A stretch of 41,696 nt of DNA, taken from assembly GCA_903940125.1 (NCBI GenBank), contig CAJAJL010000059.1:122935-164630 (forward strand), given 5' to 3'. This stretch comes from an uncultured Chlorobiaceae bacterium. GTDB lineage: Bacteria > Bacteroidota > Chlorobiia > Chlorobiales > Chlorobiaceae. The translations under genes and the position numbers were made by a program. This document shows, in pieces, positions 1 through 41,696 of the stretch. The notes under the pieces were generated by a model, which did no database searches, was not told where the DNA came from, and worked only from the letters and a program-made list of their open reading frames with translations. Numbering within the stretch: the first letter of the stretch is position 1; the number at the start of each line of letters is the position of its first letter.

Positions 1-1655
1 AGGCACGGATCGAATGAGTGCACCGTTCTGAGAATCTCAAGCGGCTGTTCGGGATTGATCATGGGTGTACCCTTCAGTGCTGACTCGTAAGCTCCTGAAT
101 TGCCATTAGCATCCCGTGGGGAGGCGTTCCAGGTGGAAGGTACAACAATCTGGTACTCCTTGATCTTTTTGTCGCTGATGTGAATCCAGTGACCGAGAGA
201 ACCTCGAGGGGCTTCAGTATAGCCGAATCCCTTGCACTCTGCCGGCCAGGTTGACGGATCCCAGCGATCGCTGTTGAAGGTACGGTAATCACCTGTTTTG
301 ATATTCGCAATAAGCTGGTCATAGTAATGGCGCATGAACCCTGCTGTCTGCTTGCACTCAATGCCTCTGGCAGCAGTACGGCCAAGCGTCGAAAAGAGAG
401 CTTCCGGACCAACCTGAAGCGTCGAAAGCACAAGACCGACAGTATCCTTGATCATAGGATCGCCCTTGGCATAGGCAACAAGAACGCGGGCAAGCGGGCC
501 AACCTCCATTGGGTGGTTTTTCCAGCGGGGGGTCTTGAGCCAGCTGTACTTTTTATCGGTATCAAGATGTTCAAACGGCGGTTTTGGACCGGTATATTTT
601 GGAGTAGTTTCTCCCTGCCACGGGTGAAGTCCCTTGCCGTCACCCTTTGCATAGGTATACCAGCTGTGACTTACCTCTTCTGTGACCTGAGAGGCATCCC
701 GAGGATCGACATCGATAACGGTTTTAAGATCCTTGTTGAGAATAGCACCTCTCGGCCAGAGCAGTGTTTTGAAATCTGCAAGCGATGTTTCCGGAAAATC
801 TCCGTAGCTGAGGTAGTTACCAAGTCCTCCACCATGCAGCCATCCCTTGTAGTATCCTGCAATGGCAAGCAGATCAGGAATGTAAACCTGATCAATGAAG
901 GTGGCAGTGTCGTCAATGATTTTTTTTATCATCGACAGGCGCTCAATATTGATGGCCGTATCTTTGTTAGGATCGATAGCGCAGGCCATACCACCAACCA
1001 GATAGTTTGGATGAGGATTTTTGCCTCCGAAAATTGTCTGGATTTTAACTATCTCTTTCTGAAAATCGAGCGCTTCAAGATAGTGAGCAACAGCTATAAG
1101 GTTTACTTCGGGTGGAAGCTTATAGGCTGCATGGCCCCAGTAGCCGTTTGAGAAAATGCCAAGCTGACCGCTTTCGACAAATCCCACAAGACGCTGCTGG
1201 AGATCCTTGAAATACCCGACCGATGACTTCGGCCATGAGGATATGCTCTGTGCTATAACAGAAGTCTGTTTCGGGTCGGCTTTAAGGGCGCTGACAACAT
1301 CAACCCAGTCAAGCGCATGTAAATGGTAAAAGTGCACAAGGTGATCCTGTGTCACCTGGGTTGCGTTCATCAGGTTTCTGATGATTCTGGCATTGACTGG
1401 AATATCGATACCAAGAGCATCTTCAACACAACGTACCGAAGCAAGAGCATGCACCGTAGTACAAACACCGCAGATACGTTCGGTAAATGCCCAGGCATCC
1501 CGAGGATCGCGTCCCTTGAGAATCACCTCAATGCCACGCCACATCGTACCGCTGCTGTAGGCATCTTCAATGACATTACTGTCATTCAGCTTTGCTTCTA
1601 TTCTTAGATGCCCCTCAATACGGGGTATCGGATCAACAACTATTTTTTTGGCCAT
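1..1655 (-). CDS. hupL: Uptake [NiFe] hydrogenase large subunit, 3' end missing
   Basis: Catalytic subunit of a group 1-type membrane-bound [NiFe] hydrogenase that oxidises H2. The start ATG at 1655 follows an AGGAG ribosome binding site and lies 14 bases after the small-subunit stop. About 551 residues are readable. The N-terminal nickel motif RICGVC (residues 60-65, Cys62 and Cys65) and the early RIEGHLRIE box are intact. The frame is still open at base 1 and ends at SFDPC, so the first cysteine of the C-terminal DPCxxCxxH motif is present while the second cysteine and the processing site lie outside the window. Cytochrome b and maturation protease genes would be expected beyond the edge. 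The family is certain; the symbol is chosen from homology with uptake hydrogenases (hyaB is an equivalent name). Confidence 0.95.
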   Translation of the reverse strand, partial: MAKKIVVDPIPRIEGHLRIEAKLNDSNVIEDAYSSGTMWRGIEVILKGRDPRDAWAFTERICGVCTTVHALASVRCVEDALGIDIPVNARIIRNLMNATQVTQDHLVHFYHLHALDWVDVVSALKADPKQTSVIAQSISSWPKSSVGYFKDLQQRLVGFVESGQLGIFSNGYWGHAAYKLPPEVNLIAVAHYLEALDFQKEIVKIQTIFGGKNPHPNYLVGGMACAIDPNKDTAINIERLSMIKKIIDDTATFIDQVYIPDLLAIAGYYKGWLHGGGLGNYLSYGDFPETSLADFKTLLWPRGAILNKDLKTVIDVDPRDASQVTEEVSHSWYTYAKGDGKGLHPWQGETTPKYTGPKPPFEHLDTDKKYSWLKTPRWKNHPMEVGPLARVLVAYAKGDPMIKDTVGLVLSTLQVGPEALFSTLGRTAARGIECKQTAGFMRHYYDQLIANIKTGDYRTFNSDRWDPSTWPAECKGFGYTEAPRGSLGHWIHISDKKIKEYQIVVPSTWNASPRDANGNSGAYESALKGTPMINPEQPLEILRTVHSFDPC

Positions 1656-1669
1656 GAGCTACTCCTGGA

Positions 1670-2755
1670 TTAAGCTTTGTCGTTATCTTCACTGCCTGCT
1701 TTTGCCTTTTTTACTGCGGTAACTGCTGCATGAGCGGCTGCACCAGCTGCTGCTGCACCAACGGCAATCACACCGATCTTGTCGGCATTACTGTCACTGC
1801 CGAGGAATGGTACTTCGGCAAGCCTAGTGTAGAAGGGACCCTTATCCCAGAAATTCGGCTCAGAACAGCCGATGCAGGGATGACCGGAACCGATCGGGAA
1901 GCTTGTTCCCCCGTTCCACTGTATCTTTGAACACGAATTATACGTAGTCGGGCCTTTGCATCCCATCTTGTAGAGACACCACCCTTTTCTTGTGCCTTCA
2001 TCATCAAAGCTTCTGACAAACATCCCTGCTTCAAAGAAAGCGCGGCGATAGCATTTATCATGAATCCTTGTGTTGTAGAATGCTTTGGGACGACCAAAAC
2101 GGTCAAGCTCAGGAAGTGTTCCGAACGTATGGAAGTGTGTAACAACGCCTGTCATAACCTCTGAAATAGGTGGACAACCTGGAACTTTGACGATGGGCTT
2201 GTCCTTGATAATATCTGATATGGGAACCGCACCGGATGGATTTGGATCGGCATTCTGGACGCAACCGAATGATGCACAGGCACCCCAGGCGATAATTGCA
2301 GCAGCATCGGCAGCGGTCTCTTTTATGGTGTTGAGAAAAGAATCGCCGCCTACCATACAATAGACACCATCATCTTTTGTGGAAACATTTCCCTCAACAG
2401 CAAGGATGTATTTTCCCTTATAATCTTTCATGGTCTTGCGACGTACATCCTCAAGCTGATGGCCGGCAGTTGCACTGAGTACATCATCGTAATCAAGGGA
2501 GATCATGTTGAAGATAAGATCCTCAATGGTAGGGTGTGAAGAGCGGATAAACGATTCGGAACAACAAGTACACTCAAGACCGTGAAGCCAGATTACCGGC
2601 GTTCTCACTTTTTTTTCCATAGCCTCAACAATGCTAGGCACCATCGAGGGAGAAAGGCCGAGATAGACAGAGGTAAGAGAGCAGAACTTCAGAAAATCCC
2701 TGCGGCTTACTCCCCCAGCCCTGAATAGATCGGCAAAGGTCTGTTTGCTTTGCAT
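1670..2755 (-). CDS. hupS: Uptake [NiFe] hydrogenase small subunit with Tat signal
   Basis: Electron-transfer subunit that carries three iron-sulfur clusters from the NiFe site towards the membrane. The twin-arginine signal SRRDFLKF (residues 17-24) marks Tat export of the folded heterodimer. ECTCCSES (Cys62, Cys64, Cys65) supplies proximal-cluster ligands, and VPGCPP, the His-Cys pair in IHDKC and the late cysteines around GHPCIGC provide the remaining ligands expected for the family. An Ala/Gly-rich hydrophobic stretch followed by a Lys-rich tail at the C terminus fits the membrane anchor. At 361 aa the length is normal. The start is supported by a strong GGAGG sequence at 2758-2763. It is the first gene of hupSL. 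A palindrome upstream may be an operator. Confidence 0.96.
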
Positions 2756-2757
2756 TT

Positions 2758-2763
2758 TACCTC
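2758..2763 (-). promoter_or_regulatory. Strong Shine-Dalgarno of hupS
   Basis: GGAGGT on the minus strand ends a few bases before the hupS ATG at 2755. It is among the best ribosome binding sites in the window and fixes the start. Confidence 0.75.
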
Positions 2764-2801
2764 CGTTTTGTAAATATCAGATTATCAGAACACGAATTAT
2801 G

Positions 2802-2814
2802 CTAAATAATTTAG
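2802..2814. promoter_or_regulatory. Perfect 13-bp palindrome upstream of hupS
   Basis: CTAAATAATTTAG is a perfect 6+1+6 inverted repeat about 50 bases upstream of the hupS start. A -10-like GATAAT lies on the minus strand at 2781-2786, which would put the palindrome over the -35 region. This could be a regulator site, but A/T-rich spacers produce such palindromes by chance and no regulator is known from this window. Confidence 0.3.
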
Positions 2815-2905
2815 GATAAAAACGGGATATACCGAAATAAAAGAATTAGTATGTTACGGTGAAGTAATTAATTATAAACATAATAATTGTTAATTAAAAA
2901 TACCA

Positions 2906-2930
2906 TAAAAAACCAGTTTCGCCGGGCTGG
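2906..2930 (-). terminator. Probable terminator of the nuo operon
   Basis: On the minus strand, downstream of nuoN, a short CCAG...CTGG stem with a GC-rich 10-base loop is followed directly by TTTTTTA. The stem is only four pairs, so this is a moderate rather than strong intrinsic terminator. It lies between nuoN and the hupS leader. Confidence 0.5.
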
Positions 2931-2973
2931 ATAATCTGCGGTATCATTATTACTCTTATATGGTTGAGAGTGC

Positions 2974-3014
2974 AGATCCCTCCCTTTGGTCGGAATGACA
3001 CAAGCGGGAGGAAT
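2974..3014. repeat. Candidate dispersed intergenic repeat with inverted CCTCCC/GGGAGG arms
   Basis: In the nuoN-hupS spacer the plus strand reads GATCCCTCCC, TTTGGTCGGAATGACA, then GCGGGAGGAAT, so GGGAGG arms face each other around a GGTCGGAATGACA core. This resembles short intergenic repeats with a TCATTCCGACC core plus AGGGAGGNATCT that I recall from several bacterial genomes. Only one copy is present in the window, so repetition is an inference and the element could be a decayed copy or a single hairpin. Confidence 0.4.
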
Positions 3015-3041
3015 ATAAGAATGAGTGATAGACAGGGTGAA

Positions 3042-4577
3042 TCAGTAAAGTTTCAGACCGAACATAGGTGATGAATATTTTGCAAAGTCAGAAAGGGGCT
3101 GGAAAAAGAGACCGAAGTATATGGTCAGGAACATCATGACTGCCATAATAATATTTGCAATCAATCCTGGATCCATGTTTTTTTCTTCTGAGCCCGGTGA
3201 TTCGCGAAGATACATGTTGAGAGGAATAAGCATGTAATAGTAGAGCGATATCACACTGGTCATGATACCGATAAGTGCCAGCCAGAGATAGATTGAACCT
3301 TTGGCAAGCAGGGCGGAAAAAATCATGAGTTTGCCGATAAAACCGATGGTAGGAGGAAGGCCTACGAGCGAGATTAAAAAAACTGTCAATGCTGCACCGG
3401 CAAGAGGCATTTTTTTACCGAGTCCACGGTAGTCTTCGAGATTTTCACTGCCGGTTTTGTTGGCGATGAGGATGACGACGTAGAATGCCCCGAAGTTCAT
3501 GATGAAATAGGAGAGCAGGTAGAAAAGGGTTGCCTGGGTGCCGAATGCATCCATCACAATGATGCCGAGCAGGATGTAACCTGCATGGGCTATCGAGGAG
3601 TAGGCAAGAAGACGTTTGACGTTTTTCTGCCATAGTGCGACGACGTTGCCATAAATCATGGATGCAATGGAGAGAAGGATGAGAAGCGACACCCAGTTGA
3701 TGCCGAGGATATCCTCATAAACAGGGCCGCCATGCGGAACTGCTATGTAGAAAAAGCGCATGAGAAGGGCAAACCCGGCGGCTTTTGATGCAACGGAAAG
3801 ATAGGCTGTGATAGGAGTTGGTGCTCCTTCGTAGACATCCGGCGCCCAGAAATGAAATGGTACGGCGCCTATTTTGTAGCCGAAACCTGCAAGAATAAGA
3901 AGTGTTGCAAGAATCATCAACAATGGATCGTAGCCGTGCAGAGAGAGCTCAGAAGAGATGTTGATGAGATTGGTCTGGGCAGTAAGACCGTAGATGAGCG
4001 AAAAACCATACACCATAAGGCCTGATGATACAGCGCCGTAGACAAGATATTTCAATGCAGCTTCGGATGAACGGGGGTTGCGTTTGAAATAGCCGGTAAG
4101 AATAAAGGCAGAAAAGCTTACAAGCTCCATTGAAAGGAAAATCATCATCAGATCGGCTGACGATGCCATCATGATCATACCGATCACCATTGCGATAATG
4201 AGGGCATAATATTCCCCCATACTTTTTACTTCACTCTCGAACTGCTCGTCAGCCATGGTAATGACAACGGCAAGCATGCCTGAAAGAACAAAAAAGTATT
4301 TAAAGAAGAGTGCAAATTCGTCGAGAACATACATCCCGAAGAAGATCTCTCCTGCAGGCAGATGGTGCTGCTGATAGATAAAGAAGATGCTGCCCGCTAG
4401 CCCGAGAAGGGTTGCTATGGAGAGCAGATTGTTTTTCCTGCCTTTTGCAACAAGATCAATAACGATCAGAAGCATAAAAAGCAGAGACAGATAAATTTCA
4501 GGTATAAAAAGTCCAAGGTTTGCATTTAAAGTTGCAATGATACTTTGAATTTCAGCACCTGATGGCAGCTCGAACAT
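3042..4577 (-). CDS. nuoN: NADH-quinone oxidoreductase-like complex subunit N
   Basis: One of three antiporter-like proton-channel subunits of the membrane arm. The protein has 511 residues and about 14 predicted transmembrane helices. The Mrp-antiporter family signature is visible around FHFWAPDVYEGAPTPITAY, and conserved lysines lie in broken-helix segments such as GYKIGAVPFHFW. The start MFELPSGAEIQ leads into a first hydrophobic helix. It is the last gene of the operon, 49 bases after nuoM, and is followed by a weak terminator and the hydrogenase genes. Confidence 0.96.
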   Translation of the reverse strand: MFELPSGAEIQSIIATLNANLGLFIPEIYLSLLFMLLIVIDLVAKGRKNNLLSIATLLGLAGSIFFIYQQHHLPAGEIFFGMYVLDEFALFFKYFFVLSGMLAVVITMADEQFESEVKSMGEYYALIIAMVIGMIMMASSADLMMIFLSMELVSFSAFILTGYFKRNPRSSEAALKYLVYGAVSSGLMVYGFSLIYGLTAQTNLINISSELSLHGYDPLLMILATLLILAGFGYKIGAVPFHFWAPDVYEGAPTPITAYLSVASKAAGFALLMRFFYIAVPHGGPVYEDILGINWVSLLILLSIASMIYGNVVALWQKNVKRLLAYSSIAHAGYILLGIIVMDAFGTQATLFYLLSYFIMNFGAFYVVILIANKTGSENLEDYRGLGKKMPLAGAALTVFLISLVGLPPTIGFIGKLMIFSALLAKGSIYLWLALIGIMTSVISLYYYMLIPLNMYLRESPGSEEKNMDPGLIANIIMAVMMFLTIYFGLFFQPLSDFAKYSSPMFGLKLY

Positions 4578-4626
4578 AATTCTCTTCGTTTATTCTTTTA
4601 CCTCATTCAAACCTAATAATTTACCT

Positions 4627-6255
4627 CTACCTGATCGCCAGGGGTGTGAGTACTTCTACAAGTCGGTTAACGCTTGTTGTTATCATGCCAAGAATCGGCA
4701 TCGGATAGATACCGAGGAAAATGGTAATCACAACAAGTGGTACAAGCATAGTGAGTTCGCGTGCATCAAGATCAATTTTACCTTTCCAGTCGTGGAAATG
4801 AATGTGTTCGTGACCGTCAGCACCGACCTCAAGATCGTAAGCCGCATCGGGTTTACGTTTTCCAAGGAACATCCGCTGCAGCGACCAAAGCAGGTAGGCT
4901 GCACCGAACACAATGCCGAGCACTGAAACCATGGCGATGTAACGAGTCGTTACTGAACTGAAAGCCCCGACAAAGACAAAGGCCTCGGAGATAAAGCCGC
5001 TCAAACCAGGAAGACCAAGTGAAGCAAACCATGCAACTGTGACAATTGCCGCATAGACAGGCATATAAGATGAGAGTCCACCGAACTTGTCGATCTGTCT
5101 GGTATGAGCACGGTCGTAGATGACGCCGACAAGAAGGAAGAGCATCGCTGTGATGGTTCCGTGGTTGAACATCTGGTAGAGTGCTCCGACCATACCCTCG
5201 CTGTTGCCGGCGGCAAGACCGAGGAGAACATAACCCATGTGACTGATGGAGGAGTATGCAACCATCTTTTTAAGATCCTGCTGTGCAAGAGCACAGAATG
5301 CTCCATAGATAATGTTGATGGCACCGAAAATGCCAATAACGTACATTGAGGCATGGAAAACTTCAGGGAAAAGCGGGAAGTTGATACGCATCATACCATA
5401 GGTACCAAGCTTCAAGAGAACGCCGGCAAGAATAACCGAGATCGGGGTCGGGGCTTCAACGTGTGCATCGGGCAACCATGTATGGAACGGGAACATAGGC
5501 ACCTTGATGGCAAAACCCACAAAGAGAACACTGAAGGCAACATAACGCCACATCACATTATCAGGTCCAAGAATGGCACTCTTGATATAGTTGGCCTGAT
5601 TTGCCATTGCGACAAGACTGAAGGTGTGGTTTCCGGTTACAGGATCAATAACACTGAAGTAGAGACCGATCATGACCAGCAGCATGAAAACTGAGCCGAA
5701 CAAAGTGTAGAGGAAGAACTTGATGGCGGCATATTCGCGGTTCGGACCTCCCCAGATACCGATAAGGAAGTACATCGGAAGCAGCATAAGCTCCCAGAAT
5801 ACATAGAAAAGGAAGAAATCGAGTGCTACAAAACATCCCATCATGGCCGAAGCAAGCAGGTTGTAGAGTATAAAATATCCTTTAACCTGTTTCTGGATTG
5901 TCCAGCTTGATAGAACGCCTATTGCTGAAACCAGGGCGGTCAGAATGACCATGGTAACCGAGATCCCGTCAACACCAAGGAAATACTCGATGTTCAGTGA
6001 GCCGAAACCGCCAAGTTTGAGACTGATCCACGGCAGCTTTTCAACAAACTGGAACGAACCGAGAGGACTCCCTCCCGGCGATGCGGTAATTCCGGGCAGT
6101 GAAGGATCGTAAGCTCTCCAGATCAGAACTGCCAGCACTCCCTGGGCAAGAGCCGCAAGCAATGAAACAATTCTGATTATCTGCTTTTGCGATGAAGGCA
6201 CGGCAAGAATAACCAGACCGGCAAGAATAGGCAGAAAAACAATTAAACTCAGCAT
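4627..6255 (-). CDS. nuoM: NADH-quinone oxidoreductase-like complex subunit M
   Basis: Antiporter-like proton-pumping subunit of complex I, 542 aa and strongly hydrophobic. The family signature HTWLPDAHVEAPTPISV and the conserved KKMVAYSSISHMGYV region are intact. The N terminus MLSLIVFLPILAGL is a typical first helix. Near residue 475, before the last helices, there is a soluble loop with GHEHIHFHDW, an unusual histidine cluster that parallels the longer one in NuoL. It lies 41 bases after nuoL, with nuoN following. Confidence 0.96.
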   Translation of the reverse strand: MLSLIVFLPILAGLVILAVPSSQKQIIRIVSLLAALAQGVLAVLIWRAYDPSLPGITASPGGSPLGSFQFVEKLPWISLKLGGFGSLNIEYFLGVDGISVTMVILTALVSAIGVLSSWTIQKQVKGYFILYNLLASAMMGCFVALDFFLFYVFWELMLLPMYFLIGIWGGPNREYAAIKFFLYTLFGSVFMLLVMIGLYFSVIDPVTGNHTFSLVAMANQANYIKSAILGPDNVMWRYVAFSVLFVGFAIKVPMFPFHTWLPDAHVEAPTPISVILAGVLLKLGTYGMMRINFPLFPEVFHASMYVIGIFGAINIIYGAFCALAQQDLKKMVAYSSISHMGYVLLGLAAGNSEGMVGALYQMFNHGTITAMLFLLVGVIYDRAHTRQIDKFGGLSSYMPVYAAIVTVAWFASLGLPGLSGFISEAFVFVGAFSSVTTRYIAMVSVLGIVFGAAYLLWSLQRMFLGKRKPDAAYDLEVGADGHEHIHFHDWKGKIDLDARELTMLVPLVVITIFLGIYPMPILGMITTSVNRLVEVLTPLAIR

Positions 6256-6296
6256 GTTCCGTATCTGTAAGTTTTCAGATTAAAAGTAAATCCCTC

Positions 6297-8561
6297 TTAA
6301 TAGATCAGTCGTGTAAAATAAAAGACAAAATAACCGAAAAGCACAACAAGCAGCAAAGCAACATAGGTCTGAACCTTGCCGGTCTGCAGTTTACGTAATA
6401 CTGCACCAGTGGTGTTTACAGAAAATGCTGTAAAGTTCACCAGGCCATCAACGACATATTTATCGAAGCTGTTGTTAGCGAATGCAAGATTCCTGACAAG
6501 TACAGCTACGCCGTTAACGATGCCATCAATAACATTGGTGTCGAACCAAGAGAGTATTTTCGAAAGAAGCACTGATCCCTTGATGAATGTTGCCTGGTAT
6601 ATTTCGTCCCAGTACCACTTATTCAGTGAAAAGAGGTAGAGTGGCCTGATGGCCTCGGCAGTTTTATCAGGGTCGATTATTCTAAAGACAAACACTATAC
6701 CTGCAAAGCTGATTCCGAGCACTACCATGATGCTTGAAATATAGATTGCCGGAAAGTGGGCGGCATGAGCTGCATGGGCAATTTCGGCCTGACGCGGATC
6801 GGCAAAAGCATGTTCACCTTTTGCTGCAGCATGTTCAACTTCGCTTACCGCATGGGCATCGGTAGCAACATGCGTTTCGACTGCTGGAAGCGCTTCAGCC
6901 ATCAGCGGCGAAGTGGTTTGAGCAGGAAGTGCGGCACAGTTGTGGTTCGCAGGGCCGACTACCGTAGCCGGAGTCCTGATCATTTTCATGAACCACCCCT
7001 CGGCTCCATCGAGAGGATTGGGAGAGTAGACAATAAAGACGGAGAGTACTGCAAGAATAACAAGTGGAGCTCTCATATTCCATGACACTTCATGAACTTC
7101 ATGGGCACCATGATGATCGTCGTGAGCACCGTGAGCTGAGTGGGCATCGTGGCCATGATGATGGTTGTCTGCCGGCTTGAGATGAGTACGGCTTTCACCG
7201 AAAAAGACAAGCCATATCTGACGACCCATATAGAAAGCGGTGAGCATGGCGGAAAAGAATCCAAGAGCCGGTATAAGATAGTAGACACCGCCTCCTTCTA
7301 CATTGGCAAAGCCGATAGCGCCTGCAAGGATGGCATCTTTACTCATAAATCCGCTGGTAAGAGGCAAACCGGCCAGTGCGAGGGTGGCAAGGGTAAACGT
7401 TGCAAAGGTCCAGGGCATGTGCTTGCGAAGACCACCCATCCAGCGCATGTCCTGTTCATGGTGCATCGCATGAATAATAGCACCTGAACCAAGGAAAAGA
7501 CATGCTTTAAAAAATGCGTGTGTAACAAGATGGAAAAGTGCAGCTGAGTAAGCTCCTACACCGAGGCCGAGCACCATGTATCCGAGCTGGGAAACGGTTG
7601 AATATGCCAGAACTCTTTTAATGTCGTTCTGGGTAATGGCTATTGTTGCAGCCATGAAGGCAGTGAATGCGCCGATAAAAGCTATCACGTGGAGCGCATC
7701 AGGCGTGAGGAGGACAAAGATACGGGCGACGAAGTAGACACCTGCAGCAACCATAGTGGCGGCATGGATAAGGGCTGAAACCGGTGTCGGGCCTTCCATG
7801 GCATCCGGAAGCCAGATATGCAGAGGGAACTGAGCTGATTTACCGACACAGCCCATAAAGAGAAGAAGGCCGGCGGCAGTAAGCCATGCATTGGACATTG
7901 CGAACTTCCCTGCAGCAAGGTTGGCATAGATCTGCTCAAAACTGAAGGTGTGGAACTGGGAGTAAAGAATCAGAATACCAAGCCACATACCGATGTCGCC
8001 GACACGATTGGCAAGAAAAGCTTTTTTCTGTGCATCGGCTGCACTGTCTTTTTCAAAAAAGAATCCGATCAGCAGGTATGATGAAAGTCCGACAAGCTCC
8101 CAGAAGATATAGATAGAAAAGAGATTGTCGGAAAGGACAATACCGAGCATGGAAAAGGTGAAAATACCAAGAAAAGCAAAATATCTTCCGTAGTTCTTGT
8201 CACCGGCCATATATCCGGTTGAGTAGAGATGAACAAGAAGACTTATCAGGGTAACCATCGCCAGCATGATGGCCGTGAGGTTATCGATAACAATTCCCAT
8301 CTTTATCTGCAAAGGTCCAATACCGGGCACTTTACCAAGATCAATCCAGGTAAAATCCCATGCAACTCTGAATGCCGGATCATAGGTCTGCACAATAACC
8401 GACCAGAAGATATAAGCCGATATCGCAAATGCAGTACCAAGTATTCCCACTCCTATAAAATCGCCTCTTCGCGGAAGCCTGCGATTAAAAAAGATAAGAA
8501 TGACAAACGAGAGCAGCGGCAGCAGCAGTACGACTATTGATAACTGAATTAAACTGTGCAT
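6297..8561 (-). CDS. nuoL: NADH-quinone oxidoreductase-like complex subunit L, long form
   Basis: The largest antiporter-like subunit; in complex I it sits at the tip of the membrane arm and its long lateral helix spans the neighbouring pumps. Core motifs GKSAQFPLHIWLPDAMEGPT and KRVLAYSTVSQLGYMVLGLG are present. At 754 aa it is long compared with the usual 610-680. The extra length is in hydrophilic segments at about residues 457-495 (many His with Asp, Ala and Gly, starting around DNHHHGHDAH) and 550-603 (Ala/His/Glu-rich, for example EIAHAAHAAH). The C-terminal part resumes with hydrophobic helices. It lies 58 bases downstream of nuoK. Confidence 0.96.
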   Translation of the reverse strand: MHSLIQLSIVVLLLPLLSFVILIFFNRRLPRRGDFIGVGILGTAFAISAYIFWSVIVQTYDPAFRVAWDFTWIDLGKVPGIGPLQIKMGIVIDNLTAIMLAMVTLISLLVHLYSTGYMAGDKNYGRYFAFLGIFTFSMLGIVLSDNLFSIYIFWELVGLSSYLLIGFFFEKDSAADAQKKAFLANRVGDIGMWLGILILYSQFHTFSFEQIYANLAAGKFAMSNAWLTAAGLLLFMGCVGKSAQFPLHIWLPDAMEGPTPVSALIHAATMVAAGVYFVARIFVLLTPDALHVIAFIGAFTAFMAATIAITQNDIKRVLAYSTVSQLGYMVLGLGVGAYSAALFHLVTHAFFKACLFLGSGAIIHAMHHEQDMRWMGGLRKHMPWTFATFTLATLALAGLPLTSGFMSKDAILAGAIGFANVEGGGVYYLIPALGFFSAMLTAFYMGRQIWLVFFGESRTHLKPADNHHHGHDAHSAHGAHDDHHGAHEVHEVSWNMRAPLVILAVLSVFIVYSPNPLDGAEGWFMKMIRTPATVVGPANHNCAALPAQTTSPLMAEALPAVETHVATDAHAVSEVEHAAAKGEHAFADPRQAEIAHAAHAAHFPAIYISSIMVVLGISFAGIVFVFRIIDPDKTAEAIRPLYLFSLNKWYWDEIYQATFIKGSVLLSKILSWFDTNVIDGIVNGVAVLVRNLAFANNSFDKYVVDGLVNFTAFSVNTTGAVLRKLQTGKVQTYVALLLVVLFGYFVFYFTRLIY

Positions 8562-8619
8562 GTTCCTGGTGATGTTTACACGAAAAAAATTTAAAAACTA
8601 TAATGCTTTATACGCCCTG

Positions 8620-8937
8620 CTACTCTTTCATAGTGTCCACACTGGAGATATCGACGCTTTTGAATATTTTGAAAATATTGATCACGATAGCGAGGGCAAT
8701 AGCTGCTTCTGCTGCTGCAATGACAATAACAAAAAGAGAGAACATCACGCCTCCAATTCCTCCGTTATACTTTGAAAAAGCCAGGAAATTGATGTTTGCA
8801 GCATTAAGGATAAGCTCTACACCCATAAGGACAACAATTGCATTCTTGCGGGTCATGACCGCAAAGAGTCCGAACCCAAGCAGAAGAGCCGATATGGTGA
8901 GATAGTGGTTGAGACCTATGGGAATCAAATGTTCCAT
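8620..8937 (-). CDS. nuoK: NADH-quinone oxidoreductase-like complex subunit K
   Basis: Small membrane subunit of complex I (105 aa, three helices). It contains the conserved membrane glutamates of the family in GVELILNAANINF and in AAAEAAIALAIVI, which lie on the proton path between the quinone site and the pumps. The length is normal. It lies 11 bases after nuoJ and in front of nuoL. Confidence 0.95.
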   Translation of the reverse strand: MEHLIPIGLNHYLTISALLLGFGLFAVMTRKNAIVVLMGVELILNAANINFLAFSKYNGGIGGVMFSLFVIVIAAAEAAIALAIVINIFKIFKSVDISSVDTMKE

Positions 8938-8948
8938 ATTATTAATAC

Positions 8949-9470
8949 TTATAAGTTTTTATTGTCGGGCTTATCGAAACGCGCAAGGAATGCAGCTCCG
9001 ATAAGTGCTGCAAGCAGCAGTATGGAGACCATCTCAAACGGAAGCACATAATGCGACATGGTTTCATAGCCAATCCGCTCGACAATACTGCCGTGCAACT
9101 GAATTTCGGAGGGCTTCCAGGTATGTGTGGTATAAAAGGTATAGAGCAAGGCGCCGAGCATACCGGCAAGAATAAGAGTGCCGGGAATGATATGCAGGAC
9201 ATCGCTTTTCAACTCAGTATTCATAATGCTTTTGGTAAACATGACACCGAAAAGGAGAAGCACAAGGATACCGCCGACATAAACCACAACCTGGGTAACA
9301 GCAATGAAATCAGCGCTCAGAAAGACGTAGAGGGCCGCTACGCCGAAAAAAGTAAAGAGAAGAGAAAAGGCGGAATAGATAACATTGCGCGAAAACACAA
9401 CAAATGCGGCTGAAAATACCGTAATGGCCGCAAAGATATAAAAAATGACTGTATATGTTAGGTTGCTCAT
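8949..9470 (-). CDS. nuoJ: NADH-quinone oxidoreductase-like complex subunit J
   Basis: Membrane subunit of complex I, 173 aa with five predicted helices. The third helix has the typical VTQVVVYVGGILVLLLFGVM pattern, which carries the pi-bulge in structures of the family. The start MSNLTYTVIFYIFA leads directly into the first helix. It sits between nuoI (28 bases upstream) and nuoK. Confidence 0.95.
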   Translation of the reverse strand: MSNLTYTVIFYIFAAITVFSAAFVVFSRNVIYSAFSLLFTFFGVAALYVFLSADFIAVTQVVVYVGGILVLLLFGVMFTKSIMNTELKSDVLHIIPGTLILAGMLGALLYTFYTTHTWKPSEIQLHGSIVERIGYETMSHYVLPFEMVSILLLAALIGAAFLARFDKPDNKNL

Positions 9471-9498
9471 AGTAATTAAAGCGCATTAAGTGGTTCGC

Positions 9499-10122
9499 TT
9501 ATTCTCCATCCTTTTTAACTGCCTTCACAGCTTCTGCAGCCTTTTTTTCCTTCTCAGCCTGCGCTTTTGCCTGAATTTCGGCCAGCTTGTTACGCTTGGC
9601 TTGTGCTTCAATACGAGAAAGGTTTCCGAAATGATAGAGCATGTTACTGCGATCAAATTCCGAGAAATCACTGACCGGAGTATGCACAAGACACTCCGTC
9701 GGACAGACGGTCGTGCAGATACCGCAAGTCATGCATTTTGCAACATCAATATCAAAAACAGGAACCCAGAACTTTTTCTGCTGGCCGTCAGAAGTTTTTC
9801 CACACAGTGCAAGATCATCGGGCGCAACCTTGATAGTTTCAATGGCTATGCAGGAAATGGGACATGCCCTTTCACACTGACCACATCCGATACAATCCTC
9901 AATGTTGTTGTAAAGACGATAGCGACCGTTTAATGGTGTAGGAATAACCTCGCGTGGATACTGCAGGGTAACAAGACCATCAACCTGACGGAAATAGTCG
10001 ACATCATCAACTCCGGCATCGCCTTTGCGATGAACAGCATTGAAAAAATGCTTCAGGGTGATTCCCATGCCGGTCGCAATAGTGACTGCTCCGGTTTTTA
10101 TATTCCTGAAATACTCACTCAT
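9499..10122 (-). CDS. nuoI: NADH-quinone oxidoreductase-like complex subunit I, 2x[4Fe-4S]
   Basis: Peripheral subunit carrying two [4Fe-4S] clusters that pass electrons to NuoB. Both ferredoxin motifs are complete: CIGCGQCERACP (Cys77, 80, 83, 87) and CMTCGICTTVCP (Cys130, 133, 136, 140). The 207-aa protein ends in a Lys/Ala/Glu-rich charged tail of about 30 residues, probably a helical extension. With nuoEFG absent, NuoI is the most exposed cluster carrier encoded here and therefore a plausible docking site for a soluble donor such as ferredoxin; that role is an inference. Confidence 0.96.
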   Translation of the reverse strand: MSEYFRNIKTGAVTIATGMGITLKHFFNAVHRKGDAGVDDVDYFRQVDGLVTLQYPREVIPTPLNGRYRLYNNIEDCIGCGQCERACPISCIAIETIKVAPDDLALCGKTSDGQQKKFWVPVFDIDVAKCMTCGICTTVCPTECLVHTPVSDFSEFDRSNMLYHFGNLSRIEAQAKRNKLAEIQAKAQAEKEKKAAEAVKAVKKDGE

Positions 10123-10165
10123 AATCTATAGGTCATAACTTTCCTGCATTGACTGTTGAACTCTC

Positions 10166-11284
10166 TTAAGGGACATATATTACCCAGATGGCCGTCAAGA
10201 CAAAGCTGACAAAGGCAAACGGGGTCAGAACTTTCCAGCACAGGTACATCAGCTGGTCCACCCTTAAACGGGGAAGCGTCCAGCGCAACCACATCTGCAC
10301 AAAAATAAAGAAGAACCCTTTCATGATGATCCAGAATACACCCCAGACAGGCCCGTTTGTCCATGCATTGAGGGCAAATGATCCAATATCGGGAAGGGGA
10401 GAATTCCATCCTCCAAGGAAGACTATGGAAATAATGGCGGAAACCATGAACATGCTGCCGTATTCAGCAAGGAAAATAACAGCAAACTTCATACCTGTGT
10501 ATTCGGTGAAATAACCCGCTACAAGCTCTGATTCAGCTTCGGGAATATCGAATGGGGCACGGTTCACTTCTGCCAGAGAAGCAATAAAATAGATAAGAAA
10601 AGGAAGCCAGGCAATCGGTGACTGAAAAAGAAAGAAGTGAGCGAATCCATAAGAGCCGGACTGAAGCATGGTGATCTTCTGCATATCGAGCGTACCGGCC
10701 ATCATTGCACCGCAAAGAAGGGCTATTGCTGCCGGAATTTCATAACTGACGATTTGAGCAACACTTCGGACAGCCCCGTAGAGCGACCACTTGTTGTTTG
10801 AGCCCCAACCGGCGGCGAGAATACCAACAACTTCAATAGCAACAATGCCGATGGCAAAAAACAGACCGACATTGAGACTTGCGCCGATGAAGGCTGAACT
10901 GAAAGGCAACACGGCATAAGCGAGAAATGACCCGACAAATAAAACGCCCGGACCAATAACAAAGAGAAATTTATCAGCTGAAGTGGGAACGATGTCCTCT
11001 TTCTGCAAAAGCTTCAGAATATCGGCAATAGTCTGTAGAATACCCCATTTCCCAACCTCCATAGGGCCAAGACGATCCTGCATGAAGGCTGAAATCTTGC
11101 GCTCACCGTACACACCGTAGGTCAGCGAATAGAGTGCAATAAAAACAAGGGGAATTGCGGCCAGGATAACCAAGCCGAGCGGCAAACCCATTGGATTGAA
11201 TCCGACAAGAGCTTCGGACCATACATTAAGGCTGTTACCCATAAGTAAAGGCATGCTGATGTGCGACAAAGGTGTTAAAATCAT
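10166..11284 (-). CDS. nuoH: NADH-quinone oxidoreductase-like complex subunit H
   Basis: Membrane subunit that forms much of the quinone-binding chamber at the junction with the peripheral arm. The 372-aa, eight-helix protein has the family signatures [15 protein letters not shown] and [18 protein letters not shown], whose acidic residues belong to the proton/quinone linkage. The ATG at 11284 overlaps the nuoD stop by four bases (ATGA), which suggests translational coupling. A later ATG (codon 11) is possible but lacks this support. Confidence 0.96.
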
Positions 11285-12483
11285 CTGTCAACCTCCCCAA
11301 GAACGATATCGATGCTGCCGATAATGGCTACAAGATCGGGGATCAACTGACCTTTTGAAAGGTCTTTCATCGCTGAAAGATTAACAAAACAGGAAGAACG
11401 TGCTTTGCAGCGAAGAGGTTTGGTGGATTTTCCATCACTCTGGATATAAAAGCCGAGTTCACCACGCGGATTTTCTGCACGACCATAGACTTCACCAGCT
11501 TTTGGACGAACACGTTTTGGAACCGCAGATCTCGGATTGAAGCCTTCAGCAGATGGCATTTTGTCGATACACTGCTCGATAATCTTCAGGCTCTCTTCCA
11601 TTTCAAGGGCACGAACAAGATGGCGTGACAAACAGTCGCCGACATCGGAAGTCTTTCCGTCAGGCACCGGCACTGCAAAATCAAGCTCTGGATAGACTGA
11701 ATAGGGGTCGTTTCGTCTCAAATCCCATTTGACACCGGAACCGCGAAGCATCGGGCCGGACCAGCCATAGTTAATGGCAACATCTGCCGGCATGATGCCG
11801 ATTCCTCTGGTACGTTTGACAAAAATTTCGTTTTCGGTAAGCAGCTTGTAAAGTTCAACAGTTTTCGGTCTGAAATAATCAACAAACTCTTTGACTCTCC
11901 TGTTGAAATCAGAAGGGATATCATAAGCAAGTCCGCCGACCCATATATAGTTATAGAGCATTCGTGCACCGGAAGCCCATTCAAGAAGGCTGAGGATAAT
12001 TTCCCGGTCACGGAAGCAGAAGAGAAAGGGGGTAAAAGCGCCAAGGTCAATTCCATAGGTGCCGATAGCGACAAGATGCGAGGCTATCCTGTTCAGCTCG
12101 GCAACAATAACCCTGATGAATTCGACACGGCGGGGAATTTCGACATCAAGAAGTTTTTCAACTGCTATGGCGTAAGCAAATTCGCTGTTCATACCTGCCA
12201 GATAGTCGAGACGGTCGGTATAAGGCACAACGGCAGGGTAATCAACATTTTCACAACACTTCTCAAAACACCGATGCAAATAGCCGAGATAAGGCACTGC
12301 TTCGGTAATAACCTCACCATCGGTAAGACACTCAAGTTTGAGAACGCCGTGGGTCGAAGGGTGCTGAGGGCCCATGGCGAGCACCATCTGCTCGGTAGCA
12401 AGGTCCTTTTCAAGCACAACGACGTTGTTGCCTTTTCGGGTAACCCTGACTGAACCCATTCCAGCTCTATCTAATTCCTGCAT
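11281..12483 (-). CDS. nuoD: NADH-quinone oxidoreductase-like complex subunit D (49-kDa type)
   Basis: Peripheral-arm subunit that shapes the quinone site and is evolutionarily related to the [NiFe] hydrogenase large subunit. Conserved [22 protein letters not shown] and the C-terminal [13 protein letters not shown] are present. I choose ATG 12483 ([12 protein letters not shown], 400 aa) because the 36 codons upstream in the frame overlap nuoC and do not look like NuoD. It is separate from nuoC, unlike the fused nuoCD of enteric bacteria. It overlaps nuoH by four bases. Confidence 0.95.
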
Positions 12484-12514
12484 ACGTGTGCTGCTTTGAC
12501 TATTGAAAACACTG

Positions 12515-13033
12515 TTAGTAGGGTACCTTGATTCCGTGATAGCTCTCCTGAACCTTATAGTCCTTAAGGAGAGGATAACCTTCCCAGTCATCAGGACAGA
12601 GTATTCTTCTCATATCCGGATGTCCGGTAAAGAGCATGCCGAACATATCGTAGGCTTCCCTTTCATGCCAATTTGCCGTATGCCATACACAGGCAACGCT
12701 TGGGATAGATCCCCCCTGGCGTGCACACTTGACCTTGACCGCAATCTTATGGTGGCATTGTCCGAGGGATTCGATATTACAGACAATACCCACCTTATCC
12801 TCTGCCTGATAATCAACACCAGAAAGGCAGGCCATATAATTGAACTGGAGCTTTGCATGATCGCGCATAAAAAGTGCAATCTCAGGCCATAATGCTGTGT
12901 CGACAACCTCGAAAAACGGCATGGTTTCGTTAGCATCAAAAGCCGAGATGGCTTCGCCAAATTTATCGTGTATAATCACATAAGCGGCAGCACTCTGCTG
13001 TATTGACTGCGATAAAACCTTTCCTTCTTCCAT
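12515..13033 (-). CDS. nuoC: NADH-quinone oxidoreductase-like complex subunit C (30-kDa type)
   Basis: Structural subunit of the peripheral arm, 172 aa, without cofactors of its own. The family signature around [20 protein letters not shown] and the C-terminal [12 protein letters not shown] are clear. It lies between nuoB (24 bases upstream) and nuoD (31 bases downstream). Confidence 0.95.
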
Positions 13034-13057
13034 CTCTAAGTATGCCTGTTTATATAA

Positions 13058-13627
13058 TTATGCAGTGGCAGCTTTACGCTCCTGCTCAATAACAAACTGA
13101 GGATCGACACTTTTTTCAGCAAGTTTCTTCAGTGCATCCGCTCTTGAAATACCGATCTGCTCCATACGAATCAGCTCCTGGACCTTCATGAGACCACCGA
13201 TCAGAGATTCGGGTCTTGGCGGACAACCAGGGACGTAAACATCTACAGGAATAACTCGATCAACTCCCTTGAGTACATGGTATCCATGCTCCCAGTAGGG
13301 GCCTCCACAGTTGGAACAGCTGCCCATTGAGAGAACATAACGGGGTTCGGGCATCTGCTCGTAGAGACGGATGACCCGTTCGGCCATTTTCATGGTAACG
13401 GTACCGGCCACAATCATAAGGTCGGACTGACGGGGAGAGGAGCGGGGAAAAATACCGAAGCGTTCGAGATCGTAGTTAGAAGCATTTGTGGCCATCATTT
13501 CGATAGCACAGCAGGCAAGACCAAACCCCATTGGCCAGAGTGATGATAAACGGGCCCAGTTCAGAACATTGTCAACCGATGTTACCAGTACATTATGCTT
13601 TGTTATTCCGGCATCAAGTAAACCCAT
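13058..13627 (-). CDS. nuoB: NADH-quinone oxidoreductase-like complex subunit B, cluster N2
   Basis: Carries the last [4Fe-4S] cluster (N2), which hands electrons to quinone. The ligands are all visible: adjacent Cys39-Cys40 in [10 protein letters not shown], then cysteines in [10 protein letters not shown] and in VPGCPPRPE. The 189-aa length is normal. It follows nuoA by 27 bases. Confidence 0.96.
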
Positions 13628-13654
13628 AACGAAATAAAATATGGTGAATAGTAT

Positions 13655-14086
13655 TTAACCCCTCTGGGCGGCTGATTTTCCTGAAGGCATTTCAGGCATT
13701 GTCGGAATATTGGGAGTTGGCCTTACCCAATCCAAATCACCTTTAACCCAGGCATAAGCAAGACCGAGCACCAGAATACCAGCAAAAACAAGAGCCTCTA
13801 CAAGAGCGAACACTCCAAGATGCTTGAACACGGTTGCCCATGGATAGAGAAAAACAACCTCAACGTCAAAAATAATAAAGATAAGAGCGACGACATAAAA
13901 CCTGATATTGAACTTCACCCAAGCACTACCGACGGCTTCTTCGCCGCATTCGTAGGTTGAGTTTTTTGCAGGGTTAGGTCTTTGTGGACGTAATAGACGA
14001 GCGGTGAGGTAACCTCCGGCAACGAAAACAATACCGAGGGCAAGGAAAGCGAAAACATTTCCAAAATTACTCAGGGTCTGATCCAT
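13655..14086 (-). CDS. nuoA: NADH-quinone oxidoreductase-like complex subunit A
   Basis: First gene of the complex I operon, a 143-aa membrane subunit with three helices. The loop [20 protein letters not shown] and the following [14 protein letters not shown] segment are hallmarks of NuoA. The ATG at 14086 begins [15 protein letters not shown] strong promoter lies about 160 bases upstream, leaving a long untranslated leader. Confidence 0.96.
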
Positions 14087-14248
14087 ATAGTGCCAATTTG
14101 AGTTAATCCCTTTCCTGACAATAAGAGAAAATTTTCAATCCTGTATCGATCTTCAATGCAGGTGCGCAAATATAAAAAAAAATTCCGTTGGGCACAGAAA
14201 AAAACAAGCTTTTTTATCAACCATAGCTCTATTTTTTTTACTGTTTGC

Positions 14249-14277
14249 ATTGTATCCCAAAATAGAGACTGTTTCAA
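14249..14277 (-). promoter_or_regulatory. Sigma70-type promoter of the nuo operon
   Basis: On the minus strand TTGAAA (14272-14277) and TACAAT (14249-14254) are separated by 17 bases, a near-consensus housekeeping promoter. Transcription would start near 14242, giving a leader of about 155 bases before nuoA. The leader contains several long A and T tracts and no clear riboswitch or GC-rich hairpin. Confidence 0.6.
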
Positions 14278-14301
14278 GAAAAACGTAATTTTGTCAGGCT
14301 C

Positions 14302-14553
14302 TCACTGGTTATTGCTATAAAATTTTGTGCTGATATGCATAAAACCCTTTAATAATAAATAAGCAGCAAGCAGCACGATAAGCAGAATGAACCCTTGCGC
14401 AACCGGCCATGAGCCTGTCAGAGTAAATAATACCGGACCGAGAATGGCTATAAAAATCATCCATAGGATTGGAGCCCATGCAAGACCGAGCATAATGGGC
14501 AGACCGGTTTTCATAAACTTTTTTTTGGTATCCGAATCTTTGAAACGCTTCAT
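14302..14553 (-). CDS. Small membrane protein, function unknown
   Basis: An 83-aa protein with a basic, hydrophilic N terminus (MKRFKDSDTKKKFMK) followed by two hydrophobic segments, roughly residues 18-45 and 52-72. I do not recognise a family. The start lies six bases after the TPR gene stop, so it is probably the last gene of a four-gene transcript with the PAP2-like protein, ferrochelatase and the TPR protein. It ends just before the nuo promoter. Size and context argue for a real gene. Confidence 0.7.
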   Translation of the reverse strand: MKRFKDSDTKKKFMKTGLPIMLGLAWAPILWMIFIAILGPVLFTLTGSWPVAQGFILLIVLLAAYLLLKGFMHISTKFYSNNQ

Positions 14554-14559
14554 AGTAGT

Positions 14560-15183
14560 CTAAAAAAAGAGGCTTCCGATTTGCTCAGCCAACGCGGCAT
14601 CAAGGTTTTTTAAGAGTTCATACTCCCTTTTCAACCCTTTCATATCTCCTCGCGAAAGATAGTACATGGCCATCTTAGAGTGAGGTTCAGGGTTGTCGGG
14701 TTCAAGATCGAGTGCTTTTTCAAATGCTTCCTTTGCCTTGTCTACTTCGCCCAGATCAAGATAGGCATCACCCAGAACACAGTATATACCGGTATGTTCC
14801 GGGTCGATTTCGAGACCCTTTTTCAGGGTTTTCAGAGCCATTTCCTCCTTGCCAAGCGTAAACTGCACAAAACCAAGGTGCCTGTAAGCCTGCATGCAAC
14901 CGGGGTCAAGTATGATGGTTTTCAATAAATCGCAACCGGCTTTGCGGTAGTTGCTCAAAGACAGATTCGTTACCCCCCGCGCATAGAGGGCTGCCGAGTC
15001 GCGACGTCTGAGACTGATACTCCGATCAAGCAGTTCAAGTGCCTCCAGGTTCATCTGCTGGTCAATATAGATTAAAGCCAGTTCATAGAGTTTGACGGGA
15101 TTGTCGGGGTCATGCTGAAGGGTAGCCTCCAGTTGTTCTCTCTGTATGTGCTCTTCGGCATTCAATGGTGACAAGGGTGACAT
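14560..15183 (-). CDS. Tetratricopeptide repeat protein
   Basis: A 207-aa protein made mostly of TPR units. Repeats with the typical A/G/Y/F/P spacing can be read from about residue 28 to 185, for example AYRHLGFVQFTLGKEEMALK and YCVLGDAYLDLGEVDKAKEA. There is no signal peptide or membrane segment, so it is likely cytoplasmic and mediates protein contacts. It begins three bases after the hemH stop. A link to haem synthesis or assembly of neighbouring complexes is suggested only by position. Confidence 0.88.
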   Translation of the reverse strand: MSPLSPLNAEEHIQREQLEATLQHDPDNPVKLYELALIYIDQQMNLEALELLDRSISLRRRDSAALYARGVTNLSLSNYRKAGCDLLKTIILDPGCMQAYRHLGFVQFTLGKEEMALKTLKKGLEIDPEHTGIYCVLGDAYLDLGEVDKAKEAFEKALDLEPDNPEPHSKMAMYYLSRGDMKGLKREYELLKNLDAALAEQIGSLFF

Positions 15184-15186
15184 ATG

Positions 15187-16251
15187 TTACAGTTTATGAT
15201 CAAGAGTTTCGAAGGCATTCTGGAGATCACGAAGTGCCTGAAGCTCTTCAAGCACCTTGTCAGCAAGCCATTGACCGAATGCAGGAGTGTCGTTAATACA
15301 TCGGACATACTGGGAGAGAGGAAATCCCGAAGCTTCAAGCTTTTTGCAGGCATCATATTCGGTTTCGCTGTTATCGGCGAAAAAACCGTAGGGAAACATG
15401 ACGACACCTTCATATCCCTCGTGCTTGAACTCCATAAGTGCTTTTTCAATAGTGTCCGTCATCCACTCCCCTCCTGTGGAATGATTCATGCAGCCCTGGC
15501 GTACATCACTGAATATATTCCGTGGGTCAGCCATGATTTTGCGTTTCAACACATCGAAAAATGCAATGGTCTCTTCAAGTCCGGTAAAGACTTTCGGAGG
15601 GTTTCCTTTTCGATCTTTGACCAGTGTACCATGAATGACCAGCACAAGGCCTATTTTGCCTTTTTCCGGACTGAGCATTGACGGCGATACCTGTCCGAAA
15701 AGATAGTCAATGTAGATGCGATGAAGACGATCGTCTTTCCAGAGTTTGCTTAACACCTTTACTTTGGCAAAAACAGAGTCACCATAGACATCGATAACCA
15801 TCTGGCAAGCTACACCGCAGGAAAAAGAGGATTCAACAGGAATCATCGGCACTACAACAATCCCGTCATAATCATGCTGCAGCTCCTGAAGCATATCGTC
15901 CAGATAAGGCGGCACGAAATAATAGGCATCGATTACCTTGACATCAGCATGAGAAAGAAACGGACTCCCGCTTTCAGCAATATAAGCTGACAGCCTCTTT
16001 GTCTGGGAGCGATTGATTGCAAGAAGTGATGAATTGTATCGATTGAGCTTCCAATTGATATAGTGCTTTGTGGAACGATAATCAGCAATAAAATAGATCA
16101 TTGCTGTCGGAATTTTTACAATCTGACGGGTTACGACCTTGAGAATTCTTCGAGAGCTCGGCCACAGGTTTCTTACTGTAAGCTTTTCAACTTCTCCGTA
16201 GGTTGTGACAATTACAGCATATTTTTTCCTGATCACAATCCTGTCCACCAT
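15187..16251 (-). CDS. hemH: Ferrochelatase
   Basis: Inserts Fe2+ into protoporphyrin IX, the last step of protohaem synthesis. The 354-aa protein is divergent but keeps the two key family positions: the metal-site histidine in LVIHGT (about residue 209) and the glutamate in FADNSETEYDA (about residue 293), which matches the family's D-H-x-E-T-x-Y-E motif in altered form. The start overlaps the end of the upstream PAP2-like gene by 19 bases, and the TPR gene follows after three bases. Because the sequence is divergent, a chelatase for another tetrapyrrole cannot be fully excluded. Confidence 0.83.
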   Translation of the reverse strand: MVDRIVIRKKYAVIVTTYGEVEKLTVRNLWPSSRRILKVVTRQIVKIPTAMIYFIADYRSTKHYINWKLNRYNSSLLAINRSQTKRLSAYIAESGSPFLSHADVKVIDAYYFVPPYLDDMLQELQHDYDGIVVVPMIPVESSFSCGVACQMVIDVYGDSVFAKVKVLSKLWKDDRLHRIYIDYLFGQVSPSMLSPEKGKIGLVLVIHGTLVKDRKGNPPKVFTGLEETIAFFDVLKRKIMADPRNIFSDVRQGCMNHSTGGEWMTDTIEKALMEFKHEGYEGVVMFPYGFFADNSETEYDACKKLEASGFPLSQYVRCINDTPAFGQWLADKVLEELQALRDLQNAFETLDHKL

Positions 16252-16826
16252 TTTAACTCGGAATACATCACGCCAAAACCAACGACTCCCCCTACAAGGG
16301 TTTGCATGAGGTTATGTGCTTTCAGATAAATTCGTGACCACATGAGCAACGGTACAAACAGCAGCAGACATAAGGCAACTGAACCAAACTGGATAAAAAG
16401 CAACGCAACGGATGAAGAGAACGTGAAGAGATGAATGCTGATCTTCCACTGAAGGGTGATCAGAAGAATAAAAATCATATTGACGGAATTGAAAAAAAGA
16501 ATACCGGTCAACAGTTTCGGGGGATGAAGATGCTTCATAAACTCGTAACCAAGTGCATTGACAGCAACAAGTACCAGCAGTGGAAAAAATCGCTGTTCGC
16601 GGGAAGAAATATTGAAATCAGTAATTCTCCCTATTTTTTTCAGGCCGGAAATCAGAAATATGGGGGCAAGAGTGCTGGAAAAAAAAAGGACCATCAGGTA
16701 AGACATACTGTTCACATCACTACCGTACCCCTGCATCACGATTGCATAATAAGCAAGCGGTGCTACCACAACCGGACTGATGACCCATGAAATAAAGTCT
16801 GCAAAACGGTGTAGGTCAAACTGCAT
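16233..16826 (-). CDS. PAP2-superfamily-like membrane protein, divergent
   Basis: A 197-aa protein with about six transmembrane helices, starting at MQFDLHRFADF (ATG 16826); an upstream in-frame ATG at 16916 would add an unlikely 30-residue extension. The order of short motifs recalls type 2 phosphatidic acid phosphatases: SSREQRFFP, then KISIHLFTFSSS with a histidine in the PSGH position, then SRIYLKAHNLMQT in place of SRx5Hx3D. Both histidines are kept, but the PSG residues and the final aspartate are changed. A lipid phosphatase or a binding protein is possible; activity cannot be read from the sequence. The 3' end overlaps hemH by 19 bases. Confidence 0.7.
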   Translation of the reverse strand: MQFDLHRFADFISWVISPVVVAPLAYYAIVMQGYGSDVNSMSYLMVLFFSSTLAPIFLISGLKKIGRITDFNISSREQRFFPLLVLVAVNALGYEFMKHLHPPKLLTGILFFNSVNMIFILLITLQWKISIHLFTFSSSVALLFIQFGSVALCLLLFVPLLMWSRIYLKAHNLMQTLVGGVVGFGVMYSELKWWTGL

Positions 16827-16894
16827 GGGCTTAAGACGATAAACAAAAATGAAGATTTTAGCGTAATACACTGAAAAAGTATCTCGAAATATAG

Positions 16895-16923
16895 TTTTTA
16901 TTAAAATTAAAACCACGTATATT
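16895..16923 (+). promoter_or_regulatory. Possible promoter of the tRNA-Leu pair
   Basis: TATATT at 16918-16923 lies 14 bases before the first tRNA, with TTTTTA 17 bases upstream in the -35 position. The -10 is good and the -35 poor. It could also serve the HIT and methyltransferase genes downstream. Confidence 0.35.
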
Positions 16924-16936
16924 CTTGTTCTGTAAT

Positions 16937-17018
16937 GCGAGAGTGGTGAAATTGGTATACACGCTAGTCTTAGGAACTAGTGCCGTGAGGCGTGAGGGTT
17001 CGAGTCCCTTCTCTCGCA
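16937..17018 (+). tRNA. tRNA-Leu (anticodon UAG)
   Basis: Full class II cloverleaf: acceptor GCGAGAG/CTCTCGC, anticodon stem CTAGT/ACTAG with loop CTTAGGA, anticodon TAG at 16971-16973, a long variable arm and T-arm GGGTTCGAGTCCC. The discriminator is A and the next bases are CGC, so the CCA end is not encoded. It is the first of two tandem leucine tRNAs. Confidence 0.95.
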
Positions 17019-17033
17019 CGCCTCTTACTGAAT

Positions 17034-17118
17034 GCCAAAGTGGCGGAACTGGTAGACGCGCTGGACTCAAAATCCAGTGAGTGAATAACTCGTGTGGGTT
17101 CGATTCCCATCTTTGGTA
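17034..17118 (+). tRNA. tRNA-Leu (anticodon CAA)
   Basis: Class II tRNA with acceptor GCCAAAG/CTTTGGT (one G-U pair), anticodon stem CTGGA/TCCAG with loop CTCAAAA, anticodon CAA at 17068-17070, and an extended variable arm. Here CCA is encoded at 17119-17121, unlike the upstream tRNA. It starts 15 bases after the first tRNA-Leu and 31 bases before the HIT protein start, so one transcript probably carries all of them. Confidence 0.95.
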
Positions 17119-17149
17119 CCAAAATAAATGCAATCAGGACACTATCTCC

Positions 17150-17665
17150 ATGCATAGAATGTACTCACCATGGCGTGAAGTGTACATGCAGTCTTTTAAG
17201 GATGAAAAGCCTGCCGGTGAGGCTGGGAAATCAGTTTTTGCCGATCTTCCACCTGAAGAGGATGAGAAGCGTTTTGTCCTCTACAGGGGGAAAACATGCT
17301 TTATCATCATGAACCTTTACCCCTACAACTGCGGACACCTTATGGTGATTCCCTATCTGCAGACTCCTGACTTCTCTGATCTCGACCAGCAGACGAAACT
17401 TGAGATCATGGAGCTTACAGACCTCGCTATCAAGGCACTGAAACTTACCCTGAGACCACAGGGATTCAATGTCGGGGCAAATCTCGGCAGGGTTGCCGGC
17501 GGAAGCGTTGATACCCATATTCATTTCCATATCGTTCCACGCTGGGAAGGCGATACGAATTTTATGCCGGTATTAGCTGATGCCAAAGTTCTCAGCAATG
17601 ATATGAACTCCACCTATAAAAACCTGAAAAAGGCGTTCACTGACCTTACACAGGGAGAAGAGTAA
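17150..17665 (+). CDS. HIT-family hydrolase
   Basis: Histidine triad protein of 171 aa, a nucleotide hydrolase or transferase of the Ap4A phosphorylase-like branch. The triad HIHFHIVP (His123, His125, His127) is complete, and the N terminus MYSPWREVYM matches the W-P-W-R start of this branch. I place the start at ATG 17150, with AGGA about 12 bases upstream; an ATG three codons later is also possible. An apparent extension further upstream would run into the tRNA-Leu gene. The methyltransferase follows after 16 bases. Confidence 0.9.
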   Translation: MHRMYSPWREVYMQSFKDEKPAGEAGKSVFADLPPEEDEKRFVLYRGKTCFIIMNLYPYNCGHLMVIPYLQTPDFSDLDQQTKLEIMELTDLAIKALKLTLRPQGFNVGANLGRVAGGSVDTHIHFHIVPRWEGDTNFMPVLADAKVLSNDMNSTYKNLKKAFTDLTQGEE

Positions 17666-17681
17666 CACTCTCTACGGCGGA

Positions 17682-18623
17682 ATGGAAACGGTTCCCTGCC
17701 CTATAAGCAACTCCAAGGAGTTCATCCCTTATCTCAAGGTGCCAGACCGGTTTGACAGTTCCGTAACCGTACAATGGAATCTGGTTCGCTCTTGCGCTTC
17801 AGGACTTATTATGCTCAATCCGCGTCCCGACAACGCTGAAATAGCCGTGCATTACCGCAATAGCAACTATGATCCCTATCGGCACAGCCAAAACAGTTCG
17901 TCCTTCAAAGAGAGAGCCTACCTTGCATCACGATCTCTGCTTCTCGGCTATCGAGCCGGCATCATCATGAAAGGATGGGTAAAGCCGATGGAAGAATGTG
18001 CTGTTCTTGAAATTGGTTGTTCGAATGGAGATCTCCTGAACTATTTTCACTGCAGATCGGGAGTACCGATCAATAACCTTGCCGGAGTTGAACCTGATGC
18101 GGAGGCTGCGGATTATGCACGGAACTCTTCGGGGCTGAATATCTTTCCTTCAATGGATGACGAAACCCTGGGAATACAAAAATTTGACCGTATAGTCTTC
18201 TGGCATTCCCTTGAACATATTCACACCATCCAGGAGACTCTCAACTCTGTGGCAAATCACTTAAAACCGGACGGAGTGCTTGTTATTGCTCTGCCAAATC
18301 CGGCAAGTGTTGATGCGGAACTCTATGGGGAGAACTGGATAGCCTATGATGCGCCGAGACATCTTTACCATTTCTGGCCGGGAACGCTTGAAAAACTGCT
18401 TGAATCCCATAAGCTTACGATTTTTAAACGACACTCCTACTTCCCTGATCTGCTCTATAATATTGTGCATAGCGAAGCACTTCTGTGCAAAAGGCAAAAA
18501 CAACGGTTTAATGTGCTTCGAATTGCACATATCCTGGGCATGGGTTCGGTTGAGGCTTTAAAAGCGGGAATGGGGCAAACAAGAGCTTCAAGTTTGATTT
18601 ATTATGCTCGTCGGGCTTCATAG
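17682..18623 (+). CDS. Class I SAM-dependent methyltransferase
   Basis: A 313-aa protein with a Methyltransf_23-type domain. SAM motif I is AVLEIGCSNGDLL (about residues 108-120), followed by the acidic GVEPDAEA and FDRIVFWHSLEHI, with the post-motif LKPDGVLVIALPNP. The N-terminal part (residues 1-80) resembles those of methyltransferases acting on surface sugars or lipids, but the substrate cannot be assigned. It is downstream of the HIT gene on the same strand and convergent with the TolC-type gene; no terminator is visible in the 58 bases between them. Confidence 0.88.
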   Translation: METVPCPISNSKEFIPYLKVPDRFDSSVTVQWNLVRSCASGLIMLNPRPDNAEIAVHYRNSNYDPYRHSQNSSSFKERAYLASRSLLLGYRAGIIMKGWVKPMEECAVLEIGCSNGDLLNYFHCRSGVPINNLAGVEPDAEAADYARNSSGLNIFPSMDDETLGIQKFDRIVFWHSLEHIHTIQETLNSVANHLKPDGVLVIALPNPASVDAELYGENWIAYDAPRHLYHFWPGTLEKLLESHKLTIFKRHSYFPDLLYNIVHSEALLCKRQKQRFNVLRIAHILGMGSVEALKAGMGQTRASSLIYYARRAS

Positions 18624-18681
18624 CGAAGATTACGTGCTGAGAACGATCAGACTGATTGCATGTGCAACTCTTACCGGGTTA

Positions 18682-20061
18682 TCATGTTGCGGATGCAGAT
18701 GTTTGAGAGCGGCCAAGGGCCTTGTCAAGCTGGACAGATGCTACGAGATAGTCGTAGACTGCCTGCAGGTAGTTGGTCTTGGCTTTGTTGAGCTGGAGTT
18801 CGGCATCAGTCAGTTCAAGGCGTGATCCGATACCTTCTTTGAAACGAAGCAAGGATATTTTGTAACTACGTTCTGCAACACTGATGGTTTTAGACTGTAC
18901 CTCAATTCTCTTCTGTGATTCCCTGAAGTTTAACAACCGTACCTCCACTTCAGCCCTGATATTGGCCTTAAGATCTTCAACCCTGGTACGAGTCTGCATC
19001 TGTGATATTCTGGCCTGCTCAATCTGTGCGCTTGCGCGGTATCCCGTAAAGAGAGGCAGTGAAACCTGAAGGCCTACTGCGGTTGAGACCGGCCAACGGG
19101 AATCTGATGTCTTTATATTATCGTTGAATGCAGTTTGTGATTCAAATTGACCAAAGGCACTGATAACAGGATAACGTTCGGCCCGGGCTGCACTTACTTT
19201 GTCACCCTCTGCCTGAACCTGAAGAGAAAGCTGGCGCAGATCAGGCCTTAAATCGAGCGCTTCATGGAAAGCTGCTGCAATATCCTGAGGATAGGTTGCT
19301 GAGGAGAGTTCAAGCTTTCCGGAAAGCACTATGGTGCTGTCGAGCGGTATACCAATGGCATTTTTAAGCCTGGTCATGGTAGTCGCCACACGGTTTTCCG
19401 CCTGAAGAAGATCGGGACGGAGATTTTCAACAGAAAGATATGCCTTGAGTGTGTCGATATCGGCAGCAACACCCTGACGGAACATTGCCCTGGTATCTTT
19501 TTTTGACAGTTCCCAGCGCTCAATACTCTGCTCAATAAGCTTCAGCTGATCTCTTGAGATCAAAGCGTCGAAATAGGACATTTTGATGTCGGCAATGACA
19601 GCTGCTTCACTAAATCGATAGGCCTCATTACTCATCTTGCGGAGAGTGCCTGCTGCCTTGATTCCGGCAAAAGCTGATCCGTTAAAAAGTGCCTGACGAA
19701 GATTAATGGTAGCGGTTGCGGCATTATCGGCACTGATAACAAGTGGAGTAAAGGTGTTTCCGGTCCCCCCGTTAAAAATATCGGGGAAAAAAAGTACTGA
19801 CGGCTTCAACGATCGGGTATAGGTAAAGTCTGAGGAGAGCTGTGGAAGCACCTTTGCCCATGTTTCGCGGATTTTCTGTGAGGTCATATCACGGTCAAGC
19901 CTTGCGATTTCCAGCGTCCGGCTTCTTTCAAGGCCGATATGAACCGCATCGTCAAGAGTGAGCGAGGCGTTTGCAGGTAGTGGAGCAGCCTGGAGGTGCG
20001 AAAATGCAGTCAGTAAGAGAAAGGGCACAATAAATAACTGTATCTGCCTGAACCTGTTCAT
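18682..20061 (-). CDS. TolC-family outer membrane efflux protein
   Basis: Outer membrane channel protein (459 aa) of the TolC family, which forms trimeric tunnels for efflux or type I secretion. The start at ATG 20061 gives a classic signal peptide (MNRFRQIQ, a hydrophobic core, cleavage after HLQA). The mature part has two similar halves beginning around LTLDDAVHIGLERS and RPDLRQLSLQVQAEGDKV, with long helical stretches such as RFKEGIGSRLELTDAELQL. No inner membrane pump or adaptor gene is adjacent, so the partner is unknown. An upstream ATG at 20103 is less likely because it hides the signal peptide. Confidence 0.92.
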   Translation of the reverse strand: MNRFRQIQLFIVPFLLLTAFSHLQAAPLPANASLTLDDAVHIGLERSRTLEIARLDRDMTSQKIRETWAKVLPQLSSDFTYTRSLKPSVLFFPDIFNGGTGNTFTPLVISADNAATATINLRQALFNGSAFAGIKAAGTLRKMSNEAYRFSEAAVIADIKMSYFDALISRDQLKLIEQSIERWELSKKDTRAMFRQGVAADIDTLKAYLSVENLRPDLLQAENRVATTMTRLKNAIGIPLDSTIVLSGKLELSSATYPQDIAAAFHEALDLRPDLRQLSLQVQAEGDKVSAARAERYPVISAFGQFESQTAFNDNIKTSDSRWPVSTAVGLQVSLPLFTGYRASAQIEQARISQMQTRTRVEDLKANIRAEVEVRLLNFRESQKRIEVQSKTISVAERSYKISLLRFKEGIGSRLELTDAELQLNKAKTNYLQAVYDYLVASVQLDKALGRSQTSASAT

Positions 20062-20153
20062 AACATTTGCTTGTCTTGATGAAAAAAAAACTGACTTTAC
20101 CACACCGCCAAAGAAATAGTCTGAATATAAAAAAGTGATCGGTTTCGTAACAA

Positions 20154-21497
20154 TTATGAGTGGTAACGTTCATTCCATAGGTGAGCGAGACGATCTCTGA
20201 TATATTTTTCGCGGCCTTCATCTCCCGGGCGGTAATATGCCTTCGGCTCCATGCCTTCAGGGAAATATTGCTGTTGAACAAAATGCCCCGGATAACTATG
20301 GGGGTATTGATATCCTTCACCGTATCCTTCAGCTTTCATGAGTTTTGTCGGGGCGTTGCGCAGGTGTAGCGGAACCCTCGGTTGATGCAAGGATTTTATT
20401 TCATTCATGGCTTCATTGAGTCCCTGATAGCTTGCATTGGATTTCGGGGCAGACGCAAGATAGGTGACGCCATGAGCCAGATTGATTCTTGCTTCCGGCA
20501 GACCGATCATTTCAACAGCATGGAACACAGATATGGCAAGAGTTATTGCATAAGGGTCGGCATTGCCGATATCTTCGCTTGCAAAAATCACCATGCGCCG
20601 TGCTATAAATTTGGGGTCTTCACCTCCCTGAAGCATCCGGGCAAGCCAGAAGAGTGCTGCATCGGGATCTGAGCCCCGCATGGATTTGATAAAGGCGGAA
20701 ATGATATCGTAGTGATTTTCTCCTCCCTTATCATAGATGGGGGCACTGTGCTGCAGTGCACGAGAGAGCACCTCCCTCGTCAGCACCATGGCAGCAATAC
20801 CTTGCGGCATGAAAGAGACAGCTGCTTCAACCGCATTCAGTGCCTTTCGGGCATCACCTCCTGAAAACTGCAGAAGAAAATCAAGATCGGCTATCTCGAT
20901 TGAAAGAGTCCGGAATAGAGTGTCTTCTTTCAGTGCACGGCGAATCACCGCCTCGATTTCCTTTGGCCCAAGAGGATTGAGAATATAGACCTGCATCCTG
21001 CTCAAGAGTGCTGCGTTCACCTCAAAAGAGGGATTTTCAGTGGTTGCTCCAATGAGCACAATAAGTCCTTGTTCGATAGCATGCAGCAGGGTGTCCTGCT
21101 GGGTTTTGTTAAAACGGTGAATTTCATCAATAAAAAGCAGAGTTCTATGGCCTGATCGTCTCGATTTTTCTGCATTATCAAGCGCCTTGCGGACATCTTT
21201 CACCCCGGAATCTATCGCTGACAACTGTTCGAATCGATAGCTCAGTGATGATGCGCAAATCTCAGCGAGGGTGGTTTTGCCCGATCCGGGAGGCCCCCAG
21301 AATATCATCGACGGCATTTGATCGCCTGCCAGGAATTTGCGAAGCGGACCTTCTGGACCGACAAGATGATCCTGCCCTGCCATATCATCAAGAGTTCGGG
21401 GACGAACCCGTTCAGCAAGAGGTTGAAAGTAATTCGCTGCATTCGGAGATGAATAACAACCGAACAGATCAGACTGCTTGTCAGAGGTATCAACCAT
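20154..21497 (-). CDS. rarA: Replication-associated recombination protein A (AAA+ ATPase)
   Basis: Homologue of RarA/MgsA, a tetrameric AAA+ ATPase of the clamp-loader clade that acts at stalled replication forks. Walker [10 protein letters not shown] (residues 68-76), Walker [13 protein letters not shown] (Asp124, Glu125), the sensor-1 region GATTENPSF and the C-terminal MgsA domain with [15 protein letters not shown] are present. At 447 aa the length is normal. Its ATG follows the riboflavin synthase stop without a gap (TAAATG), suggesting coupled translation. Confidence 0.95.
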
Positions 21498-22157
21498 TTA
21501 AAATCCGTTTTCCTGAAGCCATACCTCATCTATACGTGAAACAACTGCGACTGGAGAAGAGGCATGTGCTCCTATCTGGCGGGCGACATATTTACCAAGA
21601 ATGTCAAATTCGAGATTTACCCGGCTGCCCGGGAGCAATGAGTGAAGAGTAGTCTGGGCAAAGGTATAGGGAATAATTGCCACGGCAAAGAGCAATGCAT
21701 CAAGCTTTGCAACGGTGAGGCTTATACCGTCAATAGTTATTGAACCAGCAGAAACAATGAAAGGTGAGAAAGCATCAGGAAAGGCAATCCAGAGTTCACT
21801 GCTCGAACCAAGCGCCCTGATCTCGTGGACTACTGCTGCACAATCAACATGACCGAGCACAAAATGCCCGCCAAGTCGGTCAAGTGGACGAACGGCCCGT
21901 TCGAGATTCACCTTAGAGCCTTGACGAAGAGTGCCAAGCGTTGTTTTGGAAAGCGTTTCTTCGACAGTGTCAACTTCAAACCATCCCTCTCCAACAGCTA
22001 CAACGGTCTGGCAAGCCCCATTAAGACTGACGCTTTCATCAATGGAAAGGGTGCTGAACTCTGCGGAATTACCGTACTGGACTCTGAGACGCAAGCCGCC
22101 ATTTCTTTTGGTAACACCAGTTACCTTGCCGATATCCTTGATAATTCCGGTAAACAT
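21498..22157 (-). CDS. ribE: Riboflavin synthase, alpha subunit
   Basis: Dismutates two 6,7-dimethyl-8-ribityllumazine molecules into riboflavin and the pyrimidine precursor. The start MFTGIIKDIG (ATG 22157) is the invariant N terminus of the family; five residues further upstream are possible but unnecessary. Two lumazine-binding repeats are visible, with LGGHFVLGHVD near the junction and SLTVAKLD in the second. The protein has 219 aa. It is coupled to rarA. The other riboflavin gene here, ribD, lies 4 kb upstream on the same strand, separated by unrelated genes. Confidence 0.95.
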   Translation of the reverse strand: MFTGIIKDIGKVTGVTKRNGGLRLRVQYGNSAEFSTLSIDESVSLNGACQTVVAVGEGWFEVDTVEETLSKTTLGTLRQGSKVNLERAVRPLDRLGGHFVLGHVDCAAVVHEIRALGSSSELWIAFPDAFSPFIVSAGSITIDGISLTVAKLDALLFAVAIIPYTFAQTTLHSLLPGSRVNLEFDILGKYVARQIGAHASSPVAVVSRIDEVWLQENGF

Positions 22158-22236
22158 TTCAAAATTTTTCACTTAACAGAGCGACGGCATCCTGATAAAA
22201 AGATCAAAACCCGGATTTTGCTTCAATATATCACCA

Positions 22237-24207
22237 TTACCGATAGACAACAAACCCTGCGGCAGGTACCGTAATTCGCACGGCTGAACCATGGTACGGA
22301 AGGACAGGAACACTCGTGTCCATCTGAAGGGTATCGGTTGAAAAAATACAGTTCATGACACTGCCAGCTGCTGAGTGAATACCGCTGTCCACGACGATCC
22401 AAAGAGTAAGTTCACGCTCTATATCAGTATTAATGGCGCATAGACATTCCGACCCGGCGAAAATCCGGGACCAGGCAATCACCCAGTGGAGTATTCCATT
22501 GACTGACTGAGGATAGTAAAAATCATCTCCGTTTTCCGAAACCTGCCGTAAATATTGGCGACCTCGACGCAGTGCAATGTTCTTGCGACGGATGCCGATC
22601 ACGTTATGCACAAAGCGATAGATGTCGTTATCCTCATTAAAAAAGTGCTTTCCGGTACTCATAAAGGAGCCGAAGTTGCCTCCGAACATGCACTCACGAA
22701 GAAAAACATCACTATAGGAATCATCTTCGGCGCGCGGATCAGCACCGTTAAAACCCTGTTCTGTTCCATAGTAGATGCACGGAATACCTGCTGAGGCAAG
22801 GTTCAGACCAAGTGCTGCAGGAAGCAGGCGAATACTGCGGGCATCATCGCCACAGAAACGAAATTTGTGGCGGACACCAACCTGATCGTGATCATCCAGC
22901 ATGGTAACGATATGCCTGGAATACCACTGATGGTTTTTCCTGCTGTCGAGAATACTGTTGCGGAACAGGTCAAAATAGCCTTCCTGCTCTTCAGTATCGG
23001 GATTTCCCGGACTTCTCCACCCTTTTACAAGAAACTCGAGCTTATCGGGAATGTCATCAATACCAAGTGCTGAATCAAGACCTGTTGCATCAAGAAGAGT
23101 AGTCGCATAAGCACGCCCTCCGGTTATTTCACCGATAATCGTAAAATTTTCCTTACCGATTGATTCGGCAAATTCATGAATAGCAGTAGCAAAGTACCTG
23201 ACAGCTCCAGGCTCCATATGCTTAACAGTATCAAGCCGGAAACCATCGATATCGGCAAAGGCAATCCAGAAGCGATAGACATCCGTCAGATATCGTAGTG
23301 CTGGCGAAACATTGAACTCCTGAACACGCGACTCTAAATCCTGAAGAGCAAGAGGATCGTTGAGAGCATCGCCAAGATGGATATCCTTGAGCGAACAAAA
23401 ATCGCCATCCAGAAACTCGGGAAAGGAATCCCACTGCCTGATTTCACCACGGCGAGTCCAGGTATCAGGCGACTGCAGCTCTTCCGGCCAGACAGCCCCG
23501 TCAGGCCAGAAATCCTTTACAAAAGTTTCAGGGACTTCGCCGAAAGGAATACTCCCTGCTTCGCCGCTGAAATAACGGTAACCATTTACAGGCCACTGCT
23601 TACCTTGATAGTAGTAATAACGCTGATTGTCATAATAAGCAAAGACATCTCCCGCATGATTGATGATGATATCGAGAATTACCCTGATGCCAAGTTCGTG
23701 CGCCGCCTTGACAAAATCTTTGAGTTCCTCTCTGGTGCCAAAATGAGGATCGACATTGAGAAAATTCTGTATTCCATAGCCGTGATAGTCATTGCTTTTC
23801 GTTACCTGCTTGAAAACCGGGCTGACCCAGATTGCTGTGATGCCGAGTCGGCCAAGATAACCAAGCTTTTCCTTCATTCCTGCAATAGTACCCCCGCACC
23901 AATTTTTTCCTGCTTCAAACCATGCTTGCGGTTCAGTAGTGCATACATCAGTCCTGGGATTAAACAGCGGAGTGTTGCGAATTTCCGGCTGATCTGTCAG
24001 AGGATTCCCATCTTTATCACCAAAGCCTCCGGACTCCTTACCATCAGAGAAGCGGTCAAGAAAAAGGAAATAGAGCACTTCATCCGACCAGGATGCTGGG
24101 GAGGGATAAAAACACCTGTTTTCGACAAGCGTTGTAAAATTGATGTCGCTAAGCCGTCGTTCAACGGTAGAATGGGATGTATCCTTAGGATTTGAGACCA
24201 TGATCAT
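22237..24207 (-). CDS. Glycoside hydrolase family 13 alpha-amylase-type enzyme
   Basis: A 656-aa alpha-glucan-active enzyme. The four GH13 boxes are present: DIIINHAGD, GFRLDTVKH (nucleophile Asp near residue 325), IIGEITGG (acid/base Glu near 355) and MLDDHDQVG (Asp near 436). The N-terminal region LYFLFLDRFSDGK and the Ca-type loops fit the catalytic barrel; the last 100 residues form the C-terminal beta domain. There is no signal peptide, so it probably acts in the cytoplasm on stored glycogen or on maltodextrins, a known storage route in green sulfur bacteria. The exact specificity is unknown. ATG 24201 is an alternative start. Confidence 0.9.
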   Translation of the reverse strand: MIMVSNPKDTSHSTVERRLSDINFTTLVENRCFYPSPASWSDEVLYFLFLDRFSDGKESGGFGDKDGNPLTDQPEIRNTPLFNPRTDVCTTEPQAWFEAGKNWCGGTIAGMKEKLGYLGRLGITAIWVSPVFKQVTKSNDYHGYGIQNFLNVDPHFGTREELKDFVKAAHELGIRVILDIIINHAGDVFAYYDNQRYYYYQGKQWPVNGYRYFSGEAGSIPFGEVPETFVKDFWPDGAVWPEELQSPDTWTRRGEIRQWDSFPEFLDGDFCSLKDIHLGDALNDPLALQDLESRVQEFNVSPALRYLTDVYRFWIAFADIDGFRLDTVKHMEPGAVRYFATAIHEFAESIGKENFTIIGEITGGRAYATTLLDATGLDSALGIDDIPDKLEFLVKGWRSPGNPDTEEQEGYFDLFRNSILDSRKNHQWYSRHIVTMLDDHDQVGVRHKFRFCGDDARSIRLLPAALGLNLASAGIPCIYYGTEQGFNGADPRAEDDSYSDVFLRECMFGGNFGSFMSTGKHFFNEDNDIYRFVHNVIGIRRKNIALRRGRQYLRQVSENGDDFYYPQSVNGILHWVIAWSRIFAGSECLCAINTDIERELTLWIVVDSGIHSAAGSVMNCIFSTDTLQMDTSVPVLPYHGSAVRITVPAAGFVVYR

Positions 24208-24242
24208 GAGGATTTTATTGTTCGAACGCTGTCGCGGGTGTA

Positions 24243-24743
24243 TTATCCCAGAACCTTGAGAGCTGCGCTATAGTCGGGCTCCTCAACTATTTCAGAAACC
24301 TGCTGGGTAAAGCGGACTATACCGTCAGCATCAATAATAACAATAGCCCGGGAAAGAAGTCCCTTGAGAGGGCCGGTTGTCATAGTGACACCATAATCCT
24401 TTCCGAATTCCGGAGAACGGAAAACTGAGAGCGATACAACGTTTTTCAACCCTTCAGTTTCACAGAAACGGCGGTGGGCAAAGGGCAGGTCAGCGGAAAT
24501 ACAGAGGACAACAATGTTGTCGAGCGATGCTGCTGCCTGGTTAAAGTACCTTACTGATGCGGCGCATACCGGTGTATCAAGGCTTGGAAAGATATTGAGA
24601 ACAAGCCTTTTCCCTGCAAAGTCGGCAGGGCCGGCCTCGGAGAGATCGGTTTTCACCAGACAGAAAAAAGGAGCTTCAGAACCTTTTGCAGGAAGAGTTC
24701 CAAAGCTTTCAACAGGGGTACCTTTGAACGTTAGATGTGCCAT
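24243..24743 (-). CDS. tpx: Thiol peroxidase (Tpx)
   Basis: Atypical 2-Cys peroxiredoxin that reduces hydrogen peroxide and alkyl hydroperoxides with thioredoxin as partner. The start MAHLTFKGTPVE (ATG 24743, with AGGA upstream) gives 166 aa, the normal length. Peroxidatic Cys60 is in SLDTPVC and resolving Cys94 in RRFCETEG, with spacing as in the E. coli enzyme. A recognisable promoter lies directly upstream, so it can be transcribed separately from the ABC ATPase gene. The role suits a strict anaerobe exposed to oxygen. Confidence 0.95.
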   Translation of the reverse strand: MAHLTFKGTPVESFGTLPAKGSEAPFFCLVKTDLSEAGPADFAGKRLVLNIFPSLDTPVCAASVRYFNQAAASLDNIVVLCISADLPFAHRRFCETEGLKNVVSLSVFRSPEFGKDYGVTMTTGPLKGLLSRAIVIIDADGIVRFTQQVSEIVEEPDYSAALKVLG

Positions 24744-24762
24744 AATAATTGTCCTATTAGGA

Positions 24763-24790
24763 TTTATAAAATGCATGAAGTGCAATACAA
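24763..24790 (-). promoter_or_regulatory. Probable promoter of tpx
   Basis: On the minus strand TTGTAT (24785-24790) and TATAAA (24763-24768) are 16 bases apart, giving a start near 24756 and a short leader with AGGA before the tpx ATG. Confidence 0.45.
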
Positions 24791-24799
24791 CATCGAACG

Positions 24800-24842
24800 A
24801 GCTGAAGGAGTTCAGCTAAAAACATTACATAAACAATGTAAT
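24800..24842 (-). terminator. Two adjacent inverted repeats between the ABC ATPase gene and tpx
   Basis: Two perfect 7-bp inverted repeats lie in the spacer. The outer one, ATTACAT-aaaca-ATGTAAT (24824-24842), is followed on the minus strand by GTTTTT and can work as an AT-rich terminator of the ABC gene. The next, AGCTGAA-ggag-TTCAGCT (24800-24817), lies just upstream of the tpx promoter. Either could instead be a regulator site for tpx: the first resembles a 5-N7-5 operator (TTACA/TGTAA) of the CRP/FNR type. The sequence alone does not decide. Confidence 0.4.
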
Positions 24843-24857
24843 CATATTCAATTTTAC

Positions 24858-25676
24858 TTACGGCAGCTGATTGCTTCCTAGCGCTGGCAACACCTGATAA
24901 TATCCGTTTACCGTCATAACCTGCAGAGGGTAGTCAAACAAACCTGACAGAGATTCGGAGGTCAGAACTTCAGCTTTGTTGCCATCGCTGACGATGCTGC
25001 CGTTTTTGATCAATACCACCCTTTCTATTTCCGGTGGAATCTCATGAAGATGATGCGTGACAAGCATGACTGTTTTCCCGGATCTCATGAGCATGCGAAG
25101 TGTTTCAAGGTAGTGAAATGTTGCACTGAGGTCCAGCCCTGTCGTTGGCTCATCGAGCAGCAGTGCATCCGGATCGCTGATGAGTGCTCTGCCAAGAAGA
25201 AAGCGACGCTGCTGTCCGGTTGACATGGAACCGAACGCACGATATTTAAGTGCACCGATTCCAAGTTCCTCCATGACTGCTTCAGCTTTTTTAAGGTCAT
25301 CCTTGCTGAACTGCTGATTCTGCCAGATATCAATACTTGCATAGATACCCGACAAAATAACATTGATACCATGCACATCAGGAAGATAATTTTGCTGCAA
25401 TTCATGGGAAACAATGCCGAGTCGAACCCGAAGGTCCCATACATTCCATCGCTCCCTGCCAAAAATCAGTATATGACTGTCAGGTACGACTACAGGATAA
25501 ATGTCTCTGGAAAGGAGCTTTAACAGAGTCGTCTTCCCTGAGCCGTTTGGCCCGAGAACAGCTGTACTGCAACCCTCCTGCACCGTAAGTGAGAGATCCC
25601 TGAAAACACAGGTAGTACCGCAGTAAGCCGTTACATGATGAATATCAATAACCGCTTCTTTTTTATGATAAGCCAT
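24858..25676 (-). CDS. ABC transporter ATP-binding protein, orphan
   Basis: A 272-aa single ATPase domain. Walker A GPNGSGKT (residues 42-49), signature region [14 protein letters not shown], Walker [13 protein letters not shown] and the H-loop VTHHLHEIP are all intact. I place the start at ATG 25676 ([15 protein letters not shown]), overlapping the ribD 3' end by 14 bases. No permease or binding protein is nearby. The sequence resembles stand-alone ATPases related to molybdate and iron uptake ATPases; its partner and substrate are unknown. Confidence 0.88.
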
Positions 25677-26772
25677 CATCGACATAAGCCTCCAGCAGCA
25701 CATCCTGACCAAAAAAACGCGGTTGCTCAAATCGCAGATTCACAGACTGATCCGGTATACTGACCCCAAGAGGTGCAAAAGCGCTCAGGCCGTCACCGCC
25801 GAAAAGCTTAGGAGCTATAAACATATATATTTTGTCAACCAACTTTTCCCGGATAAAAGAAGCAGACAACCGGCTTCCCCCTTCAACCATAACCGAAAGA
25901 ATCCGAATATTATAGAGTTCCAGAAGCACCTGCCTGAGGTCGAGTTCTTCAGCATTTTCATTGACAAATAAAACCTGCACACCTCTCTCCCTTAACAAAG
26001 CCACTTTCGGCAATCCTGACCATGAGGAAGATGCAAAGACAATTGTTGACGCGCCGGAACAAAAAATCTTTGTATCCAAAGGAAGACGTAACTGACGATC
26101 AAGCACAACCCTGAGAGGATTTCGACCAGCACAATTCCTCACCGTAAGGAGAGCATCATCAAGACGAACAGTTGCCTCTCCAATAATGATGGCGTCATAC
26201 ACACTCCTGAGTCGATGAACCTCTGCCCTTGCCTCTTCCCCTGTAATCCAGCGGGAAGCATTGAGTGAAGTTGCAATTTTTCCGTCAAGGGTTTGAGCAA
26301 GTTTAAGTGCCACCAAAGGAAGCCCTGCGGTATGATATTTAATAAATGCCTCATTGAGTTTCATGCACTCTGCTTCAAGCACCCCTTCAGTAACATCGAT
26401 ACCTGCGGCAAGAAGCCTGGCAGTTCCTTGTCCCGCCACAGCAGGATAGGGATCACGGCAACCTATAACAACACGGGAAATTCCCTTGTCAATAATAAGA
26501 TCACTGCATGGAGGGGTTTTCCCAAAATGGGAACAGGGCTCAAGATTAACATAGAGGGTCGCATGCCGAAGCAGAGATTCATCCGACACAGAGGCAAGAG
26601 CCTGGACTTCAGCATGAGGGCCGGCAAACCTCTCATGATAGCCTTCACCGATAATTTCTCCTTTATAAACAATAACTGAACCCACCATGGGGTTAGGACT
26701 CACATATCCACCACCCTTCAAGGCAAGTTCAAGGCAACGTCGCATAAATTGAAAATCGTCACTCTCCGGCAT
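25663..26772 (-). CDS. ribD: Riboflavin biosynthesis protein RibD (deaminase/reductase)
   Basis: Bifunctional enzyme for steps two and three of riboflavin synthesis from GTP. The N-terminal zinc deaminase domain has HAEVQAL (His53, Glu55) and [12 protein letters not shown] (Cys80, Cys89). The C-terminal reductase domain includes [22 protein letters not shown] and [11 protein letters not shown]. At 369 aa the length is normal. The start is ATG 26772, two bases beyond the dCMP deaminase stop; a GTG at 26778 that overlaps that stop is also possible. The ABC ATPase gene starts within its last codons. Confidence 0.95.
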
Positions 26773-26774
26773 GA

Positions 26775-27314
26775 TCACTTCTTCTGGATGTTGAGCATGT
26801 TGACCTGTACCAGTCTGATCCCGGAAAGTCTGAGCAGTTCATCAATATTCTCTATTTTATAAGGTTTATCGTAATAAATTGTTTTTATACCCACATTGAT
26901 CAGCACTTTAAGGCAATGAATACATGGGCTGGCCGTAATATAGATTTCAGAATCCTTGATGGCCACACCATGCTTTGCTGCCTGGGCAATGGCATTGATT
27001 TCCGCATGAATGGTGTTCACACAGTTCTCTTCGACCGTCCCGTCCGGATGGGTACTGCGGTAAATTCGGCAGTTGCTGTCGTTGCAGTGAGGAAGCCCGG
27101 CTGGCGCACCGTTGTAACCTGTCGAAAGAATACTGTGATCTTTGACAATAACAGCCCCAATATGACCACGAGTACAGGTCGCCCTTCGGGAAATAAGGTG
27201 GGCAACACTCATGAAGTATTCATGCCAGCCCAACCGCTTTGCAGGATCTGAGCCACCATTCGCGTCAGCACCCGGCAGACAGCATCCCGTTGTTGTTTCA
27301 TCCAGCATAGGCAT
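26775..27314 (-). CDS. comEB: dCMP deaminase (ComEB type)
   Basis: Zinc-dependent deaminase that turns dCMP into dUMP for thymidylate supply. The zinc motifs are HAEINAI (His103, Glu105) and SPCIHC (Cys131, Cys134); [14 protein letters not shown] is the nucleotide-binding loop typical of dCMP deaminases. The chosen start ATG 27314 gives 179 aa; ATG 27308 is equally possible and no clear ribosome binding site decides. It belongs to the same deaminase superfamily as the N-terminal half of RibD, which is the next gene. Confidence 0.9.
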
Positions 27315-27433
27315 GATTATTAAAAAATTAAGGAAAAGATAGCAAGATTGTGCTTGAAATAAAGACAATCGCTCATATTTGACACCACTTTCTCACCTCA
27401 TAAAAAGTCGCACTGTATTATATAGTATATCGC

Positions 27434-28063
27434 TTAATAATATGGAGACTTGCTCACAATGTCGGGCTCTGTTCCGAACCAGACAAGAGCGTAGTGATCC
27501 GAGATTGCTAATCCGACAGCATTCCATCGACTTCTGTTCCAAGTACCAGCATTAATGATAACTGCATTATGCGCTGACGAGCCAATCCACAGGCTTAATG
27601 CAGTGCCCGGGTCTATCCTGTCACTCGTCCAGGCAGCTATTTCATACCCTTTACCGCTATAACCCGTCAGCTCAGCCGGCTTGCTCCACATGAACTTTCC
27701 ACTGCCGCCACCAGTATCGCAGAAAGGCTTCCAAGAACCATACCTGGACCAACTATGCATTGAACATGGTTTTGCAGGAGGATGCAGCTCAAGATCGCGT
27801 GCATGAATTCTTGCAACACAGGACAAATTTGATGACACAGGAATAGATGCCAACCCGTTCTGGTGACGGTAATTCATCATCAAATTGTACAAATATAATT
27901 CATCATCTGAGAGGTTTGCCCTGAATGACGGCAGAATATTCTCACCGAAAAGATTTCCGCCACCCTGATTACAAGCAAATGGAGTTACAATAACAGCAAC
28001 AATAAAGAAAAGTATTCCCATTCCGCGATTCAATTCTCTGTACATACGCTTGTTTATCATCAT
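27434..28063 (-). CDS. CAP/SCP-domain protein, secreted or lipid-anchored
   Basis: A 209-aa protein of the CAP superfamily. A hydrophobic N-terminal segment (about residues 14-28) ends at TPFACNQG, which could be an imperfect lipobox with Cys31, so the protein may be an exported lipoprotein. The domain starts near LYNLMMNYRHQNGLASIPV and contains histidine in CSMHSWS, glutamate in KGYEIAAW and histidine in SSAHNAVII, the conserved CAP cavity residues, followed by WNAVGLAI. The function of bacterial CAP proteins is mostly unknown. It is divergent from rqcH. Confidence 0.8.
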   Translation of the reverse strand: MMINKRMYRELNRGMGILFFIVAVIVTPFACNQGGGNLFGENILPSFRANLSDDELYLYNLMMNYRHQNGLASIPVSSNLSCVARIHARDLELHPPAKPCSMHSWSRYGSWKPFCDTGGGSGKFMWSKPAELTGYSGKGYEIAAWTSDRIDPGTALSLWIGSSAHNAVIINAGTWNRSRWNAVGLAISDHYALVWFGTEPDIVSKSPYY

Positions 28064-28184
28064 ATATCCCTGCTTACACGAATCGGAATCAATAAGGAAA
28101 ATAACACGACTTCAATTATAAAACTTCGGGGTTATCAATACATTATGAAAAAAAGATAGTGCTCATGCAACCCATTCGTCATTC

Positions 28185-29819
28185 ATGATACACAATTACT
28201 TCACACTCTACCACGCCGCTATGGAGCTGCATGAACGGCTTTCGGGGGGGCATGTGAGGGAGATCTATTCACAGCGTCAAAATGAACTCACCCTGAGCTG
28301 CATTGATGCTGATGGCCGACATCTTCAGATTGTGGTTGTCAGCCATACACCCCAACTCTCATTCTTTATCAATGAAAGGAGTTATAAAAAAACACGCAAT
28401 ACCGCAAACCTGATGAGCATGATCAATAACCAGCGGATTTCAAGCGTTGACATCGCTCTTTATGACAGGGAAATACGTTTTCATCTTGCCGATGCAGTTA
28501 TCATTGTCCTGCAGTTATTCACCTCCAAAACAAATGTCCTGCTTGTCAGAGAAAACCGCATTATTGATGCGTTCAAGCTGAAAAACTCCCTTGCCGGTCA
28601 GCCCTATGAGTGCAATAATAATTCACCAGGAGTTCTCAGAGAGCTTGAAGGTCTTGCAATGAATAAAAATTTTTTTCTGGCGCAACTCAGCTCACGAAAT
28701 GAAGAGAGCGTCTCCGAAAAACTTTCTGCCATTCTTCCCGGTTTTGACCGTGCCCTTGTTCGGGAAATAATACAACGGATAACGGGAGAGAGCTGTCCTG
28801 AAAAACTCTTCACCGCTTTTCAGTCACTTTTTTATGAACTGCTCGACTCCGGAGGAGCGGTGTTGGAAAATGAACATGGTGAACCGGAATTTTCGCTTCT
28901 GCACACATCACTTCCGCAGGCACGCTTGTTTCATACCGTTCTTGAGGGAGTGACCGATTACAGCATAACAATGCGGCAGTTTCTTGATACAAAAGAGAAG
29001 CTGAAAGAAGTTCGTGCCAGACTGCTGCGTGAAGTCAGAAAAAAACAAAAAGCACTTGACAGTTTCAACCCCGAAATGCTGGAGGAATTTGCCCGAAACT
29101 ATGAAAGCTCCGGCCATCTGCTCATGGCATCCCTCTACCTGCCAAGAACAAATCGAAAATACATCACGGTACCAAATATTTTCGAGCCCGGTACACCGGT
29201 CAAAACCATCCCTCTGAAAGAGGCGTTAACACTGCAGAAAAATGCTGAAGAGTATTTTTCAAAAGCTTCAAAAACCAGAGGAAAACTGAAAATAATGCAG
29301 GAGAGACATGCCAGACTTGAACAAGAAAAAACAGCAATTGAAGCGCGTCTTGCAGCCTCTGATGCAATAAAAACAGTCAAAGAAGCTCTTCGGTTTGCTG
29401 CAAGCCATACCGACCTGCCGAATAAATCCGGCGTTCTGCAATCGAAAAATAACCGTTCCGCCTTACCATTCAGAATTGTACAACTCTCTCCATCAGTCAC
29501 TCTTCTCATCGGCAAAAACGCAGCAAACAACGACCTGCTCACCTTTAGTTATGCCCGCCCCAATGATATCTGGCTCCATGCCCGCGGTGCATCAGGATCT
29601 CATTGCGTGCTGAAAGGGGCAACGCTGCACCATCTGAATGACATCCTCAAAGCTGCAGAAATTGCAGCATGGTATTCTGCCGCAAAACATTCAGAACTTG
29701 TTCCTGTGATATATACCCTTAAAAAATATGTCAGGCACAGCAAACAACATGCTGCCGGTCAGGTTGTCGTCGAACGGGAGGAGGTAGTTCTTGTAAGACC
29801 TTCAAAGGATATACAATAA
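28185..29819 (+). CDS. rqcH: RqcH/NFACT-family ribosome quality control factor
   Basis: Homologue of bacterial RqcH (formerly fibronectin-binding protein A family), which binds split 50S subunits carrying stalled peptidyl-tRNA and adds C-terminal alanine tails. The 544-aa protein has the NFACT-N domain with the Asp94-Arg95 pair in ALYDREIRF, matching the Asp-Arg needed for tailing in the Bacillus protein, a central helical/coiled-coil part (about 270-420) and the C-terminal NFACT-R (DUF814) domain with NDIWLHARGASGSHCVLKG. The ATG at 28185 lies in a divergent spacer with the CAP gene. Confidence 0.9.
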   Translation: MIHNYFTLYHAAMELHERLSGGHVREIYSQRQNELTLSCIDADGRHLQIVVVSHTPQLSFFINERSYKKTRNTANLMSMINNQRISSVDIALYDREIRFHLADAVIIVLQLFTSKTNVLLVRENRIIDAFKLKNSLAGQPYECNNNSPGVLRELEGLAMNKNFFLAQLSSRNEESVSEKLSAILPGFDRALVREIIQRITGESCPEKLFTAFQSLFYELLDSGGAVLENEHGEPEFSLLHTSLPQARLFHTVLEGVTDYSITMRQFLDTKEKLKEVRARLLREVRKKQKALDSFNPEMLEEFARNYESSGHLLMASLYLPRTNRKYITVPNIFEPGTPVKTIPLKEALTLQKNAEEYFSKASKTRGKLKIMQERHARLEQEKTAIEARLAASDAIKTVKEALRFAASHTDLPNKSGVLQSKNNRSALPFRIVQLSPSVTLLIGKNAANNDLLTFSYARPNDIWLHARGASGSHCVLKGATLHHLNDILKAAEIAAWYSAAKHSELVPVIYTLKKYVRHSKQHAAGQVVVEREEVVLVRPSKDIQ

Positions 29820-29937
29820 ATGGAAGATTCTAACCATCCATTATATATATTATGCAGGTTATGCAGGCAAAAAATGTATATCAGCAAAGGATTGATAACC
29901 ATCTTCATCCACTTTACAAATAACTTTATCCCCCACC

Positions 29938-30330
29938 ATGGAAACCTATAAACTTGTTTTACCAGAACACCTTAACCACTACGGCTTTCTGTTCGGCGGC
30001 AACCTTTTGAAATGGATCGATGAGGTCAGCTACATCACGGTATCACTGGATTATCCAGGTTGCAACTTTGTGACTGTGGGTATGGACAAGGTTGAGTTTA
30101 AAAAAAGCATACGGGGTGGATCGATTCTTTGTTTTGTGACTGAAAAAACAAGAGTTGGTCATACTTCGATCGAATATACCGTTCATGTCTATAAAAAAAG
30201 TATTGAAACCGGTGAACGGATTCTTGCTTTCAGCACGCACATCACCTTTGTCTGTCTTGATGAGAATGGTGTAAAAAAAGAGCTCTGCTGCGGATATAAA
30301 ACATCAGGTTCAGATAAGAATTGTTTCTGA
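29938..30330 (+). CDS. Hotdog-fold acyl-CoA thioesterase
   Basis: A 130-aa single hotdog domain of the YciA/cytosolic acyl-CoA hydrolase type. The active-site region [19 protein letters not shown] carries the catalytic aspartate, and [12 protein letters not shown] is the second conserved strand. It releases free acid and CoA from acyl-CoA; chain-length preference cannot be read. The stop lies 22 bases from the stop of the convergent LptG-like gene. Confidence 0.88.
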
Positions 30331-30352
30331 TACCTTTTATTAATGCGTTCAA

Positions 30353-31684
30353 CTACCGTGAAGTATTAAATACAGAACCGCTCAGACTGACCACAAGACC
30401 AATGCCGATAAAGGCCATAACTGCATTGGCCAGCCACATGGAGATTATGGGATCAAGAATACCCCGTTCGGCAATTTTCTCTCCAGAAATCATGAGCATC
30501 CAATAGAGCACAAAAAAGAGCAACGACATGGATGCTCCGACTCCGAAACCACCTCGCCTGGCTAAAACGCCAAGAGGTGCGCCCACAAGGACAAAAATAA
30601 AACAAGCAAGAGAGAGAGAGTATTTTTTATGATAAGCCGCCATGTATTTATTGTACATCTCTCTGTTGGATTCTATGTTATTAAGTTCACTGTTCAACTG
30701 ATCAATCTGATGATCAAGATACTCTGTTGCGTCCGCTACCCCTATTGGACTCAGTGCAGCATTGGAACTTGTAAAACGATGAGCAGAATCATCAGATCGG
30801 CTTTCCGCTATAGTATGTTCCATGTTTTCAAGCGGGATGCTGATGTTTTTTTCAGATACCGATATCCTTTTCCTGAATTCATCAACGATAACAAGGAGTT
30901 CCTTCGCAGAAAGATCGCCATCTCCAGAACGCACCCGATCCCCGGCGGTGCGTGAGAAACCAAAACCGGTTGACTCAAAAATAAAACGATGTTTCTTAAA
31001 GCTTATGTTACGATAGGACTTGTGATCCGGCTGACTGATTTCATGAATTTCGCCGTTAAAAAGCGTCATGACTAAATAATGATAATCAGCAGTAAAATCG
31101 ATACTCCCCTTTTCAGCAGTAACCATGGCGCTGTAATCCTTCCTGGTAGTATCATAAATAACAATACCTTTCAGCTCTTTTGATTGGTCATCAGACTTAC
31201 GCACATAGATGGAATACCCGTCAACCAAGGTGGAAAAAGCATTTTCAGTTAAACCAAACGCAGGTTTCGCTTTTGCAATATCAACCATCAGGGATTTCGC
31301 ATAAAAGTTGGCTTCAGGCAACACGACATTATTGAACCGCTCAACAAGCACTGAAAGAATAAAACCTGCACAGAGCACTGGAATCATAACCCGATAGAGA
31401 GAGATCCCCGAGGCTCTTAAAACAGTCATTTCAGAGGTAGTGGTCAGAGAACCGAATACCATGACAACCGCAATAAGAACAGCCATGGGCGCAGCAAGAC
31501 CAACCATCCATGCTGACTGCAAAACAATCAGTTCAAGAATGGCTGAAAATTCAATACCCTTCCCTATGAAACGATCGGCGAAAGTGGCAAAAAACTGCAG
31601 AATAAGTACAAAAACTATAGTGATAAAAGCAAACAGGAAAGGACCGAGATGCGATTTAAGGATATAGCGATCGATAATTCTCAT
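30353..31684 (-). CDS. LptF/LptG-family lipopolysaccharide export permease
   Basis: Inner membrane component of the Lpt machinery that extracts LPS and passes it to the periplasmic bridge. The start MRIIDRYILKSHLGPFLFAF (ATG 31684) is the typical YjgP/YjgQ N terminus; 25 upstream codons are rejected. The 443-aa protein has about three helices at the N terminus, a periplasmic beta-jellyroll part and three C-terminal helices with APLGVLARRGGFGVGASMS. An extra helical stretch of about 100 residues (roughly 250-350) precedes the last helices. Whether it is LptF or LptG is not settled. Confidence 0.9.
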   Translation of the reverse strand: MRIIDRYILKSHLGPFLFAFITIVFVLILQFFATFADRFIGKGIEFSAILELIVLQSAWMVGLAAPMAVLIAVVMVFGSLTTTSEMTVLRASGISLYRVMIPVLCAGFILSVLVERFNNVVLPEANFYAKSLMVDIAKAKPAFGLTENAFSTLVDGYSIYVRKSDDQSKELKGIVIYDTTRKDYSAMVTAEKGSIDFTADYHYLVMTLFNGEIHEISQPDHKSYRNISFKKHRFIFESTGFGFSRTAGDRVRSGDGDLSAKELLVIVDEFRKRISVSEKNISIPLENMEHTIAESRSDDSAHRFTSSNAALSPIGVADATEYLDHQIDQLNSELNNIESNREMYNKYMAAYHKKYSLSLACFIFVLVGAPLGVLARRGGFGVGASMSLLFFVLYWMLMISGEKIAERGILDPIISMWLANAVMAFIGIGLVVSLSGSVFNTSR

Positions 31685-31776
31685 CAAGCCAATAACTACA
31701 TATTTTTTTAGAGCGAACACGAAAACCCAATATATTCGCACAGTACTTGAAAATAACAAATACTATCAACCAGTTA

Positions 31777-34761
31777 TCATCCCGGTTCAGCAATTTCTAA
31801 AAACATCAAATAGACCTGATATGGTTTTTTCTCCCCTTCCCGTAACAGAGGAACTGCGCTCGCCTTAATCCATATACGCTTCGTCTCTGAAGAATGGACC
31901 ATACCCATGACAATGCCACTGACAGGCTTCCCTGTGCGCAACGCAACCACATCCGGATATTCTTCCACAGGAAAATCTGACCCATCCTTCCTTACAAGTT
32001 TCCATTGAAGTTCAGAGAGAGTTTGACCCTGCATATCTTTCAAGGAAATCCCTATCATCCGCACTGCTTCAGGATTTGCCATCACTATTTTTCCATCCGG
32101 ATTCTGAAGAATAGTTCCAACAGGCATGACTTCAAACAATAGCCGGAAACTCTCCTTCTGCTCACAAAGACTCTGTTCCAGGTTTTTCGCTATAGTGATA
32201 TCATGAAAAGTGATCACCAGACCAACAATGCGATTTTCCTGTGTACGGTACGGCATGATCCTCACCATAAACCAGCGACCATCAGTTGCAGAAACCTCCT
32301 TTTCAGTAAAAATAAGAGTGTGAAGCACTTGACGCGCATCGTCAGCAAGAGCCGGATAGTGCAGGTCGGTAACGATATCGGTTATCGGACGACCAACATC
32401 TTTGGGGATAAGTTTGATTATAGCAGCAGTTCTGGTAGTAAACCGGCGTATGTTAAGCTCATCGTCAAGAAAAAGTGTTGCAATATCAGTGCTGTTCAAC
32501 AGGTTTTTCATGTCATTGTTGGCCTGCGACAGATCACTCACTTTGGACTGCAGCTCCTGATTTACCGTCTGCAACTCCTCGTTCAGCGACTGCATCTCCT
32601 CCTTTGAAGTGGTAAGCTCCTCGTTCGTACTCTGCATCTCCTCATTGGCAGACTGCATCTCTTCATTTGTTGACTTAAGTTCCTCCTGCGAGGTCTGCAT
32701 CTCTTCACGAATGGTGATAATTTCATCCTTGGCCTGATTAAGCTCCCCAATCAGTGATAAAATGCGGCCGGAGCTGACATCGTCATGCGAAGCAGTACCA
32801 AATTTGACCTTTGCAGTCACGCTCTTTGCAACATCAGAAAAAACCATCATGACCAGACCTTTCAGAGCCTGTGGCTTATCAATCAGTTTAACCGTTACAT
32901 CAACAATCTGTGTTCCCCCGTTTGTTCCAACTACCAGACCCTTTTTAGTTAACTCACCTTCCTGTCGGATTACATTCGCAAGCAGGACATTCAGTTCGTA
33001 ACGCAGTCCTTCACGAGCCATGGCAATGACATTCATATTTGCTTTTCCTGCTGACGGCTCAAGGTATTTACCGGTTCTCCCGCTGATGTAGATGATATCC
33101 CCCTTAGCATTCGTCAACACCGCAGCAGGCGCAAAATGCTTCAGTAAATACTGGTCTATTATTGTTTTCAAGTTCAGATCGGAAATTGTTGATGTTTTCA
33201 AAATTTCCGAAGTATCCTGCGTCTTCAGTACGGTAGGGGCAAATGATGATGGAAAATCAATAGTCTCTACACGCACGCCCTGGTTCAGCTGCCTGAAAAG
33301 ACGTGTTTTGCTGTCAAGCGGTTCAAACAGATGAGTATTGGATCCAATAGTCTCGGCACTTCCTAAAAAAAGAATACCACCGGGATTAAGACTGTAATGA
33401 AACAATGACAGAAGTTTTTTCTGGAGTTCCTGCTCCATATAAATCAGCAGGTTGCGACAAACAAGAATATCAAGCTTGGTGAAGGGGGGATCCATAATCA
33501 CATTCTGAGGCGCAAAAACTATTGATTCTCGTATCTCTCTTGTTATTCTGTAGCCTCGGTCATCTTTGTCAAAAAAACGTTTAAGGCGTTCCGCAGAAAC
33601 ATCCTCAATGATATTTGGTGGATAAAATCCTGATCGTGCCTTATCAATGGCATCTTTATCAAGATCGGTTGCAAATATCTGGAATTTGAAATTTCCAGAA
33701 GGCTTCAAGGCAGCAAGAACTTCTCTGAACACAATTGCAAGTGAATAGGGCTCTTCACCAGTTGAACAACCGGTCACCCATGCCCGCAATACACCGCCAG
33801 ATGGGTGGGCAGCAATAATGGAAGGAATTGCCAGTGTTTTCAGAGTCTCCCAGGCAAGTGGATCACGGAAAAAACTTGTCACACCAATCAGCAGCTCCTT
33901 GAAAAGCAGTTCTGTCTCATGTGGATTCTCCTGAAGAAACCTTACATAATCTGTAATCTTTTCAATCTGGTGTATGCCCATACGACGCTCAATACGCCTG
34001 TATATTGTGTTTTTTTTATAGGACGAAAAATCGTGACCTGTATGTGTGCGCAAAAGAATGACAACTTTTTCCAAGGCACTAAGCGCCTTGTCCTCTAGTA
34101 TCATTTGAGGTGTGACAATAATGTGAACATGATGAAGATAAGAGATAATCTTTGCAGGAAGATCCTCAACTGGAGCAACCACATCAGCCAATCCTTCATC
34201 TATGGCGCTTCGGGGCATACCGTCAAACTTGGCAGAAGCCGGATCCTGAACAAAAACCCCACCACCTTTTTCTTTTATAGAACGCAAACCAAGTGTTCCG
34301 TCAAAACCCATACCGGAAAGAATTACACCGATGGAGTGCTCCTGAAAATCATCCGCCAAAGAACGGAAAAAGAAATCAATGGGCAACCGCAATCCTCGAG
34401 GCTTGACCATATCAAGTAAATGCAATACACCATGCAAAATCGTCATATCCTGATTTGGAGGAATAATATATACGTGATCAGGTTCGATTTTGAGCCGATC
34501 AGTCACCTGCATGACAGGCATAGAAGTAGCCCGCTGAAGCAGTTCGACCATTATCCCCTTGTGTGTCGGGTCAAGATGCTGAACAATAACAAAAGCCATC
34601 CCGGAGCTGGAGGGAACATTTTTCAAAAAAAGATCAATTGCTTCAAGCCCTCCAGCTGATGCACCAATACCAATCACAGGAAAAGAGTATACCGGCGTCT
34701 GCTTGATAACATCAGCTTCAGGCAATTTTTTCGTTTTCCGTACGATAGGCTCTTTTCTCAT
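31777..34761 (-). CDS. CheB-CheR fusion sensor with PAS domains
   Basis: A 994-aa fusion. Residues about 28-210 form a CheB-type methylesterase without its receiver domain; the catalytic triad Ser35 (GASAGG), His62 (QHLDP) and Asp154 (GFDGT) is intact. Residues 225-500 form a CheR-type methyltransferase with WVTGCSTGEEPYSLAI as SAM site and LDILVCRNLLIY. A PAS-like region (about 530-645), a long coiled coil (667-753) with recurring NEEMQS heptads, and two further PAS units follow. No histidine kinase domain and no chemotaxis partners are seen nearby. ATG 34761 is preceded by AGAGGAG. Confidence 0.92.
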   Translation of the reverse strand: MRKEPIVRKTKKLPEADVIKQTPVYSFPVIGIGASAGGLEAIDLFLKNVPSSSGMAFVIVQHLDPTHKGIMVELLQRATSMPVMQVTDRLKIEPDHVYIIPPNQDMTILHGVLHLLDMVKPRGLRLPIDFFFRSLADDFQEHSIGVILSGMGFDGTLGLRSIKEKGGGVFVQDPASAKFDGMPRSAIDEGLADVVAPVEDLPAKIISYLHHVHIIVTPQMILEDKALSALEKVVILLRTHTGHDFSSYKKNTIYRRIERRMGIHQIEKITDYVRFLQENPHETELLFKELLIGVTSFFRDPLAWETLKTLAIPSIIAAHPSGGVLRAWVTGCSTGEEPYSLAIVFREVLAALKPSGNFKFQIFATDLDKDAIDKARSGFYPPNIIEDVSAERLKRFFDKDDRGYRITREIRESIVFAPQNVIMDPPFTKLDILVCRNLLIYMEQELQKKLLSLFHYSLNPGGILFLGSAETIGSNTHLFEPLDSKTRLFRQLNQGVRVETIDFPSSFAPTVLKTQDTSEILKTSTISDLNLKTIIDQYLLKHFAPAAVLTNAKGDIIYISGRTGKYLEPSAGKANMNVIAMAREGLRYELNVLLANVIRQEGELTKKGLVVGTNGGTQIVDVTVKLIDKPQALKGLVMMVFSDVAKSVTAKVKFGTASHDDVSSGRILSLIGELNQAKDEIITIREEMQTSQEELKSTNEEMQSANEEMQSTNEELTTSKEEMQSLNEELQTVNQELQSKVSDLSQANNDMKNLLNSTDIATLFLDDELNIRRFTTRTAAIIKLIPKDVGRPITDIVTDLHYPALADDARQVLHTLIFTEKEVSATDGRWFMVRIMPYRTQENRIVGLVITFHDITIAKNLEQSLCEQKESFRLLFEVMPVGTILQNPDGKIVMANPEAVRMIGISLKDMQGQTLSELQWKLVRKDGSDFPVEEYPDVVALRTGKPVSGIVMGMVHSSETKRIWIKASAVPLLREGEKKPYQVYLMFLEIAEPG

Positions 34762-34771
34762 GATGCTCCTC

Positions 34772-35160
34772 TGTTTTGAACAATATTATGAGTCTCCAAT
34801 CCCTTATTCTGCATGAATACACTCTCTCCTTCAACACACTGAACTCGCAAATCCTTATATTATTGACATATATAAAGAACATTCAAGCACCGTTTGTCGA
34901 CCTGATATTAATATACAGTTAATACATTGCAAACTGACCGTTACCATCACCATTATTGCAGAGAATCACTGATAAGTGTAAGGTTTATGTAACTGCAGTC
35001 GGTATAATCTCACCGGCATCTCACCTTTTGAACCCCATGCATATATGCACATGTGTTACACATAGTGCCGGATGAATGTTAAAGAGGGTCGCTGAATAAA
35101 AGAACGTATTGGACAAATGGCAGGGTATCAAAGACCGCAAAAGCAAAAATAAGGTATAAA
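34772..35160. other. Gene-free stretch between the CheB-CheR fusion and the tRNA-Lys terminator
   Basis: I see no convincing protein gene in these roughly 390 bases. They contain a possible minus-strand promoter for the CheB-CheR gene and a cluster of palindromes (35037-35063) flanked by CCGGCA (35013-35018) and TGCCGG (35067-35072), which could pair as a stem. The right part up to 35160 shows nothing recognisable. Confidence 0.5.
34857..34886 (-). promoter_or_regulatory. Possible promoter of the CheB-CheR fusion gene
   Basis: On the minus strand TTGAAT (34881-34886) and TAATAT (34857-34862) are 18 bases apart, placing a start near 34850 and a leader of about 90 bases. The surrounding A/T richness makes chance matches likely. 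Confidence 0.35.
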
Positions 35161-35202
35161 AAAATAAAGACCTACAAGCGTAAACCTGTAAGTCTTTATT
35201 TT
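35155..35202 (-). terminator. Terminator of the secG-tRNA-Lys transcript
   Basis: AAATAAAGAC pairs perfectly with GTCTTTATTT, extended by TACA/TGTA after one mismatch, around a loop of about ten bases. On the minus strand it is followed by a run of Ts. It begins directly after the encoded CCA of tRNA-Lys. The near-perfect stem could also stop transcription from the plus strand. Confidence 0.8.
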
Positions 35203-35208
35203 ATATGG

Positions 35209-35280
35209 TGCGCCCGGGAGGACTCGAACCTCCAACCCATTGATTAAGAGTCAATTGCTCTACCATTGAGCCACGGGCGC
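35209..35280 (-). tRNA. tRNA-Lys (anticodon CUU)
   Basis: Complete cloverleaf on the minus strand: acceptor GCGCCCG/CGGGCGC, anticodon loop CTCTTAA with anticodon CTT (35246-35248), T-arm GGAGGTTCGAGTCCTCC, discriminator A and an encoded CCA at 35208-35206. It lies only eight bases after the secG stop, so it is likely processed from the secG transcript. Confidence 0.95.
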
Positions 35281-35288
35281 ATATAATC

Positions 35289-35639
35289 TTATTTTGCAGG
35301 CAGTGCAGGAAGCGAGGGTGCTACAGGCAATGTTTTTACCGGTGCTGCCGGTGCCGCAGGGACAGTTTTCTGAAGAACGCTTTCAGGTGAAGTTGCTGCT
35401 GTCTTTTTACCTGGAAGAGTAAACTGAGCGATAAAACAAAGCACCATAACAATTGCAGCAAGAATACCTGTTGTCTTGCTTAAAAAATCTCCAGTCCTTC
35501 TTACTCCGAGAGTCTGCACCGTACCAAGACTGGACATGCCACCGGTCAGACCGCTGCCGCTTTTAGGACTCTGAAGCAAAATAGAACCTATAAGCAGAAT
35601 CGATGCAAGTAAACCAACAATGACAATAAAAACATGCAT
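35289..35639 (-). CDS. secG: Preprotein translocase subunit SecG
   Basis: Small membrane subunit of the SecYEG channel. The first helix ([20 protein letters not shown]), the conserved cytoplasmic loop [13 protein letters not shown] and the second helix (about residues 55-75) are clear. The 116-aa protein ends in a Pro/Ala/Val-rich low-complexity tail of about 38 residues. It is divergent from the DUF2905 gene and followed by tRNA-Lys. Confidence 0.93.
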
Positions 35640-35725
35640 TTCCAGCCGCTTTAATAAATTTGCAAATATCGTATCTTCATATGATAATGGCCATAAGTTA
35701 GCAACTTTTAAAAAATATCCAAATC

Positions 35726-35968
35726 GTGTTTTCAGATGCAGGGAAAATAGTTGTTGCCGGAGGTCTGATAATCGTTGGATTCGGACTGCTTCTTATGATT
35801 ATTGAAAGTGATGCATCATCACGGTGGCTCAACTGGTTCGGAAATCTTCCTCTTGATATTAAAATTGAGAAGAGTAACTTCCGGTTTTATTTTCCAATAG
35901 GCTCTTCAATACTGCTCTCTCTTCTGCTCAGCCTTTTGCTGTTCCTTATTAACAAATTTATCCGATGA
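35726..35968 (+). CDS. DUF2905-family small membrane protein
   Basis: An 80-aa protein with two hydrophobic segments around a conserved loop, [19 protein letters not shown], the hallmark of DUF2905. The function is unknown. The start is GTG 35726, since an in-frame TAG at 35699-35701 excludes the upstream ATG and no other start codon lies between; no clear ribosome binding site is seen. It is seven bases upstream of hisB and probably cotranscribed with it. Confidence 0.82.
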
Positions 35969-35975
35969 TCAATTC

Positions 35976-36578
35976 ATGAAGGAAACAATAAACACCGCTC
36001 TCCGTACTGTAACGGTGACGAGAACCACTAAAGAGACAGAGATCAATGCTACACTCTCTCTTGACGGCACAGGGATAAGCTCCATCAAGTCCGGGGTGGT
36101 GTTTTTCGATCACATGCTGACCAATTTCACCAAACATTCAGGATTTGATCTGACACTCGAATGCAGAGGCGATCTTGATGTGGATGATCATCATACCATT
36201 GAAGACATTGCAATTGTTCTTGGGAAAGCTTTTACGGATGCGCTTGGCGATAAACGGGGGATACAGCGCTATGGATGGTCTATAATTCCTATGGATGAAG
36301 CTCTGGCGCGTTGCGCAGTTGATCTTGGTGGAAGAAGTTATTGTGTGTTCAATGCCAAGTTCAAACGAGCGGTCATACAAGGGTTTTCAACAGAGATGGT
36401 GAAACATTTTTTTGTTTCACTTTCAGAAAGTATGAAAGCCAATATCCACCTGTCTATCCTTGAGGGAGAAAATACACATCACAAAATAGAAGCTCTATTC
36501 AAGTCTTTTGCGTATGCAATGAAGGCGGCCGTTTCGATAACCGGCTCGGGAATTCCATCAACAAAGGGAAAGCTTTAA
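35976..36578 (+). CDS. hisB: Imidazoleglycerol-phosphate dehydratase
   Basis: Sixth step of histidine synthesis: dehydrates imidazole glycerol phosphate to imidazole acetol phosphate with two Mn2+ ions. The metal ligands are visible in [27 protein letters not shown] and [15 protein letters not shown]. At 200 aa it is the single-function form, not fused to a phosphatase. No other his gene is nearby. Its stop codon lies inside a strong palindrome. Confidence 0.96.
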
Positions 36579-36588
36579 GCTTTCCCTT
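36564..36588. terminator. Palindromic hairpin at the hisB/rny convergence
   Basis: AAGGGAAAGCTT and AAGCTTTCCCTT are perfect 12-base arms around one base, overlapping the hisB stop. It lies between convergent genes and probably serves both strands, although no good T-run follows on the plus strand. Confidence 0.6.
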
Positions 36589-36604
36589 CAAGGTTTGACC
36601 AATC

Positions 36605-38179
36605 TTATTTTGCGTAGGCTATAGAGCGTTTTTCGCGAACAATAGATACTTTGATCTGTCCGGGATATTGCGCTTCCGATTCGATTTTATGCGCAATATC
36701 ATGGGCAAGAACATCTGCCTGTGAATCGCTGACATTATCGCCTTCGACAATAACCCTTATCTCCCTGCCAGCCTGCAAAGCATAGGTTTTAAGAACACCG
36801 GGAAATCCCTTGGCAATCTCTTCGAGACTTTCAAGACGTTTCACATTGCCATCGGAAGTTACCGCACCTCGAGCACCCGGACGGGAGAGTGAAATAACAT
36901 TGGCAGCATCAATAAGCTCTGCAACTGGAGACTCTTTAACAACATCACCATGGTGAGCTGCAATAGCATTGAGCACGACATGAGATTCGTTGAATTTTTT
37001 CATAAACGTCATTCCAGTGATTGCATGAGGCTGATCACTTTCCGGCAGAACAAGTCCAATATCATGCAACAGACCGGCACGCTTTGCAAGACGGGCATCA
37101 AGTTTTAGTTCGGCAGCCATAAGACCTGAAAGCATGGCAACCTCACGACTATGCTGCAGCAGATTCTGGCCATAAACCGTGTAAAATTTCATTTTACCGA
37201 TAAGCGCGACAACCTCGGAGGGCATGTCAGGAATCTGGAGTGCAGAAAGCGATTCCTCTCCGGCGCTGATAATGACATCATCAATCTCCTTTTTGGCGTC
37301 TTCAAAGGCTTTCTCAATAGCCACAGGATGAATGATTCCGTCAACAAGAAGTTTCTGGAGGGTGAGCTTGGCAAGCTCACGACGCAGAGGATCAAAACAT
37401 GAAAGAATAACAACCTCAGGGGTATCGTCAACAATAATATCAACGCCGGTCGCATTTTCAAAAGCTTTAATATTGCGTCCCTCACGTCCGATAATACGGC
37501 CTTTGAGTTCATCGCTCTGGATATGAACCACAGAGAGTGCGTTTTCAGTAGCCTGCTCAAAAGAGATCCGCTGTATTGCAGTCAAAAGCGTTTTTTCGGC
37601 AAGACGGCTCGCCTTCTGCTCAGCTTCTTCATGAATCTGATGAATGGTTTCAGTCGCTTCTTCGCGGGCTTTGGCAACCATGTTGTTGATCAGCATTTCT
37701 CTCGCCTCTTCGGCCTGAAGATTACTGATGCTTTCGAGACGCTGATTCTGCTCTATAATAATCCGTTCAAGCTCTGCAGCACGAAGCTTGACCTGCTCAG
37801 TAGTCTGGTCGATCTCCTTACGCTGTTCCTGAAGTTTCCGTTCGACATCCCTGATATCCTGACTCTGTTTTTTCAGCTGAGCTTCCTTTTGCTGAGTCTG
37901 CTTCTGAAGTTGGTTGTACTTGTTGTTTTTTATAACGACTTCCTGATCAAACTCCCTGCGCTTCTTTTTCCACTCCTGGTTAACTTCGCTGACTTTAAGC
38001 TCCTTGTACTCGTTAGCCTCTTTTTGAGCTTCCTGCACTATCTGCACCGCCCGTTCTTCAGCTTCAAGCACTTTGGTCGTTCCGATCCGTTCAAGAAAAA
38101 AACGTCCGATAAAAAAACCCACACCAAAAAACACTATCGAAGCAAAAACAATTAAAAACAGGTTTATTACTATACCCAT
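36605..38179 (-). CDS. rny: Ribonuclease Y
   Basis: Membrane-anchored endoribonuclease that starts mRNA decay in bacteria lacking RNase E. The 524-aa protein has an N-terminal membrane helix (residues 4-26), a long coiled coil (about 35-210), a KH domain with GRIIGREGRNIKAFE and an HD domain with the metal motif LLHDIGLV and AIAAHHGD. The start is supported by GGAGGT directly upstream. It follows zapA and a candidate RNA gene. Confidence 0.97.
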   Translation of the reverse strand: MGIVINLFLIVFASIVFFGVGFFIGRFFLERIGTTKVLEAEERAVQIVQEAQKEANEYKELKVSEVNQEWKKKRREFDQEVVIKNNKYNQLQKQTQQKEAQLKKQSQDIRDVERKLQEQRKEIDQTTEQVKLRAAELERIIIEQNQRLESISNLQAEEAREMLINNMVAKAREEATETIHQIHEEAEQKASRLAEKTLLTAIQRISFEQATENALSVVHIQSDELKGRIIGREGRNIKAFENATGVDIIVDDTPEVVILSCFDPLRRELAKLTLQKLLVDGIIHPVAIEKAFEDAKKEIDDVIISAGEESLSALQIPDMPSEVVALIGKMKFYTVYGQNLLQHSREVAMLSGLMAAELKLDARLAKRAGLLHDIGLVLPESDQPHAITGMTFMKKFNESHVVLNAIAAHHGDVVKESPVAELIDAANVISLSRPGARGAVTSDGNVKRLESLEEIAKGFPGVLKTYALQAGREIRVIVEGDNVSDSQADVLAHDIAHKIESEAQYPGQIKVSIVREKRSIAYAK

Positions 38180-38202
38180 TAAACTACCTCCATTTTCATG
38201 CT

Positions 38203-38232
38203 TTTATCCTAAATAAGAAGCACCGTTTACAA
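38203..38232 (-). promoter_or_regulatory. Possible promoter of rny
   Basis: TTGTAA (38227-38232) and GATAAA (38203-38208) on the minus strand are 18 bases apart, just after the terminator of the candidate 6S RNA. This would let rny be transcribed on its own. Confidence 0.4.
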
Positions 38233-38233
38233 C

Positions 38234-38412
38234 AAAAAAAAATCCGCACCATACGTTGATGAGTGTAAGATTCAAGAACCCGTGATACACGGTGGGTACC
38301 TCCTTCAGATATTTTGCTTCCATGGGAACACTGTTTCCAATGTTCTTGAATACTGAGCGGAAAGCGTCAGAAATTCAACAAGGCCTGCAATCAAAAAGAA
38401 GAGTTCGGCTCC
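38234..38412 (-). ncRNA. ssrS: Candidate 6S RNA between zapA and rny
   Basis: The zapA-rny gap has no protein gene but shows an RNA-like layout on the minus strand. A weak promoter (TTGTAA at 38439-38444, TAAAGA at 38417-38422) would start a transcript near 38410. A 9-bp helix TTCAAGAAC/GTTCTTGAA (38342-38350 with 38271-38279), extended by GTA/TAC across a bulge, encloses smaller hairpins such as CCGTG-TAT-CACGG. A hairpin (38247-38265) followed by nine Ts ends the unit, giving about 180 bases, the usual 6S length. E. coli ssrS lies next to zapA. No search was run and the closing stem is not clear, so identity is provisional. Confidence 0.5.
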
Positions 38413-38494
38413 CTATTCTTTAGTGTTAGTTCTTTTACTTACAAGTCACATCAATCAGCTGGTGCGGATATTTCTTCTCTCTTAATGTAAAGGT

Positions 38495-38758
38495 TTATGA
38501 CAGATTTTGCCCTAAAAAAACATTGAGTCTGGCGATGTTCTGCTTCAGTGAAGCCATTTCCTCTTCAAGTTCTATCTTTTTTTCTGCAAACGAAATTGCG
38601 GCAAGAACTGCCAGCTTCGCAGACTCAAATGTCGGAGCTTTTTCAGCAAAAAGCCGCATCACTTTATCAACATCCCGAGCTGCCTTTTCAGTCAATTCAC
38701 GCCTTTCTACCCTTAAAGGATAACTGTCGCCATAAACATTTACATCAATTTTTTCCAT
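38495..38758 (-). CDS. zapA: Cell division protein ZapA
   Basis: An 87-aa FtsZ-associated protein that promotes bundling of FtsZ filaments in the Z-ring. The N-terminal beta part (MEKIDVNVYGDSYPLRV), the RDVDKVMRLFAEK helix and the C-terminal coiled coil (EKKIELEEEMASLKQNIARL) fit the family. It is eight bases after a coiled-coil gene and upstream of the candidate 6S RNA. Confidence 0.88.
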   Translation of the reverse strand: MEKIDVNVYGDSYPLRVERRELTEKAARDVDKVMRLFAEKAPTFESAKLAVLAAISFAEKKIELEEEMASLKQNIARLNVFLGQNLS

Positions 38759-38766
38759 CTCATTAC

Positions 38767-39072
38767 TTACAATGTCTGACTGTTTCTGAGTTCCATTTCT
38801 ATTTTCTGCAAAATCATGACCAACTTATGCTTCACCTGCATTTGTTCCGCATAGGTAAACACTCCTCCGGAATTGCCATTTGCATCCATGACAGTGGAAC
38901 CGACACTTCCCGGCAGTTTACATGACCTTAAGATATTTTGAAGACTTGAAAGTTCAGATCGCAATACATCATTCTCTTTCCGGCACTCGTTCCACCGATC
39001 CATGAGAATCTCAATATTTTCCTCAAGAAGGCTGACATCAGCCTTTATGTTCTGTCCTTCAAAATCTTGCAT
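38767..39072 (-). CDS. Coiled-coil protein between pheT and zapA, function unknown
   Basis: A 101-aa soluble protein with two helical, heptad-like stretches (about residues 12-50 and 75-98) around a Gly/Asn-rich middle. I recognise no family. It starts 13 bases after pheT and ends eight bases before zapA, so all three are probably cotranscribed. Its size and coiled-coil nature next to zapA suggest a division partner comparable in shape to ZapB; that is an inference from context only. Confidence 0.75.
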   Translation of the reverse strand: MQDFEGQNIKADVSLLEENIEILMDRWNECRKENDVLRSELSSLQNILRSCKLPGSVGSTVMDANGNSGGVFTYAEQMQVKHKLVMILQKIEMELRNSQTL

Positions 39073-39085
39073 AGAACAAAGAGTA

Positions 39086-41497
39086 TCAGACTTGTCGAAT
39101 TACCGCACCAAGCTTACTCTCGGCATTACTGCCGACTTTCGAAAGAATATCGTTGATTCTTTCATCCTGCAATGTTCCCGTATGATCAGCAATTTCCAGT
39201 GAGAGAGCAACACTGCGCTCTCCCCCATCTTTTTTGGTGTGCTCGAAAAGATCAAACACACTCACATCCTTAATCAAAGAGTCACTTGAACGGACAAGTT
39301 CAACCAGTGACTGAACGGTAACAGACGGCGGAAGAATAAGCGATAAATCCCTCTGAACAACAGGAAATCTGGACGGCGGCATATAAGCAACATCCGGATT
39401 GAAACAGCATTCCAGAACTGCCGCATCAATTTCAGCGATATAGACGTCCTGCCGGATATCAAAAACACCTAAAAGGCCGGTATCCACCTGTTTAACCTGC
39501 CCCACTCTAAAAGAGCGGCTCTTTCCTTTTTCTGTCAGTTGCACATCAACAGTGACAGTTTTTTCATTATAAATATTCACCACTGATTTATCAAGCAAAT
39601 TCAGCTTCTCCAAAAGCATCTCAACTGCACCCATAACATCATAAAAATCAGCCTTTTCCGGCGGCAGGTTCCATATCCTGGGAAAACGGCTGCCCGTCAT
39701 GGCTATAACAAGATACTCCTGCTCTTTGTAGCCATCAAGAAGCGACTCACCAGCTCGCTCATCCTCCGGCAAAATCCGGAATCCCCTTGCCACCTCAAAA
39801 AACTTTAAATCCCTGTTACCATGCCTGATATTATGACTGATAACCTTAAGAAATCCTGGAATCAACCCTGGCCTGAGAACCTCAAGACCTTCACTGATTG
39901 GATTCAGAACACCAACGAGCCGGTCACTGAACAATCCAGCCTCTTCTTTTTTCATCAGCGGATTAGTAAGAATTTCCCTGAAGTTCAAACCAACCATAAT
40001 GGAACGGAGAAAGTCGGGAAAAAACTCCGGAAACTTGCGGGACTCAGGATAGGTTGTCGTCAACTGACGGGATGGCTGAATATTGTCGTAGCCATAAAGC
40101 CGGGCTATCTCTTCAACTAAATCTATTTCTCCGGAAACATCAACCCTGTAGGAAGGAACATAAAAGGTGATCGATTCTTCACTGGTTACGCTGACAGTAA
40201 AACCGATGCGCTCAAGCATCTCTGCCATATCAGCAGCTCCTATCGAACTGCCGAGAAGAGCATTCGCTCTTTCAGGTCTCAGAACTACCTGACGCAAATC
40301 AGAAGGTGCACTACCCCATTCACGGGTATCATCAATAGATCCCCCTGCAAGCTCAAGAATAAGAGCTACAGCGCATTCAGCTGACCTTTTGACATTTCCC
40401 GGATCAACTCCCCTTTCAAATCGATAAGAGGAATCAGAAGATATTCCAGCTTTTTTGGCCGATTTCCTGATTATTGAAGGATCGAAATATGCGGCCTCAA
40501 GCAAAATATCGGTCGTGGTATCACTGACAGCTGAATCAAGCCCTCCCATGACCCCGGCAAGAGCTGCGGGTTTTTCGCTGTCACAGATAACCGGCATTCC
40601 CGGTTCAATATGGCAAACCTGCTGATTGATTGCCGTAAACTCTGCCCGCATATCGCTTCGTACCACTACTCTCTCTCCTGCAAGCTTGCCCAGGTCGAAA
40701 GCATGAAGCGGTTGACCGAGAGCATGAAGAATATAGTTGGTAATATCAACGATGTTATTTTTCGGCCTTACATCGATACTTTCAAGTTTCCGACGGAGCC
40801 ATTCGGGGGATTCCGCTACTTTTATGCCCCGGATAACAACACCTGTATAATATGGGCAAGCCTCGGCATCTTCAACTTCAACCAGAGAACCGGCAGTTGA
40901 GAATGCAACGTCTGTCCGCTTCGGATAGTGTATGATGTCGTATCCTGCAAGTTCCCTTGCAACACCAAGATGGGAAAGTACATCAGGACGGTTGGGTGTT
41001 ACTGCAATATCAAGTACTACATCACCTTCAAGGTAGCGGGCAAACGGCTCTCCGATTGTGCATGACGGTTCGAGTTCCATCACCCCTGAATGGTCTCCGG
41101 ATAACCCAAGTTCATCAGCGGCACAAATCATTCCGAAAGATCGTTCACCGCGTATTTTAGATGCCTTTATCGTAAAGGTTTTACCATCAGGAAGCTGAAG
41201 CTTCGCTTTCTCTGTCGCAACAGGAACGTGCATCCCTTCTTTAACATTCGGTGCACCGCAGACAATCTGAAGAAGTTCTTCGCGGCCTACATCAACGCGG
41301 CAAATGGTTAATCGTTCAGCATTGGGATGAGGCTGAACCTCTTCTATTCTGCCGACAAGAACAAGATCATCAGGAAGAGAGCTCTCATGAACCTCTTCCA
41401 CCTCAAGTCCGAGAAAGGTCAGCTTTTCAACAAGTGAATGAGTATCGGAAGAGAAGGAAGGAAGAAAATCTTTGAGCCAGTTGACAGATATTTTCAT
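39086..41497 (-). CDS. pheT: Phenylalanyl-tRNA synthetase, beta chain
   Basis: Beta subunit of the alpha2-beta2 enzyme that charges tRNA-Phe. It begins MKISVNWLKDFLPSF (ATG 41497), the standard N terminus; an in-frame ATG at 41521 adds eight residues. The 803-aa protein contains the tRNA-binding EMAP-like domain (about 40-150), the B3/B4 editing domain, B5 and the C-terminal anticodon-binding FDX-ACB domain with SRFPVVQRDLSLILP. pheS is not adjacent in this window. A terminator lies only 30 bases upstream of the start and leaves little room for a promoter. Confidence 0.96.
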   Translation of the reverse strand: MKISVNWLKDFLPSFSSDTHSLVEKLTFLGLEVEEVHESSLPDDLVLVGRIEEVQPHPNAERLTICRVDVGREELLQIVCGAPNVKEGMHVPVATEKAKLQLPDGKTFTIKASKIRGERSFGMICAADELGLSGDHSGVMELEPSCTIGEPFARYLEGDVVLDIAVTPNRPDVLSHLGVARELAGYDIIHYPKRTDVAFSTAGSLVEVEDAEACPYYTGVVIRGIKVAESPEWLRRKLESIDVRPKNNIVDITNYILHALGQPLHAFDLGKLAGERVVVRSDMRAEFTAINQQVCHIEPGMPVICDSEKPAALAGVMGGLDSAVSDTTTDILLEAAYFDPSIIRKSAKKAGISSDSSYRFERGVDPGNVKRSAECAVALILELAGGSIDDTREWGSAPSDLRQVVLRPERANALLGSSIGAADMAEMLERIGFTVSVTSEESITFYVPSYRVDVSGEIDLVEEIARLYGYDNIQPSRQLTTTYPESRKFPEFFPDFLRSIMVGLNFREILTNPLMKKEEAGLFSDRLVGVLNPISEGLEVLRPGLIPGFLKVISHNIRHGNRDLKFFEVARGFRILPEDERAGESLLDGYKEQEYLVIAMTGSRFPRIWNLPPEKADFYDVMGAVEMLLEKLNLLDKSVVNIYNEKTVTVDVQLTEKGKSRSFRVGQVKQVDTGLLGVFDIRQDVYIAEIDAAVLECCFNPDVAYMPPSRFPVVQRDLSLILPPSVTVQSLVELVRSSDSLIKDVSVFDLFEHTKKDGGERSVALSLEIADHTGTLQDERINDILSKVGSNAESKLGAVIRQV

Positions 41498-41526
41498 AAG
41501 AGACGGAAAATCTGCATTCATGAATT

Positions 41527-41561
41527 AAAAAAAGCCCTGAACCGGCAACGAACAGAGCTTT
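41527..41561 (-). terminator. Intrinsic terminator of the tRNA-Glu transcript
   Basis: On the minus strand AAAGCTCTG and CAGGGCTTT form a 9-pair stem (one G-U) around a 13-base loop, followed by a run of seven Ts. It lies 20 bases after tRNA-Glu and 30 bases before the pheT ATG. Confidence 0.85.
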
Positions 41562-41581
41562 AAAACGTACAAGTAACAGAG

Positions 41582-41653
41582 TGACCCCAACGGGATTCGA
41601 ACCCGTCCCGCCACCTTGAAAGGGTGGTGACCTAACCGCTAGTCGATGGGGCC
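41582..41653 (-). tRNA. tRNA-Glu (anticodon UUC)
   Basis: Complete cloverleaf on the minus strand: acceptor GGCCCCA/TGGGGTC, anticodon stem CCACC/GGTGG with loop CTTTCAA and anticodon TTC (41618-41620), T-arm ACGGGTTCGAATCCCGT, discriminator A. CCA is not encoded. In green sulfur bacteria tRNA-Glu also supplies glutamate for the C5 route to tetrapyrroles. Confidence 0.95.
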
Positions 41654-41663
41654 AAAAAACATG

Positions 41664-41696
41664 GGTGAATGAGGGGACTCGAACCCCCGGCCTCCA
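41664..41696 (-). tRNA. tRNA, 3' part only, cut by the window edge (possibly tRNA-His)
   Basis: The minus strand shows the variable region and T-arm GGGGGTTCGAGTCCCCT followed by acceptor strand CATTCAC and then C. The anticodon lies outside. A C at position 73 is characteristic of bacterial tRNA-His, which makes histidine plausible but not proven. CCA is not encoded. It is ten bases upstream of tRNA-Glu, on the same strand. Confidence 0.75.

Follow-up and report, generated by a model that had tools for sequence, protein, structure and literature searches.

In other bacteria, 6S RNA imitates an open promoter and sequesters RNA polymerase. In Escherichia coli, the gene ssrS, which encodes it, lies between zapA and fau in the order zapA-ssrS-fau, with the genes on one strand. 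Matches to the Rfam 6S family also adjoin zapA in Vibrio, Comamonas, Desulfocapsa, and one Calditrichota genome, and the loci from Desulfocapsa and Calditrichota additionally contain rny. The small hairpin in the 3' strand of the central bubble of Bacillus subtilis 6S-1 RNA is preformed in the free molecule, whereas the long 3' hairpin of the E. coli type arises only upon release (PMC8876501). Bacteroides thetaiotaomicron, from the related phylum Bacteroidota, has an experimentally supported 6S RNA with pRNAs (PMC7366714). A literature search returned no paper on 6S RNA in green sulfur bacteria; the surveys Wehner 2014 and Barrick 2005, which are the likeliest to list 6S RNAs of Chlorobi, were outside its scope.

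The window analysed here is a 41,696-nucleotide stretch of DNA from an uncultured Chlorobiaceae bacterium. On its minus strand, zapA is followed by a gap of 315 bases and then by rny. We identify the minus-strand RNA located between the two genes as the product of the 6S RNA gene (ssrS) of this Chlorobium-group bacterium, with a probability of about 95%, on the basis of its homology in sequence and in structure, its covariation, its presence as a single copy, and its conserved place. The gap folds with a minimum free energy of −76.2 kcal/mol (z = −5.06), which none of 200 shuffled sequences equalled, and a structured unit is kept in every zapA-rny gap of Chlorobiaceae that was read. The folding energy and the conservation bear out the initial annotation, which had described a structured minus-strand unit in the gap. 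Its naming of the RNA as probably 6S is upheld by the full-length match to the Rfam model RF00013, the compensatory changes throughout the rod, and the phylum-wide placement beside zapA and rny, and the clue to ssrS that it took from zapA agrees with the gene order in E. coli. The length of about 180 bases given there has to be corrected to about 240 nt, and the interval 38234–38444 is too short, as the 5' arm of the closing stem falls outside it.

When Rfam was applied to the window at its own cut-offs, four tRNAs were the only matches. Relaxed thresholds yielded one serious match in the zapA-rny gap, to 6S RNA (RF00013), and the remaining weak matches in the gap were rejected. The 6S match, obtained by the RF00013 search of the gap that the initial annotation had proposed, is located at 38468–38242 on the minus strand and covers model positions 1–187 of 187, with a score of 28.8 bits and an E-value of 6.4e-4 for the 701 bases searched. 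This score does not reach the 46.4 bits of the gathering cut-off, which is a rule for inclusion in the database and not a biological defining feature. In a search of the whole genome, the gap gave the sole 6S match (E 6.6e-4). Among 41 genomes, namely that of the window and 40 relatives, 22 contain a match to RF00013 at E ≤ 0.001, compared to approximately 0.04 expected by chance; all 22 matches span positions 1–187 and are positioned between zapA and rny. The gathering score was passed in none of the 41 genomes. Because every Chlorobia genome searched falls below this score, annotation based on cut-offs probably misses the 6S RNA of Chlorobia. Three phylum-level RF00013 matches that were checked (loci L003, L127, and L129) are situated between zapA and rny, and one of them, at 47.1 bits, is above the cut-off. 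RF00013 matches in relatives have E-values as low as 2.9e-7. The plasmid records searched were without a match.

The covariance model R1 was built from 47 Chlorobiaceae copies. In the genome of the window, R1 matches a single locus, at 38475–38237, with 247.7 bits; a second copy was not found by this model, as the next match has an E-value of 5.4. Of the 98 genomes of the order, 93 contain a single R1 locus, including 73 of the 74 of high quality, and all nine genera are represented. Extensive self-complementarity of the rod explains the second listings of R1, which represent the same place on the opposite strand. A 17-base conserved word of the 3' strand served to retrieve additional Chlorobiaceae loci from named genomes, and the RNA is present in 81 extracted sequences, with some genomes counted twice, adjoining zapA and rny wherever the contig extends. 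Across the phylum, R1 matched 18 genomes outside the order, and the zapA-rny copy in genome G074, which scores 47.1 bits with RF00013, is also recognized by R1. The order zapA-RNA-rny on one strand was found in all 29 distant loci read, three of which came solely via the Bacteroidales-1 family. The RNA searches are blind to gene context, and the placement beside zapA and rny therefore provides independent support. The comparison across the phylum identifies the RNA as a single old gene with an unchanged position beside zapA. The 6S RNA of Chlorobia appears to be a global transcription regulator that cut-off-based Rfam annotation would overlook. The RNA is of an ordinary kind; its description in green sulfur bacteria is of use for annotation and provides boundaries, a structure, and a predicted pRNA template.

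The 47 non-redundant Chlorobiaceae copies, which are less than 93% alike, were aligned, and their consensus structure is a rod of 56 base pairs with the layout of 6S RNA: a closing stem, a large central bubble, and an apical arm. Compensatory changes across Chlorobiaceae, which the initial annotation had suggested looking for, are found in this alignment, in which 19 pairs change on both sides. The consensus partners can pair in 97.1% of alignment cells, compared to 36.8–49.3% when the partner is slid by one to three columns. Two-sided cells number 177, compared to 56.2 in shuffled alignments, which ignore relatedness. Helix 2 of the lower rod, helix 5 on the apical flank of the bubble, and helices 9 and 10, which form the two hairpins at the apex, covary most strongly; in helices 9 and 10, 12 of 13 pairs have two-sided changes. 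The long closing stem, which could not be assigned by eye in the initial annotation, is formed by CCGCACC and GGUGCGG. Because they are nearly invariant, the closing stem and the helix adjacent to the bubble are consistent with the fold and contribute no covariation evidence of their own. The bubble is flanked by G-C pairs invariant in all 47 copies: C38429-G38279 on the closing side, and GGG/CCC (38413–38411 with 38296–38294) on the apical side. The Rfam alignment places the extra length of the RNA in a 53-nt insertion at the apical end relative to the 6S consensus.

Table 1. Features of the putative ssrS locus, with positions counted from the first nucleotide of the window.
Feature	Position	Strand	Characteristics
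6S RNA gene (ssrS)	38234..38478	-	Predicted transcript of ~240-245 nt; Rfam RF00013 match, clade model R1 match, covariation
zapA, upstream neighbour	38495..38758	-	Pfam ZapA 5.6e-12
rny (RNase Y), downstream neighbour	36605..38179	-	Pfam RNase_Y_N 1.9e-43, plus KH_1 and HD
TTTACATT, possible -10 region	38484..38491	-	Between the zapA stop codon and the RNA
Closing stem, CCGCACC (5' arm) and GGUGCGG (3' arm)	38461..38467 and 38244..38250	-	99.4% of cells paired, nearly invariant
Central bubble, 5' strand (UAACACUAAAGAAUA)	38414..38428	-	Unpaired in the consensus; predicted pRNA start region
Central bubble, 3' strand with preformed hairpin CCGU...ACGG	38280..38293	-	Helix 11, 100% of cells paired; forms in free folds
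Apical end, two hairpin arms (UUGAA/UUCAA, GAACAUU...GUUC)	38321..38382	-	Helices 9 and 10, covarying
U9 tract, likely 3' end	38234..38242	-	Directly follows the closing stem; from sequence

The region between pheT and zapA contains an open reading frame of 101 amino acids at 38767–39072 on the minus strand. Its product is a probable coiled coil, with TSC22 at 0.0024, below the cut-off, and otherwise without a real Pfam match. Similar-sized open reading frames are located directly upstream of zapA in the distant loci L003, L124–L127, and L129 of the phylum. The reading frame possibly encodes a ZapB-like partner of ZapA.

The ends of the RNA were positioned from conserved sequence elements. Of 65 aligned relatives, 63 retain a TACATT box just past the zapA stop codon, and the approximate 5' end was placed 7 nt past this box. 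The possible promoter of the initial annotation was not confirmed: a sigma-70 consensus pair was sought and was not found, and because of this the box is a putative promoter element. The 3' end is probably within the T run. The terminator hairpin with nine Ts reported in the initial annotation is correct with respect to the nine Ts; a local hairpin before them was not found, and they follow the long-range closing stem instead. The closing stem and U tract may act as a terminator. The closing arm and U tract were found in most of the aligned relatives across the phylum.

By analogy with characterised 6S RNAs, the central bubble would mimic an open promoter, bind RNA polymerase containing the housekeeping sigma factor, and withhold it from promoters. 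Upon a rise in NTP concentration, the 5' strand of the bubble would serve the polymerase as template for a short pRNA across the AAGAACUAACA block. This block is nearly invariant, and the same analogy makes it the likely pRNA template, with the pRNA expected to run towards the 5' end over AAGAAC. The synthesis of the pRNA would open the adjacent helix and free the enzyme. We infer that the RNA is transcribed, binds polymerase, directs pRNA synthesis, and is used in starved or light-limited cells. Folding of the 47 relatives with the pRNA template masked produced no single release structure, and a central-bubble collapse helix was rejected as a universal feature, since it was predicted in only 11 of the 47.

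The initial annotation had proposed a 9-bp helix closing 62 bases, formed by AUUCAAGAAC and GUUCUUGAAU. The complementarity of the two strands is present; as a native fold the helix was rejected, as it occurs in none of the 47 minimum-free-energy folds, and in the 47 relatives 79.1% of its cells pair and no two-sided change occurs. Both strands belong to other consensus helices, of which the apical ones covary, and the helix is lost in the Chlorobaculum-like clade. A functional role in the release state, in which the helix would form once the 3' strand has been freed by synthesis of the pRNA, would add to the 6S reading. At least nine of ten pairs are possible in 26 of the 47 relatives, several of them through G-U pairing, and the helix folds in five of 47 once the pRNA template is masked. 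This low number led us to reject it as a general pRNA-release helix. The absence of two-sided changes, the loss of the helix in a large part of the family, its failure to appear in any free fold, and the assignment of its 5' strand to helices 9 and 10 make a release function very unlikely.

A polymerase-binding RNA of 6S shape could also behave like Ms1, which is structurally related to 6S RNA (PMC9130861), and bind the core enzyme without sigma and without producing pRNA. The bound form of the enzyme cannot be told from sequence alone. However, Ms1 was described from Actinobacteria only (PMC9130861), and the 6S model itself matches the RNA studied here, which shares synteny with E. coli ssrS. 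Furthermore, related Bacteroidota have 6S RNA with pRNAs (PMC7366714), and we consider Ms1-like behaviour highly improbable. The location of the RNA, always upstream of rny and on the same strand, would suit a riboswitch, or an rny leader or attenuator acting in cis, in place of a separate RNA. A match to the SAM-I/IV riboswitch (RF01725) at 38421–38493 on the minus strand overlaps the 6S RNA in its 5' portion; however, with 22.8 bits and an E-value of 0.38 it is under the cut-off of 41.1 bits, and it is probably due to chance. The structure stops at the U tract about 55 nt ahead of rny, the 6S match spans the full length, and the gene downstream in E. coli is fau, while zapA is constant. A regulatory element of rny, or a riboswitch, is thus almost certainly the wrong reading, and the 6S RNA gene remains our assignment.

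The relationship of Chlorobia 6S RNA to those of other phyla was approached using both R1 and gene order. R1 matches the 6S copy of Calditrichota (E 3.4e-19) and an above-cut-off 6S RNA of a Bacillota genome (E 1.6e-9), and at E ≤ 10 it did not reach the copies from E. coli, Vibrio, or Bacteroidales-1. There is a hint that the zapA-6S-rny cluster predates the Chlorobia and Calditrichota phyla. In three Bacteroidota genomes, Bacteroidales-1 RNAs (RF01693) are located in the zapA-rny gap on the same strand (L124:1501-1649, L125:1501-1650, and L126:1501-1665), and the RF01693 model has no match in the genome of the window. Three distant loci were found only through Bacteroidales-1, and this family therefore occupies the same place. 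These observations suggest that Bacteroidales-1, which Rfam treats as a separate family, represents the 6S gene of Bacteroidota. They also suggest that the link between zapA and 6S RNA is old and that one zapA-linked locus joins the Chlorobia, Bacteroidales-1, and proteobacterial RNAs. More specifically, we see roughly even odds that Chlorobia 6S RNA, Bacteroidales-1, and proteobacterial ssrS are one gene kept beside zapA since before the phyla split, with the closing stem and U tract doubling as a terminator in the Bacteroidota-Chlorobiota line and the two-hairpin apical domain added in Chlorobia.

Two further observations concern individual loci outside the phylum. The Calditrichota locus (L214) has the order zapA-6S-rny as in Chlorobia, with a pheT-like end upstream that was read by eye. 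Two Nitrospira genomes (L212, L213, L216, and L217) contain two partial RF00013 matches each, limited to approximately positions 59–134, and zapA was not found alongside; these are possibly incomplete or spurious 6S hits.

In comparison with known systems, the Chlorobia RNA has the 6S-like shape of Ms1 RNA of Actinobacteria, and its polymerase binding would be a shared property; however, it belongs to another clade, and Ms1 as described binds the core polymerase (PMC9130861). With Bacteroidales-1 it shares the zapA-rny gap and the strand, whereas neither RF01693 nor R1 matches the RNA of the other family. The hairpin of the 3' bubble strand (helix 11, CCGU/ACGG) is paired in every copy, which resembles Bacillus subtilis 6S-1 and differs from the E. 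coli type; a difference from 6S-1 is that just 11 of 47 masked folds are predicted to contain the central-bubble collapse helix. The zapA neighbour is common to E. coli ssrS, whereas the downstream gene is rny here and fau there. The similarity to 6S/SsrS (RF00013) extends over the full-length model match, the closing stem, the bubble with its conserved flanking G-C pairs, and the apical arm. In contrast to the RF00013 consensus, the RNA scores below the gathering threshold, is about 50 nt longer apically, and carries two extra covarying hairpins.
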